A DNA stretch of 64,000 nt from Streptomyces sp. NBC_01707 (GTDB taxonomy: Bacteria; Actinomycetota; Actinomycetes; Streptomycetales; Streptomycetaceae): contig NZ_CP109190.1 of NCBI RefSeq assembly GCF_041438805.1, forward strand, positions 6,944,001 through 7,008,000, in the 5' to 3' direction. This document shows positions 1-64,000 of the stretch, piece after piece (the stretch's first letter is position 1; each line of letters opens with the position of its first letter). The translations under genes and the position numbers were made by a program. The notes beneath the pieces are model-generated. The model was not told where the DNA came from and made no database searches. It saw nothing but the letters and a program-made list of their open reading frames with translations.

Positions 1-1
1 C

Positions 2-94
2 GACTACAGCCGCGCCACCAACACCGGCTACGCCGACGCACCCCGCGTCGCCGCCTATGTGGGCTCGGCTCTCGCCTGGGGTGTGGAACCGTGA
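2..94 (+). CDS. C-terminal end of a secreted cellulase with CBM3 (partial)
   Basis: Only the last 30 codons are inside the window; the gene enters from the left. The visible residues (start DYSRATNTGYADAP, end LAWGVEP) match the C-termini of the two cellulases that follow, which end DYSRS..YVDGTLGWGTAP and DYSRT..YVGSTLTWGTAP. This is therefore the end of a third family 3 carbohydrate-binding module. The TGA stop overlaps the GTG start of the next gene (GTGA), so the two are translationally coupled. The catalytic domain cannot be seen. The call is secure for the CBM end only. Confidence 0.85.
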   Translation, partial: DYSRATNTGYADAPRVAAYVGSALAWGVEP

Positions 95-1665
95 GCGGGC
101 TCATCACGAACACGGCGGCCCGCCACCGCGGCCGCTGGTTCCCGCCCCTCGCCGCCACCGCCGCGGCGCTGCTGCTCGCCGCCGCATCCATGCTCACCGG
201 CGCCGCTCCGGCCGCGGCCGCGCCGGTGACCGACTGCACCGCCTGGGGGACGACCGAGCTCCAGGGCGGCGAGTACGTCTACCAGCAGAACGAGTGGAAC
301 TCCACGGCCCGGCAGTGTGTGAGCGTCGATCCGGAGACGGGGGCCTGGAGCGTCACGGAGTCGCCGTTCGCCCTCCCGACCAACGGCGCCCCGGCCACGT
401 ACCCGTCCAGCTACAAGGGCTGTCACTGGGGCGTGTGCACGACCGACAGCGGACTGCCGCTGCGCGTCGACGAACTCGCCGGCACCCGCACCTCCTGGTC
501 CACGACCCAGGTCGACTCGGGTGCGTACAACGTCTCGATGGACCTCTGGTTCAACTCGACTCCTGTCACCGACGACCAGCCGGACGGGACCGAGGTGATG
601 ATCTGGATGAACCACCGCGGCGGAGTCCAGCCGATCGGATCCCGCACCGGCACGGTGCAGCTCGACGGCAAGGCGTGGGACGTCTGGACAGGGCCCGGTG
701 CCTCCGGCTGGAAGGTCATCTCGTACGTACTGCAGCAGGGCGCCACCGAGTTCGCCGATCTCGATGTGAAGAGCCTGATCGACGACGCCGTCAGCCGCGG
801 CCGGATCGATCCCACGCACTATCTGATCGACGCCGAGGCCGGGTTCGAGATCTGGCAGGGCGGCCAGGGCCTCGGCACCAAGAGCTTCTCCTTCACGGCG
901 AGTGCGGACAGCGGTGGCGGGGGCGACACCGCCGCACCGTCGGCGCCCGCGAACCTCCGGGTCACCGGGACGACCGGCACCACGGCCGCCCTGTCCTGGA
1001 CACCGTCGACGGATGACACCGGCGTCACGGCGTACGACGTCTACCGGGACGGTGTGAAGGCCGGAACCACGGCCACCACGTCATTCACCGACACCGGACT
1101 CACCGCCTCGACGGCGTACAGCTACGCGGTCAGGGCCCGGGACGCCGCCGGGAACACCTCGGCAGCCTCGGCCGGGGTCACGGCGACGACCGGGGCGGGC
1201 GGCGGCACCGGGAGCGGCACGCTGAAGGCGCAGTACAAGAACAACGACTCGTCCCCAGGGGACAACCAGATCAGACCGGGCCTGCAGTTGGTGAACACCG
1301 GCACGCAACCCGTGGATCTGGCGGATGTCACCGTCCGCTACTGGTTCAGCGGCGAGTCCGGCGCCACCACGTACAGCACCAACTGTGACTGGGCCGCGAT
1401 CGGTTGCGGTGGTGTGACGCATCGCGTGGTGCCCTCCGCCGGCGCCGGACAGGGCGCCGACCACTACCTGGAGGTCGGCTTCGGCAGCGGCAGCCTGGCC
1501 GCGGGCGCCTCGACCGGTGAGATCCAGCTGCGGCTCAACAAGACCGACTGGTCGAACTTCGACGAGGCCGACGACTACAGCAGGTCGACCGACACAGCCT
1601 ATGCCGACGCCTCGAAGGTGGCCGTGTACGTGGACGGGACGCTCGGCTGGGGCACCGCCCCCTGA
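91..1665 (+). CDS. Secreted GH12 endo-beta-1,4-glucanase with FN3 and CBM3
   Basis: This 524-residue protein should cut internal beta-1,4-glucan bonds outside the cell. Residues 1-44 are an export signal (RHRGR, a long Ala/Leu core, ending APAAAAP). Residues 45-272 are the GH12 domain, with VTDCTAWGTTELQGG at its start, the expected nucleophile Glu in DGTEVMIWMNHRGG and the acid/base Glu in GFEIWQGG. A Gly-rich linker leads to a fibronectin type III domain (about 283-368), then a CBM3 (about 375-524) ending LGWGTAP. The GTG start overlaps the preceding stop, so it belongs to the same transcript as the partial upstream cellulase. A strong hairpin follows. GH12 enzymes can also prefer xyloglucan or mixed-linkage glucan; substrate is not decided by sequence. 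Confidence 0.93.
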   Translation: MSGLITNTAARHRGRWFPPLAATAAALLLAAASMLTGAAPAAAAPVTDCTAWGTTELQGGEYVYQQNEWNSTARQCVSVDPETGAWSVTESPFALPTNGAPATYPSSYKGCHWGVCTTDSGLPLRVDELAGTRTSWSTTQVDSGAYNVSMDLWFNSTPVTDDQPDGTEVMIWMNHRGGVQPIGSRTGTVQLDGKAWDVWTGPGASGWKVISYVLQQGATEFADLDVKSLIDDAVSRGRIDPTHYLIDAEAGFEIWQGGQGLGTKSFSFTASADSGGGGDTAAPSAPANLRVTGTTGTTAALSWTPSTDDTGVTAYDVYRDGVKAGTTATTSFTDTGLTASTAYSYAVRARDAAGNTSAASAGVTATTGAGGGTGSGTLKAQYKNNDSSPGDNQIRPGLQLVNTGTQPVDLADVTVRYWFSGESGATTYSTNCDWAAIGCGGVTHRVVPSAGAGQGADHYLEVGFGSGSLAAGASTGEIQLRLNKTDWSNFDEADDYSRSTDTAYADASKVAVYVDGTLGWGTAP

Positions 1666-4013
1666 GACCCCGCCGGTCACGCACAGCACAACTGCGCACT
1701 CCCGATGGCGGGATGCCCACCCCGCTCCTCCCGCCATCGGGGCACCGCCCCGACCACGCACCCGCCCAGGACCGTCCTCCCGAGCCCCCCGACGAGAAAG
1801 GGGCACCGAGCCGCAAGCACCGCGGAGCCCGCAGAACAACCCCTGAACCCGCCCTCGGGGAGTGCCCGGAGGCGTACGTACGAAAGGAATACGGAGCCGC
1901 AATGAGATCACGAAGTTCCACGCTGCACGGGATACGCCGGAAGTTCGCCGCGCTCTCCGCGCTGGCGATCGGAGCGGCCCTGGCCGTGGCCGTCCCCACC
2001 CCGGCCTCCGCAGCGGCCCGCGTCGACAACCCGTACGTCGGCGCCAAGGCGTATGTGAACCCGCAGTGGTCCGCCAAGGCCGCCGCGGAGCCGGGCGGCA
2101 GCGTCATCGCCGACGAGCCCTCGTTCGTCTGGATGGACCGCATCGCGGCCATCGAGGGTGCGGGCGACGCGATGAGCCTGCGCGAGCACCTCGACGAGGC
2201 GCTCGACCAGGGCGCGAACCTCTTCCAGGTCGTCATCTACGACCTTCCTGGGCGTGACTGCGCCGCGCTGGCCTCGAACGGCGAGCTCGGTCCCACCGAA
2301 CTCGACCGGTACAAGAGCGAGTACATCAACCCCATCGCCGACGTCCTCGACGACCCCGCCTATGCGAGCCTGCGGATCGTCGCCGTCATCGAACCGGACT
2401 CGCTGCCCAACATCGTGACCAACGCCGGCGGCGAGGCCGGTGCCACCGAGGCGTGCGCGGTGATGAAGGCGAACGGCAACTACGAGAAGGGTGTCGGCTA
2501 CGCCCTGCACACCCTGGCGGCCATTCCCAACGTCTACAACTACATCGACGCGGCGCACCACGGGTGGCTCGGCTGGGACACCAACCTCGCCCCGGCGGTC
2601 GACGAGTTCAAGAAGGCCGCCACCAGCGAGGGCGCGACCGTCGGCGATGTCCACGGTTTCATCGTGAACACGGCCAACTACTCCGCTCTCCAGGAGCCGT
2701 ACCTCAAGGTCACCGACTCGGTGAACGGTACGACCGTGCGTCAGTCGAAGTGGGTCGACTGGAATCAGTACGTGGACGAACTGACCTTCGCCCAGGGACT
2801 GCGCTCGCTCCTGGTCAGCCGCGGCGGCTTCGACTCCGGCATCGGCATGCTCATCGACACCGCCCGCAACGGCTGGGGCGGCAGCGCCCGGCCCTCCGGC
2901 GCGGGACCGACGACCAATGTGGACGACTACGTCAACGGTGGCCGCATCGACCGGCGCATCCACGCGGGGAACTGGTGCAACCAGAAGGGTGCGGGCATCG
3001 GCGAGCGGCCGAAGTCGGCCCCCGCGGCCGGCATCGACGCCTACGTCTGGGCCAAGCCCCCGGGGGAGTCGGACGGCAACAGCCAGCCCATCGAGAACGA
3101 CGAGGGCAAGGGCTTCGACCGGATGTGCGACCCGACGTACACGGGCAACGGGCGCAACGGCAACAACCTGACCGGCGCGCTGTCCGACTCGCCGCTGGCG
3201 GGCCACTGGTTCTCCGCCCAGTTCCAGGAGTTGGTGCGCAACGCGTACCCGCCCCTCGACGGCGGCGGTGACGACGACACCCAGGCGCCTTCCGCCCCGA
3301 CCGGCCTGACGGTGACGGGGAAGACGAGCGGCAGCGTCTCGCTGTCCTGGACGGCCTCGACCGACAACACCGGTGTGACCGCCTACGACGTGTACCGCGC
3401 GGGGGTGCAGGTGGGCTCCTCGGCCACGACCTCGTTCACCGACTCGGGGCTCACCGCCTCGACGGCGTACAGCTACACGGTCAAGGCCCGGGACGCGGCC
3501 GGGAACGTCTCGGCTGCCTCCGCCGCCGTCTCGGCGACCACGTCCGCGGGCGGCGGAACCGGCACCGGCACTCTCAAGGTCCAGTACAAGAACAACGACT
3601 CCTCGGCCACCGACAACCAGATCCGGATGGGCCTGCAACTGGTCAACACCGGGAGCACCGCAGTCAACCTGTCCACGGTGAAGGTGCGGTACTGGTTCAC
3701 CCCCGAGGCCGGCGCGAGCACCTTCGGCACCGCATGCGACTACGCGGTGCTGGGCTGCGGCAGTGTGACCACCGGCGTGACGGCCTCCGGCAGTTCGACT
3801 GCCGGGGCCAGCCACTACCTGGAGGTCGGCTTCGGCAGCGGCAGCCTGGCGGCAGGGGCCTCCACCGGGGAGATCCAGCTGCGCCTGAACAAGAGCGACT
3901 GGTCGAACTTCGACGAGACCGACGACTACAGCCGCACCGCCGACACGGCCTACGCCGACGCGTCGAAGATCGGCGTCTACGTGGGTTCCACCCTCACCTG
4001 GGGCACCGCCCCC
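951..4013 (+). repeat. Paralogous FN3-CBM3 coding repeats in adjacent cellulases
   Basis: The segment at about 951-1662 and the one at about 3289-4013 encode the same FN3-CBM3 pair. They share long identical DNA runs, for example around 1107-1150 and 3449-3492, and around 1465-1500 and 3821-3856. The partial gene at the left edge carries a third copy of the end. This is an intragenic dispersed direct repeat of about 0.7 kb. Confidence 0.85.
1701..1741 (+). terminator. Rho-independent-type hairpin after the GH12 gene
   Basis: A 13-bp perfect inverted repeat (CCCGATGGCGGGA, then TCCCGCCATCGGG) has a 15-nt loop and starts 35 nt after the stop codon. There is no T tract, as is usual in Streptomyces. 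Confidence 0.7.
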
Positions 4014-4016
4014 TGA
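1902..4016 (+). CDS. Secreted GH6 exocellulase (cellobiohydrolase) with FN3 and CBM3
   Basis: This 704-residue protein should release cellobiose from the non-reducing end of cellulose. Residues 1-38 are a signal peptide with RRK then a hydrophobic run ending ASAAA. The GH6 domain (about 40-455) carries both family signatures: VIYDLPGRDCAALASNGE near 111-128 (Asp119) and AVIEPDSLPN near 161-170 (catalytic acid Asp166). Later motifs NWCNQKGAG, YVWAKPPGESDG and GHWFSAQF resemble Thermobifida Cel6B exocellulases. FN3 (about 465-550) and CBM3 (about 558-704) follow. I chose the ATG at 1902 because AAAGGA and GGAG precede it and a signal peptide begins there; the frame is open further upstream. The 160-bp gap after the GH12 terminator suggests its own promoter. 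Confidence 0.93.
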   Translation: MRSRSSTLHGIRRKFAALSALAIGAALAVAVPTPASAAARVDNPYVGAKAYVNPQWSAKAAAEPGGSVIADEPSFVWMDRIAAIEGAGDAMSLREHLDEALDQGANLFQVVIYDLPGRDCAALASNGELGPTELDRYKSEYINPIADVLDDPAYASLRIVAVIEPDSLPNIVTNAGGEAGATEACAVMKANGNYEKGVGYALHTLAAIPNVYNYIDAAHHGWLGWDTNLAPAVDEFKKAATSEGATVGDVHGFIVNTANYSALQEPYLKVTDSVNGTTVRQSKWVDWNQYVDELTFAQGLRSLLVSRGGFDSGIGMLIDTARNGWGGSARPSGAGPTTNVDDYVNGGRIDRRIHAGNWCNQKGAGIGERPKSAPAAGIDAYVWAKPPGESDGNSQPIENDEGKGFDRMCDPTYTGNGRNGNNLTGALSDSPLAGHWFSAQFQELVRNAYPPLDGGGDDDTQAPSAPTGLTVTGKTSGSVSLSWTASTDNTGVTAYDVYRAGVQVGSSATTSFTDSGLTASTAYSYTVKARDAAGNVSAASAAVSATTSAGGGTGTGTLKVQYKNNDSSATDNQIRMGLQLVNTGSTAVNLSTVKVRYWFTPEAGASTFGTACDYAVLGCGSVTTGVTASGSSTAGASHYLEVGFGSGSLAAGASTGEIQLRLNKSDWSNFDETDDYSRTADTAYADASKIGVYVGSTLTWGTAP

Positions 4017-4046
4017 TCCTGCCCGTCACCCCTTGCCCCACCGGTT

Positions 4047-4093
4047 CCGTCGCTCCCGTTGCCGCTTCAGTGTCGCGGCGGCGGGAGCGACGG
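4047..4093. terminator. Hairpin after the GH6 gene, shared with the convergent small gene
   Basis: A 12-bp inverted repeat (CCGTCGCTCCCG with CGGGAGCGACGG) plus inner CCGC/GCGG pairing lies 30 nt after the GH6 stop and 20 nt before the end of the opposing small gene. It could serve both strands. Confidence 0.7.
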
Positions 4094-4113
4094 GCGTCCC
4101 ACCGCATCACCCT

Positions 4114-4494
4114 TCATCCACGCAGCATGTCGGGGGCGCGGTGGGGGCGAAGATCCCTGAGGACCGACTCGACCTCACGGAGAAAAGACTGGTAAGAAGT
4201 CAGGCGTTGCCATTCGGAGTCGGGGATGCCGGGCACCGTGGCGGCGCTTGCAGTCCAGCTTGCGACCAGTTCGGCGTACAGCGGTGTCTCGCTCGCCGCC
4301 TCGGTGTACGACTGACCTGGCACGAACGCGCCGGCAAGCTGCCCCCGTGATGTGCGTGCTCCGTGCGGCGCATCCAGCTGAGGCCGCGGACGCGGCCGGG
4401 CATGAGATGCGCGGGGGGCCTGCGAGGGGTGCGGAACGGATGTCGCGGTGCCCCTGCCGGTAGCGGTAGCGGTGGCGGATGTGGGTGCGTTCAT
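4114..4494 (-). CDS. Conserved-looking hypothetical protein of about 126 residues
   Basis: The C-terminal half has sensible protein character, with ETPLYAELVASWT, PDSEWQRLTSYQSFLRE and LRDLRPHRAP. It resembles small Streptomyces proteins with a YAELV..W...VP..PD..WQRL pattern, which I know only as hypothetical. The N-terminal half is low-complexity, rich in Ala, Thr, Pro and Arg. I use the ATG at 4494; an in-frame GTG lies at 4515 inside a palindrome. No good ribosome site is visible. It is convergent with the GH6 gene and divergent from the next gene. Function unknown; the gene could be spurious. Confidence 0.45.
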   Translation of the reverse strand: MNAPTSATATATGRGTATSVPHPSQAPRASHARPRPRPQLDAPHGARTSRGQLAGAFVPGQSYTEAASETPLYAELVASWTASAATVPGIPDSEWQRLTSYQSFLREVESVLRDLRPHRAPDMLRG

Positions 4495-4513
4495 GACGGT
4501 GGTAACGATCAGC

Positions 4514-4525
4514 ACCCATATGGGT
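4514..4525. promoter_or_regulatory. 12-bp palindrome in a divergent promoter region
   Basis: ACCCATATGGGT is a perfect 12-bp palindrome. It sits in an AT-richer patch between the leftward small gene and the rightward hypothetical gene at 4573. Its position fits an operator for either gene. No matching regulator is known to me. Confidence 0.35.
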
Positions 4526-4572
4526 AACTAGGTTGCGACACAGAATGATTAGATGGCGTTTCACCTTTCTTG

Positions 4573-5436
4573 ATGCCTTTAGATCGAATATCGCTTCAAA
4601 TCCGTAACAGAGACGTTGCTCCAGGCATGGAACCGAGGGAGATGTGGGAGCGCCATGCCGTACTGGCGCGGGCCTATTTCGGGAATGACGAGGATGTACG
4701 CCGTGCGCAGGGGGACCTTGACGAACGAAATGCGGACCGCATGCGGACGCTGGCCGCATTCGCGGTGACGCTGGGCAGCGACGGAACCGTCGCGGAACTC
4801 CTCGGGCTCCATGAACGCGAAGTGCGCCTGGCCCGTCGCACCGTGGGCAAGGACGACGCCCGGGCCATCGCCAAGGCGCTCCTGGACCATCACGCCGCCG
4901 ATGCGCACAAGCCCCCTGTCGAAGACGTGGACGGATGCCCGTCGTACCCGGAACCGGAGGAAAGGCATGTGTCCCACGAGCCTCCGGCCGCACCTCCGGT
5001 TCCCCCTCATGCTCCGGTCACCGACGAACCGGTCCACGTGACGGCGTCGTCGACAGCCGTGGACGCGGTCCTGGTCGGAGCGTGGAGCACCGGGACCGAT
5101 CTCGCGGTGCTGGCGAGCGAGCTCGGTCTCGATCTCCCCCGCCTCGTCGCACGCACCCGGTACCTGGAGGCGCAGGGCCGCCTCACACACGCCTCGCCGT
5201 CGCTCGACCGTTCCGGCAGGCATCGCCGTGTCGACGGCACGGAGGCGCCCGCGATGCCCCAGCCCCGGCAGTGGTACTACCCCAGCCAGCCTCGCCCGCC
5301 GCACCAGGAGGCGGTATGGGACCAGCAGTCCTCGTCCTCCACGTTCGGCTCCGCACCGATGCACGACTGGGACGGCATCCTCGACCAGTGGCAGGTTTCG
5401 ACCGCCCCCACGGCCTCCTGGCAGGGATTCGCATAA
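4573..5436 (+). CDS. Conserved hypothetical protein with two helix-turn-helix-like segments
   Basis: About 287 residues; I do not recognise a named family. Residues about 50-100 contain TVAELLGLHEREVRLARRTV, which has the spacing of a helix-turn-helix. A Pro-rich stretch (about 125-150) follows, then a second HTH-like helix pair in VLASELGLDLPRLVARTRYL (about 180-200). The last 80 residues are Gln/Ser/Pro-rich and probably disordered. The start is uncertain: TTG 4570, ATG 4573 and ATG 4627 are all possible, and none has a clear ribosome site. There is no signal peptide. I infer a cytoplasmic DNA-binding role from the HTH-like segments only. Confidence 0.6.
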   Translation: MPLDRISLQIRNRDVAPGMEPREMWERHAVLARAYFGNDEDVRRAQGDLDERNADRMRTLAAFAVTLGSDGTVAELLGLHEREVRLARRTVGKDDARAIAKALLDHHAADAHKPPVEDVDGCPSYPEPEERHVSHEPPAAPPVPPHAPVTDEPVHVTASSTAVDAVLVGAWSTGTDLAVLASELGLDLPRLVARTRYLEAQGRLTHASPSLDRSGRHRRVDGTEAPAMPQPRQWYYPSQPRPPHQEAVWDQQSSSSTFGSAPMHDWDGILDQWQVSTAPTASWQGFA

Positions 5437-5495
5437 GAGCGCGGCGGCCGCGGGTCCGCCACCGGCGCGGGGATTGCGTCGAGCAACTCCTGGTC

Positions 5496-5558
5496 GGCCG
5501 GCGCACGCGCCGGCCCGTGCCGGCAGGCTCCGCCCCACGGGGTGGGGGCGGAGCCTGC
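5496..5558. terminator. Double hairpin between convergent genes
   Basis: Two hairpins follow each other. GGCCGGCGC/GCGCCGGCC (5496-5515) has a 2-nt loop. GCAGGCTCCGCCCC/GGGGCGGAGCCTGC (5523-5558) is a perfect 14-bp stem with an 8-nt loop. They lie between the hypothetical gene and the end of the glycosyltransferase gene and should stop both. Confidence 0.8.
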
Positions 5559-5566
5559 GGCGCCCT

Positions 5567-6469
5567 TCAGATGACCGGCGGCCGCCCCAGCATCGTCATG
5601 CGCCACACCGTGCGCCACCGCATCGGCTGCCGTCGGCCGCACGGTGTACGGACCCCCTCGGCGAAGCCGCCGGCCCAGGCCCGCAGACCCGCGGCCGAGT
5701 GGGTGCGGGCCACGGTGAGGAGGGTCCAGGTGCACAGGTAGGCCGGGACCAGGGGGAGAGGCAGGTTACGGCGGGCCAGCCAGACCCGGTTGCGGGCCGT
5801 CATCCGGTAGTAGACCGAGTGCCTGGCCGGGGACGTCTTGGGGTGCTGGAGCAGCAGGTCGGGTTCGTACAGGATCTTCCAGCCCGCATCGAGCGCCCGC
5901 CAGGACAGGTCCGTCTCCTCGTGCGTGAAGAAGAACTCCGCGGGCCACGGGCCGGTTTCGGCGAGCATCTTCATGGAGAGTGCGTGGCCGCCGCCGAGGA
6001 ACGCCGTGACCGGACCGCGGCGCATCGGGTCGGTGGCGCGCAGCCGGGGGACATGGCGGCGCTGCGTCTCGCCGTGCTCGTCGGCGATGCGGAAGCCGAC
6101 GATGCCGAGCTTCGGGTCGGCGGCGTACATCTCCTGGACCTTGCGCAGCACACCGCTGTCGACGAGGAGTCCGTCGTCGTCCAGCTCGACGACGACGTCC
6201 ACGTCACCGAGTTCCGCGAGTCGGCGGATGGCGACGTTACGGCCGCCGGGGCAGCCGAGGTTCTCGTCGAGCTCGATCGTGGTCACACCGCCGGCCAGGT
6301 CGGACAGGCCGGGGACGGCGGTGAAGTCCGGCAGCGAGGTGCCGTTGCCCACGATGACGAGACGGGCCGGCAGGACGTCCTGTATGGCGATCGAGGCCAA
6401 CAGGGCTTCGACCTGCTGCGGGCGGTCGCCCATGGTCACGATGGATACGCCGATGCGCGGTTCGGACAA
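5567..6469 (-). CDS. Family 2 glycosyltransferase
   Basis: This 300-residue GT-A enzyme should transfer a sugar from a nucleotide sugar to an unknown acceptor. The N-terminus, EPRIGVSIVTMGDRP, is a typical GT2 opening. VVVELDDDGLL gives the metal-binding Asp motif, LGGGHALSMKM follows, and FFFTHEETDLSWRALDAGW matches the ED-x-D-W-R region seen in rhamnosyltransferase-like GT2 proteins. The C-terminus has one possible membrane-associated stretch (PAYLCTWTLLTVA). I chose the TTG at 6469 because AGGAG lies 8 nt upstream and the protein then starts at the conserved core; in-frame codons reach back to 6613. It appears to be a single gene with no pathway neighbours. Confidence 0.85.
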   Translation of the reverse strand: MSEPRIGVSIVTMGDRPQQVEALLASIAIQDVLPARLVIVGNGTSLPDFTAVPGLSDLAGGVTTIELDENLGCPGGRNVAIRRLAELGDVDVVVELDDDGLLVDSGVLRKVQEMYAADPKLGIVGFRIADEHGETQRRHVPRLRATDPMRRGPVTAFLGGGHALSMKMLAETGPWPAEFFFTHEETDLSWRALDAGWKILYEPDLLLQHPKTSPARHSVYYRMTARNRVWLARRNLPLPLVPAYLCTWTLLTVARTHSAAGLRAWAGGFAEGVRTPCGRRQPMRWRTVWRMTMLGRPPVI

Positions 6470-6670
6470 GGTCAGCACTCCTGGGCTCGCTGCGGTGCCC
6501 GTGATCGTAGTCGCTTGCTGTTCAGGTTCCGGATGCCGCCCTGTCATGGCGGGTTGACCGGTGCCCGGTAGGTGACATCGGTCCCGTCGGGAGCCGGGCG
6601 TGGCGCCGGGCATGCGTCGTCGCGCACCGCCGGGCCCGGTCCGTCCGGGCGACGCACGCGACCAGCGGCC

Positions 6671-7819
6671 TCAGGCGTTCGCCGCGTACTGCCAGAAGTC
6701 CCGCATCAGCGCGGGCGGCGTGGGCCCGGTCATCTCCAGCTGGCTGAGCATGATCGTGACCGTTCCGGTGGACGGGACGAAGTGCCCCGTCGTGCCGGTG
6801 CCGCCGACCCAGCCGTAGCGGCCCGGTACGTTCCACGGCTTGGTCGTCCCGACGTCGACCGAGCCGCCGAAGCCCCACCCCTGACCCTCGATGAACAGCC
6901 CACTGGCCTCGCGCTGGGCCCGGGTCAGATGGTCGGTGGTCATCCGGCGCACCGATCCGGGTGACAGCAGCCGGCGCCCGTCGAACGTCCCGTCGGCGAG
7001 CATCATGCGGGCGAAGGCCAGCCAGTCGTCGAGGGTCGAGACCAGCCCACCCGCGCCGGAAGGGAAGGCGGGCACGCTGCTCCACTGCCCGCCCGGGGTG
7101 TCCACCAGCTGCGGATCGCCGTTCGGACCGATGCGGTAGAGGCTGGTGAAGCGGTCGAGCTTCGCGGCCGGTACCGCGAAACCGGTGTCCACCATGCCCA
7201 GCGGCCGGAACAGCCGCTCGTCCAGGAATTCCGGCAGCGAACGGCCCGAGACCCGGGCGATCAGCACACCCTGGATGTCCGAGCAGGTGTTGTACAGCCA
7301 GGCTTCGCCCGGCTGGTTCAGCAGTGGGATACGGGACAGCTTCGCCATCCAGTCGTCCGGCGCCGGGACGTCCGCCGGTTCCGGTCCCTGCTTCAACTCG
7401 CTGAACAGCGGGGCGACTCCCGGCAGCGCGAAGTCGGACGGGAAGCCGTACCCGGCACGGAAGGTGAGCAGGTCGGACACGGTGATGGGCCGGGTCGCCG
7501 GGACCACGTCGTCGAGCGGACCGGACGGGGTGCGGAGCACCTTCGGCGAAGCCAGTTCCGGCAGCCATCGACCGACCGGTTCGTCCAGCGCGATCCGGCC
7601 CTCCTCGACCAGCATCATGACCGCGGCGGCGACGATCGGCTTGGTCATCGAGGCGATGCGGAAGATCGAGTCCCGGGCCATCGGGGCCGTGCCCTCGATG
7701 TCGGCCGAACCGGCCGCCCGCACCTCGGTCCGGTCGCCCTTGGCCACCAGGCCCACCGCGCCCGGCACCGGTCCTTTACTGACGTGCGCATCCAGGATCT
7801 CGTGCAGGTCGGTCGTCAT
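6671..7819 (-). CDS. Serine hydrolase of the beta-lactamase / esterase EstB family
   Basis: A 382-residue class C beta-lactamase-fold enzyme. The nucleophile motif SxxK is SMTK near residue 58, the second motif is YNT in AWLYNTCSDIQ near 165, and the region before the end (YGWVGGTGTTGHF) takes the place of the KTG box. Such proteins are mostly esterases or D-aminopeptidases, not antibiotic-resistance enzymes. There is no signal peptide, so it is probably cytoplasmic. The ATG at 7819 is preceded by GAAGG at 7 nt. It stands alone between the glycosyltransferase and the scbR-type gene. Confidence 0.87.
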   Translation of the reverse strand: MTTDLHEILDAHVSKGPVPGAVGLVAKGDRTEVRAAGSADIEGTAPMARDSIFRIASMTKPIVAAAVMMLVEEGRIALDEPVGRWLPELASPKVLRTPSGPLDDVVPATRPITVSDLLTFRAGYGFPSDFALPGVAPLFSELKQGPEPADVPAPDDWMAKLSRIPLLNQPGEAWLYNTCSDIQGVLIARVSGRSLPEFLDERLFRPLGMVDTGFAVPAAKLDRFTSLYRIGPNGDPQLVDTPGGQWSSVPAFPSGAGGLVSTLDDWLAFARMMLADGTFDGRRLLSPGSVRRMTTDHLTRAQREASGLFIEGQGWGFGGSVDVGTTKPWNVPGRYGWVGGTGTTGHFVPSTGTVTIMLSQLEMTGPTPPALMRDFWQYAANA

Positions 7820-8015
7820 CGGTCCACCTTCTCGATTCGTGCGGTCGGAACCAAGACTTCCGCCGCCGCCCCGAATCATCGGACCGTTCACATCGATTAC
7901 GCCCGATCGGCTCTGTCGCGGCCGGTTCCGGGGGTCGTTCCACCGGTCTCCGCTGCCGGCCGTCATTGCAGACCGTCCGGTACGGTCCCGGGCCGGGCGG
8001 GCCGGTTCCGGATGG

Positions 8016-8678
8016 TCAGCCGGTGGCGGCGGCCTGGCCCGGTACGGACTCGAGAGAGGCGTACAGCCGTTCGCCGCGGTCCTCGGCCATGTCGAGGGTG
8101 GCCAGCACGGCGGGCGTCGAGATGCTCGGCAGGATGTAGTGCAGCAGTACGGAGATCCGGCGCCCCAGGTCCTCGCGGTTGCACAGGACCTGGGACATCA
8201 CCTGCACGCCGGAGAAGGCGCCCGCCAGCAGCTCCGCGGTCTCGCCCGGCTGGACGTGCGGCAGGAGCTCGCCCTGGTTCTTCGCCGCGCTCAGCAGATG
8301 TTCGAGCCGATCTATCCAGGCCCGGAACGGCGTGCCCCGGTCGAGGCCCTCGACCGCCTGGTCCATCGCCAGTCCGACACTGGCCCGCACCAGCGGTTCA
8401 TTCCGTAGCCGGTGGGCGAGCAACATGCCCTGGTCGACCAGTTCCTGGAGTTTCGTCAGCTGGGGCGGCAGCGGAACGCTGTCCAGCTGGAGGTCCATCA
8501 CACCGAGCGCCAGCTCCTCCTTCGAGTTGAAGTGGAAGTACAGCGCGCCCTTGGTCACCCCCGCCCGGGCGAGGATCTCGCTGATGGTGGCGCTGCTGTA
8601 GCCGCGTTCGTCGAAAACGGCGGCGGCCGCCACCAGGATCGACCGTCGAGTCTGGATCGCGCGCGCCTGCTGTGCCAT
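8016..8678 (-). CDS. scbR: Gamma-butyrolactone receptor, TetR family (ScbR/ArpA type)
   Basis: This 220-residue repressor should bind autoregulatory DNA elements and release them when it binds a gamma-butyrolactone. The N-terminus carries the TetR HTH, with RRSILVAAAAVFDERGY, then ATISEILARAGVTKGALYFHF (about residues 33-53). The following SKEELALGVMD is very typical of ArpA/ScbR receptors, as is RLRNEPLVRASVGLAMDQ in the ligand domain. It is divergent from the AfsA/ScbA-type gene with a 130-bp gap, the arrangement known from scbR-scbA in S. coelicolor. It is probably autoregulated through that gap. Antibiotic-type pseudo-receptors are the main alternative; the paired synthase argues for a true receptor. 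Confidence 0.9.
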   Translation of the reverse strand: MAQQARAIQTRRSILVAAAAVFDERGYSSATISEILARAGVTKGALYFHFNSKEELALGVMDLQLDSVPLPPQLTKLQELVDQGMLLAHRLRNEPLVRASVGLAMDQAVEGLDRGTPFRAWIDRLEHLLSAAKNQGELLPHVQPGETAELLAGAFSGVQVMSQVLCNREDLGRRISVLLHYILPSISTPAVLATLDMAEDRGERLYASLESVPGQAAATG

Positions 8679-8735
8679 CAGCTACGTGTCTCTCTAGTCG
8701 TGGCGTGGTCAGCGCCACAGGGTTCTGGCTGGAAA

Positions 8736-8753
8736 GGAAAACCGGGCTGTCAG
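8736..8753. promoter_or_regulatory. Candidate autoregulatory element (ScbR-type operator)
   Basis: The segment GGAAAACCGGGCTGTCAG lies in the gap between the receptor and synthase genes. It resembles the ACCGG-centred, imperfectly palindromic sites bound by ArpA/ScbR proteins. The match is partial. The gap also has GTGGCG/CGCCAC arms at 8700-8718. Confidence 0.4.
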
Positions 8754-8808
8754 TATCTTACTGCGGGGGTGATCGGCCTCCTGCATGGATCCTCTGGGGG
8801 GGAACTTC

Positions 8809-9792
8809 ATGGTTCAGCTCGTCTCACGCACCGCTTCGGTGCCACCCAAAGGCAGACAGGCCGAATTTCCACGGCAGTTGGTCCACCGGTCCGATCCCGA
8901 GGACGTCTTCCCCACCGGCTGGACCAGACAGACCGACACCCAGTTCTCGGTGTCGGCCCGCTGGCCGCGTGCGCACCGCTTCTTCGCCCCCGTGGCGGGC
9001 AGCTACCAGGACCCACTGCTGATCGCGGAGACCATGCGGCAGACGACGATGCTCCTCGCGCACGCGGAATTCGGCGTTCCGGTCGGGGACCAGTTCGTGA
9101 TGTGGGAGCTGGGATACATCTCCTCGCCCGAACGCCTCGCCCTGGACGCGCACCCCGAGCACCTTGACCACCCCGACGGATCCTGGGACATCACCGTGGA
9201 CGTCGCGTGCTCCCGGATCAAGCGGCGGGGCCGGGGCCTCGGCGCCATGAGCCTGGAACTGCTCCTGCATCGCAGCGGCACCCGGATCGCGACCGGCGGC
9301 GGCCGGATCAGCTGCACGTCGGCCAAGGCGTACGAGCGGCTGCGGGGGAACCGCCGGGCCGGGACGGACGTCCCCGTCCCCCTGCTTCCGTCCGTCGCAC
9401 CGCGTGAGGCCGGCCGGGACTCGGAGCGTGACGTCGTGCTGGCGCCGACTCCGCGTCAGGGCCTTTGGCGGCTGCGGCTCGACACCGGACATCCGACCCT
9501 CTTCGGCCGGCCCAACGACCATGTGCCGGGAGTCCTGCTGCTGGAGGCGGCCCGTCAGGCCGCCAATGCCGTCCGCCCCGGGCGCACCTTCCTGCCGGTG
9601 TCGCTGGAGGCCGCCTTCCTCCGCTACGTCGAGCTCGACCGCCCCTGCTGGATCGAGGCCTGGATCGTCCCGGCGGACACCCGGTCGACGACCAGGGTGC
9701 ACGTCCGGGCCACCCAGGACGGTGAACCGGTCTTCACCAGCACGCTCGACTCGCCGGACCGCACCGAAGAGGCACAGGGCATACGCTCGTGA
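8809..9792 (+). CDS. scbA: AfsA/ScbA-type gamma-butyrolactone synthase
   Basis: This 327-residue protein belongs to the A-factor biosynthesis family. Family members condense a beta-ketoacyl chain with dihydroxyacetone phosphate in signal synthesis. Two hot-dog repeats are visible. The first has VHRSDPEDVFPTGWT and RAHRFFAPVAGSYQDPLLIAETMRQ, the second DTGHPTLFGRPNDHVPGVLLLEAARQA and the C-terminal LRYVELDRP. Both HRFF/HP..F..P.DHVPG blocks are hallmarks. The ATG at 8809 has GGGGGG 6 nt upstream; the in-frame ATG at 8785 has no ribosome site. The TGA overlaps the GTG of the next gene. Expression is probably repressed by the divergent receptor. Confidence 0.92.
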   Translation: MVQLVSRTASVPPKGRQAEFPRQLVHRSDPEDVFPTGWTRQTDTQFSVSARWPRAHRFFAPVAGSYQDPLLIAETMRQTTMLLAHAEFGVPVGDQFVMWELGYISSPERLALDAHPEHLDHPDGSWDITVDVACSRIKRRGRGLGAMSLELLLHRSGTRIATGGGRISCTSAKAYERLRGNRRAGTDVPVPLLPSVAPREAGRDSERDVVLAPTPRQGLWRLRLDTGHPTLFGRPNDHVPGVLLLEAARQAANAVRPGRTFLPVSLEAAFLRYVELDRPCWIEAWIVPADTRSTTRVHVRATQDGEPVFTSTLDSPDRTEEAQGIRS

Positions 9793-10739
9793 CGGCGCCG
9801 CGCATCCTCATCACCGGAGCGACCGGATTCATCGGCAGCCATGTCGTGGCCGCCGCGCGCCGGATCCCCGGGGCCCGCCTGCGACTGATGACGCACCGCA
9901 CCGCGCTCGACAGCGGTCCCGACCCCGCGACCGGCATCGGGACCCGCGTCGAGACCGTGTACGGGGATCTCGCCGATCCCGCCTCTCTGCACGGCAGTTG
10001 CGACGGGATCGACGCCTTGATCCACTGCGCCTCGCAGATCGGCGGCGACGCGGGGACGGCCACGACCGTCAACGACCACGGCACCCGCGCCCTGGTCGAT
10101 GAGGCCGCACGCAGCGGCGTCACCCGGATCGTCCACTTGAGCACGGCATCCGTCTACGGGCGTGGTCCGTTCACGGAGTTGATGCCGGGCCGGGTGGCGC
10201 CGGCCCCCGCCTCGGCCACCAGCCTGACCCGCGCCGCCGCCGAGCGGCACGTCCTCGCGGCGGGCGGCGCCGTATTGCGTCCGCACATCGTGCACGGCGC
10301 CGGGGACCGCTGGGCGGTGCCTGGACTCGTAGCCCTGCTCGGGCAGTTGAGGGCGGGACTGACCGGGTGCGAGGCGCGGCACTCGCTCATCGACGTCGAG
10401 ACGCTGGGCAGGGCGCTGCTCGCCGCCGCCCTCTCGCCGAAGGAGCCGACGGGCGTCCACCACGTCAACCACCCCGAGCCGGTGGCCTGTTCGGAGCTGA
10501 TGGCGACGGTCATCGACCAACTCGGGCTGCCCTGGGCAGGTGCGGGCGTCGGTGTCGACGCCGCCCGTGCCCGGCTGGCCCAGGTCCCGTACGCACTGCA
10601 CCATCTCGACATGCTCGCGGTGGACCACTGGTTCGCCGACGAGCGGGTCTGGCAGGACATGGGCTGCGAGCCGGGCGCGGGCTTCGCCGTCACCTTCGCC
10701 CGGCACGCCCCTTGGTACCGGCAGTTCCTGGGGCGGTAG
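9789..10739 (+). CDS. NAD-dependent epimerase/dehydratase coupled to the AfsA-type gene
   Basis: A 316-residue extended short-chain dehydrogenase. The nucleotide-binding motif ITGATGFIGSHV is at 8-19; LIHCASQIGGDAGT and VHLSTASVYGRG follow. The usual YxxxK is not obvious, because the region reads SATSLTRAAAERH; the catalytic Tyr is therefore missing or displaced. The GTG start overlaps the synthase stop by 4 bp (GTGA), which shows translational coupling and suggests it modifies the butyrolactone precursor. A similar reductase gene lies beside scbA in S. coelicolor. Its exact step is inferred from context. Confidence 0.82.
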   Translation: MTAPRILITGATGFIGSHVVAAARRIPGARLRLMTHRTALDSGPDPATGIGTRVETVYGDLADPASLHGSCDGIDALIHCASQIGGDAGTATTVNDHGTRALVDEAARSGVTRIVHLSTASVYGRGPFTELMPGRVAPAPASATSLTRAAAERHVLAAGGAVLRPHIVHGAGDRWAVPGLVALLGQLRAGLTGCEARHSLIDVETLGRALLAAALSPKEPTGVHHVNHPEPVACSELMATVIDQLGLPWAGAGVGVDAARARLAQVPYALHHLDMLAVDHWFADERVWQDMGCEPGAGFAVTFARHAPWYRQFLGR

Positions 10740-10748
10740 GCCCCCGCG

Positions 10749-11627
10749 TCACTCCGCGGCCGGTATCCGCGTCCCCGTCCCGCTCACCCGCACCCGTGCG
10801 TCGCCCGCACGCAGTTCGACGGTGAGCGTGCCGGGACGGCCCATGTCCTCGCCCTGGTGGAGAGTGAGGACCGCGGCGTCCGGGACGAGGGCCTGTTCGC
10901 GCAGGTAGGCCCCGAAGGCGGCCGCCGCCGCTCCCGTCGCCGGGTCCTCGACCACACCGCCGACCGGGAACGGGTCGCGGACGTGGAAGACGGTCGGCGA
11001 CTCACGCCAGACCAGCTGAACCGTCGTCAGATCGAGTCGGTGCATGAGCGCTTCGAGGCGCGCGAAGTCGTAGTCGAGGTCGGCGAGCCGCTCGCGGCTC
11101 GCTGCGGCAAGCACCAGGTGGCGGGCGCCCGCATAGGCGATACGGGGCGGCAGAGCCGGGTCCAGGTCGGCGGCCGGCCAGCCCAGGGCGGCCAGCGCCT
11201 CGGTCAGGTCGTCCCGAGCGGCATCCGTCACGTGGGGTTCCACGCTCGTGAGGGTGGCCCGGAGCTCGGCGCCCTCCTGGGCGACGGTGACCGGGACCGT
11301 GCCCGCCTGCGTGGTGAAGACCAGATCGCCGGGGCCGTTGCGCTCGGCGAGGGCGATGGCCGTCGCCACCGTGGCGTGGCCGCAGAACGGAACCTCCGCC
11401 TTCGGGCTGAAGTAGCGGATCGTGTAACCACGACCGGTCGATCCGCCCGACTCGCCCGGCCCGGTCAGGAACGCCGACTCGCTGTAGCCGAGCTCGGCCG
11501 CGACGGCGAGCATCGCCGCGTCGTCGAGACCGGACGCGTCGAGGACGACCCCCGCCGGGTTGCCTCCCTCCGGGTCGGCGGAGAACGCGGTGTAGCGAAG
11601 GACCTCGGTGCCGGAAATCTGAGTCAT
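10749..11627 (-). CDS. PhzF family isomerase/epimerase-like protein
   Basis: About 292 residues. Family hallmarks are GGNPAGVVLD at 19-28, the catalytic Glu in LGYSESAFL near 44, RYFSPKAEVPFCGHATVATA near 70-90 and VEDPATGAAAAAFG near 228. PhzF proteins catalyse proton shifts on small acids such as DHHA in phenazine synthesis; most genomic copies have unknown substrates. No phenazine genes are nearby. The start is ambiguous: ATG 11627 fits the family, and GTG 11645 is also in frame. It is convergent with the coupled reductase gene, only 9 bp away, with no hairpin between. Confidence 0.88.
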   Translation of the reverse strand: MTQISGTEVLRYTAFSADPEGGNPAGVVLDASGLDDAAMLAVAAELGYSESAFLTGPGESGGSTGRGYTIRYFSPKAEVPFCGHATVATAIALAERNGPGDLVFTTQAGTVPVTVAQEGAELRATLTSVEPHVTDAARDDLTEALAALGWPAADLDPALPPRIAYAGARHLVLAAASRERLADLDYDFARLEALMHRLDLTTVQLVWRESPTVFHVRDPFPVGGVVEDPATGAAAAAFGAYLREQALVPDAAVLTLHQGEDMGRPGTLTVELRAGDARVRVSGTGTRIPAAE

Positions 11628-11828
11628 GACGCACGTCAACCGCACCGCGGCTCAAGGCATTCCCGGCCGGGACGGCCGGCACCGCGAACCGCGGCCGCGG
11701 CGCCGGCCGGGTGGCGGTTCGCGATGCCGTTGCCCGTCTTCGGTCGAACAGGAGTCGGGACGACGCGCACCCGCCCGGCGGCGCCGAAAGCGGTCGGATG
11801 CCGCCCAGGGGCCGACACGCGCCGGCTG

Positions 11829-12602
11829 TCAGCCGCGGCCCACGTACGGCATCGTCGTCGCCAGGACCGTCGCGAACTGCACATTCGCCTCCAGCGGCAG
11901 CTCCGCCATGTGCAATACCGTCCGGGCCACGTCGTCCGCCGCCATCACCGGCTCCACAGCCAGTTCGCCATGCGCCTGAAGGGTGCCCCTCTGCATCCGC
12001 TCGGTCATCTCGGTCGCGGCGTTGCCGATGTCGATCTGGCCGCAGGCGATCCGGTACGGGCGCCCGTCCAGGGACAGCGACTTCGTCAGCCCCGTCATGG
12101 CGTGCTTGGTCGCCGTGTACGCCACCGAGTGAGGGCGCGGTGCATGGGCGGAGATCGATCCGTTGTTGATGATCCGGCCGCCCTGCGGGTCCTGCTCCTT
12201 CATCTGCCGGTACGCCGCCTGCGCGCACAGGAACGCCCCCGTCAGGTTCACGTCGACCACGGTGCGCCAGTCGTCGTAGGACAGGTCCTCCACCGGGACG
12301 GAGCGAGGGCCGAACGTCCCCGCGTTGTTGAACAGCAGGTCGACCCGACCGGCCCACTCCCGTACGGAGGAGAACAGCGCGGTCACGTCGTCGGGGCGGG
12401 AGACGTCGGCGGGGACGGTGATCACCCCGGCCTTCTCCCCGGCCAGTTCCGCGGTCTCGGCGAGGGGTTCGGGGCGGCGGCCGGCGAGCGCCACCGACCA
12501 GCCGGCGCCGGTCAGGGCAAGAGCCACCGCACGGCCGATCCCGGAGCCCGCGCCCGTGACGACGGCCGTCTTCGCATCGGAGTTCAACAGTTTGTTGCTC
12601 AT
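11829..12602 (-). CDS. Short-chain dehydrogenase/reductase
   Basis: A classical SDR of 257 residues. TGAGSGIG at 17-24 binds the nucleotide, followed by NNAG near 91, NNGSIS near 146 and the catalytic YTATK near 161. The last residues ([23 protein letters not shown]) resemble SDRs annotated as serine 3-dehydrogenase-like or sepiapterin-type. The substrate cannot be told. No ribosome site is visible before ATG 12602; the sequence TACGCT lies 8 nt upstream on the coding strand, so it may be leaderless. Confidence 0.88.
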
Positions 12603-12934
12603 GACGCCGCAGCGTACGCCTCCCGGGTCAAAGGCCCTCGGTGGGCGGTCGGTTCAGGTTCGACGGAATGATTTCTTGATCATTCTTCGGCGATTCCAGC
12701 GCCGCCGGTGCAGCCGTCCGACGATGATCATGTTCCTGCGACCGCGCACCTCTCCGTCTGTGTTCCGTCTGCGTACCTCCGTGTCCGCGGTACCCCGGCG
12801 CAATTCGTCCCCCGAGGGGCGATCCCGCTCGACTCCTCATCAGCGCGACGCCTGTGCGACGCCACCACGACAGCCACTCGATGTGCGGGACCGGTGGACT
12901 TCCACGCGTACACCGCCAGTCAGGGGAGGGACAG
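12603..12934. other. 332-bp divergent intergenic region between the SDR and PhoD genes
   Basis: I see no gene here. It holds an inverted repeat GAATGAT-ttcttg-ATCATTC at 12666-12685 and a second short palindrome ATGATCAT near 12725. The repeats are AT-rich islands in GC-rich DNA and could be operator and promoter parts. I looked for PHO boxes (direct GTTCACC-like 11-mers) in front of the phosphatase gene and found none that convince. Confidence 0.5.
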
Positions 12935-14563
12935 ATGACGTACTCATCGCACCAGCAGGAGATGCGCGACGCCGCACGCCACGTCGGCCGCCGCCGTTTC
13001 CTCACCGTTACCGGTGCCGCCGCCGCGCTCGCTTTCTCGGTCAACCTGCCGGCCGCGGGCGCCGCGAGCGCCGCCGAAATGGACGCCCGGAGGATCAGCG
13101 AGGACCCGTTCACCCTCGGCGTCGCCTCCGGTGACCCGCTGCCCGACTCGGTCCTGCTGTGGACGAGACTCGCACCTCGCCCGTACGAGCCGGACAGCGG
13201 ACTGCCGAACGCCCGTGTCCAGGTGCGCTGGGAGCTCGCCCGCGACGAGAACTTCACCCGGATCGTCCGGCGCGGCACCGCCACCGCCCACCCGGAGTTC
13301 GACCACAGCGTCCACGTCGAGATCAAGGGCCTCGACGCCGACCGCGTCCTCTACTACCGCTTCCGCGCCGGGAAGTGGGTCAGCCAGGTCGGCCGGACCC
13401 GCACCGCCCCCGCCCGGCACGCCCGCAACAGCGCGCTGTCCCTCGCCGCCGTCTCCTGCCAGGCGTACCACGACGGCTACTTCACCGCGTACAGCCACCT
13501 CGCGCAGGAGGACGTCGACGTCGTCTTCCACCTCGGCGACTACCTCTACGAGTACGCCGTGACCGCGACCGGCGGCGCCCGCAACTACACGGACCGCACA
13601 CTCCCCGCCCACTTCAACCGGGAGACGGTCACCCTGGAGGACTACCGCCTGCGGTACGCCCTCTACAAGTCCGACCCGGATCTGCGCGCCGCGCACGCCG
13701 CGCACCCCTTCGTCGTCACCTGGGACGACCACGAGACCGAGAACAACTACGCGGGCGGTACCCCGGAGAACGACGTCCCGCCGGAGGAGTTCCTGCTGCG
13801 CCGCGCCGCCGCGTACCGCGCGTACTGGGAGAACCAGCCACTGCGCACCCCGCAGCGGCCGACCGGCCCCGACATGAAGCTCTACCGGCGCCTGCAGTTC
13901 GGCCGGCTCGCCCAGTTCGACATCCTCGACACCCGTCAGTACCGCAGCGACCAGGCGTACGGGGACGGCTGGCAGAAGCCGGGGCCGGAGTCCGAGGACC
14001 CGTCGCGCACCTTGACCGGCGCCACCCAGGAGCGCTGGCTGCTCGACGGCTGGCACGCCTCGCGGGCCACCTGGAACGTCGTACCGCAGCAGGTCACCTT
14101 CGCCCAGCGGCGCGACGTGCCGACCGACGCCTTCAAGCTGTCCATGGACGCGTGGGACGGCTACCCGGCCTCCCGGGACCGGATCCTGAAGGGCGCGGAG
14201 GCCGCCGGGATCGACAACCTGATGGTGCTGACCGGCGATGTGCACGTCGGCTACGGCTTCGACCTGAAGAAGGACTTCGACGACCCGTCGTCCCGCACGC
14301 TCGGTACGGAGATCGTCGCCACGTCCATCACCAGCGGCAAGGACGGCTCCGACAAGCCGGCCAGCTGGAACAACCAGATGCAGGCCAACCCGCACATGAA
14401 GTTCTTCAACGGACGGCGCGGGTACGCGGTCGTCACGCTGGGCCAGGACCAGGCACGCGCCGACTTCCGCACGGTGTCGGCCGTCACCACGCCGGGTGCG
14501 CCCGTGGCGACGGCCGGATCGTTCGTCACGGAGGTGGGTAACCAGGGCCTCACGCCTGCGTGA
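12935..14563 (+). CDS. phoD: Tat-exported PhoD-type alkaline phosphatase/phosphodiesterase
   Basis: A 542-residue metallo-phosphoesterase expected to release phosphate from organic phosphates outside the cell. The N-terminus carries a twin-arginine signal (GRRRFLTVTGAAAALAF, with cleavage near AASA). The PhoD domain shows FTLGVASGDPLPDSVLLWTRLAP, then metal-binding blocks VSCQAY, FHLGDYLYEYA, TWDDHETENNYAGG and LTGDVHVGYG. GGGGAGGGA ends 4 nt before ATG 12935, which settles the start. Expression under PhoP would be expected, but no PHO box is clear. A strong bidirectional hairpin overlaps its stop codon. Confidence 0.93.
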   Translation: MTYSSHQQEMRDAARHVGRRRFLTVTGAAAALAFSVNLPAAGAASAAEMDARRISEDPFTLGVASGDPLPDSVLLWTRLAPRPYEPDSGLPNARVQVRWELARDENFTRIVRRGTATAHPEFDHSVHVEIKGLDADRVLYYRFRAGKWVSQVGRTRTAPARHARNSALSLAAVSCQAYHDGYFTAYSHLAQEDVDVVFHLGDYLYEYAVTATGGARNYTDRTLPAHFNRETVTLEDYRLRYALYKSDPDLRAAHAAHPFVVTWDDHETENNYAGGTPENDVPPEEFLLRRAAAYRAYWENQPLRTPQRPTGPDMKLYRRLQFGRLAQFDILDTRQYRSDQAYGDGWQKPGPESEDPSRTLTGATQERWLLDGWHASRATWNVVPQQVTFAQRRDVPTDAFKLSMDAWDGYPASRDRILKGAEAAGIDNLMVLTGDVHVGYGFDLKKDFDDPSSRTLGTEIVATSITSGKDGSDKPASWNNQMQANPHMKFFNGRRGYAVVTLGQDQARADFRTVSAVTTPGAPVATAGSFVTEVGNQGLTPA

Positions 14564-14570
14564 GGCCCTG
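14543..14570. terminator. Bidirectional hairpin overlapping the phoD stop codon
   Basis: CAGGGCCTCACGC and GCGTGAGGCCCTG form a perfect 13-bp stem with a 2-nt loop. The stop codon of phoD lies inside the right arm. The opposing oxidoreductase gene ends 13 bp further on. Confidence 0.8.
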
Positions 14571-14582
14571 CCTCCGTCCCGG

Positions 14583-15584
14583 TCAGCCGATGCCGTCCGC
14601 CGGGTAGCGGACGCCGATGCGGTCCCGTACCGCATCGAGCGTCCGCATCACCGCCAGCGAACCGTCCAGCGGCACCAGCGGTGACTCCGTCTCGCCCGCC
14701 AGCAGCGCCCGTACCACCTCGGCCTGCTCGAACTGCATCCCGCTGAGCCCCTCGGCCGACGACCCCGCGGTGAACTCCTGCGGGTCGTGTCCCGGCCGGT
14801 GCAGCACGAACCGCTCCGGGTAGAAGAAGCCGCGCGGGAACTCGATCCGGCCACGGGTGCCCGCGATCGAGGCGGTCTGCGGGGTGTCCGCGACCACCGA
14901 GCAGCTGAGCAGCGCCGTGGCGCCCGACTCCCAGCCCAGCAGCATGCCGGTGTTCAGGTCGACGCCCTCCGGAGAGAGCAGCGCATCGGCCTGGATCCGG
15001 TCGGGCTCACCCAGCAGCAGCTGTGCGAAGGACACCGGATACACCCCCAGGTCCAGCAGCGCACCCCCGCCCAGCGCCGGGTCCCGCAGCCGGTGGTCGG
15101 GGCCGAACGAGCCTGCGAGCCCGAAGTCGGCCTGTACGGTGCGGATGTCGCCGATGGCACCGTCGGCGATCAGCGCGGTCAGCCGCCTGATGACCGGGTT
15201 GCAGTACGTCCACATCGCCTCCATCAGGAAGAGGCCACGGTCCCGGGCGAGCGCCACGAGCTCCTCCGCCTCCCGGGAATTGAGCGTGAACGCCTTCTCG
15301 CACAGCACGTGCTTCCCGGCCTTCAGGCAGAGCGCGGTGGCTTCCCGGTGCGCGGAGTGCGGGGTGGCCACGTACACCACGTCGACCTCGTCGTCCGCGG
15401 CAAGCTCGGCCCAGCTGCCGTACGCCCTGGGTATCCCGAACCGCTCGGCGAACGCCTTGGCCGACGTATCGGTGCGCGAGGCCACAGCTACCACCTCCGT
15501 GCCGGGCACCGCCTGAAGGTCAGCGGTGAAGGTCGCGGCGATGCCACCCGTAGCCAGCACACCCCAACGCACGGTCCTGCTCAT
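14583..15584 (-). CDS. Gfo/Idh/MocA family NAD(P)-dependent oxidoreductase
   Basis: A 333-residue dehydrogenase. The Rossmann motif WGVLATGGIAATF is at 7-19, YVATPHSAH near 71-79, and the signature KHVLCEKAF near 90-98 holds the conserved Lys. GGGALLDLGVYPVSFA near 173-188 matches the second-domain active-site block. Members act on sugars, inositols or trans-dihydrodiols; the substrate is unknown. The ATG at 15584 follows GGGAG on the coding strand. It is divergent from the efflux gene with a 78-bp gap that must hold both promoters. Confidence 0.88.
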   Translation of the reverse strand: MSRTVRWGVLATGGIAATFTADLQAVPGTEVVAVASRTDTSAKAFAERFGIPRAYGSWAELAADDEVDVVYVATPHSAHREATALCLKAGKHVLCEKAFTLNSREAEELVALARDRGLFLMEAMWTYCNPVIRRLTALIADGAIGDIRTVQADFGLAGSFGPDHRLRDPALGGGALLDLGVYPVSFAQLLLGEPDRIQADALLSPEGVDLNTGMLLGWESGATALLSCSVVADTPQTASIAGTRGRIEFPRGFFYPERFVLHRPGHDPQEFTAGSSAEGLSGMQFEQAEVVRALLAGETESPLVPLDGSLAVMRTLDAVRDRIGVRYPADGIG

Positions 15585-15662
15585 GCCTGCTCCCAAAAAG
15601 GTCTCGACCACTCCGGCTGAGCTGAGAGCATAGAGGGCGGATTCAACTATTTGGAGATGAGA

Positions 15663-16967
15663 ATGCCGGAGAGCGGCGTGAGCCGAGCCCAGCACACCCA
15701 CATACCGACCGACCGGACGGGCATCACTGCCGCGACCGGTCCGACCGCAACAGCCGCGGCCCGGCGCACCGGGCTTCTCGTCACTCTCGTCCTCGGCGGT
15801 CTCACCGCACTTCCGCCGCTCTCCATGGACATGTATCTCCCGGCGCTCCCCGCGGTCACCGACGCCCTGCACGCCCCCGCCGCCACCGTCCAGCTCACCC
15901 TCACCGCCTGCCTCGGCGGCATGGCGCTCGGCCAGGTCGTCGTCGGACCGATGAGCGACCGGTGGGGCCGGCGCCGGCCGCTCCTGCTCGGCATGGTCGT
16001 CTATGTACTCGCCACCGCGCTCTGCGTCTTCGCGCCCACCACGGAACTCCTCATCGGCTTCCGCCTCCTGCAGGGACTGGCCGGTGCGGCCGGCATCGTC
16101 ATCGCCCGGGCCGTGGTCCGTGACATGTACGACGGCGTGGAGATGGCCCGGTTCTTCTCCACCCTGATGCTGATCTCCGGCGTCGCACCGGTCATCGCGC
16201 CACTGATCGGCGGACAGGTGCTGCGGTTCACCGACTGGCGGGGCATCTTCGCCGTCCTCACGGTCGTCGGCGTGCTGCTCACCCTGGTCGTCTGGAAGTG
16301 GCTGCACGAGACGCTGCCGCCCGAGGAGCGGCACACCGGCGGCGTCGGTGACGCGTTGCGCACCATGCGCGGACTCCTCGGCGACCGTACGTTCACCGGC
16401 TACATGGTCGCGGGCAGCCTGGCCTTCGCGGCCCTCTTCGCGTACGTGAGCGCCTCGCCGTTCGTCGTGCAGGAGATCTACGGTGCCTCGCCGCAGACCT
16501 TCAGCCTGCTCTTCGGCATCAACTCGATCGGTCTGATCACCGTCGGCCAGATCAACGGCAAGATACTGGTGGGCCGGATCAGCCTGGACAAGGCGCTCGG
16601 CTTCGGGCTCGGGGTCATCGTGCTGGCCGCGACCGCGTTGCTGCTGATGACGTCCGGGGCCTTCGGCGACGTCGGTCTCGTGCCGGTCGCCACCGGGCTC
16701 TTCGTGCTGATGTCGGCGATGGGGCTGGCGATGCCGAACACCAACGCCCTGGCCCTGATGCGTACCAAGCACGCCGCGGGTTCCGCCTCGGCGCTGCTCG
16801 GTACGTCATCGTTCCTGATCGGGGCGATCGCCTCACCGCTCGTCGGGATCGCGGGAGACGCGACGGCCGTACCCATGGCGGTCGTCCAGCTGGTGTGCGC
16901 GGTCGGCGCCATGGCGTGCTTCCTGGGTCTGTGCCGCCCCTGGCAGCGCGGTGGCGCAAGGGCTTGA
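15663..16967 (+). CDS. Bcr/CflA family drug efflux transporter (MFS)
   Basis: A 434-residue proton-coupled efflux protein with 12 predicted membrane segments. The family signature LPPLSMDMYLPALPAVTDAL lies in the first segment, and motif A, GPMSDRWGRRRPLL, in loop 2-3. RAVVRDM in segment 4 is also typical. Known relatives export bicyclomycin, chloramphenicol or sulphonamides; the substrate here is not known. GGAG lies 6 nt before ATG 15663, better than the in-frame TTG 15651 or ATG 15657. The N-terminal 30 residues are a Thr-rich cytoplasmic tail. Confidence 0.88.
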   Translation: MPESGVSRAQHTHIPTDRTGITAATGPTATAAARRTGLLVTLVLGGLTALPPLSMDMYLPALPAVTDALHAPAATVQLTLTACLGGMALGQVVVGPMSDRWGRRRPLLLGMVVYVLATALCVFAPTTELLIGFRLLQGLAGAAGIVIARAVVRDMYDGVEMARFFSTLMLISGVAPVIAPLIGGQVLRFTDWRGIFAVLTVVGVLLTLVVWKWLHETLPPEERHTGGVGDALRTMRGLLGDRTFTGYMVAGSLAFAALFAYVSASPFVVQEIYGASPQTFSLLFGINSIGLITVGQINGKILVGRISLDKALGFGLGVIVLAATALLLMTSGAFGDVGLVPVATGLFVLMSAMGLAMPNTNALALMRTKHAAGSASALLGTSSFLIGAIASPLVGIAGDATAVPMAVVQLVCAVGAMACFLGLCRPWQRGGARA

Positions 16968-17031
16968 GCAAGGGCCCCCTCGGGCCACTCGCGCCCAGGG
17001 GATGTCCGGCCAGGATCCGTCCGGCACCTCC

Positions 17032-17199
17032 TGAGGGCTGTCCCGTAATCCCTGGCGGGCGCACGACGACAACTCCGGCACCTCGCCCCGCGTTGTCGGA
17101 ACGCCCGAATACGACCAGTACGATGGCGCCTCTCCGTCTTGCGGCGCACCGCATCTGACGCCGCGCGCCGATCCACCAGGCATTACGGGACAGCGCTCA
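17032..17199. mobile_element. 168-bp MITE-like element with 24-bp terminal inverted repeats
   Basis: The left end (17032-17055, TGAGGGCTGTCCCGTAATCC then CTGG) and the right end (17176-17199, on the other strand TGAGCGCTGTCCCGTAATGC then CTGG) match at 22 of 24 positions. The inside has no gene. A 21-bp match to the same end occurs at 53843-53863. It sits between the convergent efflux and PQQ-like genes, and its right terminus provides the TGA stop of the PQQ-like gene. No clear target-site duplication is visible. It could be a non-autonomous derivative of an insertion sequence using these ends. Confidence 0.7.
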
Positions 17200-18531
17200 G
17201 CGGTCGGCGCGCGGGTAGCCGAGCAGATGCAGCCGGTCCAGCTCGTCCGTCCACCGGAACACGCCGACCCCCGCCGCGGCCTCCGTGGCCGGCAGCCGCA
17301 CATTCGCGGGCAGTGCCTCCGGCACCCCGCTGGTGACCTCGACCTGTGCCGGACGGCCGCGGCCGGCCAGCACGTCCGCCGCGTTGCGTCCGGGCGTCGC
17401 GCCGTACGCGATGCCCTCGTCCGTCACGGAGACCAGGGTCAGCGGCTTCGAGCCGTCCGTCGCCTCGAGACAGAAACCCTTCTTCGTCTCCAGGTCGAAG
17501 GCGAGGTTCCCGGCCACCAGGTACGTCCGCGAGGGCGACATGACGGCCTGCGGATACTGGCCCGGCTTGATCGCCACCTTGTGGCACTCCACCGTCGCCA
17601 CCGGCTTTCCCGTCTCCGCGTCGTGCACCGCCCACAGGTCATGGGTCGTCGCCCGCTTCTGGCCCTTCGCGAGCTGCCACTTCGCCAGCACCCACCCGGG
17701 GGCCACCGAGGTCGGGATCCCGCTGGAACGGTCGGTGCCCTTCGGGGCGACGTTCCGGCTGAACCAGCCGCCCTGCACCCAGAACTCCCGTGCCCCGCTG
17801 ACCAGCAGCCCCTTCGTGGTCAGTCCGAACACCTCGGTGAGCTGCCTGCAGGAGCGGCAGTCCTTCGGGTACTTCAGCGCCGTGGGGGCGATCTTCGTGA
17901 TCCGGCCGCTCGCCGGGTCGACCAGCACGCTGTTCGTGCGGCCGTCGCTGATCAGGATGCCGGGTCCGCTGGTGTCGACGGTCGGTGCGGAGTTCCACGG
18001 CACCTCTATGCGCTGCCGGGAGCCGTCCGTCGCGTTGTACACGTCGAGGGAGACGATCGTGTCGGCCGGGGTCAGCGCGTTCACACCGACCTTCCCGTAC
18101 GCCCACGTGACGAAGTACTCCACGTCGTCCTTGGTGACCAGGAGCAGCTTCGGGAAGTGCTTCGAGGCCGGCGGCCGCCAGTTCTCGCCCTTCCAGCCGG
18201 CCTTCCCGGTCTCCGAGTCGATGGTCTCCAGCCGGTACTGGTTGTCGGAGACCCGCAGCAGATAGGCGAGGCGTCCCGTCGTCCGGGAGATCGCGTAGTC
18301 GGGGGAGGTGTTGATGAGCTCCCAGCCGCGTCGGGTCGTGTACGCGGGAGGAACGGTGAGCTGTGTCGCCGGGCCCGTACCCGTCTGAACCGGCTTCTTC
18401 GGCCCGTTGTCGCCCTTGCCCCCCTCACCCTTCTTCCCGTTCCCCCCGGCACCGCAGGTGGCCAGCAGAAGCAGCAGGGCAAGCACCAGCACCCCGGCGA
18501 CCAGAGTCAGGCGCACGATCTTCTGTCGCAT
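17197..18531 (-). CDS. Secreted PQQ-like beta-propeller protein
   Basis: About 444 residues. The N-terminus has basic residues, then a long Leu/Val stretch and LLLLLATCGAGG. The Cys could be lipidated, but Thr at -1 is unusual, so a plain signal peptide or anchor is also possible. A Gly/Lys-rich linker follows (NGKKGEGGKGDNG). The rest shows repeating WD/PQQ-like blades such as VSLDVYNATDGS, LVDPASGRI and WAVHDAETGKP. A CRSC pair lies mid-protein. Function unknown. ATG 18531 has GGGG nearby; ATG 18549 is also in frame. Its stop codon lies in the terminal repeat of the MITE-like element. Confidence 0.72.
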   Translation of the reverse strand: MRQKIVRLTLVAGVLVLALLLLLATCGAGGNGKKGEGGKGDNGPKKPVQTGTGPATQLTVPPAYTTRRGWELINTSPDYAISRTTGRLAYLLRVSDNQYRLETIDSETGKAGWKGENWRPPASKHFPKLLLVTKDDVEYFVTWAYGKVGVNALTPADTIVSLDVYNATDGSRQRIEVPWNSAPTVDTSGPGILISDGRTNSVLVDPASGRITKIAPTALKYPKDCRSCRQLTEVFGLTTKGLLVSGAREFWVQGGWFSRNVAPKGTDRSSGIPTSVAPGWVLAKWQLAKGQKRATTHDLWAVHDAETGKPVATVECHKVAIKPGQYPQAVMSPSRTYLVAGNLAFDLETKKGFCLEATDGSKPLTLVSVTDEGIAYGATPGRNAADVLAGRGRPAQVEVTSGVPEALPANVRLPATEAAAGVGVFRWTDELDRLHLLGYPRADR

Positions 18532-18542
18532 GGTCCCCTTGA

Positions 18543-18582
18543 TGAGCATTCCCGACCTCACGTGAGCATTCCTGACCTCGCG
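18543..18582. repeat. Two tandem 20-bp repeats at the start of the PQQ-like gene
   Basis: TGAGCATTCCCGACCTCACG and TGAGCATTCCTGACCTCGCG lie head to tail and match at 18 of 20 positions. They cover the upstream alternative start codon (18549) and the region where the mRNA start should be. They could be operators or a local slippage duplication. Confidence 0.6.
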
Positions 18583-18713
18583 CCGATCAGCGTAGCAACT
18601 GGCCCAGGCGCCGCGGCAGTTCAGCTCGGCGGCGGTGGTGCGGGGACCGAATGCGGGCGACGGTGTGCCGGACGGGACGTGCACCGGCCGGAGAACGGCC
18701 GGTCGTGTCCGCC

Positions 18714-18729
18714 TACAATTTTTTCGGTG
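18714..18729 (+). promoter_or_regulatory. -10 box of a leaderless transcript
   Basis: TACAAT (18714-18719) lies exactly 7 nt before the GTG start of the Rsm22 gene, and no ribosome site exists. Transcription should begin on or next to the start codon. Confidence 0.6.
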
Positions 18730-19725
18730 AACGTCACCCTCTCCACCGCGGCAGGCCTGCGCACGGCGCTGGCCGGACTACTCGACGGACTGCCGCCCAA
18801 GCAGGCCGCCCAGGCCGTCGACCGGCTTATCGCCAATTACCGGGGGACCACCCCGACCGATGCCCCGGTGCTCCGCGACCGCTCGGACGTCGCCGCGTAC
18901 GCCGCGTACCGGATGCCCGCGACCTTCGAAGCGGTACGGTCCGCCCTCGCCGCCCTGCGCGAGGCCGCTCCGGAGTGGGTACCCGCCACCCACACCGACA
19001 TCGGCGGCGGCACCGGCGCGGCGAGCTGGGCCGTCGCCGGGGCCTGGGAGGGGCACCGGACGACCGTCCTCGACTGGGCCGAGCCCGCCCTCGTCCTCGG
19101 CCGGGAACTGGCCGGGGCCTCCGGTGTCGAGGCCCTGCGCGCCGCCGACTGGCGGCGGGCCCGGATCGGTGCGGGCCTGGAGCTCGACCCCACGGACCTG
19201 GTGACCGTCAGCTACGTACTGGGGGAGCTGACGGCGGCCGCCCGCACCGCCCTCGTCGACACGGCCGCGGCCGCCGCACAGGCCGTCGTGATCGTCGAAC
19301 CCGGTACCCCCGACGGATACGCCCGCATCATCGAGGCCCGCGACCGGCTGATCGCCGCCGGGCTGACGGTCGCCGCGCCGTGCCCGCACAGCGAGGCGTG
19401 CCCCATCGAGCCGGGCACCGACTGGTGCCACTTCTCCGCCCGGGTCAGCCGCTCCTCGCTGCACCGTCAGGTGAAGGGCGGATCGCTGCCGTACGAGGAC
19501 GAGAAGTTCAGCTATGTCGTGGCGACCCGCTTCGCCGCCGAGCCCGTAGCCGCCCGGGTCACCCGTAAGCCGCAGATCCGCAAGGGGCAGGTGTTGCTGG
19601 ACCTCTGCACCCGCGACGAGGCACTCAAGCGCTCCACGGTCACCAAGCGGCACGGCGAGCTGTACCGGGCCGCCCGGGACACCGCGTGGGGCGACGCCTG
19701 GCCGCCCCCCGGTGACGACGCCTGA
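18727..19725 (+). CDS. Rsm22-family SAM-dependent methyltransferase
   Basis: A 332-residue protein of the family named after mitochondrial Rsm22, thought to act on the small ribosomal subunit. The SAM-binding loop is HTDIGGGTGAASWAVA near residues 96-111. LVTVSYVLGEL and VVIVEPGTPDGY follow as the post-I blocks. The Cys cluster CPHSEACPIEPGTDWCHF near 221-238 is typical and may bind a metal or Fe-S cluster. The C-terminus is basic (RKPQIRKGQVLLDLC). GTG 18727 is chosen because the -10 box leaves no room for an upstream start. It is convergent with the dimethylargininase gene. Confidence 0.88.
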   Translation: MNVTLSTAAGLRTALAGLLDGLPPKQAAQAVDRLIANYRGTTPTDAPVLRDRSDVAAYAAYRMPATFEAVRSALAALREAAPEWVPATHTDIGGGTGAASWAVAGAWEGHRTTVLDWAEPALVLGRELAGASGVEALRAADWRRARIGAGLELDPTDLVTVSYVLGELTAAARTALVDTAAAAAQAVVIVEPGTPDGYARIIEARDRLIAAGLTVAAPCPHSEACPIEPGTDWCHFSARVSRSSLHRQVKGGSLPYEDEKFSYVVATRFAAEPVAARVTRKPQIRKGQVLLDLCTRDEALKRSTVTKRHGELYRAARDTAWGDAWPPPGDDA

Positions 19726-19741
19726 GGGTCTCCTTCCCGGA

Positions 19742-20599
19742 TCAGGCCGGAGGAGGGACCTGACCGCGCAGCTCCTGGGTGCAGCACTTCACGCTGCCGC
19801 CGCCCTTGAGCAGCTCGCTCAGGTCCATCGGGACCGGTTCGAAACCGCGTGCCCGCAGCGGGTCGAAGAGGCCCGCGGCACCCTGGGGCACCAGCACGTG
19901 GAGGCCGTCGCTGACCGCGTTCAGCCCGAGCGCGGCGGCGTCGGCCTCCTCGGCTGTCAACGCGTCGGGGAAGAGTCGCCTCAGCACGGAGCGGCTGCCC
20001 GGCGAGAAGGCGCCCGGGTAGTACATGATCTCGTCGCCCGCCTCGTCGAGTACACACAGTGCCGTGTCCAGGTGGTAGTAGCGCGGGTCCACCAGATCGA
20101 GCCCGATCACCGGCCGTCCGAAGAACTCCTGCGCCTCGCCGTGCGAGAGCGGACTGGACCGGAAGCCGCGCCCGGCCAGCAGGTACGACGAGGTGACCGC
20201 GAAATCGCCCTCGCCCTCGTTGACGTGGGCCGGCTCGTGGATCTCGGTGAAGCCGTGGCCCCGGAACCAGTCCCGGTGCGCCTCGGCCTCGGGGTACCGC
20301 TCCTGGTACGCGAACCGGGCGCCCAGCACCCGGCCGTCCACGACGGTGGCTCCGTTGGCGGCGAAGACCATGTCGGGCAGGTCGGGACGCGGGGTGAGCA
20401 GCTCGACGGTGTGGCCGAGCGCCCGGTAGCGGTCGCGCAGGTCCTCCCACTGCGCCTGGGCCAGCTGCAGATCGACCGGCTTGCTCGGGTCCATCCACGG
20501 GTTGATGGAGTACGTGACCTCGAAATGGGTCGGGGCGCACATCAGATAGCGGCGCGGAGTCGCTTCACGAAGCGATGAGGGTGTGGCTTCACGAGGCAA
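19742..20599 (-). CDS. ddaH: Dimethylargininase (NG,NG-dimethylarginine dimethylaminohydrolase)
   Basis: A 285-residue guanidino-group-modifying enzyme. It should hydrolyse methylarginines, or related guanidines, to citrulline. Family blocks are RYLMCAPTHFEVTYSINPWM, LPDMVFAANGATV, YHLDTALCVL with the catalytic His, and the nucleophile Cys in GGGSVKCCTQELRG near the C-terminus. I chose the TTG at 20599 because GAGGAG lies 6 nt upstream, whereas the ATG at 20542 would cut off the conserved RYLM. The leader contains a small REATP duplication. The related enzyme arginine deiminase is longer. It is not clustered with arginine catabolism genes here. Confidence 0.88.
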   Translation of the reverse strand: MPREATPSSLREATPRRYLMCAPTHFEVTYSINPWMDPSKPVDLQLAQAQWEDLRDRYRALGHTVELLTPRPDLPDMVFAANGATVVDGRVLGARFAYQERYPEAEAHRDWFRGHGFTEIHEPAHVNEGEGDFAVTSSYLLAGRGFRSSPLSHGEAQEFFGRPVIGLDLVDPRYYHLDTALCVLDEAGDEIMYYPGAFSPGSRSVLRRLFPDALTAEEADAAALGLNAVSDGLHVLVPQGAAGLFDPLRARGFEPVPMDLSELLKGGGSVKCCTQELRGQVPPPA

Positions 20600-20939
20600 T
20601 GGGGGCTCCTCACGGACAGCAGGGGTGGCCTGCGGACAGTCGGGGCTCGCACGGGTCCGTGCGTGAGCCCATGGTGCGCCGTCCGGGGCGACCGCGCAGT
20701 GAACCGATCGGGTGGTTGTACAGGCGGCTCGGTAACGACTACGGAGAGGCGTCGAGGTGCTACGACCCGTCCCGCTCCGCCGACGGACACTGCTCAGCCA
20801 CACCTGCCATTTCAGTCGAATTACTGGCATAGTGCCCAGCTCGGTGCGCCGGTCCGCGTACCCCGCTTGAGAACTCTGGCCACCCGAGGCGCAGGATGGT
20901 GGGACCATAGGCAGGGGCAACGCTGAGGTAAGGGGATTG
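20600..20939. other. 340-bp divergent intergenic region
   Basis: I see no gene with coding character. A possible sigma-70 promoter for the rightward gene is TTGAGA near 20868 with CAGGAT about 19 bp downstream. The AT-richer patch at 20805-20835 (CATTTCAGTCGAATTACTGG) is another promoter candidate. Nothing else stands out. Confidence 0.4.
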
Positions 20940-21686
20940 ATGGGCGCCGATTTCGGCCGTTCTCGCGGCACGGAGAGCAAGTTTTCCCAATGGCTTCGCC
21001 GACGACCCAAATCGCAGCACAGCGAGGTCGACGACACCGCCCGGGAGGCGCTGCTCCTGGCTGTCGCCGAAGCCGGAATGCCCATCTCGCCGGCCGCCCA
21101 CCCGGTCGGCTACCGATGTTCGTGCGAACGCATCGGCTGTCCCACCCCCGCCCGGCACCCCATCTCGTTCGCCTGGCAGACGCAGTCCACCACCGACCGT
21201 GCCCAGATCGAGCGCTGGGCCCGCAGTCAGCCGCAGGCCAACTTCATCACCGCGACCGGCATGATCCATGACGTTCTCGACGTGCCGTTGACCGCGGGCA
21301 AGCAGGCTCTGGAGCGGCTCCTCGCCGCGGACATCGACGTCGGCCCGGTGGCCGTATCCGGCGACGACCGGATGCTCTTCTTCACCGCCACCCGCGGCAC
21401 CCCCGAGGACGAGGACGAGTGGTGGCCCTGCGAGCTGGACTGCCATCCCGAGACCATGGACGAGCATCCGGGGATGCGCTGGCACTGCCGCGGAAGCTAC
21501 GTACTCCTGCCGCCCGCCATGCTCCCCGGTGAACTGGACGTGCACTGGGTCCGCGGCCCGGAGAACCCGCTGCCGGACCCGCTGACGCTGCTGGAGACGC
21601 TCACCGACGCCTGCGCGCAGTACGCCGACACGGCGGACCAGAGTGATCTCGACCACGACTCGGTGGCCTGGCCGCTCAGCCGCTGA
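20940..21686 (+). CDS. Bifunctional DNA primase/polymerase N-terminal domain-like protein
   Basis: A 248-residue cytoplasmic protein common in Streptomyces. REALLLAVAEAGMPISPAAHPVGYRCSCERIGCPTP..HP matches the N-terminal block of prim-pol-like proteins, with Cys residues that may bind zinc. WARSQPQANFITATG matches the next block. The catalytic Asp pair of true prim-pol enzymes is not evident and the protein is short, so it may be a non-catalytic derivative with a regulatory role. AAGGGG lies 4 nt before ATG 20940. It stands alone, followed by a strong hairpin. Confidence 0.72.
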   Translation: MGADFGRSRGTESKFSQWLRRRPKSQHSEVDDTAREALLLAVAEAGMPISPAAHPVGYRCSCERIGCPTPARHPISFAWQTQSTTDRAQIERWARSQPQANFITATGMIHDVLDVPLTAGKQALERLLAADIDVGPVAVSGDDRMLFFTATRGTPEDEDEWWPCELDCHPETMDEHPGMRWHCRGSYVLLPPAMLPGELDVHWVRGPENPLPDPLTLLETLTDACAQYADTADQSDLDHDSVAWPLSR

Positions 21687-21730
21687 GATCCCCCGCGGCG
21701 GAAGAACGGGCGAGCGACGCGGCGTCTCGC

Positions 21731-21769
21731 GAACCCTGCGCCGCGGCACATCGGGAACCCTGCGCCGCG
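21731..21769. repeat. Two 15-bp direct repeats, 24-bp period
   Basis: GAACCCTGCGCCGCG occurs at 21731-21745 and 21755-21769, between the primase-like gene and the terminator hairpin. Function unknown. Confidence 0.6.
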
Positions 21770-21786
21770 AGCAGCGGAGGACGGCC

Positions 21787-21811
21787 CCTGGCGGCAGGGG
21801 ACGCCGCCAGG
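21787..21811. terminator. Bidirectional hairpin between convergent genes
   Basis: CCTGGCGGC and GCCGCCAGG form a 9-bp perfect stem with a 7-nt loop. It lies just beyond the end of the lipoprotein gene and 100 bp after the primase-like gene. Confidence 0.65.
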
Positions 21812-21825
21812 CGGCGCAATCGCGC

Positions 21826-22821
21826 CTACGAGCCCTTCGCCGCCGTGAGCCCCGGCAGCCGGTTCAGCACGATCACCTTGGCGCGGTTCCCGGCGCCCTT
21901 CTTCGGGACGTACACCAGCTGGCTGGAGACCCGCTCCTTGGTGAGGGTGGTCTTCACCTCGCCGGTCAGCAGCGCCTGTACATCCGCGTTGACCGGCGGT
22001 CGCAGTCCCTTGGCGGCGGTCTGCTGCTCGAAGTGCTTGCTGCTGAAGAAGACCAGCGCCCCGCCGTCCTCCGTCTCCAGGCCGAGCGGACCGAACGTAC
22101 CGCCGTCCAGCGGCTGGTCGATGAACTGGAAGGAGAAGCCCGCCCGTCGGCTGTTCCTGCGCTCGACCCGCCAGGCCGAGGTGGCGACCCCGGGGGCGAA
22201 CACGTCCGGCGTGCCCTTCTGCAGGTACTGCGTGTACGACGTGCTCAAGTCCTCCGGCGCCACGGCCAGTTCCGCACTGTCCGCGGTGACCGGCCGGGCC
22301 CGCCCGTCGCCGTCCTTCGCGAACGCGGGCAGCTCGGACGGCGTCACGACCGCGAGATACGACGCCTTCCAGACGGCGTCGGGACCGGTCCGGACGAAGA
22401 CGATCAGCCAGCTGGTGTCCTGCTTCCCGCTGTCCTGGTCGCGGTTGGAGTCGGTGATCGCGAGGAACCAGCGCGGCCAGCCGGCCTTCTTCGGGATGAG
22501 ATACGTGGCGTCGGTCAGCTCCAGCGGCCGGTGGTTCGCGTTGCCGTCGGGGTTGTTCTTCTGCCGCGCCCGCAGACCGGCCTGGTTGATCGCTCCGAGC
22601 GCACCGGTGACCCGGTCCGCGTCCAGCGCGGGGTCGTAGGCCTTGTCCGCCGCGTTGTACGCGGTGGTGAAGTCCGAAAGGGCCTTCGCGGCCTCAGACT
22701 TCGTCGCCGCCGGCACGATCTCCAGCTCGCCGTGCACCGTCACGCACCCGCTCGCCGTCATGCTCAGCACCATCGCTGTCGCGAGCCCCGTCGCCAGCCG
22801 AATCGGCCTCAGACTTCTCAT
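21826..22821 (-). CDS. Lipoprotein at the end of the efeOBU cluster
   Basis: A 331-residue exported protein of unknown function. The signal has MRSLRPIRLATG, a hydrophobic core and a clean lipobox, MTASGC, with Cys at residue 26. The mature part starts with a helical region (SEAAKALSDFTTAYNAADKAYD) and then mixed alpha/beta sequence. I do not recognise a domain. It starts inside efeU: the first 128 bp overlap the efeU tail in another frame. Being the last gene in this unit, it may share the iron regulation of efeO. A weak GAAAG precedes the ATG. Confidence 0.75.
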   Translation of the reverse strand: MRSLRPIRLATGLATAMVLSMTASGCVTVHGELEIVPAATKSEAAKALSDFTTAYNAADKAYDPALDADRVTGALGAINQAGLRARQKNNPDGNANHRPLELTDATYLIPKKAGWPRWFLAITDSNRDQDSGKQDTSWLIVFVRTGPDAVWKASYLAVVTPSELPAFAKDGDGRARPVTADSAELAVAPEDLSTSYTQYLQKGTPDVFAPGVATSAWRVERRNSRRAGFSFQFIDQPLDGGTFGPLGLETEDGGALVFFSSKHFEQQTAAKGLRPPVNADVQALLTGEVKTTLTKERVSSQLVYVPKKGAGNRAKVIVLNRLPGLTAAKGS

Positions 22822-23665
22822 CCGTTGCTTTCTGCGCCTTCTGATCCGTCGCCCCCACTGACCGTCCGAACCCTACCGGGGCGAGGAACAGCGCGAGAGT
22901 GGGGATCAGATACAGCGCCCACACCGTGACCTGAAGAACGGTCGGATCGGGCTGGAAGTTGAAGGTGCCCTTCAGGAGCGTGCCGTACCAGCTGTCCGGC
23001 GGGATCGTGGCGCTGATGTCGAACGCCCGGTTCTGCAGACCGCCGAGGAACTCGGCCTCCTGCAGGTCGTGGACGCCGTACGCGAGCACGCCCGCCGCGA
23101 CGACCACCAGCATGCCGCCGGTCCAGGTGAAGAACTTCGCCAGGTTGATCCTCAGCGCACCGCGGTAGAACAGCCAGCCCAGCACCACGGCCGTGGCGAT
23201 CCCGAGCAGCGCACCGATCATCGGGTGCCAGCCGTCGTCCGCGGCATGCACCGCACGCCAGACGAACAGCGAGGTCTCGAGCCCCTCCCGGCCGACGGCG
23301 AGCAGTGCCGTGGCGACCAGCGCGCCGGTGCCCATCGCGAGCGCCGCGTCGAGCTTGCCGTGCAGCTCCGCCTTCAGATGCCGCGCGGTGCGCCGCATCC
23401 AGAACACCATCCAGGTGACCAGGCCGACCGAGACGATCGACAGCGAACCGCCCAGCGCCTCCTGTGCCTTGAACGTCATCTCCTGCGAGCCGAATTCGAG
23501 ACCCGCGCCGAACGCCAGGCTGACGACGACCGCGATGGAGACCCCGAGCCAGATCGGCAGCAGCTTGCTCCGGTTGCCGGTCTTCACCAGATAGGCGACG
23601 AGGATGCAGACGACCAGGCTGGCCTCAAGGCCTTCGCGCAGGCCGATCAGGAAGTTGCTGAACAC
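22694..23665 (-). CDS. efeU: EfeU iron permease (FTR1 family)
   Basis: A 323-residue membrane protein that imports iron across the cytoplasmic membrane. It has about seven membrane segments. Both iron-binding REGLE motifs are present, in segment 1 (residues 10-14) and segment 4 (126-130). The GTG at 23665 is preceded by AAAGGAG at 9 nt. It is the third gene of the unit efeO-efeB-efeU, 32 bp after efeB. The last 42 residues, a polar Lys/Glu/Asp/Gly-rich tail, overlap the next gene. That tail is not part of the transport core, so the overlap may be tolerated or may have arisen by loss of an earlier stop. Confidence 0.92.
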   Translation of the reverse strand: MFSNFLIGLREGLEASLVVCILVAYLVKTGNRSKLLPIWLGVSIAVVVSLAFGAGLEFGSQEMTFKAQEALGGSLSIVSVGLVTWMVFWMRRTARHLKAELHGKLDAALAMGTGALVATALLAVGREGLETSLFVWRAVHAADDGWHPMIGALLGIATAVVLGWLFYRGALRINLAKFFTWTGGMLVVVAAGVLAYGVHDLQEAEFLGGLQNRAFDISATIPPDSWYGTLLKGTFNFQPDPTVLQVTVWALYLIPTLALFLAPVGFGRSVGATDQKAQKATDEKSEADSAGDGARDSDGAEHDGERVRDGARRAGDRAGGDEV

Positions 23666-23697
23666 GTTTCGGTTCTCCTTTTTCGCTTCGAGTCCCG

Positions 23698-25002
23698 TTA
23701 CGAGAACAGCGCCCGGCCCCACCAGTCGTCCTTGGAGCGGACGCCCGGCGGGACGGCGAAGTGCGCCGAACCCACGTGCTGGATGTACTCGTTGAGTGCG
23801 TCGTGTGCCGCGAGGCGGCGCTGCAGCGGAATGAACGCCTTGCGGACATCGCGCTGGTAGGCCAGGAAGAACAGCCCGGCGTCGAGCCGGCCCAGGCCGT
23901 CCGTGCCGTCCGTGAAGGAGTAGCCGCGGCGCAGGATCTTCGCACCGTCGTTGCTGTCCGGGTGGGCGAGCCGCACATGGGCGGTCGGCAGCATCGCCTT
24001 CAGGAACGGCTCGTCGCGCTCCTTCGCCTTGCCGACCGGGGCACCCTCGCCCTTGTCCCGGCCGAAGACGTCCTCCTGCTCCTGGAGTCCGGTCCGGTCC
24101 CAGGTCTCGATGTGCATACGGATGCGCCGGGCCACCAGGTACGAACCGCCGGTCATCCAGCCGGCGTCGTCCTTCTCGCCGACCCACACGTGCTTGTCGA
24201 GGGCCGCGGTGTCGGTGCCGGAGATGTTCCGGGTGCCGTCCTTGAAGCCCATCATGTTGCGTGGAGTCTGGGCGTCGGGCGTCGTCGACGACGTCTTGCC
24301 GAAGCCCAGTTGGGACCAGCGGATCGCGGTGCGGCCCATGCCGATCCTGGCGAGGTTGCGGATGGCGTGCACCGCGACCTGCGGGTCGTCCGCGCACGCC
24401 TGGACGCACAGGTCGCCGCCGCTGCGGGCCGCGTCGAGATTGTCGCCGGGGAACTTCGGCAGATCGACGAGCGCCTCCGGGCGCCGGTCCTCGAGGCCGA
24501 ACCTCCCCTTGGCGAACAGGGAGGGACCGAAGCCGATGGTCAGGGTGAGCCGGGACGGCTTGAGCCCCAGCGCCTCGCCGGTGTCGTCCGGTGGTGCTTC
24601 GGCGAGACCGCCGTACGCCCCGTCGCCGACCGCGTGACCGTCCGTCATGCGCTCGGCCGCCCGCGTCCACTCCTTGAGCAGCGCGATCAGCTCGGCCCGG
24701 TCCTTCGTCGTCACGTCGAACGCGGCGAAGTGCAGCCTGTCCTGGACGGCGGTGGCGATACCGGCCTGGTGCACACCGTGGAACGGCACCGCGGCACCGC
24801 TGTCCGCGGCCGGCACGGCGTCGTTCTCCGTACGCACCGCGGCGACCGCGCCACCGGCCGCGACCGCGCCGAGTGCCAGCCCGGCACCGCCCCAGCCGAG
24901 CAGTGCACGGCGCGACGGGGCGCGGCCCCCGGTGGTGTCCGGCTCGGCGGCGCCCGCGTCGGCGACGTCCGTCCCGGCGGTGTTCTGGCTCTCCTCGGAC
25001 AT
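23698..25002 (-). CDS. efeB: EfeB Tat-exported DyP-type haem peroxidase
   Basis: A 434-residue dye-decolourising peroxidase. It is thought to act with EfeO in the cell envelope in ferrous iron uptake. The Tat signal is SRRALLGWGGAGLALGAVAAGG (about 30-51). The DyP motif GxxDG appears as GFKDGTRN near 243, with the distal Asp. The proximal haem His is probably in HVRLAHPDSND near 340. GGGGAGG lies 8 nt before ATG 25002. The gene is 20 bp after efeO in the same direction. Confidence 0.93.
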   Translation of the reverse strand: MSEESQNTAGTDVADAGAAEPDTTGGRAPSRRALLGWGGAGLALGAVAAGGAVAAVRTENDAVPAADSGAAVPFHGVHQAGIATAVQDRLHFAAFDVTTKDRAELIALLKEWTRAAERMTDGHAVGDGAYGGLAEAPPDDTGEALGLKPSRLTLTIGFGPSLFAKGRFGLEDRRPEALVDLPKFPGDNLDAARSGGDLCVQACADDPQVAVHAIRNLARIGMGRTAIRWSQLGFGKTSSTTPDAQTPRNMMGFKDGTRNISGTDTAALDKHVWVGEKDDAGWMTGGSYLVARRIRMHIETWDRTGLQEQEDVFGRDKGEGAPVGKAKERDEPFLKAMLPTAHVRLAHPDSNDGAKILRRGYSFTDGTDGLGRLDAGLFFLAYQRDVRKAFIPLQRRLAAHDALNEYIQHVGSAHFAVPPGVRSKDDWWGRALFS

Positions 25003-25022
25003 GACCGGTGCCTCCCCGTCCG

Positions 25023-26159
25023 TTACTTCGTCACTGCGGCGGCGAGCTGCGACAGCGGCTCGGCCAGCGCGTTGACGGCGTCCGACAGCTCCTTGCGGTC
25101 CGCCTTGCCGACCTTGTCGTAGGAGGTGAACTCGTAGGAGCTCTTGTCCTCGCGGTACTTGTCCAGCAGCGTGTTCAGCGCCGCGAACTGCTTGTCCAGG
25201 GTGGCGGTCAGTGCCGCGTCGTTCTTCGAGGCGATCGGCTTCAGGAGGTCGTACGACTTCTGCGCGCCCTCGACGTTGGCCTTGAAGTCGATCAGGTCGG
25301 TGTGGCTGTAGCGCTCCTCCTCACCGGTCACCTTGCCGGTGGCGACCTCGTCGAGGAGCTCCTTGGCGCCGTTGGCCATCGAGGTCGGGGTGATCTCCGC
25401 CTTGCCGACCCGCTTCTGCCAGTCGACCAGGTCCTTGTAGAGGACCGGGGCGAGGGCCTTCTCCTCGGCGCCGAGCTTCTTGTCCTGCCACAGCGCCTTC
25501 TCCAGGCGGTGCCAGCCGGTCCACTTCTGGCCGTCCTCCAGGCCGTCCGCGCGGACGTCGACCTTCGGGTCGATGTCACCGAACGACTCGGCGACCGGCT
25601 CGGTGCGCTCCCAGCCGATGCGGGAGTCGGCGTACGCCTTCTTCGCGGCCTCGATGTCGCCCGCGGCGACGGCGTCCGTGAAGACCTTGACCTTCGGCAG
25701 CGTCTCGTCGGCCTGCGCCTGCACATAGGTGCGGTAGCCGGCGACGGCCTTGTCCATCTCGGGGCTGCGCTTGACCGCGGTGCCGCCGGTGACCTCGATC
25801 TTCTGCCGGAAGCCGGCACCCTTCATGCCGGGCTTGCAGACGACGTCGTACGAACCGGCCTTGACCTCGGCGGTGATGGTGCCCTTGGTGCCGGGGCCGA
25901 TGTTCTCGCGCTCGGCGACGATCCGGTCGTCCGGGAAGAGGACGTAGACCTCGGTGACCTTGGATCCCTTGTTCTCCACGGCGAGCGCGATGTGACCGGC
26001 AGGGAGCTTCTTCTTCGACACCGCGCAGGAGTCGTCCTTCGCGGTGACCTTCACCGCGCCGTCACCCTTGCCGTCGCTCTTCTCGGCGCAGCCCGTGACG
26101 GCGGTCAGAGCCGCCGCGGTGGCGACAGCGGTGACGACGGAGAATCGAACGGCTCGCAT
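25023..26159 (-). CDS. efeO: EfeO iron-binding lipoprotein (cupredoxin plus M75 domain)
   Basis: A 378-residue exported protein that captures iron and passes it to EfeU. The lipobox is AVTGC with Cys24. The N-terminal cupredoxin-like domain (about 38-125) has DSCAVSKKKLPAG and CKPGMKGAGF. The C-terminal M75/imelysin-like domain (about 135-378) carries the metal motif HxxE as GWHRLEKALW near 220. It is the first gene of the unit and a DmdR/IdeR-type iron box lies 65-83 bp upstream of the start, so repression by iron is expected. Confidence 0.93.
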   Translation of the reverse strand: MRAVRFSVVTAVATAAALTAVTGCAEKSDGKGDGAVKVTAKDDSCAVSKKKLPAGHIALAVENKGSKVTEVYVLFPDDRIVAERENIGPGTKGTITAEVKAGSYDVVCKPGMKGAGFRQKIEVTGGTAVKRSPEMDKAVAGYRTYVQAQADETLPKVKVFTDAVAAGDIEAAKKAYADSRIGWERTEPVAESFGDIDPKVDVRADGLEDGQKWTGWHRLEKALWQDKKLGAEEKALAPVLYKDLVDWQKRVGKAEITPTSMANGAKELLDEVATGKVTGEEERYSHTDLIDFKANVEGAQKSYDLLKPIASKNDAALTATLDKQFAALNTLLDKYREDKSSYEFTSYDKVGKADRKELSDAVNALAEPLSQLAAAVTK

Positions 26160-26223
26160 ACGGGCTCCACGAAGGCTGAAGAGGATGAACAGGGCCGCAA
26201 AGGGCGGGTGAGGCGGACCTAAC

Positions 26224-26242
26224 TTAACCGAGGCTTACCTCA
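26224..26242. promoter_or_regulatory. Iron box (DmdR1/IdeR-type) upstream of efeO
   Basis: TTAACCGAGGCTTACCTCA is an imperfect 19-mer matching the consensus TTAGGTTAGGCTAACCTAA on the efeO strand. Its location, 65 bp before the efeO start, fits repression of the operon. Confidence 0.7.
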
Positions 26243-26471
26243 CCGGTACCCACCGGTGCAGTGATTCAGCTCTCACCTGGGGTGCCGGAGAACGGGGCGA
26301 TCACAGACGGCCCATGGGATCCCCAAGGAACGGTCAAGAGATCGCCAACCGACTCTCGGCGGTGCGAACTCGGGGCGCCTCGGTGCCGGTGGCCGCCGCC
26401 GCGGCCCCGTCGCCGTACCGTCCGATCCGCCCCTGCGGCACCACCGGGCCGCACGATGCTTGAATGCGCAC

Positions 26472-27158
26472 GTGAGTGACTACGGCGTACCCGCGGGAAT
26501 TGACGTACTGCACGTGTTCTGCGGCCCGGACGGACAGCACGGCAACGCTCTCGGGGTCGTACGCGACGGGCGTACGTACCCCGACGAGGCGTCCCGGCAG
26601 GCGCTCGCCGGGCAGCTCGGTTTCAGCGAGACCGTGTTCGTCGACGATCCCGAGCGCGGGCACGTCGACATCTACACGCCGGGACTCCGGCTGCCCTTCG
26701 CCGGGCATCCGCTCGTGGGCGCCGCCTGGCTGCTCGACCTGGAGATCCTGGAGCTGCCGGTCGGCGACGTCTACGCCCGCCAGGACGGCGAGTTCACCTG
26801 GATCGCGGCCCGCCCCGAGTGGGTTCCGGCGCGCACGCTGGAGCAGTACGCATCCGTGGCCGAGGTCGAGGCGCTGACCGGACCTCCTCCGGGGGAGGGC
26901 TGGTTGTACGTATGGGCATGGGAGGACGAGGCGGCGGGACGGGTGAGGGCGAGGGCCTTCCCGCGGCGCATCGACGGGATCGTCGAGGACGAGGCGACGG
27001 GTGCGGCGGCGCTGCTGCTGAGCGCGCAACTGGGCCGCGCCCTCAACATCACACAAGGGCGTGGCTCCCAGATCCTCACCGCACCCGCGCCGGACGGCGC
27101 GGTGGAGATCGGGGGCCGCGTCCTGCTGGCACGGGCAAGCGTGTCGTCGGTGTCGTGA
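26472..27158 (+). CDS. PhzF family protein (second copy)
   Basis: About 228 residues, shorter than the usual 260-300. The PhzF blocks are present: GQHGNALGVV, LGFSETVFVDD with the catalytic Glu, RLPFAGHPLVGAAWLL and EDEATGAAALLLS. The middle region between the two domains looks abbreviated. The start is uncertain. GTG 26472 is chosen because no ribosome site exists; TTG 26460 is in frame. It is convergent with the haem oxygenase gene and divergent from efeO, so the iron box region may affect it. Substrate unknown. Confidence 0.82.
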   Translation: MSDYGVPAGIDVLHVFCGPDGQHGNALGVVRDGRTYPDEASRQALAGQLGFSETVFVDDPERGHVDIYTPGLRLPFAGHPLVGAAWLLDLEILELPVGDVYARQDGEFTWIAARPEWVPARTLEQYASVAEVEALTGPPPGEGWLYVWAWEDEAAGRVRARAFPRRIDGIVEDEATGAAALLLSAQLGRALNITQGRGSQILTAPAPDGAVEIGGRVLLARASVSSVS

Positions 27159-27212
27159 CGTCGGACGGGTGAATCGAGGCCCGTCCGGTGATCGAGGGCG
27201 GAGCGCACGGGT

Positions 27213-27239
27213 GACCGGGTCCACCGCCGGAACCCGGTC
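27213..27239. terminator. Bidirectional hairpin between PhzF and haem oxygenase genes
   Basis: GACCGGGT and ACCCGGTC pair across an 11-nt loop. An outer pair GAGGGCGG/CCGCCCTC (near 27194 and 27245) could lengthen the stem. Confidence 0.6.
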
Positions 27240-27265
27240 GTCCCGCCCTCCGCACCCCGTGGGGC

Positions 27266-27931
27266 CTACGCGCTGCGGGGGAACGCCTCGCCCAGCTCCC
27301 GGAACACCGCCGTGTTCAGCGCGAACGCGTTCCTGCACTCGTCGACGATCCGCTTCTTCTCCAGCTCGTCCGCGTCCACCGCGTCCAGCAGCTCGCGGTA
27401 ACCCCGTTTGAACGAGGCGGGGTTGGCTATCCCCTCGAAGACGTAGAACCGGACGCCGTCGCCCTTGCGTGCGAAGCCCCAGGTCTTCTCCGCCCTGTCG
27501 CGGATGATCTGGCCGCCGGAGAGATCCCCGAGATAACGGGTGTAGTGGTGCGCGACGTACCCGGCCGACCAGCGGCGCGCGCACTCGGTGACCCGATCGG
27601 CGTACGCGGCCGTCGCGGGCAGTGGCTCCAGGCCCCTGCGCCAGTCCGCACCGCGAAGATGCGCCAGGTCGCGTTCCAGCTCCGCGGTGCGCATCAGCTC
27701 CGGCTGTATGAACGGACCGGCGACCGGGTCGGTGCGCAGAGCCTCCGCGCCTTCCTCCAGCGCCCGGTAGACGAACCACAGCTGCTCGGTGTAGCGCGTG
27801 TACGCAACCACTCCGAGCCGCCCGCCCAGCAGGTCGCTCATGAAGGTCGAGGTCTCCGCCTCGGTGTGCTGCTCGTGCGACGCCGTGCGGATCAGTGTCG
27901 AGAAGGGCGTGGTGGCGGCTGTTGCGTCCAA
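27266..27931 (-). CDS. hmuO: Haem oxygenase
   Basis: A 221-residue enzyme that opens haem to biliverdin, CO and iron. It has the proximal His in RTASHEQHTEAE near 18-22 and the distal-helix signature RYLGDLSGGQIIRD near 130-143. The length is normal for the bacterial family. I chose the TTG at 27931 because GGAGG lies 6 nt upstream; the frame is open to 27994. An excellent iron-box palindrome lies about 100 bp upstream, so iron should repress it. It stands as a single gene next to the efe cluster. Confidence 0.93.
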   Translation of the reverse strand: MDATAATTPFSTLIRTASHEQHTEAETSTFMSDLLGGRLGVVAYTRYTEQLWFVYRALEEGAEALRTDPVAGPFIQPELMRTAELERDLAHLRGADWRRGLEPLPATAAYADRVTECARRWSAGYVAHHYTRYLGDLSGGQIIRDRAEKTWGFARKGDGVRFYVFEGIANPASFKRGYRELLDAVDADELEKKRIVDECRNAFALNTAVFRELGEAFPRSA

Positions 27932-28033
27932 GGCGGGCCTCCGGGGACCGAGGAGGGAGGGAAGTCCGGAAGAAGACGGAAAAGCCGACAGCAACTGCGC
28001 TCGGCAGCCGCTGTCGACATCTCCGATCCTCTT

Positions 28034-28051
28034 ACTTAGGCTTACCTAAGT
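28034..28051. promoter_or_regulatory. Iron box upstream of haem oxygenase
   Basis: ACTTAGGCTTACCTAAGT has perfect 7-bp arms (ACTTAGG/CCTAAGT) around CTTA. It closely matches the DmdR/IdeR consensus and is the best regulatory match in the window. Confidence 0.85.
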
Positions 28052-28133
28052 CAACAGCTTCCCGACGGTCCGTCGGTAAAACGATACGCCCGGTTCCGCC
28101 CGTTCGCCGGGGTTGCGGATCGCGTACGAAGGG

Positions 28134-28991
28134 TCAGGGAAGGGTCAGGATCTCGGCGCCCGTCTCCGTCACCACCAGCGTGTGCTCGAACTGGGCGGTG
28201 CGCTTGCGGTCCTTCGTCACCACGGTCCAGCCGTCGTCCCACATGTCGTACTGGTGTGTCCCGAGCGTCAGCATCGGCTCGATGGTGAACGTCATGCCGG
28301 GCTGCATCACGGTGGTCGCGTGCGGGCTGTCGTAGTGCGGAATGATCAGGCCGGAGTGGAACGACGAATTGATCCCGTGCCCGGTGAAGTCCCGGACCAC
28401 GCCGTACCCGAAGCGCTTGGCGTACGACTCGATGACCCGCCCGATCACATTGATCTGGCGCCCGGGGCGGACCGCCTTGACGGCACGGCTCAGCGACTCC
28501 TCGGTGCGCTCCACGAGCAGCCGGGACTCCTCGTCCACATCGCCGCAGAGATAGGTGGCGTTGTTGTCGCCGTGCACACCGTTGATGTACGCGGTGACGT
28601 CGAGGTTCACGATGTCGCCGTCGCGCAGCACCGTGGAGTCCGGGATGCCGTGGCAGATGACCTCGTTGAGCGACGAGCAGAGCGACTTGGGGAAGCCGCG
28701 GTAGCCGAGTGTCGACGGATAGGCGCCGTGATCACACATGAACTCGTGGGCGACGCGGTCGAGTTCGTCCGTCGTCACGCCCGGAGCGATGTGCTTCGCG
28801 GCCTCGGCCATCGCCTGTGCGGCGATCCGGCCGGCGATGCGCATGCGCTCGACGGTGTCGGCGTCCTGGATTTCCGGGCCGGTGTACGGCGCAGGAGCCG
28901 GCTTGCCCACGTACTCGGGGCGCCGGATATTTCCCGGTACGGAACGGATGGGAGTGATCTCCCCTGGTACGAGCAGCGACTGGCCAGACAT
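28134..28991 (-). CDS. map: Type I methionine aminopeptidase
   Basis: A 285-residue cytoplasmic metalloprotease that removes the initiator Met. It has the N-terminal extension common in actinobacteria ([17 protein letters not shown]). Metal ligands fall in the expected blocks: [21 protein letters not shown] (both Asp), [11 protein letters not shown] (His), TFTIEPML (Glu) and [10 protein letters not shown] (Glu). The ATG at 28991 lies 7 nt after TAGACT on the coding strand with no ribosome site, so it is probably leaderless. It is divergent from the small protein gene. Confidence 0.94.
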
Positions 28992-29049
28992 GTCAGCGAG
29001 TCTAACCAGCGAGCTTGGGGCAGCATGGCTCCGAGGAAAGGAGCCGATG

Positions 29050-29280
29050 ATGGCCCTGTTCAAGAAGCGCACGGTCGGCAAGCCGGGCGAGTGGTACTAC
29101 TGCCTGGTGCACCAGAAGGTCGAGGAAGGCCCCGAGTGCCCCGCGAAGGACCGGTTCGGCCCCTACACCTCCCGTGAGGAGGCGCAGCACGCCATGGACA
29201 CGGCGAAGGAGCGGAATCTGGAGTGGGAGACCGATCCCAAGTGGCACGACAACGCCACGCCTCCGGAGACCGACGCGTAG
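29050..29280 (+). CDS. Conserved small actinobacterial protein (76 residues)
   Basis: A small soluble protein. The sequence [20 protein letters not shown] then Cys-containing [13 protein letters not shown] is well conserved in Streptomyces as far as I know, always annotated hypothetical. It has two Cys and many charged residues, and no membrane segment. AAAGGAG lies 6 nt before ATG 29050 (3 nt before ATG 29047). It is divergent from map and convergent with the MFS gene. Function unknown. Confidence 0.8.
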
Positions 29281-29333
29281 GGTTCCGGCCCGTCCGGCAG
29301 CTGCCCCGGGGCTCCGGCCCCGGACCCTGCTCC

Positions 29334-30626
29334 TCACACGCCGGAGGGGCTGGACTGCCGGCGCCGCACCGCGTCCGCGTCCGTCTCGGAGTCGTACGTG
29401 AGGAGCTTCGGCAGCGCCGCAGCCAGCAGCGCGACCGAGGCCACGCACGCCACCCCGCCCGTCCAGATCGCGGACCGGGTGCCCGTCCAGCCCGCCATGG
29501 CGCCCGCCCGCACCTGGCCCAGCTGCGGCCCCACGCTGTACGAGAGCACCTCGATGCCCGCCAGCCGGCCGCGCAGCTCCTCCGGGATGGTCTGGTTCCA
29601 GATCGTGGAGCGGCCCAGACCGCTGAGCATGTCGCCCGCGCCCGCCACCGCCAGGCAGACCAGCACCAGCCACACATTGCTGAACCACCCGGCCGCCGCG
29701 ATCGCCAGCCCCCAGGCCGCCGCCCCGAACACCACGAACAGCCCGTGCCGCCGCACCCGTGACGTCCAGCCGCTGGTCAGGCCCAGCACCAGCGATCCGA
29801 CCGACCCCGCCGCGTACATCAACCCCAGTGACCACTCGGCGTCCAGCTCGTCCGCCAGGAACGGGAAGATCGTGTTCGGGAAGGCGAAGAACATCGCCGC
29901 CAGGTCGATCGCGTACGTCCCCAGCAGCACCGGCCGGCTCCAGGCGTATCTCGCCCCCTCGGCGATGCCGCGCAGCGACGGCTTCCGTGCGTGTTCGGCG
30001 GGCGGTGCGGGCGCCAGCCGCAGACAGAGGAGCACGGAGACGGTGAACGTGACCACGGTGACCGTGTACGCCGTGGCGTGCCCCGCATAGGCCACCACCA
30101 GACCCGCCACCGCCGGGCCGGTGATCGCGCCGAACTGCCAGCGCAGCGAGTTCAGCGCGGCGGCCGCGGTGAGCTGGTCGTGGGGCACGATCCGGGCGAT
30201 CAGGGAGTCCAGCGCGGGCCGCTGGAGTCCGGCGAGCGCGGACACGCCGCCCGCGACGAGATAGAGAGGCCAGAGCATCGGGTCGGGCATCGCGGCATTC
30301 ACCAGGAGGACGAGCGCGAGCAGCCCCAGCCCCGCCTCGGTGCCCAGGATCACCTTGCGGCGGTCCGCGGAGTCGGCGAGCGCCCCGCCGTACAGACCGA
30401 AGACGACCAGCGGCACCAGCTCCACCGCGCCCATGGCGCCGACGGCGAGCGGCGAACCGGTGAGCTCCTTGATCTGGAGCGGCAGCGCGATCAGTGCCAT
30501 GAAGCTGCCGAAGTAGGTGACCAGGCCCTGGACCCACAGCAGCCGGAAATCGGCCGAGGAACGCCAGGGCGAGAGATCGGGCAGGAGCGCGGAGAGCCTG
30601 GCGGGCAGGGTGGTGGCAGAGGTCAC
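29334..30626 (-). CDS. MFS exporter of the EntS-like group
   Basis: A 430-residue, 12-segment membrane protein. FRLLWVQGLVTYFGSFMALIALPLQI in segment 1 and the loop GALADSADRRKVIL (motif A-like) resemble the enterobactin exporter EntS and its actinobacterial relatives. Many such proteins export siderophores or drugs; the substrate is unknown here and no siderophore synthesis genes are near. The GTG at 30626 has no clear ribosome site. The C-terminus is a short Arg-rich tail. Confidence 0.84.
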   Translation of the reverse strand: MTSATTLPARLSALLPDLSPWRSSADFRLLWVQGLVTYFGSFMALIALPLQIKELTGSPLAVGAMGAVELVPLVVFGLYGGALADSADRRKVILGTEAGLGLLALVLLVNAAMPDPMLWPLYLVAGGVSALAGLQRPALDSLIARIVPHDQLTAAAALNSLRWQFGAITGPAVAGLVVAYAGHATAYTVTVVTFTVSVLLCLRLAPAPPAEHARKPSLRGIAEGARYAWSRPVLLGTYAIDLAAMFFAFPNTIFPFLADELDAEWSLGLMYAAGSVGSLVLGLTSGWTSRVRRHGLFVVFGAAAWGLAIAAAGWFSNVWLVLVCLAVAGAGDMLSGLGRSTIWNQTIPEELRGRLAGIEVLSYSVGPQLGQVRAGAMAGWTGTRSAIWTGGVACVASVALLAAALPKLLTYDSETDADAVRRRQSSPSGV

Positions 30627-30690
30627 GAGGGGTCATGGTCCGGCGTCGTACGTGCCCTCTGCAACCGGTTTTACGGCGGCCTCGTCCTCG

Positions 30691-31293
30691 TCACCAGCGC
30701 GCGGGCGGCGGCGCGGTCAGCTGGTCGGCGAGCCGGGACAGCCGGTCCCGGAAGCGATGGCGGCCGCGCGGTGCGGGGACGCTGTTCTCCCCGGCCGCCG
30801 CGCTCACCAGATGCTGCACGGTGTCCAGGTCCACATCGTCGCGGCAGGTCACCGCGAGGGTCTCATGGGCGAGCCCCCGTACCTCCGGATCGCCGTCGTC
30901 CAGCGACAGCACCGTCGCTCCCGCCCGGCGCGCGTCGTGCACCCGTTCCAGCAGCTCGTCCCCGGGCCGCTCCGGAGCCACCAGGAACAGCGTCTCGCCC
31001 CGCCCGGCGGCCTCGATCCGGCCCAGACCGACGGCCAGATGCGCCGGATCCCCCGGCTCCACCCGGTGCCGTACGAGCGTGGGCGTCAGCTCCGGCAGCC
31101 CGGACCAGGTGGACTCGTCGACCAGATGGGCGGCCAGGTGCCACGGCTCGTACGCCGCTGTGCCCACCAGAAGCAGCCCGCCGCCGTGCGGAACCACGGA
31201 CGACCGGAGGGCCCCCGCGAACCGGCGGGCCGCGGCGGGCCACTCGGTCCCGGCGAGCACTTCACGGAGCAGGGCGACGCGTACGGCATCCAT
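30691..31293 (-). CDS. Conserved hypothetical protein (200 residues)
   Basis: A soluble alpha/beta-looking protein. I do not recognise a family. VVPHGGGLLLVGTAAYEPWHLAAHL and GETLFLVAPERPGDELLERV alternate hydrophobic strands with helices, as in a nucleotide- or sugar-phosphate-binding (SIS-like) fold. RRAGATVLSLDDGDPE supports this. The C-terminus RFRDRLSRLADQL is amphipathic. It is transcribed away from the F420 reductase gene. Confidence 0.65.
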   Translation of the reverse strand: MDAVRVALLREVLAGTEWPAAARRFAGALRSSVVPHGGGLLLVGTAAYEPWHLAAHLVDESTWSGLPELTPTLVRHRVEPGDPAHLAVGLGRIEAAGRGETLFLVAPERPGDELLERVHDARRAGATVLSLDDGDPEVRGLAHETLAVTCRDDVDLDTVQHLVSAAAGENSVPAPRGRHRFRDRLSRLADQLTAPPPARW

Positions 31294-31432
31294 GGCCCGG
31301 CATCATGCCGCAGGACCCGCCACCCGCACCGGCGAACGGCACCGAACCATTCGAACGGGGGCAGGCGCAGTGACGGATGTCGCTGGCGTGACACGCTGCG
31401 TTCCCCTCCATGGCGCGCAGTAGTGTCGGGCC

Positions 31433-32143
31433 ATGACTACGAATGACAACGGCAGCGCGCCCAAGCCCCCCGCCAAGGACCCCTGGGACCTCCCCGACGT
31501 GTCGGCGCTGACCGTCGGCGTGCTCGGCGGCACCGGCCCGCAGGGCCGCGGTCTCGCCTACCGGCTCGCGCGCGCCGGGCAGAAGGTCATCATCGGCTCC
31601 CGTGCAGCCGACCGCGCCCGGACCGCCGCCGGCGAGCTGGGACTCGGCGTCGAGGGCGCCGACAACGCCGAGTGCGCCCGCCGCAGCGACGTGGTGATCG
31701 TCGCCGTGCCGTGGGACGGCCACGCCAAAACCCTGGAGTCGCTGCGCGACGAGCTCGCCGGGAAGCTCGTCATCGACTGCGTCAACCCGCTCGGCTTCGA
31801 CAAGCAGGGCGCGTACGCCCTGAAGCCCGAGGAGGGCAGCGCCGCCGAGCAGGCCGCCGCCCTGCTGCCCGGTTCCCGGGTCACCGCTGCCTTCCACCAC
31901 CTCTCGGCGGTGCTGCTCCAGGACGAGGCGATCGAGGAGATCGACACCGATGTGCTGGTGCTGGGCGAGGCCCGTGCCGACACCGATCTCGTGCAGGCGC
32001 TCGCCGGCCGGATCCCCGGCATGCGCGGAATCTTCGCGGGCCGGCTGCGCAACGCCCACCAGGTCGAGTCGCTGGTGGCCAACCTGATCTCGGTCAACCG
32101 CCGCTACAAGGCGCACGCCGGGCTGCGGGCCACGGACGTCTGA
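31433..32143 (+). CDS. npdG: NADPH-dependent F420 reductase
   Basis: A 236-residue enzyme that moves hydride between NADPH and coenzyme F420. The Rossmann motif LTVGVLGGTGPQGRGLAYRL is at 26-45. KVIIGSRAADRA supplies the 2'-phosphate-binding Ser-Arg, and VVIVAVPWDGH follows. VESLVANLISVNRRYKAH near the end is typical. TAGTGT lies 6 nt before the ATG with no ribosome site, so it is probably leaderless. F420 is widely used in Streptomyces secondary metabolism; a pyridoxamine-oxidase-fold protein at 55.5 kb may also use it. Confidence 0.9.
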   Translation: MTTNDNGSAPKPPAKDPWDLPDVSALTVGVLGGTGPQGRGLAYRLARAGQKVIIGSRAADRARTAAGELGLGVEGADNAECARRSDVVIVAVPWDGHAKTLESLRDELAGKLVIDCVNPLGFDKQGAYALKPEEGSAAEQAAALLPGSRVTAAFHHLSAVLLQDEAIEEIDTDVLVLGEARADTDLVQALAGRIPGMRGIFAGRLRNAHQVESLVANLISVNRRYKAHAGLRATDV

Positions 32144-32149
32144 GCCCGG

Positions 32150-32171
32150 AGGGTGCCCACGGCCGCACCCT
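32150..32171 (+). terminator. Short hairpin after the F420 reductase gene
   Basis: AGGGTGC and GCACCCT form a 7-bp stem with an 8-nt loop, 7 nt after the stop. Confidence 0.5.
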
Positions 32172-32242
32172 GCGGAGAGCGGAACGGGGCATGAGGGACA
32201 CTGGACGGGACCATGCGCCGTCCCGGACAGGAGCTGCCCCCC

Positions 32243-32419
32243 ATGCCCCGCCTCGCTCTCTACGCCCTCGCCGTCTGCGTCCTGGCCGTCGGTGCGGCCG
32301 TGATCTCCTTCGTCCAGGGCACCTGGCTCGGGATCATCTGGGTGCTGCTGGCCGGACTCTCCTCCAACATGGCGTGGTACTACCTGCGCAAGCACCGCGC
32401 AGAGGCCGCCGCCGGATGA
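32243..32419 (+). CDS. Small two-segment membrane protein (58 residues)
   Basis: MPRLALYALAVCVLAVGAAV and GIIWVLLAGLSSNMAWYYL form two membrane helices, with a short basic tail (RKHRAEAA). I chose ATG 32243 because GGAG lies 9 nt upstream; ATG 32213 is in frame but lacks a site. Function unknown. It is convergent with the protease gene, 16 bp apart. Confidence 0.65.
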   Translation: MPRLALYALAVCVLAVGAAVISFVQGTWLGIIWVLLAGLSSNMAWYYLRKHRAEAAAG

Positions 32420-32435
32420 CCGCGGCCGGACACCC

Positions 32436-33230
32436 CTAACCGACGCCGCAGGACGGATTCGACTGCTGCCAGAACTGGTAGGCGTCGAAGCCGCAGTACG
32501 TGTCGGACTCGCTGACGCCCAGCGACTGCAACAGGCCGTGGATCGCATCGAAGAAGACGGTGTTCACCTCGGGGATCCACAGCAGCCCGAACACCGCGAA
32601 CAGGCCGAACACCGCGAACGGCTCCACCTGGCGGCGGATCCTGTACGACAGCCACGGCTCGATCACCCCGTACCCGTCCAGCCCCGGGACCGGCAGAAGG
32701 TTCAGGATCGACGCGGTGACCTGGAGCAGCGCCAGGAACGCCAGCGCGTACCGGAACCCCAACGGGACACCGTCCAGCGCGTGCAGCCAGAACGGCGCCG
32801 TGCAGACGACCGCGAACAGTACGTTCGTCAGGGGGCCCGCCGCCGAGATCAGACTGTGCTTCCAGCGGCCGCTGATCCGGCCCCGCTCGATGAAGACCGC
32901 GCCACCGGGCAGCCCGATCCCGCCCAGGATCACGAACAGCACCGGCAGCACGATGCTCAGCAGCGCATGGGTGTACTTGAGGGGATTCAGCGTCAGATAG
33001 CCCTTCGCCCCGATCGAGATGTCCCCGCTGTGCAGTGCGGTGCGCGCGTGCGCGTACTCGTGCAGACAGAGCGAGACGACCCAGGCCGCCGTGACGAAGA
33101 GGAAGATCGCAAGCCCCGGCAACTCGGCGAAGTCCGTCCACACCGCCCAGCCGGAGACCGCCATGACGGCGGCGATCCCGAGGAAGATGGGACTGATCCG
33201 CCGGTCGCTGCGGGCAACTGCGGTGGTCAT
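32436..33230 (-). CDS. Site-2 protease-like M50 membrane metalloprotease
   Basis: A 264-residue multi-span protein. The zinc motif HEXXH is present as SLCLHEYAHART near 56-67, and the third-ligand motif NLLPVPGLDGYGV near 185-197 has the expected N-x2-P-x3-LDG pattern. There are about six membrane segments and a short extracellular C-terminus with two Cys. There is no PDZ domain, so it belongs to the small M50B group. Members cut membrane proteins, such as anti-sigma factors; the target is unknown. GGAG lies 7 nt before ATG 33230. Confidence 0.85.
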   Translation of the reverse strand: MTTAVARSDRRISPIFLGIAAVMAVSGWAVWTDFAELPGLAIFLFVTAAWVVSLCLHEYAHARTALHSGDISIGAKGYLTLNPLKYTHALLSIVLPVLFVILGGIGLPGGAVFIERGRISGRWKHSLISAAGPLTNVLFAVVCTAPFWLHALDGVPLGFRYALAFLALLQVTASILNLLPVPGLDGYGVIEPWLSYRIRRQVEPFAVFGLFAVFGLLWIPEVNTVFFDAIHGLLQSLGVSESDTYCGFDAYQFWQQSNPSCGVG

Positions 33231-33356
33231 CAGCGGACTCCAAGTGGCTGGGCGGCAGAAGAGGGAGCGCGTCACGTGCCGGACGAGTCCCGACCGTACA
33301 GGCGACACGACGGAAACGACTCGCATCCGGGTGGTGGTTCCGGACAGGGTGGACAC

Positions 33357-33458
33357 ATGACGAGCGATACCGCGGAACCGCTGGGCGACGCCGAGGGCCG
33401 GAACGGATCGCCGCTGCCGGGCGTCTGTCCGATTCCCGATTCCGGTCACGGAGAATAG
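33357..33458 (+). CDS. Possible 33-residue upstream ORF of the AfsR-like gene
   Basis: ATG 33357 to TAG 33458 ends 4 nt before the GTG of the large regulator gene. GGGTGG lies upstream. The peptide (MTSDTAEPLGDAEGRNGSP, then PIPDSGHGE) is acidic and has no known motif. It could couple translation to the regulator gene or be chance. Confidence 0.3.
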   Translation: MTSDTAEPLGDAEGRNGSPLPGVCPIPDSGHGE

Positions 33459-33462
33459 GGGC

Positions 33463-36400
33463 GTGCGCTACAGCATCCTCGGCACCACGCAGGCACTCCA
33501 CGACGACGGCACGGCCGTCGCCATCGGTGGGGCGCGGCTGCGCGCCCTGCTGACCGTTCTCGCGCTGAGCCCCGGCCGTGCGGTGCCGGCCGCGGTGCTC
33601 GTAGACGAGGTGTGGGACGGCGAGCCGCCCGCCGACGCGGTGGGTGCCCTGCAGGCGCTCGTCGGCCGGCTCCGGCGGGTTCTCGGCCATGAGGCCATCA
33701 CCTCCGCCGAGAGCGGCTACCGGCTTGCCGCCGATCCAGACGCGGTCGACCTGCACCGCTTCGACCGGCTCACGGGGGAGGGGGTGCGGGCCCTGGACGC
33801 GGGCGATCCGGCCACGGCCGTCACCGTCCTCGACGATGCGCTCGCCCTGTGGCGGGGCCCGGTCCTCGCCGATCTGCCCGACCGCGGCGCCGTCGCCACC
33901 CGCTGGACGGCCCGCCGACTCGACGCCCGGCGCACCCGGCTCGCCGCGGCGCTGGCGCTGGGCCGCGCCGACGAGGTCCTGCCGGAACTGGTCGCGCTCT
34001 GCGCCGACCACCCGATAGACGAACCGCTCCAGGCGCTGCGCCTGCGGGCACTGCGGGACGCCGGACGTACGGCGCAGGCCTTGGCGGCGTACGAGGAGGT
34101 GCGCACCGTGCTCGCCGACCGCCTCGGCACCGACCCCGGCCCGGAACTGCGGTCTCTGCACGCGGAGTTGCTGCGCCAGGAACCGGCGCGGGCGGCGTCG
34201 AACCACGGGGTCGGACATGGTCGGGCGCCCGCGCCGGGTCGCACGCCCGGGCTCGGTCGGACGCCCGGGCAGGGGCCGGCCGCCGCGCCGCACCACGCGC
34301 CTGCGCCGAACCGGCCGCCGCTGGCGGACCCGACCGCCGTGCCGAACCGGGCGTCCCGGCCGGCCCGCACCCCCGTTCCTGCCCTCGCCCACGACGGCCC
34401 CCCGGCCCCGTACGCGCCCGCCGCACCCCACGGCAACCTGCGCGCCAGGCTCACCAGCTTTGTCGGGCGCGAGGCCGATATCGAGGCGCTTCGGGACGAC
34501 CTCGGGCAGGCCCGGCTCGTCACCCTTCTCGGGCCCGGGGGAGCGGGCAAGACCCGGCTCTCTCAGGAGGCCGCCGAGTCCGCCGGGCTCGCCTGGCCGG
34601 ACGGCGTCTGGCTGGCCGAGCTCGCCCCCGTCGACGACCCGCAGACCGTGCCCGAAGCGGTACTGACCGCGCTCGGCGCCCGCGAGACCGTGCTGCGCGG
34701 CGCAGGCGCCGAGGAACTCCGGGCCGCCGAGCGCAGCGCGGGTGACCCGCTCGTCCGGCTGACCGAGCACTGCTCCCGGCGCCGCATGCTGCTGCTCCTC
34801 GACAACTGCGAGCACGTCATCGAGGCCGCAGCCGCGCTCGCCGACCATCTGCTCGTCCACTGCCCGGACCTCACGGTCCTGGCCACCAGCCGTGAACCCC
34901 TCGGTGTACCGGGTGAGTTCGTCCGCCCCGTCGACCCGCTGCCCGACCCGATGGCGCTGCGCCTGCTCGCCGACCGGGGCGCCGCCGCGAAGCCGGGCTT
35001 CCGGATCGACGCGGACGAGGAGACCGCGGCGGCCGCCGCCGAGATCTGCCGCCGGCTCGACGGACTGCCGCTCGCCATCGAACTCGCCGCCGCCCGGCTG
35101 CGGATGCTCAGCCCACGCCAGATCGCCGACCGGCTCGACGACCGGTTCCGCCTGCTGACCAGCGGAGCCCGTACCGTGCTGCCGCGCCAGCAGACACTGC
35201 GCGCGGTCGTCGACTGGTCCTGGGACCTCCTCGACGCATCCGAACGCGCCGTACTGCGCAGGCTGTCCGTCTTCGCCGGCGGCTGCACACTGACCGCGGC
35301 CGAAGCGGTCTGCGCGGACCGGCCGCAGGACGCGCGCGAGGTGGCCGGGGTGCTCGGTTCGCTCGTCGACAAGTCCCTCGTCGTCGCCGCACCCGCCGAC
35401 GACGGGGAAATGCGCTACCGGCTGCTGGAGACCGTCGGCGAGTACGCCGCCGAGCGGCTCGACGAGGCCGGGGAGCGGGCCACCGTCGAGCGGCGCCACC
35501 TGGTGCACTTCCGGGAGCTGGCCCGTACCACCGACCCCCTGCTGCGCGGCGCCGGGCAGCGGGCGGCCATCGGCCTCCTCCAGCGGGAGTACGAGAATCT
35601 GCGCACCGCCCTGCGCCACGCCGTCGCCGCCGGTGACGAGCAGGAGGCGGTCTGCCTGGTGCTCTCGCTCTCCTGGTACTGGCAGATGCGCGATCTGCGC
35701 GCCGACGCCCTGCACTGGGCCGATGCGGCCGCCGCGCTGGGCCCGGATCCCTTCGCCCCGCCGGCCCGGCCCGCCCCGTCGATCCGGGAACGCTGCACCG
35801 ACGCGCCGCCGCCGATGGGTCCGGAGCTGCTCCAGGAGGCGAGGCGCGGCGTCGCGCTGATCCAACTGGTCAGCATGGACCACGCGTTGGACGAGTGGAC
35901 CAACGAGAAGAGCATGGAGCGGCTGCGCGTCATCGCCGCCACCTACCGGGTGGGCCAGCCGCAGACCTGCCGTACCCCCGCGTCGCTCTGGTTCTTCGCG
36001 GTCATGCTCACCGGGGGCGTCGCGGACCTGCGCGAACTGGTGGACGAAACGGTCCGTGCCGCCCGCGAGTTCGGCTACGAGTGGGAGCTGGCAGCAGCGC
36101 TCCAGATGCGCGCCAATGTGCTTGCCAACCGCCCTGACTGGTCGGGTGAGGCCCGCGTGGACGCCGACGAGAGCCTGGAGATCTTCAGCCGGCTCGGTGA
36201 CGACTGGGGCGCCGCCGAGTCGCTCTCCTCCCGCGGGGAGGCCAACGAGCGACGGGGCGATTACACCCGTGCGGCCGACGACTACCAGGCCGCCATCGGC
36301 TACGCCGAGCGGCTCGGTGCCCAGTCCCAGGCGGCGGTGCTCCGTACCCGGTACGCCTCCGTGCTCGCCGAACTGGGCCGCAGCGCCGAGGGCGAGGCGA

Positions 36401-36969
36401 TCCTGCGCGAGGTGCTCGCCGAGGGGCGGGCGGCGGGACACGAGGCGATGCCGTTCGCGCGTCTCTTCCTCGCCATGCTGCTGGGCAGCACCGGCCGCAC
36501 CGCCGAGGCCCGTGAACAGTACGCCGAGCTGGGCGACGCGTTCAGATCCGAGACCCTGGCGATCTTCGAAGGGTTCGTGCTGGGCGGGCAGGCCTGGCTG
36601 GACAACCAGGAGGGGCTGTACGCCGAGGCCGTGGCCCGGAGCCGGCAGGCGCTGAAGCGGTCCGGGGACCCGCTGGCGCAGATGGTGGCGCCCCAGATGT
36701 CCGTCATCAACCTCGTCACCCTCGCGCGGGCCCTGGCCGGACTCGGCGGTGAGGGCAGGGCGGCCCTCGCCGCCCGGCTGCTGGGCGCGGGCAGGGGTCT
36801 GCTGCCGAACGGCCATGTGTGGACGACGATAGAGCGGAAGAACTACGCCGAGGCGGAGGCGGCGGCCCGCGCCGCTCTCGGCGAGGCCGGCTACGAGGCC
36901 GCGTACGCCGAAGGCGATGGCCTCGCACTGGAGGAGGCCATCGCCCTGTTCGACGCGTACCGGGAGTGA
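33463..36969 (+). CDS. AfsR/SARP-family giant transcriptional regulator (1168 residues)
   Basis: Domains in order: an OmpR-type DNA-binding domain (about 1-90; LRALLTVLALSPGRAVP and VGALQALVGRLRRVLG); a bacterial transcriptional activation domain (about 95-245; VDLHRFDRLTGEG, LRALRDAGRTAQALAAYEEV); a disordered Pro/Ala/Gly linker (about 246-326); an NTPase domain with Walker A GPGGAGKT at about 357-364 and Walker B LLLLDNCEH near 445; then helical TPR-like repeats to the end. Such proteins activate antibiotic or export genes from 11-bp-phased repeats. The GTG at 33463 has GGAG 9 nt upstream. It faces the drrAB-type exporter, in front of which such repeats are visible. The ligand and targets are unknown. 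Confidence 0.9.
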   Translation: MRYSILGTTQALHDDGTAVAIGGARLRALLTVLALSPGRAVPAAVLVDEVWDGEPPADAVGALQALVGRLRRVLGHEAITSAESGYRLAADPDAVDLHRFDRLTGEGVRALDAGDPATAVTVLDDALALWRGPVLADLPDRGAVATRWTARRLDARRTRLAAALALGRADEVLPELVALCADHPIDEPLQALRLRALRDAGRTAQALAAYEEVRTVLADRLGTDPGPELRSLHAELLRQEPARAASNHGVGHGRAPAPGRTPGLGRTPGQGPAAAPHHAPAPNRPPLADPTAVPNRASRPARTPVPALAHDGPPAPYAPAAPHGNLRARLTSFVGREADIEALRDDLGQARLVTLLGPGGAGKTRLSQEAAESAGLAWPDGVWLAELAPVDDPQTVPEAVLTALGARETVLRGAGAEELRAAERSAGDPLVRLTEHCSRRRMLLLLDNCEHVIEAAAALADHLLVHCPDLTVLATSREPLGVPGEFVRPVDPLPDPMALRLLADRGAAAKPGFRIDADEETAAAAAEICRRLDGLPLAIELAAARLRMLSPRQIADRLDDRFRLLTSGARTVLPRQQTLRAVVDWSWDLLDASERAVLRRLSVFAGGCTLTAAEAVCADRPQDAREVAGVLGSLVDKSLVVAAPADDGEMRYRLLETVGEYAAERLDEAGERATVERRHLVHFRELARTTDPLLRGAGQRAAIGLLQREYENLRTALRHAVAAGDEQEAVCLVLSLSWYWQMRDLRADALHWADAAAALGPDPFAPPARPAPSIRERCTDAPPPMGPELLQEARRGVALIQLVSMDHALDEWTNEKSMERLRVIAATYRVGQPQTCRTPASLWFFAVMLTGGVADLRELVDETVRAAREFGYEWELAAALQMRANVLANRPDWSGEARVDADESLEIFSRLGDDWGAAESLSSRGEANERRGDYTRAADDYQAAIGYAERLGAQSQAAVLRTRYASVLAELGRSAEGEAILREVLAEGRAAGHEAMPFARLFLAMLLGSTGRTAEAREQYAELGDAFRSETLAIFEGFVLGGQAWLDNQEGLYAEAVARSRQALKRSGDPLAQMVAPQMSVINLVTLARALAGLGGEGRAALAARLLGAGRGLLPNGHVWTTIERKNYAEAEAAARAALGEAGYEAAYAEGDGLALEEAIALFDAYRE

Positions 36970-36984
36970 ACCGGAGGGGGCGCG

Positions 36985-37832
36985 TCAGGTCTTCTTGCGG
37001 AACTTGGCGACCGCGAGGGGCGCCGTCACCGCGGTGATGACCGCGGCCCAGCCGAGCGTCAGCCACACCGAGTGCGCCACCGGACCGCCGAGCATCAGCC
37101 CACGTGCCGCGTCCGCGAGATTGGACAGCGGGTTGTAGTCGGTGAAGGCCTGGAGCCAGCCCGGCATCGTGGCCGGCGGGGCGAAGATCGACGAACCGAA
37201 CTGCAGGGGCATCAGCACGAGGAATCCCATCGCCTGAACCGACTGGGACGTCTTGAGGGACAGCCCGAGCAGGATGAAGATCCACATGATGGCGGCGCCG
37301 AACACCGCCGACAGCGCGACCGCCTCCAGCAGGCCGAGCACCGAGGTCTTGATCTCCAGGCCGAGGGCGAAGCCCATGGCCAGCAGGATCACCGTGGCGA
37401 CCATCATCCGGCCGAGCTCGACCACGATCTTCGCGATCAGGACCGAGGAACGGGCGATCGGCATCGTCCGGAACCGGTCCATGACGCCCTTGCGGAAGTC
37501 GTCGTTGACACCGGTGCCGACCGCTGAGGCGATGTTCATGCCCATCATCGCCATCAGGCCGGGGATCAGATAGTTGATGTACTCCTGCCGACCGCCGCCC
37601 AGGCTTCCGCCGACGGAGCCGCCGAAGACGTACACGAACAGCAGCGTGAAGATGACCGGCATCAGGAGCGCGTCGAACATCGACTCCGGGTCCTGCTTGA
37701 TCTGGAGCAGGTTGCGCCGCACCAGCGCGCCGATGTGCCGCAGATTGCCGCGCAGGCCGATCCGGCCCTCGTCGTGGAGCGCCTTCGCCGGTGCGGTGCC
37801 GGTCGGGGCGTCGGGCGTCAGAGTCGCCGTGC

Positions 37833-37836
<4 letters not shown>
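36985..37836 (-). CDS. ABC-2 type exporter permease (DrrB-like)
   Basis: A 283-residue membrane protein with six predicted segments. The cytoplasmic N-terminus is followed by LVRRNLLQIKQDPESMFDALLMPVIF, typical of DrrB. GGRQEYINYLIPGLMAMMG and RFRTMPIARSSVL are further family blocks. ATG 37836 overlaps the ATPase stop (ATGA) and has GAGGAGG 7 nt upstream, so it is coupled to it. It is the membrane half of a drug or lipid exporter; the substrate is unknown. Confidence 0.9.
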
Positions 37837-38849
<1,013 letters not shown>

Positions 38850-38872
38850 GCCCACCATGGGAACATCCGCCA

Positions 38873-38900
38873 CCGACAGTCCACCGACATTCTGCCGACA
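38873..38900 (-). promoter_or_regulatory. Three 11-bp-phased direct repeats (SARP-type operator candidate)
   Basis: On the coding strand of the exporter, TGTCGG occurs three times with exact 11-bp spacing (plus-strand CCGACA at 38873, 38884 and 38895). The flanks GTG/GTG/GCA are also similar. Two further, off-phase copies (CCGATA 38929, CCGACA 38939) lie upstream, the last within the panB terminator. This spacing is the known recognition geometry of SARP proteins. Confidence 0.55.
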
Positions 38901-38939
38901 GGGCGCCCGTGGCCGCGCCTGCAGGCCACCGATACGCGC

Positions 38940-38976
38940 CGACAGCCCGCCGATGGGGGAAGTCGGCGGGCTGTCG
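38940..38976 (-). terminator. Terminator after panB
   Basis: CGACAGCCCGCCGA and TCGGCGGGCTGTCG form a perfect 14-bp stem with a 9-nt loop, about 43 nt after the panB stop. It separates panB from the exporter promoter. Confidence 0.8.
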
Positions 38977-39018
38977 TGGTGCGGGCAGTGGTCAGTGATC
39001 CCCCGGCGGGGACACGCG

Positions 39019-39903
39019 CTAGTGGAAGGTGTGCTCCGGGGCCGGGAAGCTGCCGCCGACGACCTCGTCGGCGAACTCCTTGGCCGCGTCGCCGAGCACC
39101 TTGCGCATGTTCGCGTACTGCTTGGTGAAGCGCGGCACCTTGCCGCCGGTGAGCCCGACCATGTCGGTGTAGACCAGCACCTGGGCGTCGGTGTCCGGAC
39201 CGGCGCCGATGCCGACGGTCGGGATCTGCAGACTGCGGGTGATCTCGGCGGCCACCTCGGCCGGTACGAGCTCCAGGACGACGGCGAACGCCCCCGCGTC
39301 CTGTGCCGCCTTGGCGTCCCGGATCAGCCGGTGCGCGGCCTCGTCGCTGCGGCCCTGCACCCGGTAGCCCATGGTGTTCACGGACTGCGGGGTCAGCCCG
39401 AGGTGCGACATGACCGGGATGCCGGCCGACACCAGCAGCTCGGTCTGCGCGAGCGAACGCTCGCCGCCCTCCAGCTTCACCGCACCCACGCCGGCCTCCT
39501 TGACCAGCCGGGTGGCGTTGCGCAGGGCCTGGACGGGCCCTTCCTGGTAGGCCCCGAAGGGCAGGTCGCCGACGATGAGGGCGCGCTTGGTGCCCCGTAC
39601 GACAGCGGCGGAGAGGATGGCGACCTCGTCCATCGTGACGGGCACGGTGGTCTCGTAGCCGAGATGGCAGTTGCCCATGGAGTCGCCGACGAGCATGACC
39701 GGGATGCCGGCCTCGTCGAAGACGGACGCCGTCATCGCGTCGTAGGCGGTCAGCATGGGCCACTTCTCGCCGCGCTCGGTGGCGGCGGCGATGTCATGGA
39801 CGGTGATGCGGCGGGTGCTCTTGCCTCCGTACAGCGCCTTGCTGCTGTCGGTGGGGGCCCCCGCGGGGGTTGCGGGCTGGTTCTGCGCAGCCTGAAGCGT
39901 CAT
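39019..39903 (-). CDS. panB: 3-methyl-2-oxobutanoate hydroxymethyltransferase
   Basis: A 294-residue TIM-barrel enzyme of pantothenate (CoA) synthesis that adds a hydroxymethyl group from methylene-THF to alpha-ketoisovalerate. Conserved blocks are MLTAYDAMTASVFDEAG, MLVGDSMGNCHLGY with metal-binding Asp, GAVKLEGG, SHLGLTPQSV and TVGIGAGPDTDAQVLV with the active-site Glu region shifted. A 30-residue Ala/Pro/Ser-rich N-terminal extension precedes the core. AAGGAG lies 9 nt before ATG 39903. panC is not adjacent. Confidence 0.93.
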   Translation of the reverse strand: MTLQAAQNQPATPAGAPTDSSKALYGGKSTRRITVHDIAAATERGEKWPMLTAYDAMTASVFDEAGIPVMLVGDSMGNCHLGYETTVPVTMDEVAILSAAVVRGTKRALIVGDLPFGAYQEGPVQALRNATRLVKEAGVGAVKLEGGERSLAQTELLVSAGIPVMSHLGLTPQSVNTMGYRVQGRSDEAAHRLIRDAKAAQDAGAFAVVLELVPAEVAAEITRSLQIPTVGIGAGPDTDAQVLVYTDMVGLTGGKVPRFTKQYANMRKVLGDAAKEFADEVVGGSFPAPEHTFH

Positions 39904-40016
39904 TGCCAACGGCTCCTTCGTCATCTCGAGGCGCCCTGACGGCGTCCCCGGACCGGTTCCATGGTGGCATCCCGGGCCGTCCTCGGGAAGTGGGCCCTCT
40001 CGGCAAAGACTTTCCA

Positions 40017-40035
40017 ATACGAGACGGTCTCGTAT
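40017..40035. promoter_or_regulatory. 19-bp palindromic operator of the EmrB-type gene
   Basis: ATACGAGAC-G-GTCTCGTAT is a perfect palindrome 24 bp before the start codon of the transporter. It covers the expected -35 region. The TetR gene downstream of the transporter is the natural candidate to bind it. Confidence 0.75.
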
Positions 40036-40059
40036 CGAAAGGGGGTTAGGCTCCCTGTC

Positions 40060-41703
40060 ATGTCGATACCGTCCGGCCCTCCCGCGGCCGCGTCCCAAGT
40101 TCCCGAGGCGATCCACCGTCGTCGCTGGGCGATCCTCGTCGTTCTGATGTTCAGCCTGCTCATCGTGGTGCTGGACAACTCGATCCTGAACGTCGCGGTC
40201 AAGACCATCGCATCCCCGGCGCCCACCGGGCTCGGAGCCACCCAGAGCGAGCTGGAGTGGGCGATCAACTCCTACACGCTCGTCTTCGCCGGACTGCTCT
40301 TCACCGCCGGTCTGCTCGGTGACCGCATCGGACGCAAGAAGGTCCTGCTCTTCGGCATCCTGCTGTTCGGTATCGGCTCGGCCCTCGCCGCGATGTCCGG
40401 CTCGCCCGGCGAACTCATCACCTGGCGTGCCGTGATGGGCTTCGGCGCCGCGTTCGTGATGCCCGCCACCCTCGCCATCCTGATGAACGTCTTCGAGCGC
40501 GACGAGCAGCCCAAGGCCATCGGTATCTGGGCGGGCAGCGTCGGCCTGGCCATCGCCATCGGCCCGATCACCGGCGGACTGCTGCTCGAACACTTCTGGT
40601 GGGGCTCGATCTTCCTGGTCAACGTGCCCGTGGTGATCGTCGCGCTGATCGCGATGGTGGTACTGGTGCCGGACTCCAGGGACCCGAAGCCGGGCCGGAT
40701 CGACCCGCTCGGCGTCGTACTCTCCATCGTCGGCCTGGTCCTGCTGGTCTTCGGCATCATCCGCGGCGGCGAACTCGCCGACTTCGCCGATCCCCTCGTG
40801 CTTCTGTCGATCATCGGCGGCCTGGTCGTCCTGGCCGGCTTCGTCTGGCACGAGAAGCGCAGCAGTCACCCGGCCATCGATGTCTCGTACTTCAGGAACG
40901 GTGCGTTCTCCGCCGCTGTAGCCGCCGTGGCGTTGGTCTTCTTCGCGCTGATGGGCGTGACCTTCTTCTCCGCCTTCTACCTGCAGAGCGTGCGCGGCTA
41001 CAGCGCCCTGCAGTCCGGGCTGCTGATCGTGCCACTGGCCGCCGCACAGATGATCTTCGCGCCGCGCGCCCGGCTGGTCGTCCAGCGGTTCGGCGCCCGT
41101 GCGGTGTGTGCGGTCGGGATGCTGCTGGTGTCCGCCGGGCTGCTGGCCTTCACGCTGTTCGACGCCGATACGCCCGTCTGGGTGCTGTGCGTGGTCTTCT
41201 TCGTCCAGGGCACCGGCATGGCGCACGTCATGCCGCCCGTCACCGTCGCCGTGATGCAGGCGCTGCCGCGCGAGAAGGCCGGCTCCGGCTCGGCCATCAA
41301 CAACACCTTCCGGCAGGTCGGCGGGGCGCTCGGGATCGCCGTCCTCGGCTCGGTGCTGTCCACCGTCTACCGCGGTGACATCGAGGGCCACCTCGGCGCG
41401 CTGCCGGCCCCGGCCAGGGACGCGGCGGGCGAGTCGATCGAGGCGACGCTCGGTATCGCGGAAAAGCTCGGCCCGGCGGGCCGCCCGCTGGTCGCCGCGG
41501 CGAACGACGCCTTCCTCGGCGCCATGCACGTCACCGCCGTCGGCTCGGCCTCCGTCGCCCTGATCGGTGCGCTGGTGGTCGGCCTGTTCCTGCCGGGCAG
41601 GCCGCCCGCCGAGCAGCCGGCCGGCGAGGGGGAGGGCGAGGCCGAGGGAGAGCGCACTGTGCCCGCGGGCGGGCCGATGACGACCACGGCCGCCGACAGC
41701 TGA
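40060..41703 (+). CDS. EmrB/QacA-type 14-segment drug efflux transporter
   Basis: A 547-residue MFS (DHA2) exporter. [18 protein letters not shown] in segment 1 is the motif D1 block. [11 protein letters not shown] is motif A, and [15 protein letters not shown] in segment 5 is motif C-like. Fourteen membrane segments fit the length. The C-terminal tail is Glu/Gly-rich. TAGGCT ends 7 nt before the ATG and there is no ribosome site, so the mRNA is probably leaderless, with the operator overlapping its -35. A terminator-like hairpin and the TetR gene follow. The substrate is unknown. Confidence 0.92.
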
Positions 41704-41710
41704 GAACGGC

Positions 41711-41749
41711 CGCCCCGGACGCCCAGGACACTCCCGGGCGCCCGGGGCG
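41711..41749 (+). terminator. Hairpin between the efflux and TetR genes
   Basis: CGCCCCGGaCGCCC and GGGCGcCCGGGGCG pair with one mismatch across an 11-nt loop, 8 nt after the transporter stop. It may be a terminator or an attenuator limiting read-through into the regulator gene. Confidence 0.6.
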
Positions 41750-41824
41750 TCGAGCGGGACACCGCCCACGTCGGCGAGAATCGAGGTGGGGGAGGCGGAC
41801 GGGTGCGGCGAGAGGTGGAACCAC

Positions 41825-42493
41825 GTGCAGATGCAGGACGAGGAGCTGGAGCCGCGGCGCGGCCGACCGCGCAGCGTGGCTGCCGAACGGGCCATCCTGG
41901 ACGCCGTCGTCGAACTGCTGGAGGCCGGTGAACCACTGGCCGGGCTGTCCATCGAACGCATCGCCCGGACCGCGAAGGTCGGCAAGGCCACCATCTACCG
42001 ACGCTGGAGCGGCAAGGAAGAGCTCTTCGTCGACGTACTGCGCGACATCGAGCCCCCGGAACCGACCGTCTCAGGCACCGCCGGGCTCACCGATCTGCGG
42101 CTGATGCTGGAGTCGCTGCGCAGGCGCGGACTCGCCCAGCGCTCCTCGGTCTTCCTCCACAACGTCTTCGCGCAGATGAAGAGCCACCCCAAGCTGTGGA
42201 CCGAGTACCACTCCACGGTGATCGAACCCCGCCGCGCCGCTATGCGGGCCGCCGTGCAGCGGGCGGTCGACGCGGGGGAGCTCCGGGCGGACCTGGATGT
42301 GGAGCTGATGGACGACCTGTTCGTCGGCCCCATGCTGGTGCGGACCATTCACCGGCTCGATGCGCCACTGCCGGAGGATCTCGCCGACCGCATCATCGGG
42401 GCCTTGGTGGAGGGCCTGGCGCCACGGCCCGCCGCTGTCCCCGAGCCCGCACGGACCCCCGCCACATCCGGCAAAAGCGCAGGCCACGGCTGA
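41825..42493 (+). CDS. TetR family repressor paired with the efflux gene
   Basis: A 222-residue regulator. The HTH is LSIERIARTAKVGKATIYRRW (about 45-65), followed by SGKEELFVDVL. The C-terminal domain (LVRTIHRLDAPLPEDLADRIIGALVEGL) matches the TetR_C_16/AcrR-like ligand domain. GTG 41825 is favoured, with GAGAGGTGG 6 nt upstream; ATG 41831 is the alternative. The gene follows the transporter in the same direction, the common EmrB-TetR arrangement, so it probably represses through the palindrome at 40017. Confidence 0.88.
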   Translation: MQMQDEELEPRRGRPRSVAAERAILDAVVELLEAGEPLAGLSIERIARTAKVGKATIYRRWSGKEELFVDVLRDIEPPEPTVSGTAGLTDLRLMLESLRRRGLAQRSSVFLHNVFAQMKSHPKLWTEYHSTVIEPRRAAMRAAVQRAVDAGELRADLDVELMDDLFVGPMLVRTIHRLDAPLPEDLADRIIGALVEGLAPRPAAVPEPARTPATSGKSAGHG

Positions 42494-42683
42494 CTCGCCC
42501 GGATCCGCCCGAGTGTGCGCGTTCTGTCACAAGGCCCCGCGGAGCCCTTCCGGCCGGAACCCGCCGGTCCACGTCCTTCGTCCTCGTGGCAGTACAACCG
42601 TCGTCGACGGCAGGAAAGACATCGCTCATCCCCTAGGGTCAGGGGCGCGGCGATGTGCACGGCAAGGCAGTGAGGACAGCGCG

Positions 42684-43706
42684 ATGGTGCAGGCGTACAG
42701 GGCGGACACCGAGAACGGCAGCGCGGAACCGCAGCGCACCGGATCCCGGTTCCAGGGCCTGCGCGACAGATGGACCGACGGCAGGGGCATGTGGCGGCGC
42801 GGCATCGTCCTCGCCGTCTGCGCGGTCCTGCTGACCTTCGTGATGATCTTCCACGCGGAGATCCCCAACACCATCGGCAACCTGGGCAGCCTCTCCGAGA
42901 CTTTCCTGCCGTGGTTCGGCCTGTTCATTCCCCTGCTCCTGGTCCTGGGCCTGGCGCGCCGCTCGGCGACCGCGCTGATCGCCCTGCTGCTGCCGGTCGT
43001 GGTCTGGCTCAACATCTTCGGCGGGCTGCTCACCGACAAGTCGGGCAGCGGTGGCGACCTCACCGTCGCCACCCACAACGTCAACGCGGACAACCCCGAC
43101 CCGGCAGGCACCGCCCGGCAGGTCGCGGGCTCCGGCGCGGACGTCATCGCCCTGCAGGAGCTGCCGCCCGGCGAGGTTCCGGCGTACGAGTCGGCGCTCG
43201 CCGCCCGCTATCCGTACCACTCGGTCGAGGGGACGGTCGGCCTGTGGAGCAAGTACCCGATGAGCGGCACCAGGCCCGTCGACATCAGGATGGGCTGGAC
43301 CCGGGCGATGCGTTCCACGGTGAGGACACCCGAGGGCGAGGTCGCGGTCTATGTGGCCCACATGCCGTCCGTACGGGTCAAGCTGAACGCCGGATTCACC
43401 GCCAGCCAGCGGGACGAGAGCGCGGATGCGCTCGGTGAGGCCATCGCCGACGAACAGCTCGACAGGGTGATCCTGCTCGGCGACCTCAACGGCACGATGA
43501 ACGACCGCTCGCTGAACGCGGTCACCTCCCAGATGCGGTCCACCCAGGGCGCGGCGGGCGACGGCTTCGGCTTCAGCTGGCCGGCGTCGTTCCCGATGGC
43601 CCGGATCGACCAGATCATGGTCAAGGGCGTCGAGCCGATGTCGTCATGGACGCTTCCGGCGACGGGCAGTGACCACCTGCCGATCGCCGCCCGCGTCGCA
43701 CTCTGA
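42684..43706 (+). CDS. Membrane-anchored endonuclease/exonuclease/phosphatase-fold protein
   Basis: A 340-residue protein. Residues about 38-120 hold three membrane segments; the catalytic domain follows outside the membrane. Motifs of the EEP fold are VATHNVNADN, VIALQELPPGE (metal Glu), LLGDLNGTMND (Asp/Asn) and the final GSDHLPIAARV (Asp-His). Such proteins cut phosphodiesters of nucleic acids, lipids or inositol phosphates; VanJ, the teicoplanin-resistance protein, is a Streptomyces relative with the same build. GAGGA lies 8 nt before ATG 42684. Confidence 0.86.
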   Translation: MVQAYRADTENGSAEPQRTGSRFQGLRDRWTDGRGMWRRGIVLAVCAVLLTFVMIFHAEIPNTIGNLGSLSETFLPWFGLFIPLLLVLGLARRSATALIALLLPVVVWLNIFGGLLTDKSGSGGDLTVATHNVNADNPDPAGTARQVAGSGADVIALQELPPGEVPAYESALAARYPYHSVEGTVGLWSKYPMSGTRPVDIRMGWTRAMRSTVRTPEGEVAVYVAHMPSVRVKLNAGFTASQRDESADALGEAIADEQLDRVILLGDLNGTMNDRSLNAVTSQMRSTQGAAGDGFGFSWPASFPMARIDQIMVKGVEPMSSWTLPATGSDHLPIAARVAL

Positions 43707-43750
43707 CGAAACGGCCCGTTCACCTCGTGGCACAAACCGTCTGAGAGTAT

Positions 43751-43769
43751 TTGTTCCAATCGGGAACAA
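43751..43769. promoter_or_regulatory. Inverted repeat upstream of the MFS gene
   Basis: TTGTTCC-aatcg-GGAACAA has perfect 7-bp arms, 58 bp before the start of the next gene. It could be an operator; TATTTG just before it is AT-rich enough for a promoter element. Confidence 0.5.
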
Positions 43770-43826
43770 GGACCTGCCGGCGAGAGAGCCGGTGGGCCGG
43801 GATCCCCTGCGGAAAGGTCTCCCCTC

Positions 43827-45044
43827 ATGCCACTGGCTCTTCTAGCGCTGGCCATAAGCGCCTTTGGCATCGGAACCACGGAATTCGTGATGATGGGCCT
43901 GCTGCCCGATGTCGCGGACGACCTGGGCACATCCGTGCCCACCGCGGGCTATCTCGTATCGGCGTACGCGCTCGGCGTCGTTCTCGGCGCCCCGCTGCTC
44001 ACCGCCGTCGGTTCCCGGGTCCCGCGCAAACGGATGCTCCTGCTGCTGATGGCGCTGTTCACCCTCGGCAACCTCGCCTCCGCGTTCGCCCCCGGCTTCG
44101 GCTGGCTGGTCGCCGGCCGGTTCCTCGCCGGACTGCCGCACGGCGCGTTCTTCGGGGTCGGCGCGGTCGTCGCCGCGCGGCTGGTCGGCGAGGGGCGGCA
44201 GGCGAGGGCCGTCGCGACGATGTTCCTCGGCCTCACCGTCGCCAACATCGTCGGCGTACCGGCGGCCACACTGCTCGGCCAGCACCTCGGCTGGCGCGCG
44301 ACCTTCCTGGTCGTCGGGGTGATCGGGCTCTGCTCGTTGGCCGCGCTCGCCCGGCTCGTTCCGCACATTCCGGTCGACGCGCAGCAGGGCCTCGGCCGCG
44401 AACTGCGCGCCCTCGGCGACCGGCAGGTGCTGCTCGGCCTGCTCACCGCCGTCCTCGGTTTCGCCGGGGTCTTCGCCGTCTACTCGTACCTGTCGGCCAT
44501 GACGACCGAGGCGATGGGCTTCGGCGAGTCCTCGGTGACGCTGGTGCTCGCGCTGTTCGGTATCGGCATGACACTCGGCGCACTCGCCGCCGGACCCCTG
44601 ACGGACCGCGCGCTGCGGCCCACGCTGTACGGCTCCCTGGCCGCACTTGCGGTGGTCCTGGTGGTCTTCCCGTTCGCCGTGCAGGTGAAGTGGGCGGCGC
44701 TGGTGATGGTCGTCCTGCTCGGCGGGGTCGGGTTCATGACCACGACGCCGCTGCAGATGCTCGTCATGAAGAAGGCGAAGGACGCCCCGACGCTGGCCTC
44801 CGCCTCCAACCACTCGGCGTTCAACCTCGCCAACGCGGGCGGCGCCTGGCTGGGCGGCGTGGCGATCGCGGCGGGCTGGGGCTGGACGTCCCCGGCTCTG
44901 GTGGGCGCGGTCCTGACGGTGGGGGGCCTGGCGGTGGCGGTCACGGCGGGCGTGCTGGACCGCGGCGGGCGGGGCGAGTCCCGGGTGCTGGCAGGCGTGG
45001 GTGCGCGGGGTGCGCGGGAAGAGAGCCACGCGGACGTGGCCTGA
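43827..45044 (+). CDS. Chloramphenicol-resistance-like MFS exporter (CmlR/AraJ group)
   Basis: A 405-residue, 12-segment transporter. The opening MPLALLALAISAFGIGTTEFVMMGLLPDVADDL is highly characteristic of the CmlR/AraJ/YdhP group. Motif A is VGSRVPRKRML and GRFLAGLPHGAFFGVGAVVA follows in segments 4-5. Members export chloramphenicol, arabinose-like sugars or purines; Streptomyces relatives give chloramphenicol resistance. GAAAGG lies 9-10 nt before the ATG. The 120-bp leader holds a GCCGGC..GCCGG hairpin and an inverted repeat. Confidence 0.88.
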   Translation: MPLALLALAISAFGIGTTEFVMMGLLPDVADDLGTSVPTAGYLVSAYALGVVLGAPLLTAVGSRVPRKRMLLLLMALFTLGNLASAFAPGFGWLVAGRFLAGLPHGAFFGVGAVVAARLVGEGRQARAVATMFLGLTVANIVGVPAATLLGQHLGWRATFLVVGVIGLCSLAALARLVPHIPVDAQQGLGRELRALGDRQVLLGLLTAVLGFAGVFAVYSYLSAMTTEAMGFGESSVTLVLALFGIGMTLGALAAGPLTDRALRPTLYGSLAALAVVLVVFPFAVQVKWAALVMVVLLGGVGFMTTTPLQMLVMKKAKDAPTLASASNHSAFNLANAGGAWLGGVAIAAGWGWTSPALVGAVLTVGGLAVAVTAGVLDRGGRGESRVLAGVGARGAREESHADVA

Positions 45045-45084
45045 GGGCGGCGTTCGGCCCGGATCGGGCCGGCCGAGCGGCGGC

Positions 45085-45111
45085 AGCCCCATGTCTTCGG
45101 GCCATGGGGCT
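45085..45111. terminator. Bidirectional hairpin between MFS and nadE
   Basis: AGCCCCATG and CATGGGGCT form a 9-bp stem with a 9-nt loop. A smaller GGCCCG/CGGGCC hairpin precedes it near 45056. Confidence 0.65.
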
Positions 45112-45173
45112 CGAGGACGAAGCGGCTGCCGGGGCGGCCCGGCTCTCGTCGAAACCGGTCCGCCCCGCCCCGT

Positions 45174-46928
45174 TCACGCCGACTCGCGCCACCGGTTCGT
45201 GATCGGCAGCCGCCGGTCCTTGCCGAACCCCTTGGGCGAGATCTTCGTACCCGGCGGGTACTGGCGCCGCTTGTACTCCGCCGTGTCCACCAGCCGCAGC
45301 GTCTTCGTGACCAGCGCCTCGTCGAACCCGGCTGCCACGATCGTGTCCAGCCCCAGGTCCCGGTCGACGTACATCTCCAGGATCCGGTCCAGTACGTCGT
45401 AGTCGGGCAGCGAGTCCGTGTCGACCTGGTCCGGCCGCAGCTCGGCGCTGGGCGGCTTGGTGATGGAGGCCTCCGGGATCGGCGGCGTCCGGCCGCGTTC
45501 CTCCGCGGCCCGGTTGCGCCACTTCGCCAGCCGGAAGATCGACGTCTTGTAGACGTCCTTGATCGGCCCGTAGGCGCCGACGGAGTCCCCGTACAGCGTC
45601 GAGTAGCCGACCGCCAGCTCCGACTTGTTGCCCGGCGCCAGGACGATCTGGCCCTCCTGGTTGGAGACGGCCATCAGCATCGTGCCACGCAGCCGAGACT
45701 GCAGGTTCTCCTCGGCCAGACCGGTGAGCCCCAGCGACTCCATGTACGCGTCGAACATCGGCTCGATCGGTACGGTGCGGAAGTTGAGCCCGGTGCGCCG
45801 CGCCAGTTCCGCCGCGTCGCCCTTGGAGTGGTCCGATGAGTACTTCGACGGCATCGAGATCCCGTACACGTTCTGCGCCCCCAGCGCATCGCATGCGATG
45901 GCGGCGACGAGCGCCGAGTCGATCCCGCCGGAGAGCCCGATCAGCACACTGCTGAAACCGTTCTTCGCGGCGTAGGCGCGCAACCCCACGACGAGTGCCG
46001 AGTACAGCTCCTCGTCGTCGTCGAGCCGCTCCGCGTAGCCGCCGGTCAGCTCCGCCTCGTACGCCGGGACGGGCTTGTCGGAGAGGACCGCATGGTCGAT
46101 CCGCAGACCGTCGTTGACCACCCCGGACGGAGCCTCGGGCGCGGCGGCCGGCAGGTCCAGGTCGAGGACGACGCTGCCCTCGGCGAACTGCGGGGCCCGG
46201 GCGATCACCTCGCCGTCCTTGTCGACGACGATCGAGTCGCCGTCGAAGACCAGCTCGTCCTGGCCGCCGATCATCGCCAGGTAGGCGGTGGTGCAGCCGG
46301 CCTCCTGGGCCCGCTTGCGGACCAGGGCCAGCCGGGTGTCGTCCTTGTCCCGCTCGTACGGCGAGGCATTGATCGACAGCAGCAGCCCGGCCCCGGCGGC
46401 CCGGGCGGCCGGCACGCGGCCGCCGTCCTGCCAGAGGTCCTCGCAGATCGCGAGTGCCACATCGACACCGTGGACCCGCACGACGGGCATCGAGTCGCCC
46501 GGCACGAAGTACCGGAACTCGTCGAAGACGCCGTAGTTGGGCAGGTGGTGCTTGGCGAAGCTCAGGGCGACCCGGCCGCGGTGCAGCACCGCGGCGGCGT
46601 TCTGCGGCGCCCCGGCGGGCTGGCCGTAGCGCGGCTGGGCCTTCTCGGAACGGTCGAGATATCCGACCACGACCGGCAGCTCCCCGAAGCCCTCCGCGTC
46701 GAGACGGGCGGCGAGCGCACGCAGCGCGTCCCGCGACGCCTCGACGAAGGACGACCGCAGGGCCAGGTCCTCGACGGGGTAACCGGTCAGCACCATCTCG
46801 GGGAATGCCACCAGGTGGGCGCCCTGTTCGGCGGAGTGCCGGGTCCAGTGGACGATCGCCTCGGCGTTGCCGGCGAGGTCACCGACGGTCGAGTCGATCT
46901 GGTTGAGTGCGAGGCGTAGTTGAGGCAC
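45174..46928 (-). CDS. nadE: Glutamine-dependent NAD+ synthetase
   Basis: A 584-residue two-domain enzyme making NAD+ from deamido-NAD with glutamine. The N-terminal nitrilase-type glutaminase (about 1-280) has the triad Glu in LVAFPEMVLTGYP, Lys in SFAKHHLPNYGVFDE and Cys in VALAICEDLWQDGG. The synthetase domain has the PP-loop LIGLSGGIDSALVAA near 325-340, then SSDHSKGDAAELA and NKSELAVGY. The GTG at 46928 lies 7 nt after TAGACT on the coding strand without a ribosome site, so it is probably leaderless. It appears to be a single-gene unit. Confidence 0.94.
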   Translation of the reverse strand: MPQLRLALNQIDSTVGDLAGNAEAIVHWTRHSAEQGAHLVAFPEMVLTGYPVEDLALRSSFVEASRDALRALAARLDAEGFGELPVVVGYLDRSEKAQPRYGQPAGAPQNAAAVLHRGRVALSFAKHHLPNYGVFDEFRYFVPGDSMPVVRVHGVDVALAICEDLWQDGGRVPAARAAGAGLLLSINASPYERDKDDTRLALVRKRAQEAGCTTAYLAMIGGQDELVFDGDSIVVDKDGEVIARAPQFAEGSVVLDLDLPAAAPEAPSGVVNDGLRIDHAVLSDKPVPAYEAELTGGYAERLDDDEELYSALVVGLRAYAAKNGFSSVLIGLSGGIDSALVAAIACDALGAQNVYGISMPSKYSSDHSKGDAAELARRTGLNFRTVPIEPMFDAYMESLGLTGLAEENLQSRLRGTMLMAVSNQEGQIVLAPGNKSELAVGYSTLYGDSVGAYGPIKDVYKTSIFRLAKWRNRAAEERGRTPPIPEASITKPPSAELRPDQVDTDSLPDYDVLDRILEMYVDRDLGLDTIVAAGFDEALVTKTLRLVDTAEYKRRQYPPGTKISPKGFGKDRRLPITNRWRESA

Positions 46929-47005
46929 GCGGCTCAGTCTAATCGTCTTCCTGACGCGATGTCCTGGCGGACCGCTCCACCGCAGCCGCGGCCCGCCAGG
47001 TCCGG

Positions 47006-48643
47006 TCAGCGGCGGTAGCCGAGGACCGTCATCATGTTCGCGTTCGAGTGGTAGACGTTGTGGCAGTGGAGCATCCACAGCCCCGGGTTGTCCGCGTCGA
47101 ACTCCACGGCCACCGAACTGTTGGGCAGGACGACCGCCGTGTCCTTGCGTGCCCCGGGAGCCCTGTCGAGCACCGAACGCGGTCCCGCGGACCCCGCGAG
47201 CGCGAACGTATGCCCGTGCAGGTGGATCGGATGCCACATCTCCGTGATGTTGTAGAACTCCAGCCGGACCCGCTCGCCGGCCTTGACCGGATGACGCCAG
47301 GCGGGGTCGTACTTCCTGTGGTCGAAGCCCCAGTCGAACGACCTCATGTTGCCGGTCAGCTTGATCCGGATCGTCCGGTCGGGCGCCCGGGTGGCCAGTG
47401 CCACGGACGCATCGGCCTTCAGCTCGGGGGCCGACACCAGCTGCCCGTTCAGCTCCTTCGGCCATACGGAGGCCTTCGGCGCCGCGCCACCGCCGGTACG
47501 GAGCAGGGCCAGCGCCGACATGTTCCTCCCCTCGGCGACCGCCGTCAGCGGGAACACCCCGTCCCCGGCGGTGACCAGCACGTCGTACCGCTCGCCCATG
47601 CCCAGCAGCAGTGCGTCGGTCGTGGTGTGCCGGACCGGGAAGCCGTCCGCGTGCGTGATGGTCATCCGGTGGCCGCCGAGCGCGACGCGGAAGGGGGTGT
47701 CGCCACCCGCGTTGATGATGCGCATCCGGATCCGGTCGCCGGGCTTCGCGGTGAACGTGGTCGGGTCCTTCGGGATGCGGCCGTTGATCAGGTAGTGCGG
47801 GTATGCGACATCGCTGGCCGGACCGCGGAGCAGTTCGCTCCTGGCGCCCATCAGCACCCGCGAGGGACCGGACCCGGAACCGGGCTTGTCATCGGACATG
47901 GAGGACCCGTGATCCATCCCCTCCATGCCGGCCATGCCGTGGGAGAGCTCGCTGAGCACCGCGTCCGGCGTGGAACCCGCCACCCCGTCGACCCAGTCGT
48001 CGAGCATGACGACCCACTCCTTGTCGTACGACAGGGGTTCCTTCGGGTCCTCGACGATCAGCGGGGCGTACAGGCCGCGGTCCTGCTGCACGCCGACGTG
48101 CGGATGGAACCAGTACGTCCCCGTCTGTCGCACCGCGAAGCGGTATGCGAACTCCGCGCCCGCCTTGACCCCCGGCTGTGTCAGGCCGGGTACGCCGTCC
48201 ATGTCGTTGCGCACATGGAGTCCGTGCCAGTGCAGGGTGGTAGGTGTCGGCAGGTGGTTGGCGAGAGTGACTGCCAGGGTGTCGCCCGCGGTGATCCGGA
48301 TCTCCTTGCCGGGCAGCCGGTCCCCGTACGCCCAGGAAGGGACGGTGAGACCGCCGCCCAGATCCAGACGGGCAGGGGTGGCGGTGAGGTGGAGCTTCCG
48401 CACAGGACCGGAGCCCCGCTTGGCCTCGACGGCTGCGACCTCCTCGCCGTCGGGCGAAACGTACTCACCGTGGCTCCTCACCGGGGACGACGGCTTCCGG
48501 GTCATGCCGTCGTGGTTCATGGCGCCGGGGTTCGCGACGGGCTTGTCCACGTCCTTGCCACCGGAGCAGGCGGCCAGGACTCCCGTTCCGGCCAGGGCGA
48601 TTCCGGCGCCGAGCACGGCGCGTCGAGTGTGCTGAGTACGCAT
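47006..48643 (-). CDS. Tat-exported multicopper oxidase
   Basis: A 545-residue oxidase expected to act on the outer face of the membrane, probably in copper defence or metal oxidation. The signal RRAVLGAGIALAG is twin-arginine, followed by a lipobox VLAAC (Cys near 26), so it may be lipidated. All four copper blocks are present: HWHGLHV near 138, WFHPHVG near 178, HPIHLHGH near 468 and HCHNVYHSNANM near 524. A Met/His-rich segment (SHGMAGMEGMDHGSSMSDD, about 236-254) resembles copper-resistance oxidases of the CopA/CueO type. It lies first in a row of leftward copper-linked envelope genes. Confidence 0.92.
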   Translation of the reverse strand: MRTQHTRRAVLGAGIALAGTGVLAACSGGKDVDKPVANPGAMNHDGMTRKPSSPVRSHGEYVSPDGEEVAAVEAKRGSGPVRKLHLTATPARLDLGGGLTVPSWAYGDRLPGKEIRITAGDTLAVTLANHLPTPTTLHWHGLHVRNDMDGVPGLTQPGVKAGAEFAYRFAVRQTGTYWFHPHVGVQQDRGLYAPLIVEDPKEPLSYDKEWVVMLDDWVDGVAGSTPDAVLSELSHGMAGMEGMDHGSSMSDDKPGSGSGPSRVLMGARSELLRGPASDVAYPHYLINGRIPKDPTTFTAKPGDRIRMRIINAGGDTPFRVALGGHRMTITHADGFPVRHTTTDALLLGMGERYDVLVTAGDGVFPLTAVAEGRNMSALALLRTGGGAAPKASVWPKELNGQLVSAPELKADASVALATRAPDRTIRIKLTGNMRSFDWGFDHRKYDPAWRHPVKAGERVRLEFYNITEMWHPIHLHGHTFALAGSAGPRSVLDRAPGARKDTAVVLPNSSVAVEFDADNPGLWMLHCHNVYHSNANMMTVLGYRR

Positions 48644-48705
48644 GACTGGCTACACCTCATGGGGTCGTCGGGGTGCTGGGGGAGGGATGCGGAGCGCGCC
48701 GCTCC

Positions 48706-49113
48706 TTATATCCGCAGCACCGACGACCTGCCGTGCGCAGTCATTGCTGGTGGGGAAGAGGACCGCAGGAAGCGCAACAGCGGCGCCGCGGCGGCCCGGA
48801 GGAGATGATCCGCGGGCCGCAGCGCCATCAGCCAGACGGTCAGCAGGGTGACACCCCAGGTGCCCAGCACCGCGAGACAGACCCCTATGGGGGGCATGCC
48901 CTCGCCCGTCGTGACAGGAAGGCCGGAGGCGTGCCCGGCAGAGCCCGCCCCGTGCCCCTCGTGAGCCCCTTGAGGCCCGCTGCCCATCGTCACCACGGCG
49001 TTCGGGCCGTGGTGTTCCGTCGGATGGCCGACGGTATGCATGACGAAAATCCCGAACAGGAGCGCAGCGAACAGCAACAACTGTCCGTACGTCGCACTCC
49101 ACTTCGGGCCCAT
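48706..49113 (-). CDS. DUF6153-like small membrane protein
   Basis: A 135-residue protein with an N-terminal membrane segment (YGQLLLFAALLFGIFVMHTV), a His/Gly-rich extracytoplasmic part (HPTEHHGP, GAHEGHGAGSAGH) and a second segment (GVCLAVLGTWGVTLLTVWLMAL). Its build fits actinobacterial DUF6153 proteins found near copper genes. The His content suggests metal binding; this is inferred. TAGTGT ends 7 nt before ATG 49113 with no ribosome site, so it is probably leaderless. GTG 49122 is an alternative. Confidence 0.75.
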   Translation of the reverse strand: MGPKWSATYGQLLLFAALLFGIFVMHTVGHPTEHHGPNAVVTMGSGPQGAHEGHGAGSAGHASGLPVTTGEGMPPIGVCLAVLGTWGVTLLTVWLMALRPADHLLRAAAAPLLRFLRSSSPPAMTAHGRSSVLRI

Positions 49114-49199
49114 GTCCAGCACACTACCCCCGCCGGGTATAGCCCGCACGGCGGCGGCCCGACACCTCCCGTCGTCCCGGACGCCGGGCCGCCGGTCGG

Positions 49200-49625
49200 T
49201 CAGCTGGGGGCGTAGACCTTCTCGACCCAGAGCGCGATCTGGTCCTCGGAGAGGTGCTGCGCCAGATCCGCCTCGCTGATCATGCCGATCAGCTTCTTGT
49301 TCTCGACCACCGGAAGCCGGCGGATTCGATTGCTCTGCATTTCCTCCAGGACCTGGTCCACGCCCGCGTCGGCGTCGATCCATCGCGGCGTGCCCTGAGC
49401 GAGATCGCCGGCCGTCACCTTGGACGGGTCGTGGCCCACTGCCACGCAGTCGAGCACGATGTCACGGTCCGTGAGTATGCCGATCATCCGGTCCTGCTCG
49501 CCGCTGGCCGAGATGGGCAGGGCACCGACGTGGTGCTCGCGCATCAGCTGGGCGGCCCGGTCGAGCGTTTCGTGCGCCGGGATCCACTGGGCCCCGGTGT
49601 GCATGATGTCCTTGGCGGTGGTCAT
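49200..49625 (-). CDS. Two-CBS-domain protein
   Basis: A 141-residue cytoplasmic protein made of two CBS motifs. The first has TAKDIMHTGAQWIPAHETLD, then GALPIS and GILTDRDIV. The second has WIDADAGVDQVLEEMQSNRI, then RLPVVENKKLIGMISEADL. CBS pairs bind adenosine nucleotides and usually regulate partners. Stand-alone ones in Streptomyces are linked to stress and dormancy; the partner is unknown. AGGAGG lies 7 nt before ATG 49625. Confidence 0.9.
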   Translation of the reverse strand: MTTAKDIMHTGAQWIPAHETLDRAAQLMREHHVGALPISASGEQDRMIGILTDRDIVLDCVAVGHDPSKVTAGDLAQGTPRWIDADAGVDQVLEEMQSNRIRRLPVVENKKLIGMISEADLAQHLSEDQIALWVEKVYAPS

Positions 49626-49724
49626 GAGGATTCCTCCTGGTGCCGGTGGGCATGCCGTTGCGACCCCGAGAAATCCATCGTCATGCGGCCGTTCGGGTTA
49701 CGCGACCGCTGTCACCCATTTGGG

Positions 49725-49758
49725 TGCATCCCCCGGTGGCACGGCGCCGGGGGATGCA
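49725..49758 (-). terminator. Terminator after the DUF305 gene
   Basis: TGCATCCCCCGG and CCGGGGGATGCA form a 12-bp perfect stem with a 10-nt loop. An alternative outer pairing TGGGTGCATCC (49721) with GGATGCACCCA (49761) also exists. Confidence 0.75.
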
Positions 49759-49774
49759 CCGGATGCACCCATGA

Positions 49775-50524
49775 CTACCTGGGCTCGGCCCCGCGCGCCG
49801 CCAGCATCTGCGCCATCGCGTCCAGCTCGGACCGCTGGGCCTCGACCATGCCCTTGGCGAGCCGCCTCTCCGCTTTCACCGTGCAGAGCCCGGCGCAGCC
49901 GCGCGCCATGGCGACGCCGCCCTTGTGGTGGTCGGTCATCAGCTGGAGGTAGAGGATCTCGGCCTGCTTGCCGTCGGCCTTCCTCAGCCGGTCGAGCTCG
50001 GTCCGGGTGGCCATGCCGGGCATCAGAGCCCCGTCGTGCGCCGTGAACCCACTGCCCGACCCGGCCGTCATGCCGTCCATGCCGTCCATTCCTGCCATGT
50101 CGTGGCCGTCGCCTCCGCGCCCACCGTGGGCCGCCATCCATGCCATGGGCTCCTGCCCGGCGGCCGCCACCTTCGGCAGCTCCCACAGATCCAGCCAGCC
50201 GAGCAGCATGCCCCGCTGGTTGGCCTGCGTGTTGGCGATGTCGTACGCGAAGCGGCGTACCTCCTCGTCCTGCGTACGGTCACGGACGATGAAGGACATC
50301 TCCACGGCCTGCTGATGGTGGACCGCCATGTCGCGCGCGAACCCGGCGTCGGCCGAATCGGTGGCGGGCGCCCGGACCGCCGTCGAGGCGGCTCGCGGCT
50401 GCTTCCCGTCCGTCGTGTCGCCCCGTGCCGTGGCGACCGTCGCCACGCCCGCGAAGAGCAGCGCGAGCGCGACCGCGGAGCCCGCCGCCCACTGGGTGCG
50501 GCGGGTACCCTGCCCAGCGGTCAC
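49775..50524 (-). CDS. DUF305 secreted, His/Met-rich protein
   Basis: A 249-residue envelope protein. After a membrane segment (WAAGSAVALALLFAGVATVA) come two DUF305 halves of the ferritin-like kind. The first is FARDMAVHHQQAVEMSF, the second LMTDHHKGGVAMARG. Between them lies a Met/His/Gly-rich loop (HDMAGMDGMDGM) that looks copper-binding. The GTG at 50524 overlaps the stop of the DUF3105 gene (GTGA), so they are co-translated. The family often lies near copper genes; the function is inferred to be metal binding. Confidence 0.85.
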   Translation of the reverse strand: MTAGQGTRRTQWAAGSAVALALLFAGVATVATARGDTTDGKQPRAASTAVRAPATDSADAGFARDMAVHHQQAVEMSFIVRDRTQDEEVRRFAYDIANTQANQRGMLLGWLDLWELPKVAAAGQEPMAWMAAHGGRGGDGHDMAGMDGMDGMTAGSGSGFTAHDGALMPGMATRTELDRLRKADGKQAEILYLQLMTDHHKGGVAMARGCAGLCTVKAERRLAKGMVEAQRSELDAMAQMLAARGAEPR

Positions 50525-51198
50525 TGGGCCCCCAGCCCGCCCGTGCACGCCGCACCCGGCTCAGGCGTCTGTGCCCCCTGCACGAACTTGGCGAAGAACT
50601 GGTCCACCCGCCGGTCCGTGGCACTGTCCACGGTGACCTGGTTGCCCCAGGCGCTCAGTGTGATCGTGCCGGCCTGGTCCTGATACGGACTCATCAGCGA
50701 GTACGGCGTCTTCCCGACCCGCTTCGCGAGCGCGGCGACATCGGCGGCCGACGCCTTGTCCGTGTACGTCACCCACACCGAACCGTGCTCCAGCGAGTGC
50801 ACGGCGCTCATGTCGGGGATCGCCTTCTTGTACACCTCGCCGTCGCAATTCATCCAGACGGGGCTGTGGTCACCCCCGACCGGAGGCTTCATCGGGTACG
50901 TCACCGTCGCGGTGACGTGGTTACGGGTCAGCTTCTTCGCGTCCCACGTCTTCAGTCCCTTGATCGGCTCGGAGGCCAGCTTCTCCTTGTCCGTCGCGGC
51001 CGCCTTCGCGTCCTGCGCCGCGGCCGCCTGCTCCTTGTCCGCGGCCTCCGACTTGTCCAGCAGCACGGACGTACCGACGCCGACCAGACCTGCGACGACG
51101 ACGACGCTCAGCCCTATGACCAGGACACGGTTGCGGCGGTCGCGCGCCCGGTCGGCGTTGCGCATCTGCTCTATGCGGGTCCTGCGGTCGAAGCTCAT
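50521..51198 (-). CDS. DUF3105 membrane-anchored protein
   Basis: A 225-residue protein. A basic cytoplasmic N-terminus (RRTRIEQMRNADRARDRRNR) precedes one membrane segment (VLVIGLSVVVVAGLVGVG), then a Lys/Ala/Glu-rich helical stalk, then the DUF3105 domain with YPMKPPVGGDHSPVWMNCDGEVY and HSLEHGSVWVTY. The paired His and Cys are conserved in the family and could bind metal. It pairs with DUF305 by a 4-bp overlap, a common Streptomyces arrangement. AAGGA lies 9 nt before ATG 51198. Confidence 0.85.
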   Translation of the reverse strand: MSFDRRTRIEQMRNADRARDRRNRVLVIGLSVVVVAGLVGVGTSVLLDKSEAADKEQAAAAQDAKAAATDKEKLASEPIKGLKTWDAKKLTRNHVTATVTYPMKPPVGGDHSPVWMNCDGEVYKKAIPDMSAVHSLEHGSVWVTYTDKASAADVAALAKRVGKTPYSLMSPYQDQAGTITLSAWGNQVTVDSATDRRVDQFFAKFVQGAQTPEPGAACTGGLGAQ

Positions 51199-51439
51199 GT
51201 CGTCAGGTCCTTCTGCGAAGGGGAGGGGGCAGGAACAGGTCAGGAAACCGGTACACACGGGGCAGTTGCGAAGCCGCTCCGCCCCTGGGGCTCCATGGGC
51301 GCAGATCGTAGTGGGTGGCCGAGTGCTCCATGTCACGTCGAGTGCGTAATCTGGGTGAAATCCCGGGTCGTGATACTGGAGTCTGTCCCCTACCCCGGGC
51401 GGTGGTGCACAGACCGTCTGAACTGCAAGGATGTGGCTA

Positions 51440-52800
51440 TGGACAAGCAGCAGGAATTCGTCCTCAGGACACTCGAGGAGCGCGACATCCGCTTCGTGCG
51501 CCTGTGGTTCACCGATGTGCTCGGCTACCTCAAGTCCGTCGCCGTGGCGCCCGCCGAGCTGGAGCAGGCGTTCGACGAGGGCATCGGCTTCGACGGATCG
51601 GCCATCGAGGGCTTTGCCCGGGTCTACGAGTCCGACATGATCGCCAAGCCGGATCCCGGTACCTTCCAGATCCTGCCCTGGCGTGCGGAGGCCCCCGGCA
51701 CCGCGCGGATGTTCTGCGACATCCTGATGCCCGACGGCTCGCCGTCCTTCGCCGACCCGCGCTACGTCCTCAAGCGCATCCTCGCCAAGACCTCCGACCT
51801 GGGCTTCACCTTCTACACCCACCCGGAGATCGAGTTCTTCCTGCTCAAGAACAAGCCGGTCGACGGTAGCCGGCCCACCCCCGCCGACAGCTCCGGCTAC
51901 TTCGACCACACCCCGCAGAACGTCGGCATGGACTTCCGCCGCCAGGCGATCACCATGCTCGAATCCATGGGCATCTCGGTCGAGTTCAGCCACCACGAGG
52001 GTGCTCCCGGCCAGCAGGAGATCGACCTGCGGTACGCGGACGCGCTCTCCACGGCCGACAACATCATGACGTTCCGTCTGGTGATGAAGCAGGTCGCGCT
52101 GGAACAGGGCGTGCAGGCGACCTTCATGCCGAAGCCGTTCTCCGAGTTCCCCGGCTCCGGTATGCACACCCACCTCTCCCTCTTCGAGGGCGACCGCAAC
52201 GCGTTCTACGAGTCGGGCGCCGAGTACCAGCTGTCGAAGGTCGGCCGCTCCTTCATCGCGGGCCTGCTCAAGCACGCCGCGGAGATCTCCGCCGTGACGA
52301 ACCAGTGGGTCAACTCGTACAAGCGCATCTGGGGCGGCTCGGCCCGCGCCGCCGGCGCCGGCGGCGAGGCCCCCTCGTACATCTGCTGGGGCCACAACAA
52401 CCGCTCCGCGTTGATCCGCGTCCCGATGTACAAGCCCGGCAAGACCGGTTCGGCCCGCGTCGAGGTCCGTTCCATCGACTCCGGCGCCAACCCCTACCTG
52501 ACCTACGCGGTGTTGCTCGCCGCGGGTCTCAAGGGCATCGAGGAAGGGTACGAACTCCCGGCCGGCGCCGACGACGACGTCTGGGCGCTGTCCGACGCCG
52601 AGCGCCGCGCGATGGGTATCGAGCCGCTGCCGCAGAACCTGGGCGAGGCGATCTCGTTGATGGAGAAGAGCGAACTGGTCGCCGAGACGCTCGGTGAGCA
52701 CGTCTTCGACTTCTTCCTGCGCAACAAGAAGCAGGAGTGGGAGGAGTACCGCAGCGAGGTCACCGCCTTCGAGCTGAAGGCGCTGCTGCCGGTGCTGTAG
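51440..52800 (+). CDS. glnA2: Glutamine synthetase-like enzyme GlnA2
   Basis: A 453-residue type I glutamine synthetase fold. Blocks are GIGFDGSAIEGFARVYESDM, YTHPEIEFFLL (metal Glu), GQQEIDLRYAD, ATFMPKPFSEFPGSGMHTHLSLF (ATP and metal), AVTNQWVNSYKRI and NNRSALIRVP. In S. coelicolor the corresponding protein is not a normal glutamine synthetase and is linked to polyamine gamma-glutamylation. The usual adenylylation segment NLYDLPP is replaced by EEGYELPAG, so control by the nearby glnE product is doubtful. AAGGA lies 7 nt before ATG 51440. A long terminator follows. Confidence 0.9.
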
Positions 52801-52832
52801 GACCAGGTCGGCACTGGTTCGAAAACGTATGT

Positions 52833-52872
52833 GGCTTCGGGCCGACGGTCTTCGTACCGTCGGCCCGAAGCC
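52833..52872 (+). terminator. Terminator of glnA2 (copy 1 of a duplicated terminator)
   Basis: A perfect 17-bp stem (GGCTTCGGGCCGACGGT with its complement) has a 6-nt loop, 32 nt after the stop. It is the longest hairpin in the window and recurs at 53998. Confidence 0.85.
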
Positions 52873-53271
52873 GTCTCGTTCGCCCTCGGCCGCCCATGGG
52901 CCGTCCGGTGCTGGACCGGCGACTTCGTACACGCTGTCCACGGGCTGCCGGCTACGGCCCTCGCCGCCCGGCAGAAGTGGTCCCGCCCGAAGCTGCTGGA
53001 CCAAGGCTGTCTCGGCTGTGCGGGCCCATGCGCCAGTGCCCTGGTTGCCGTAACGAGATGGGCTGGTCGGGTGCTCGGGAAGCGTGTACGGCCAATCCGG
53101 ACAGTGCCCGTTGTCGCTTATAGGTATATGTACTTGCGCCCCAGGTTGCCGGATTCCGGCCTGCGGTTCCCGCACCTTGCCATCTCTGCTGCTGCGGCTC
53201 GTATCCCGTGTCCGAACCGCCGGGAACGCAGTGTCAGGGGATGGCCGACAGCTCCTCAAGGAGACAATGTG
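52873..53271. other. 399-bp gap between the glnA2 terminator and the DUF11-like gene
   Basis: The first 40 bp belong to the duplicated block. I see no convincing gene. An AT-rich patch at 53115-53132 (CGCTTATAGGTATATGTA) has a TATAGG/TATATG pair and is the best promoter candidate for the downstream gene. Confidence 0.4.
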
Positions 53272-53838
53272 ATGCAAAAATCCCGACGACGGCTGCTGGT
53301 CGCTTCGCTTCCGGTTGTGATGGCTGCCGGGTTGTCGACCGCGCTCGCTGCGCCTGCCCACGCCGACACCGGGTCCTCGCTGACCCTCGCCGAGTCCCAC
53401 CAGCAAGCGTTCGTCGCGGGCGGGACGGGGACCTACACCATCACCGTCGGCAACGCCGGGCCCGGCGCGACCGACGGGACCGCGACCAAGGTCACCGGTA
53501 CCCTGCCCACGGGCGTGACCGCACTCGCCGTCGGCGGAAGCGGCTGGAGCTGCAAGACGTCACCCAGCCTGACTTGCACCCGCTCCGATGTCCTGGGACC
53601 TCGGCAGGCATACATGCCTATCACCCTGACCGTGGGTGTCTCGCCCTCCTTGGCGGGGAAGACCGTTACCAGTAGCTTCCGCGTCGCCCGGGGTGGCCCT
53701 ACCACCTTCCAGGACGAGGGCTCCATCGCCGTCAAGGACACCATCTCCCAGTCCCAGACGCAGACCCAGACACAGACCCAGACCCAGACGGTCAACGTGA
53801 AGTGCCCGAGCGATCACAACAAGAGGTCCGCGGTCTGA
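53272..53838 (+). CDS. Secreted DUF11-like protein with a Gln-Thr repeat tail
   Basis: A 188-residue exported protein. The signal peptide is QKSRRRLLVASLPVVMAAGL with cleavage near AAPAHA-DT. One Ig-like domain of DUF11 type follows (about 32-155), with YTITVGNAGPGATDGTATKV and WSCKTSPSLTCTRSD; the two Cys may form a disulphide. The tail holds SQSQTQTQTQTQTQT, then VNVKCPSDHNKRSAV. There is no sortase motif. AAGGAG precedes, with ATG 53272 or GTG 53269 possible. It is flanked by duplicated terminators, so it may be an insertion. It is probably a surface or matrix protein. Confidence 0.8.
   Translation: MQKSRRRLLVASLPVVMAAGLSTALAAPAHADTGSSLTLAESHQQAFVAGGTGTYTITVGNAGPGATDGTATKVTGTLPTGVTALAVGGSGWSCKTSPSLTCTRSDVLGPRQAYMPITLTVGVSPSLAGKTVTSSFRVARGGPTTFQDEGSIAVKDTISQSQTQTQTQTQTQTVNVKCPSDHNKRSAV
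53755..53790 (+). repeat. Six tandem CAGACN hexamers encoding (Gln-Thr)n
   Basis: Six consecutive CAGAC(G/C/A) units lie in frame near the end of the DUF11-like gene. Such a run can change copy number by slippage without shifting the frame. Confidence 0.8.
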
Positions 53839-53842
53839 GAGG

Positions 53843-53863
53843 GGGCTGTCCCGTAATCCCTGG
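53843..53863 (+). mobile_element. Solo 21-bp match to the MITE terminal repeat
   Basis: GGGCTGTCCCGTAATCCCTG plus G is identical to 17035-17055, the end of the MITE-like element. It starts 5 nt after the stop of the DUF11-like gene. No second end is visible nearby, so this is a remnant or a single end. Confidence 0.55.
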
Positions 53864-53997
53864 TTCCTGTTCTGCCCGCTGCACGCGGCGCTCCCGCGCC
53901 GAGCGCCGACGTGGATGAAGCAGCGAACTTCTCACGTGGACGAGTAGCCCCCGGCCCCGACGAAGGACCGGGTCGGCATCGGCTCCACAACGTATGT

Positions 53998-54037
53998 GGC
54001 TTCGGGCCGACGGTCTTCCCACCGTCGGCCCGAAGCC
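53998..54037 (+). terminator. Copy 2 of the duplicated terminator
   Basis: The same 17-bp stem as at 52833 (GGCTTCGGGCCGACGGT and complement) with a different 6-nt loop, CTTCCC. It follows the DUF11-like gene by 160 bp. Confidence 0.8.
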
Positions 54038-54143
54038 GTCCCGCCGGCCCCGGACGTCCATGGGCCCGGGGCTCTGGACGAGGTGTGTCCTGCGGGCGAC
54101 AATGCGGCCAGGGCAGGGTGTGGGCCCGGACACGGGGGGTTTC

Positions 54144-54359
54144 ATGGCAAGCGTGTTGGTGCTGCTCGGTGGGCTGTTGGCGTTGATCGTCGCGCTCGTC
54201 GTCAAGCTGCAGCTGAAGGCGCGGCGCAGGACCGAGAACTTCGACGGGCAGGAGATCGAGCGGCAGGCCCGCGATGCGATCCGGCAGACTCGCGCGGACA
54301 ACAGCTCGGCCGCGGTCCACAACCGGTTCCTCGACGGCGGTAGCGGCCGCCGCCCTTGA
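54144..54359 (+). CDS. Small single-span membrane protein (71 residues)
   Basis: MASVLVLLGGLLALIVALVV is one membrane helix, followed by a charged cytoplasmic region (KLQLKARRRTENFDGQEIERQARDA..), helical and rich in Arg/Gln. GGGGG lies 4 nt before the ATG. I do not know the family. It lies between the second terminator and the structured leader. Confidence 0.65.
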   Translation: MASVLVLLGGLLALIVALVVKLQLKARRRTENFDGQEIERQARDAIRQTRADNSSAAVHNRFLDGGSGRRP

Positions 54360-54409
54360 CCGGCCGTCCACGCGTACGGCCCGTGGCGGGAGCCGGGACT
54401 CGATTCCGG

Positions 54410-54560
54410 TAGTGTTGCCGACCCCAGCACGGGGACATACCGAGGAGGTGAGACCCATTACCGCTGTATCAGGCTGGGTGCTCACCTCTCGCGATTGCGT
54501 GGTCGGACCGGTATAGGCGGACCGCGGAGCACCCATCGGCTTCCCGAAAGGCTCCGCTCC
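54410..54560 (+). promoter_or_regulatory. Structured 5' leader of the PrmC-related gene
   Basis: A -10 box TAGTGT (54410-54415) would start a leader of about 140 nt. Hairpin 1 pairs 54445-54456 with 54476-54488 (GAGGTGAG/CTCACCTC plus ACCC/GGGT, one bulged G). Its left arm holds the Shine-Dalgarno AGGAGGTGA (54443-54451). Hairpin 2 pairs GCGGAGC (54524-54530) with GCTCCGC (54551-54557) and touches the gene's own GAAAGG site. I do not recognise a known riboswitch class. Confidence 0.5.
54457..54516 (+). CDS. Possible 19-residue leader peptide with ATT start
   Basis: AGGAGGTGA, a near-perfect complement to the 16S rRNA end, is followed after 5 nt by ATT and an open frame of 19 codons (second to last residues TAVSGWVLTSRDCVVGPV) ending in TAG. 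The alternative is GTG 54448, in the same frame but overlapping the ribosome site. ATT starts are rare, so translation is unproven. The peptide ends 45 nt before the PrmC-related gene. Confidence 0.35.
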   Translation: MTAVSGWVLTSRDCVVGPV

Positions 54561-55373
54561 ATGTCGCTTTCCTCCACACCGCTCCCTTACTCCGTCATCG
54601 TCACCAGACTTCGCGCCGCCGGCTGTGTATTCGCCGAGGACGAGGCGGAGTTGATCCTCTCCACGGCCGCGGACCCGGCCGAACTCGCCGCCATGGTGGA
54701 CCGGCGGACAGCCGGTCTGCCTCTCGAACACGTCCTCGGCTGGGCCGAGTTCCGCGGTCTGCGGATCGCGGTGGATCCCGGAGTCTTCGTCCCCCGGCGC
54801 CGTACCGAATTCCTCGTAGACCAGGCCGTCGACCTCAGCCGTCCGGCGGACGGGCCCGCCGTCGTCGTCGATCTGTGCTGCGGTTCGGGTGCGCTGGGTG
54901 CCGCGCTCGCCGCGGCCCTGGACCGGGTCGAGTTGCACTCCAGCGATGTCGAACCCGCCGCGGTGCGGTGCGCGCGACGCAATGTCGCCGGTGCGGGAGA
55001 GGTGTACGAGGGCGACCTTTTCGAACCGCTGCCCGCGTCGCTGCGCGGCCGTGTCGGGATTCTGCTCGCCAATGTGCCGTACGTCCCCAGCGAGGACGTC
55101 GAACTCCTGCCCGCGGAGGCCCGGGTCCATGAACCGAGGGTGGCGCTCGACGGCGGGGACGACGGGCTGGATGTGCTGCGCAGAGTGACCGCCGAGGCGC
55201 CTCAGTGGCTGGCGCCGGGCGGACATCTGCTGGTCGAGACGAGCGAACGGCAGGCGGCGCGGGCCGAGGAGACCGTCGCCCGGAGCGGACTGACGGCGCG
55301 GGTGGTCACCTCCGACGAGCTGTACGCCACCGTCGTCATCGGCACCAGACCCGGTACCGGACACGGAAGCTAG
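54561..55373 (+). CDS. PrmC-related SAM-dependent N5-glutamine methyltransferase-like protein
   Basis: A 270-residue methyltransferase of the PrmC-related group with unknown substrate. The N-terminal helical domain includes RTAGLPLEHVLGWAEFRGL and VDPGVFVPRRRTEFLVDQA, equivalent to the PrmC R-PETE region. SAM motif I is VVVDLCCGSGALGAALA. The active-site motif is NVPYVPSEDVE, not NPPY, the main difference from true release-factor methylases. The usual prfA neighbour is absent, which supports a paralogue. GAAAGG lies 9 nt before ATG 54561, inside hairpin 2 of the leader. Confidence 0.87.
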   Translation: MSLSSTPLPYSVIVTRLRAAGCVFAEDEAELILSTAADPAELAAMVDRRTAGLPLEHVLGWAEFRGLRIAVDPGVFVPRRRTEFLVDQAVDLSRPADGPAVVVDLCCGSGALGAALAAALDRVELHSSDVEPAAVRCARRNVAGAGEVYEGDLFEPLPASLRGRVGILLANVPYVPSEDVELLPAEARVHEPRVALDGGDDGLDVLRRVTAEAPQWLAPGGHLLVETSERQAARAEETVARSGLTARVVTSDELYATVVIGTRPGTGHGS

Positions 55374-55387
55374 CCCGCCCCGGGACG

Positions 55388-55409
55388 GGCTGAGCGGCCC
55401 CGCTCAGCC
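55388..55409. terminator. Bidirectional hairpin after the PrmC-related gene
   Basis: GGCTGAGC and GCTCAGCC pair around GGCCCC, 14 nt after the stop and before the opposing oxidase gene ends. Confidence 0.7.
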
Positions 55410-55486
55410 GCAGTGCGCAGCCGCGTCGTCAGGCTTCGCGTGGGGGACGGCGGTGGTACCGGCCGGCACACCGCGCCGGTCACCGT

Positions 55487-56002
55487 TCAGCCGAAGCGCC
55501 AGCGCGTCTGGCTGTACGGTTCGCCCTTGCCGAAGCCGAAGACCGTGCGCGGGACCACCGCGAACACCTCCGCGCGGCCCCCCGCGGCGTTGGCGAACGC
55601 GCTCGCACGGACCTCGAAGTGCCAGTCCGCCCCGTACTTCGCCTCCCAGAGCTCGGCCAGCCGGGTCAGCCGCGCCTCGTCCGTCACCCGGTCCGCCCGG
55701 CCCTCGACCACCACGTCGAAGCCCTGGTGCAGCATGTTGGTGCCGGTCGTGACCACGACCTCCGGGTTCGTCGTCAGGTTCTGTGCCTTGCGCTCGGCCG
55801 GGCCCGTGCAGAAGTGCAGGGCGTCGTCCGACCAGAGTGCGATCAGCGGCGTGACATGCGGGCGGCCGTCCGGCCGGACCGTGGACAGCCAGAACACCTC
55901 CGCCCGCGTCAGCACGGCCACCGCCTCCGACCACGGACGGGCGGTCGCGTCCTTGTCGCTGTAGCCGGGGTGCAGCTCGGCGATGGGCCGGTGTCCGGAC
56001 AC
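55487..56002 (-). CDS. Pyridoxamine 5'-phosphate oxidase-fold / F420-binding protein
   Basis: A 171-residue split-barrel protein. VFWLSTVRPDGRPHVTPLIALWSDDALHFCTGP is the flavin/F420-binding strand pair, and ERKAQNLTTNPEVVVTTGTN follows. The C-terminus FGFGKGEPYSQTRWRF is common in actinobacterial copies, many of which bind F420. The real cofactor and substrate are unknown. The GTG at 56002 has AGGAGG 5 nt upstream. It is divergent from glnE. Confidence 0.85.
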   Translation of the reverse strand: MSGHRPIAELHPGYSDKDATARPWSEAVAVLTRAEVFWLSTVRPDGRPHVTPLIALWSDDALHFCTGPAERKAQNLTTNPEVVVTTGTNMLHQGFDVVVEGRADRVTDEARLTRLAELWEAKYGADWHFEVRASAFANAAGGRAEVFAVVPRTVFGFGKGEPYSQTRWRFG

Positions 56003-56139
56003 GGTGACCTCCTCCTGAGCGGGTCCTGAAAGGGATCGTGCCTGCGAAGTGTGGACCGCGCACCCGCTCCGAATTCATCGGTGCGGGGCTAGGCTCGGAA
56101 AGCTGGAAAGTGATCGGGCGGCGAGCAGGAGAGCACGGA

Positions 56140-59130
56140 ATGACGACGGTGCCGGGGCGCAGAAGCAGTACGTTCACCAGACTGCTGCGGCACGGTTTCA
56201 CCGACCCGTCCGCCGCCGAGCGGCTGCTGGACCTGCCGGCTCTTTCGACCGTGCGTACCGACTCGGTCCTGCTGGACGCGCTCGGGGCGACCGCCGACCC
56301 GGATCTGGCGCTGAAGGGGCTCGTCCGGCTGGTGGAGGCCGTGGACGCCGACGAACGGCAGGTCCTGCTGGACACCCTCATCACCGCCAAGCCGCTGCGG
56401 GACCGGTTGCTCGGGGTGCTCGGGGCGTCCGAGGCGCTCGGCGACCATCTGGCGCGTCACCCCGGGGACTGGCACGCGCTCGTCACGTACGAGGCCACCG
56501 ATCTGCACCCGGGGGTGGCCGAGTTCGAGCACGAGCTCGCCCAGGCCGGCGATCCGGACTCGCTGCGCGTCGCCTACCGCCGGTGCCTGCTGGCCATAGC
56601 GGCCCGCGATGTGTGCGGTACGACGGATGTCGCCGAGACCGCCGCCGAACTCGCCGACCTGGCGACGGCGACGCTGCGCGCGGCGCTCGCCATCGCCCGC
56701 ACGGCCGCCCCCGAGGACGCCGCCGTGTGCCGCCTCGCCGTCATCGCGATGGGGAAGTGCGGCGGTCACGAACTGAACTACGTCTCCGACGTCGACGTCA
56801 TCTTCGTGGCGGAACCGTTCGACGGCGCCGAGGAGAGCAAGGCCGTGCAGGGTGCCACCCGACTGGCGGCGCACATGATGCGGATCTGTTCGGACACGAC
56901 CGTCGAGGGCACCATCTGGCCGGTCGACGCCAACCTGCGCCCGGAGGGGCGCAACGGGCCGCTCGTACGGACACTGTCCTCGCATCTCGCGTACTACCAG
57001 CGCTGGGCCAAGACGTGGGAGTTCCAGGCGCTGCTCAAGGCCCGGCCGGTGGCCGGCGACCCCGAGCTGGGCGCGGAGTACGTCGACGCCGTCTCGCCGT
57101 TGGTGTGGCAGGCCGCGGACCGGGAGAACTTCGTCGGTGACGTACAGAAGATGCGCCGCCGCGTCGTCGACAACATCCCCGCCGACCGTGTCGACCGGGA
57201 GATCAAGCTGGGACCCGGTGGACTGCGGGACGTCGAGTTCGCCGTACAGCTGCTCCAGCTCGTGCACGGCCGCAGCGACGCCTCCCTGCACAGCGGCTCG
57301 ACCCTGGAGGCCCTGCGGGCGCTCGCCGAGGGCGGCTACGTCGGGCGGGTGGACGCCGCGCAGCTCGACGACGCGTACCGCTTCCTGCGGGCCATGGAGC
57401 ACCGCATCCAGCTGTACCGGCTGCGCCGCACCCACCTCGTCCCCGAAGACGAGGCGGACCTGCGCAGGCTCGGGCGTTCCCTCGGGATGCGTACGGACCC
57501 GCTCACCGAGCTCAACCAGGAGTGGAAGCGGCACGCGTCCGTGGTGCGACGGCTGCACGAGAAGCTGTTCTACCGGCCGCTGCTGGACGCCGTCGCCCAG
57601 CTCGCGCCCGGCGAGACCCGGCTCAGCGCGAAGGCTGCCGGGCACCGGCTCGAAGCGCTCGGGTACGCCGATCCGGCCGCCGCGCTCCGGCACCTGGAGG
57701 CGCTGTCGTCCGGGGTTTCCCGCAAGGCCGCCATCCAGCGCACCCTGCTGCCGGTGCTGCTCGGCTGGTTCGCGGACTCCGCCGACCCGGACGCCGGACT
57801 CCTCGGCTTCCGCAAGGTGTCCGACGCGCTCGGCAAGACCCCCTGGTACCTGCGGCTGCTGCGCGACGAGGGTGCGGCCGCGGAGAATCTCGCCCGCGTC
57901 CTGTCGGCCGGCCGGCTCGCCCCCGACCTGCTGCTGCGGGCCCCCGAGGCGGTCGCGATCCTCGGCGACCCGCAGGGGCTGACACCGCGCAGCCGCGCCC
58001 ATCTGGAGCAGGAGGTGCTCGCCGCGGTGGGGCGGGCGGACGGCGCCGAGTCCGCGGTCGCGGTGGTCCGCGGGGTGCGGCGACGCGAACTGTTCCGTAC
58101 GACGGCCGCGGATCTCATCGGCTCGTACGGCACGGAGGAGAACCCCGCCGAACCCGACCCCGGCGCACTCGTCGACCGGGTCGGCAACGCGGTCACCGAT
58201 CTGAACGCCGTCACGATCGCGGGCGCGCTGCGGGCCGCCGTGCGCGAACGGTGGGGCGACACCCTCCCGACGCGGTTCGCGGTCATCGGCATGGGCCGGT
58301 TCGGCGGCCACGAGCTCGGTTACGGCTCCGACGCCGACGTCCTGTTCGTGCACGCGCCGCGTGAGGGCGTCGACGAACACGAGGCCGCCCGGGCCGCCAA
58401 CACCGTCGTCGGCGAGATGCGCAGGCTGCTGCAGCTGCCCACCGCCGATCCGCCGCTGATGATCGACGCGGATCTGCGTCCGGAGGGCAAGAGCGGCCCG
58501 CTGGTGCGGACGCTGAAGTCGTACGAGGCGTACTACCGGCGGTGGTCGCTGGTCTGGGAGAGCCAGGCGCTGCTGCGGGCCGAACCGATGGCTGGCGACG
58601 CGGATCTCGGCTGCGAATTCATCGAGCTGATCGCCCCGCTGCGCTACCCGATGGAGGGGCTGGGGGAGGACGCGGTCCGCGAGATCCGCCGTCTCAAGGC
58701 CAGGATGGAGTCCGAACGGATGCCGCGCGGCGCCGATCCGACGCTCCACACCAAACTGGGGCGCGGCGGGCTGAGCGACGTCGAGTGGACGGTCCAGCTG
58801 ATGCAGATGCAGCACGGCTGGGCGGAACCGGGGCTGCGCACGACCCGCACCCGCGAGGCGCTGGCAGCCGCGTGTGCGGCCGGGCTGATCCCGGCTGAGG
58901 ACGCGCAGACCCTGGACGAGGCCTGGGTGCTGGCGACCCGGGTCCGCAACGCGGTGATGCTGGTACGCGGCCGGCCCGGGGACACCTTCCCGTCCGGCCC
59001 GCGCGAGCTGACGGCCGTGGGGCGCTATCTCGGATACGAACCGGGTCATGTCGGCGACATGCTCGACGACTACCGGCGGATCACCCGGCGCGCGCGGGCG
59101 GTGGTGGAGGAGCGGTTCTACGGGGCGTGA
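56140..59130 (+). CDS. glnE: Bifunctional glutamine synthetase adenylyltransferase/deadenylase
   Basis: A 996-residue enzyme that switches type I glutamine synthetase off and on by adding or removing AMP. Two nucleotidyltransferase domains are visible. The N-terminal one has MGKCGGHELNYVSDVDVIFV near 205 and the C-terminal one MGRFGGHELGYGSDADVLFV near 720; each has the metal Asp pair. Each is followed by its R-PEG block (DANLRPEGRNGPLV and DADLRPEGKSGPLV) and a helical domain. The length is standard. AGGAG lies 8 nt before ATG 56140. TAGGCT near 56090 may be its -10 box. Confidence 0.95.
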   Translation: MTTVPGRRSSTFTRLLRHGFTDPSAAERLLDLPALSTVRTDSVLLDALGATADPDLALKGLVRLVEAVDADERQVLLDTLITAKPLRDRLLGVLGASEALGDHLARHPGDWHALVTYEATDLHPGVAEFEHELAQAGDPDSLRVAYRRCLLAIAARDVCGTTDVAETAAELADLATATLRAALAIARTAAPEDAAVCRLAVIAMGKCGGHELNYVSDVDVIFVAEPFDGAEESKAVQGATRLAAHMMRICSDTTVEGTIWPVDANLRPEGRNGPLVRTLSSHLAYYQRWAKTWEFQALLKARPVAGDPELGAEYVDAVSPLVWQAADRENFVGDVQKMRRRVVDNIPADRVDREIKLGPGGLRDVEFAVQLLQLVHGRSDASLHSGSTLEALRALAEGGYVGRVDAAQLDDAYRFLRAMEHRIQLYRLRRTHLVPEDEADLRRLGRSLGMRTDPLTELNQEWKRHASVVRRLHEKLFYRPLLDAVAQLAPGETRLSAKAAGHRLEALGYADPAAALRHLEALSSGVSRKAAIQRTLLPVLLGWFADSADPDAGLLGFRKVSDALGKTPWYLRLLRDEGAAAENLARVLSAGRLAPDLLLRAPEAVAILGDPQGLTPRSRAHLEQEVLAAVGRADGAESAVAVVRGVRRRELFRTTAADLIGSYGTEENPAEPDPGALVDRVGNAVTDLNAVTIAGALRAAVRERWGDTLPTRFAVIGMGRFGGHELGYGSDADVLFVHAPREGVDEHEAARAANTVVGEMRRLLQLPTADPPLMIDADLRPEGKSGPLVRTLKSYEAYYRRWSLVWESQALLRAEPMAGDADLGCEFIELIAPLRYPMEGLGEDAVREIRRLKARMESERMPRGADPTLHTKLGRGGLSDVEWTVQLMQMQHGWAEPGLRTTRTREALAAACAAGLIPAEDAQTLDEAWVLATRVRNAVMLVRGRPGDTFPSGPRELTAVGRYLGYEPGHVGDMLDDYRRITRRARAVVEERFYGA

Positions 59131-59164
59131 GGGCGTCCACGAACCGCAGCAGGCGGCGATCCGA

Positions 59165-59191
59165 GGGCCGGCCGGCCACGTCGGCCGGCCC
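59165..59191. terminator. Bidirectional hairpin between glnE and the PAP2 gene
   Basis: GGGCCGGCCG and CGGCCGGCCC form a 10-bp stem with a 7-nt loop, 35 nt after the glnE stop. Confidence 0.7.
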
Positions 59192-59212
59192 GGCGGTCCA
59201 GGAAGCAGCCGG

Positions 59213-60145
59213 CTACCGGCGCACCGGTGCCTCCGCGGCCGGCCGCCCGACCCTGATCGGCGCGCCCGGGCCGAGCGCCGAAAGTCTGGCCCCCGCCGGG
59301 CGCGTGACCCGTTTCTGAAGGTGGTGCGGCAGCGACCCGTACCAGGCGAACGACACCGCGTAGCCGAACGCCAGGCAGGTCATGCCGCCCACCGCGTCGA
59401 GCCAGAAGTGGTTGGCGGTCGACACGATCACGATCAGTGTGGTCGCCGGGTACAGCAGGCCCGCGATGCGTGCCCAGGGCGCCGACGCCAGCGCGTAGAT
59501 GGTCAGGCCGCACCACAGCGACCAGCCGATATGCATCGACGGCATCGCCGCGTACTGGTTCGACATGTTCTTGAAGTTGCCCGAGGCCATCGAACCCCAG
59601 GTGTGGTGTACCAGCACGGTGTCGATGAAGTGGCCGCCGTTCATCAGACGCGGTGGCGCCAGCGGATACAGGTAGTACCCGAGCAGCGCCACGCCCGTGG
59701 TCGCGAACAGCACCAGGCGCGCTGCCGCGTACCGTCCGGGATGGCGACGGAACAGCCACATCAGCACACCGATGGTGACCACGAAGTGCAGTGTCGCGTA
59801 GTAGTAGTTCATCGAGACGATCAGCCATGTCACGGAGTTCACCGCATGGTTGACCGACTGCTCGACGGCGATGCCCAGGTAGTTCTCCAGCGACCAGAGC
59901 CAGTCGGCGTTGCTGAGCGCCGCGGCCTTCTGCTCGGGGACGGCGTTGCGCACCAGCGAGTAGACCCAGTAACTGACCGCGATCAGCAGGACCTCGAAAT
60001 AGATGCGCGGCCGGCGGGGGGATCGCAGCGAACGCAGCCGTGCCGGCCTGTCGTCCCGCTGCGTCTCGGGAGCCGCGTCGTCCGCGATGGGTGACGGGGT
60101 GGCCGCCGGTCGGCCGTCCTGTGACTGCACGCTCACTTCACCCAT
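59213..60145 (-). CDS. PAP2-superfamily membrane phosphatase/phosphotransferase
   Basis: A 310-residue protein with about six membrane segments. The three PAP2 motifs are present in divergent form: LAPPRLMNGG near 165, PSMHIGWSLWCG near 207 with the catalytic His, and STANHFWLDAVGG near 247 with the second His and Asp. This pattern matches the inositol phosphorylceramide synthase/AUR1-like branch, which acts on lipids. The C-terminal tail is polar and Arg-rich. The start is ATG 60145, with only a weak GAAAG upstream. Confidence 0.86.
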   Translation of the reverse strand: MGEVSVQSQDGRPAATPSPIADDAAPETQRDDRPARLRSLRSPRRPRIYFEVLLIAVSYWVYSLVRNAVPEQKAAALSNADWLWSLENYLGIAVEQSVNHAVNSVTWLIVSMNYYYATLHFVVTIGVLMWLFRRHPGRYAAARLVLFATTGVALLGYYLYPLAPPRLMNGGHFIDTVLVHHTWGSMASGNFKNMSNQYAAMPSMHIGWSLWCGLTIYALASAPWARIAGLLYPATTLIVIVSTANHFWLDAVGGMTCLAFGYAVSFAWYGSLPHHLQKRVTRPAGARLSALGPGAPIRVGRPAAEAPVRR

Positions 60146-60218
60146 AGGCGTCGATTCTTTCAGTTGCGTCCCTCTTCCCGATCATCCTCCGGTCGGGTTC
60201 CGGTTGCACATCATGCCC

Positions 60219-61286
60219 CTACAGGCGGGCGTGCGACCCTGATTCCGCCCCGGAAGCAGCGGCCGGATCGGGGCCGGGCCCCGCGGCCGTCGAACCGCGG
60301 ACGACCAACTCCGGCATGAAGACGAACTCGCTGTGCGGGGCCGGTGTGCCGCCGATCTCCTCGAGCAGGGTGCGCACGGCGGCCTGGCCCATCGCGGTCA
60401 CCGGCTGACGGATCGTGGTCAGCGGCGGATCGGTGAACGCTATGAGGGGCGAATCGTCGTAGCCGACGACCGACAGGTCGCGCGGCACCTCCATCGACAG
60501 CCGGCGCGCGGCCCGGATCGCGCCCAGCGCCATCATGTCGCTCGCGCACACCACCGCCGTGCACCCGCGCTCTATCAGCGCCGAGGCGGCCGCCTGGCCG
60601 CCCTCCAGCGTGAACAGCGAGTGCTGGATCAGCGACTCCACCTCGTCCGAGGTGAGGTTCAACTGCTCCTGCACGGTGGAGCGGAACCCCTCGATCTTGC
60701 GGAGCACCGGAACGAAACGCTTGGGGCCGACCGCAAGGCCGATGCGCTGATGGCCGAGCGAGACCAGATGCGTCACCGCGAGCCGCATCGCCGCCCGGTC
60801 GTCGGGCGAGATGAACGGCGCCTGCACCTTCGGCGAGAAGCCGTTGACCAGTACGAAGGGCACACCCTGGGCGCGCAGTTGCTCATACCGCTGCATATCG
60901 GCCGAGGTGTCGGCATGCAGCCCGGAGACGAAGATGATGCCGGAGACGCCACGGTCGACCAGCATCTCGGTGAGTTCGTCCTCGGTGGAACCGCCGGGGG
61001 TCTGCGTCGCCAGCACCGGCGTGTAGCCCTGCCGCGTCAGCGCCTGACCGATGACCTGGGCGAGCGCCGGGAAGATGGGGTTCTCCAGCTCGGGCGTGAT
61101 CAGCCCGACCAGTCCCGCGCTGCGCCTGCGCAGCCGTACCGGCCGTTCGTAGCCGAGGACGTCGAGCGCGGCGAGGACTGATTCGCGGGTGGCTGCAGCA
61201 ACACCTGGCTTGCCGTTCAGTACACGGCTGACCGTAGCCTCGCTGACCCCCGCCTGAGTTGCGATATCGGCAAGCCGTGCGGTCAT
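60219..61286 (-). CDS. malR: LacI-family repressor of maltose genes (MalR)
   Basis: A 355-residue repressor. The HTH is RLADIATQAGVSEATVSRVL (4-23), with hinge RVLNGKPGVAAATRESVLAALD. The ligand domain reads VGLITPELENPIFPALAQVIGQAL and then TPGGSTEDELTEML, very close to S. coelicolor MalR/Reg1 as I remember it. It is divergent from malE and should block it until maltose or maltodextrin binds. TACAGT lies 8 nt before the ATG with no ribosome site, so it is probably leaderless. The C-terminus has an Ala/Gly/Pro tail. Confidence 0.92.
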   Translation of the reverse strand: MTARLADIATQAGVSEATVSRVLNGKPGVAAATRESVLAALDVLGYERPVRLRRRSAGLVGLITPELENPIFPALAQVIGQALTRQGYTPVLATQTPGGSTEDELTEMLVDRGVSGIIFVSGLHADTSADMQRYEQLRAQGVPFVLVNGFSPKVQAPFISPDDRAAMRLAVTHLVSLGHQRIGLAVGPKRFVPVLRKIEGFRSTVQEQLNLTSDEVESLIQHSLFTLEGGQAAASALIERGCTAVVCASDMMALGAIRAARRLSMEVPRDLSVVGYDDSPLIAFTDPPLTTIRQPVTAMGQAAVRTLLEEIGGTPAPHSEFVFMPELVVRGSTAAGPGPDPAAASGAESGSHARL

Positions 61287-61431
61287 GGGAGTGGACTGTA
61301 CCGGGCGCGTCCCGGATTGCCCACCATGCGCGGGAATCGGGCGACTGCGGTGCTGTCCGGAGGGCGGTGGTGACCGACGGTGGTCGCAGCGGTACGCACC
61401 GCCGCGGGTCGATCTGCAGTGCCGCCGCAAC

Positions 61432-61452
61432 GTCTTGCAAGGTCTTGCGAAG
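61432..61452. promoter_or_regulatory. Tandem MalR-type operator repeats
   Basis: GTCTTGCAAG and GTCTTGCGAAG lie head to tail in the malR-malE gap. The CTTGCAAG-type core resembles sites bound by MalR/Reg1 at amylase and maltose promoters. Confidence 0.55.
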
Positions 61453-61586
61453 CCGGGCTGCGGGCTGCAGTCGGATTGTCGCACTGTGAAATCACGACCG
61501 GCCCCCTCTCCTGCCAGGGATGAGGCACTCCCGTCAAGGGGCTTGACGGCAACCGTGAGGACACGCGAATGTAACGATCGTCGAAG

Positions 61587-61609
61587 CTTGCAGAAATCTT
61601 CCGCAAACT
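61587..61609. promoter_or_regulatory. MalR-type inverted repeat near malE
   Basis: CTTGCAGAAA (61587-61596) and TTCCGCAAAC (61599-61608) form an imperfect inverted repeat about 85 bp before malE. It shares the TTGCAG/GCAA core with the site at 61432. Confidence 0.5.
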
Positions 61610-61691
61610 CTTTCGGCCATCTTTCATCCTTGTTACGTTCCTCGTCGACCCGGCGCCGCGATGGAGCGGTACGGCAGTTGAAGGAGTTCAG

Positions 61692-62966
61692 ATGCGACGT
61701 GGCATAACGGCCACCGCCCTGGTCGCGGCCCTGGCGCTTGCGGCGACCGCCTGCGGCAGCGATGACAAGTCCGACGGCTCGAGCAAGAGCTCCGGCGAGC
61801 TCTCCGGGACCGTTACCTGGTGGGACACCTCCACCGTGGGCAGCGAGGACAAGGTCTTCAAGAAGATTGCCGAAGACTTCGAGAAGCAGCACCCGAAGGT
61901 CGACGTCAAGTACGTCAACGTGCCCTTCGGTGAGGCGCAGAACAAGTTCAAGAACGCTGCCCAGTCCGGCTCGGGCGCTCCCGACGTGATCCGCTCCGAG
62001 GTCGCCTGGACCCCCGAGTTCGCGGACCTCGGCTACCTCGCCCCGCTGGACGGCACCCCCGCCCTGCAGAAGGCGGACGACTTCCTCAAGCAGGCCGCCG
62101 CCTCCACCAAGTACAACGGCAAGACGTACGCGGTGCCGCAGGTCATCGACTCCATGGGCATCTTCTACAACAAGAAGATCTTCAAGGAGGCCGGCGTCGA
62201 GGTTCCCACCACCGTCGACCAGCTGAAGACCGTCTCCAAGAAGATCAAGGAAAAGACCGGCAAGACCGGCCTGTACCTGCGCGGCGACGACGCGTACTGG
62301 TTCCTCTCCTTCCTGTACGGCGAGGGCGGCGACCTCGTCGACGCGTCCTCCAAGTCCGTCACCGTCGACAACCCCGAGGGTGTCAAGGCGATGAAGGTCG
62401 TCAAGGACCTCGTCGACTCCGGTGCGGCCAAGACCGACGCGACGGACGGCTGGGAGAACATGCAGTCGTCCTTCAAGGACGGCAAGGTCGCCATGATCAT
62501 CAACGGCCCGTGGGCCGTCGCCGACACCTACGCCGGCAAGGAGTTCAAGGACAAGGCCAACCTGGGCGTCGCCCCGGTCCCGGCCGGCTCCGCCGCGCAG
62601 GGCGCCCCGCAGGGCGGTCACAACCTGGCCGTCTACGCGGGCTCCAAGAACCTCGACGCCTCCTACGCCTTCGTCGACTACATGACGTCCACGAAGACCC
62701 AGGCCCAGGTCACCAAGGAGCTGAACCTCCTGCCGACCCGTACCTCCGCCTACTCGGAGGAAGCCGTCGTCGACAACGAGATCGTGGGCTTCTTCAAGCC
62801 GGTCGTCGAGACCGCCGTCGAGCGTCCCTGGATCCCGGAGACCGGCAGCCTCTTCGCCCCGCTCGTCACCGAGTACACCAAGGTCCTGACCGGCCAGACC
62901 ACGCCGGAGAAGGCCGCCAAGGCCACCGGCGACTCCTACCGCAAGCTCCTCAAGGGCTGGAAGTAG
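61692..62966 (+). CDS. malE: Maltose/maltodextrin ABC transporter substrate-binding lipoprotein
   Basis: A 424-residue exported solute-binding protein. The signal ends at the lipobox LAATAC (Cys near 21), followed by a Ser/Asp/Lys-rich linker. The mature protein reads VTWWDTSTVGSEDKVFKKIAEDFEKQ, GSGAPDVIRSEVAWTPEFAD and MIINGPWAVADTY, all typical of family 1 sugar-binding proteins such as MalE. AAGGAG lies 5 nt before the ATG. It is the first gene of the operon, followed after 22 bp by malF, and controlled by divergent malR. Lys codons are almost all AAG, suggesting high expression. Confidence 0.92.
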   Translation: MRRGITATALVAALALAATACGSDDKSDGSSKSSGELSGTVTWWDTSTVGSEDKVFKKIAEDFEKQHPKVDVKYVNVPFGEAQNKFKNAAQSGSGAPDVIRSEVAWTPEFADLGYLAPLDGTPALQKADDFLKQAAASTKYNGKTYAVPQVIDSMGIFYNKKIFKEAGVEVPTTVDQLKTVSKKIKEKTGKTGLYLRGDDAYWFLSFLYGEGGDLVDASSKSVTVDNPEGVKAMKVVKDLVDSGAAKTDATDGWENMQSSFKDGKVAMIINGPWAVADTYAGKEFKDKANLGVAPVPAGSAAQGAPQGGHNLAVYAGSKNLDASYAFVDYMTSTKTQAQVTKELNLLPTRTSAYSEEAVVDNEIVGFFKPVVETAVERPWIPETGSLFAPLVTEYTKVLTGQTTPEKAAKATGDSYRKLLKGWK

Positions 62967-62988
62967 CCAGAGAAAGGCAGGCCGACTG

Positions 62989-64000
62989 ATGGCTGTCCAC
63001 ACCAGCCAGTCGGTGGCAACGGCCGCGGGCGACGACGTCGCCCGCGGCCGGAGCCGCGGTACTGGTACCCCACCCCCGAGCAGGTTCCGGCGGACTCTGT
63101 CGACCCACTGGTACGCCTGGACGATGGTCGCCCCGGTGGTCGTCGTGATCGGCGTGATCATCGGCTACCCGCTGGTCCGCGGCATCTACCTGTCGCTGAC
63201 CGACGCCAATGAGCGCAACGTCGAACGGTCCATCGGCGTCAACCACATGCCCGCGACGTACAAGTTCGTCGGCCTGGACAACTACGCCGACGCGCTCACG
63301 GGCAACCAGTTCCTCGGCACGCTCGGGTGGACCCTGGTGTGGACGGTCTCCTGCGTGAGCGTCACGTTCGTCCTCGGCATGGCCCTGGCGAACATCCTCA
63401 ACCGCCGGATCGCCGGCCGCTCCGCCTACCGGATGGCGCTGATCCTGCCCTGGGCCATCCCCGGCTTCGTCTCCGTCTTCGCCTGGCGCTTCCTCTACAA
63501 CGAGGACCGCGGGCTGCTGAACAAGATCCTCTCCGGTGCCGGCATCGACGGCATTCCGTGGCTCAACGACCCCACCTGGGCGAAGCTCTCCGTCATCGCC
63601 GTCAATGTGTGGCTCGGCGTGCCGTTCATGATGGTCGCCCTGCTCGGCGGTCTGCAGTCCATCCCCAGCGAGCAGTACGAGGCCGCCGAGATGGACGGTG
63701 CCACCGCCTGGCAGCGCTTCCGCCACATCACGCTGCCGGGGCTCCGGCCGGTCTCCACCACCGTGATCCTGCTGTCGACCATCTGGACGTTCAACATGTT
63801 CCCGGTGATCTTCCTGCTGACCCGCGGCGGACCGGGCGAGGCCACCCAGATCCTGGTCACCCAGGCGTACAAGTTCTCCTTCGAGATCAGCCCGCGCGAC
63901 TTCGCGCAGTCCTCCACCTGGGGCGTGCTGATCCTCGTCCTCCTGATGCTCTTCGCCGCGGTCTACCGGCGAGTCCTCCGCACGCAGGGAGATAACTGGT
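62989..64000 (+). CDS. malF: Maltose ABC transporter permease MalF (partial, runs off the window)
   Basis: The first 337 codons are visible; the stop lies beyond 64000. A polar N-terminus (about 40 residues) precedes MVAPVVVVIGVIIGYPLVRGIYLSLTDA. Five or six membrane segments are seen. The EAA loop that contacts the ATPase is EQYEAAEMDGATAWQRFRHI, then TLPGLRP, near 230-255, and TRGGPGEATQILVTQAY follows. The last visible residues (RRVLRTQGDNW) look close to the natural end. AAAGG lies 11 nt before ATG 62989. malG and a glucosidase gene would be expected next. Confidence 0.92.
   Translation, partial: MAVHTSQSVATAAGDDVARGRSRGTGTPPPSRFRRTLSTHWYAWTMVAPVVVVIGVIIGYPLVRGIYLSLTDANERNVERSIGVNHMPATYKFVGLDNYADALTGNQFLGTLGWTLVWTVSCVSVTFVLGMALANILNRRIAGRSAYRMALILPWAIPGFVSVFAWRFLYNEDRGLLNKILSGAGIDGIPWLNDPTWAKLSVIAVNVWLGVPFMMVALLGGLQSIPSEQYEAAEMDGATAWQRFRHITLPGLRPVSTTVILLSTIWTFNMFPVIFLLTRGGPGEATQILVTQAYKFSFEISPRDFAQSSTWGVLILVLLMLFAAVYRRVLRTQGDNW

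Follow-up and report, generated by a model that had tools for sequence, protein, structure and literature searches.

In Streptomyces sp. NBC_01707 the gene for a PrmC-related methyltransferase is preceded by a conserved leader in which a short upstream open reading frame (uORF) begins at ATT behind a strong Shine-Dalgarno (SD) sequence, and in which two sets of pairings exclude each other, one of them hiding the ribosome site of the gene. The leader is found upstream of 80 of 96 Streptomyces TIGR03704 genes, in regions chosen by the protein alone, and ATG, GTG or TTG starts the leader frame in none of the 80; its relatives before other genes start mostly with AUG or GUG. This anatomy, a uORF with its own SD and exclusive folds, fits translational attenuation. 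We put slightly better than even confidence in the reading that the leader is a ribosome-operated translational attenuator whose AUU makes the wait at the start codon long or dependent on IF3.

Anatomy and conservation of the leader

In the window, by which we mean the whole 64,000-nt stretch of DNA analysed, all parts of the leader lie on the forward strand. The leader SD, AGGAGGTGA (54443..54451), is presumably a match to the 3' end of 16S rRNA, and its columns are mostly invariant or nearly so across 64 leaders. The spacer GACCC (54452-54456) separates it from ATT (54457-54459), the start of the leader ORF (ITAVSGWVLTSRDCVVGPV, 54457..54516), which runs for 19 codons to a TAG at 54514-54516. 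The methyltransferase gene follows (54561..55373, ATG at 54561, 270 aa) and scores 424.9 bits against TIGR03704, with a cut-off of 248.8. The sequence-only reading had reported the strong SD, a 5-nt gap, ATT, 19 codons and TAG, and these coordinates hold. Upstream, hexamers resembling TAGTGT or TAGGGT precede PrmC-related leaders (among the 22 of 66 leaders listed), and TAGTGT at 54410..54415 is the likely -10 element of the window's leader promoter; a generic sigma-70 scan of the leader region of the window found no promoter.

Four segments make up the pairing elements: segment 1 (GAGACCC, 54450..54456, with pairing that extends to 54447), segment 2 (GGGTGCTCAC, 54476..54485), segment 3 (CGGAGCACCC, 54525..54534) and segment 4 (CCGAAAGGCTCCG, 54544..54556), the last of which contains the SD of the gene, GAAAGG (54546-54551). 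Segments 2 and 3 each have two possible partners, 1 or 3 for segment 2 and 2 or 4 for segment 3, giving either 1:2 together with 3:4 or 2:3. The minimum-energy fold of 54425-54565 (-60.9 kcal/mol, z = -2.20, equalled by 3 of 200 shuffles) pairs the leader SD with 54476-54488 and covers GAAAGG with a second hairpin, so that both hairpins drawn earlier, on the leader SD and on the ribosome site of the gene, recur in it. That the leader exceeds chance follows from its conservation in the 80 orthologues and its recurrence before other genes rather than from the modest z-score, and its retention excludes a chance hairpin. An intrinsic terminator or transcription attenuator was excluded as well, since 54300-54620 holds no terminator-like site. 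No covariance model of Rfam 15 matched the window or 11 related loci, and none matched 54380-54620 even at E ≤1, which excludes a known Rfam RNA as the identity of the leader.

The protein-anchored set comprises 96 of the 97 TIGR03704 genes in 101 Streptomyces genomes (G008, a partial match at a contig edge, was left out) and takes in leaders with strongly diverged flanks. In the remaining 16 of the 96 upstream regions, judged by eye, no usable leader was found. Conservation of the SD, the ATT frame and the pairings in orthologous leaders was the check proposed for the sequence-only reading; all are conserved in the orthologue alignments and the protein-anchored set, which supports its view of an AUU-started short ORF with a refolding SD as a candidate translational attenuator. 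A BLAST search with the leader of the window matched in 44 of 61 Streptomyces genomes, and an RNA model of the PrmC-related leaders matched at E ≤0.01 in 95 of 101.

Two loci depart from the common layout. At L225 (G057), segments 2, 3 and 4 are retained while the leader SD and start region are unrecognisable. At L205 (G481:C1:9030801-9031048), two adjacent RNA-model matches precede a single methyltransferase gene and may stem from duplication or splitting of a leader.

Start codons, reading frame and downstream genes

The 80 leaders of the protein-anchored set start with ATT (61), ATC (17), ATA (1) or CTG (1), so that a conserved non-canonical start stands behind a strong SD in every one, as in infC-type control. 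The protein tree of the TIGR03704 set implies 14 start-codon changes, none to AUG, and at least 8 for the ATT group on its starred branches alone. A pattern scan of named genomes with an open start codon returned at least 117 loci with ATG (66), ATT (37), ATC (7) and GTG (7) and no other codon among the matches listed. The start codon played no part in the choice of either set, and the two may share species; another 31 loci came from BLAST by likeness to the AUU leader, which biases them toward it, and exclude L001, a duplicate of L003.

Across Actinobacteria, the genes downstream are those of PrmC-related methyltransferases, FAD monooxygenases, alpha/beta-hydrolases, GNAT and patatin proteins and one Sir2-domain protein. 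We set the gene classes of 148 loci by BLAST clusters and short motifs; NCBIfam was run on four hydrolases (L002, L037, L055, L072) and, from the monooxygenase, GNAT, patatin and Sir2 classes, on a single member of each. PrmC-related genes (66 loci) have leaders starting with ATT (59), ATC (6) or ATA (1), FAD monooxygenases (32 loci) with ATG (31) or GTG (1), and GNAT genes (9 loci) with ATG (5) or GTG (4). The hydrolase leaders start with ATG (21), GTG (2), ATT (2) or ATC (1), L110 in this class being probably a monooxygenase; those of patatin genes start with ATG (2) and those of other genes with ATG (2) or ATT (1). Ten loci had no predicted gene (ATG 6, ATC 2, ATT 2), and two of these, L098 and L129, precede hydrolase-like frames on reading. 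When 28 hydrolases were placed in a tree, four of the five rows with ATT or ATC formed one supported clade (SH-aLRT 96) that covers Asanoa, Thermocatellispora, Streptomyces and another actinomycete. The fifth, L098 (Parafrankia), whose coding frame appears incomplete, falls elsewhere on a long branch. The one FAD monooxygenase tested passes the model for rifampin monooxygenases, NF033145 (834 bits, cut-off 800). An ATT-led leader before a gene for a 614-aa Sir2-domain protein (L124, 3731-5572) is the only case met of that downstream gene.

AUG and GUG interchange within one branch of the family, and AUU, AUC, AUA and CUG within the other. Such exchanges are what one would expect of selection on the strength of a start codon rather than on an RNA motif. 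Since the PrmC-related leaders have weak starts and their relatives mostly AUG or GUG, the start codon itself may set the response of the switch.

AUU, AUC and AUA are also the codons of isoleucine, and a GTG lies in frame 9 nt upstream, inside the SD, so that the AUU could be merely a conserved isoleucine codon in a frame begun at that GTG. We find this very improbable: in the window that GTG is not preceded by a separate, spaced SD, relatives carry AUG or GUG exactly at the AUU position, and one orthologue has CTG (leucine) there. An untranslated leader acting as a sensor of some protein, metabolite or ion, with AUU as part of an RNA motif, would suit the long near-invariant stretches, loop positions included, and the members whose frame shifts after codon 4. 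It is nevertheless an improbable account, because the site holds only AUG, GUG, AUU, AUC, AUA and CUG in the counted sets, sorted by gene or clade, and because the frame that stays open is that of the start codon. Among the non-AUG leaders, 62 of 69 have the end of this frame 0-25 nt ahead of segment 3, and the other two frames end there in 17 and 6 of the 69; among the AUG/GUG leaders the numbers are 65 of 65 for this frame and 0 and 24 of 65 for the other two. All these counts come from related sequences and are hence not independent. With SD, start-like codon and open frame all conserved, the uORF appears translatable.

The frame shift after codon 4 in some members suggests that the peptide tail is probably not what is read, and it excludes a peptide-specific stall late in the leader. 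It had also been speculated that slow termination at the UAG of the leader feeds back on the gene, with PrmC activity, through release-factor methylation, setting the rate. The enzyme does belong to the wider PrmC/HemK group. Against the PrmC model TIGR03534, however, it scores 181.6 bits with a cut-off of 199.1, and the same genome has a separate PrmC gene (C1:3750465-3751211, 242.3 bits), which together exclude the window gene as PrmC. The leader stops of the 80 orthologues vary as well (TAG 43, TGA 34, TAA 3), and genes of unrelated enzymes carry the same leader. The feedback loop is thus unsupported, and we give it next to no credence.

Alternative pairings, modelled ribosomes and a proposed mechanism

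The pairings were evaluated in alignments of 64 of the 66 PrmC-related leaders (A1) and of 69 of the 72 other leaders with a predicted gene (A2), which leave out identical rows, starts more than 150 nt away and L143. The 1:2 helix is paired in 87.8% of cells in A1 and 99.2% in A2; in A1 it is near-invariant, and 52 of the 64 leaders have a mismatch at one position. Taken together, 1:2 and 3:4 are paired in 89.2% of cells in A1 (slid controls, 32-54%) and 93.2% in A2, and 2:3 in 95.0% (slid controls, 45-70%) and 97.2%, respectively. In A1 the main 3:4 helix (90.1% of cells paired) contains three pairs changed on both sides, and the inner helix one more. Covariation of 2:3 is weak, with one pair changed on both sides in A1, a number equalled by 57 of 500 shuffles, and none in A2. 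The leader has the mark of an attenuator, namely mutually exclusive pairings of which one hides the ribosome site of the gene, and because segment 2 is able to pair with either the SD side or segment 3, the two hairpins can be understood as parts of one switch.

In the mechanism that we propose, free RNA would be off, with 1:2 burying the leader SD and 3:4 burying the ribosome site of the gene. A 30S or 70S at the leader start would mask segment 1 and leave segment 2 free to form 2:3, which would break 3:4 and turn the switch on. A ribosome that had advanced to about codon 5 would mask segment 2 and restore the off fold, and since a ribosome translating the leader would meet the stop just short of segment 3, it would not enter the switch. 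With the footprint assumed, segment 1 can be masked while segment 2 stays free at two ribosome positions alone, the start codon and codon 2, so that arrest at initiation should be the on signal.

We modelled these states at 30°C with an assumed ribosome footprint of -15 to +16. For the 64 PrmC-related leaders, the probability of 2:3 was 0.19 in free RNA, 0.70 with a ribosome at codon 1, 0.76 at codon 2 and 0.00 at codon 5, and that of 3:4 was 0.55, 0.21, 0.15 and 0.66, respectively; 17 of the 64 miss a 2:3 probability above 0.5. For the other-gene leaders, a ribosome at codon 1 leaves 3:4 at 0.94 at equilibrium, and 2:3 reaches 0.93 only in nascent RNA; according to the model, a ribosome-dependent switch would need co-transcriptional folding there. 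The mean cost of opening the ribosome site of the gene in 65 PrmC-related leaders was 15.9 kcal/mol free, 13.4 at codon 1 and 17.2 at codon 5 (13.5, 7.6 and 16.7 kcal/mol in the window). A ribosome at codon 1 lowered the cost by more than 0.5 kcal/mol in 48 of 65 PrmC-related leaders and raised it in 10, and lowered it as much in 60 of 70 other leaders and raised it in 5, with mean drops of 2.5 and 3.6 kcal/mol. Shuffling segment 2 shrank the difference between codon 1 and free from -2.51 to -0.95 (PrmC-related) and from -3.56 to -1.12 (others); more than half of the opening effect, not all of it, is removed, and part is therefore unspecific.

Exposure of the SD of the gene hardly moves between free RNA and a ribosome at codon 1: its mean unpaired probability goes from 0.312 to 0.326 in 65 PrmC-related leaders and from 0.617 to 0.603 in 69 others. 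In the window it drops from 0.431 to 0.253, counter to the simple model. Since the helix probabilities of the PrmC-related set and the opening cost respond and SD exposure does not, the modelling supports the pairing logic and leaves the strength of its working uncertain.

Leader and gene could also be coupled by re-initiation gated by IF3: the rare ribosomes that initiate at AUU would reach the leader stop, disturb 3:4 and restart at the gene, and the AUU would act as a throttle. The leader stop has the required proximity to segment 3 (0-25 nt in the proportions given above), it lies 44 nt from the start of the methyltransferase gene in the window, and ribosomes have been proposed to re-initiate after short leaders in actinobacteria (PMC4833913). 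Coupling leaves the conserved 2:3 pairing unexplained, however, and placing a ribosome at the stop brings no gain in the modelled exposure of the SD of the gene (0.279, compared with 0.312 in free RNA, for PrmC-related leaders; 0.472, compared with 0.617, for the others). We consider it unlikely.

For attenuation operated by a ribosome at the leader start, the two branches of the family should differ in what turns the switch on. Leaders with AUG or GUG should be on only when a drug or stress has halted ribosomes at the start codon; lincosamides, pleuromutilins and streptogramin A are reported to cause start-codon arrest on uORFs with Streptomyces ribosomes (PMC12421871). In the AUU and AUC leaders of the PrmC-related genes and one hydrolase clade, a codon disfavoured by IF3 behind a very strong SD would make departure of the 30S slow, and the length of the wait would depend on initiation itself, through IF3, initiator tRNA and free 30S, rather than on a drug alone. 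IF3 is reported to repress the non-canonical GTC start of Streptomyces sigR (PMC5472188), and by analogy its discrimination could itself prolong the stay of the 30S at AUU. We suggest, tentatively and as less likely than not, that the start codon is the sensor, and that AUU or AUC turns a detector of antibiotic arrest into a gauge of the state of initiation, tying the methyltransferase to initiation fidelity. The switch would then stay open while a 30S remains parked on the hyper-strong SD, held back from leaving by IF3, initiator tRNA and the supply of 50S.

Related systems, promoters and spread

The translational attenuators ermC and cat have leader peptides. Non-AUG starts are usually put down to accident or to the throttling of a single protein. 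Like ermC and cat, and like the toiL-topAI system of E. coli, where tetracycline and retapamulin are reported to stall ribosomes at the toiL start codon (PMC12121999), the leader has a uORF with its own ribosome site and a structure that hides the ribosome site of the gene. It departs from them in its modelled responsive site, the start codon with codon 2, in a frame that can shift after codon 4, and in the conserved non-AUG start of one branch. The Streptomyces ARE5 ABCF attenuators tiaA and are5sc are similar in that Streptomyces ribosomes are arrested at the start codon of a short uORF, but they are described with terminator and anti-terminator folds and differ in genes and sequence (PMC12421871), whereas the window leader lacks a terminator-like site. 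Conserved weak start codons under IF3 discrimination are described for infC and sigR in Streptomyces (PMC5472188) and for cvfC1 and ccpN in S. aureus, there together with an extended SD (PMC13009471). In those accounts the weak codon begins the regulated protein, whereas here it begins the leader ORF of a switch. The S. aureus report, of 2026, of extended SDs with AUU or AUA protein starts (PMC13009471) is a close precedent for the pairing of a strong SD with a weak codon. In the open-access literature, judged mostly by title and abstract opening, we recognised neither a description of this leader nor an attenuator uORF with a conserved non-AUG start. The family offers a natural paired comparison, with AUG or GUG before genes of antibiotic-inactivating and other enzymes and AUU or AUC before PrmC-related genes and one hydrolase clade, that bears on whether start-codon identity sets what a uORF senses.

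The signature of WblC/WhiB7 regulon promoters is GAAAWY, TKGMNN, TANNNT (PMC7157823). Our own loose form of this pattern, with the non-AUG leaders as sole control, occurs before 52 of 72 AUG/GUG leaders, as in the regulon, and before 1 of 74 non-AUG leaders. Because so many of its members follow such a box, the AUG branch appears to belong to the response to translation inhibitors. Judged by the same boxes, AUU leaders are under another promoter, and no such box was seen upstream of the leader in the window. For the monooxygenase leaders we considered the rifamycin-associated element, which according to a review has a different promoter layout (PMC10719064; PMC8655204), a comparison by described layout. 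In 10 of the 16 orthologues with no usable leader (L260, L261, L263, L265, L266, L268-L272), the methyltransferase gene directly follows an Eis-like gene; the one neighbour tested has a C-terminal SCP2_2 domain and matches Eis-type NCBIfam models below their cut-off. In S. coelicolor, eis genes are reported to be activated by WblC (PMC7157823). The Eis-like neighbours are a hint at a role of the methyltransferase in antibiotic stress. The leader, for its part, would tie the PrmC-related enzyme family to translation stress.

The genome of the window contains a second copy of the leader, found by genome search, and a third, found by the RNA model of the PrmC-related leaders, with ATG and GTG starts, each before an alpha/beta-hydrolase-like gene. 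The third copy (L152, G000:C1:8972920-8973046) is of a subtype, GGAGGTGGTACCC, with a GTG start before its hydrolase-like gene, and the subtype occurs in several other genomes. A weak match in the same genome, L153 (E 0.0455), was dropped, its centre having no leader SD.

Rfam 15 has no entry for this actinobacterial RNA family, and the leader set can serve as a model for finding further members. The 80 pattern-scan loci with titles listed include members of Streptomyces, Nonomuraea, Amycolatopsis, Rhodococcus, Micromonospora and Mycolicibacterium, and a model built from the other-gene leaders (R1) matched, under strict filters, in 17 of 396 sampled genomes of the phylum. A monooxygenase leader is matched by 43 plasmid records, 32 of them from Streptomyces, and several of the 20 records listed are annotated as rox or hydrolase. 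At monooxygenase loci including L041, L056 and L099, the protein has an N-terminal extension of ~35 residues that resembles the start of leader-bearing hydrolases, as though the leader and the first codons had moved together from gene to gene.
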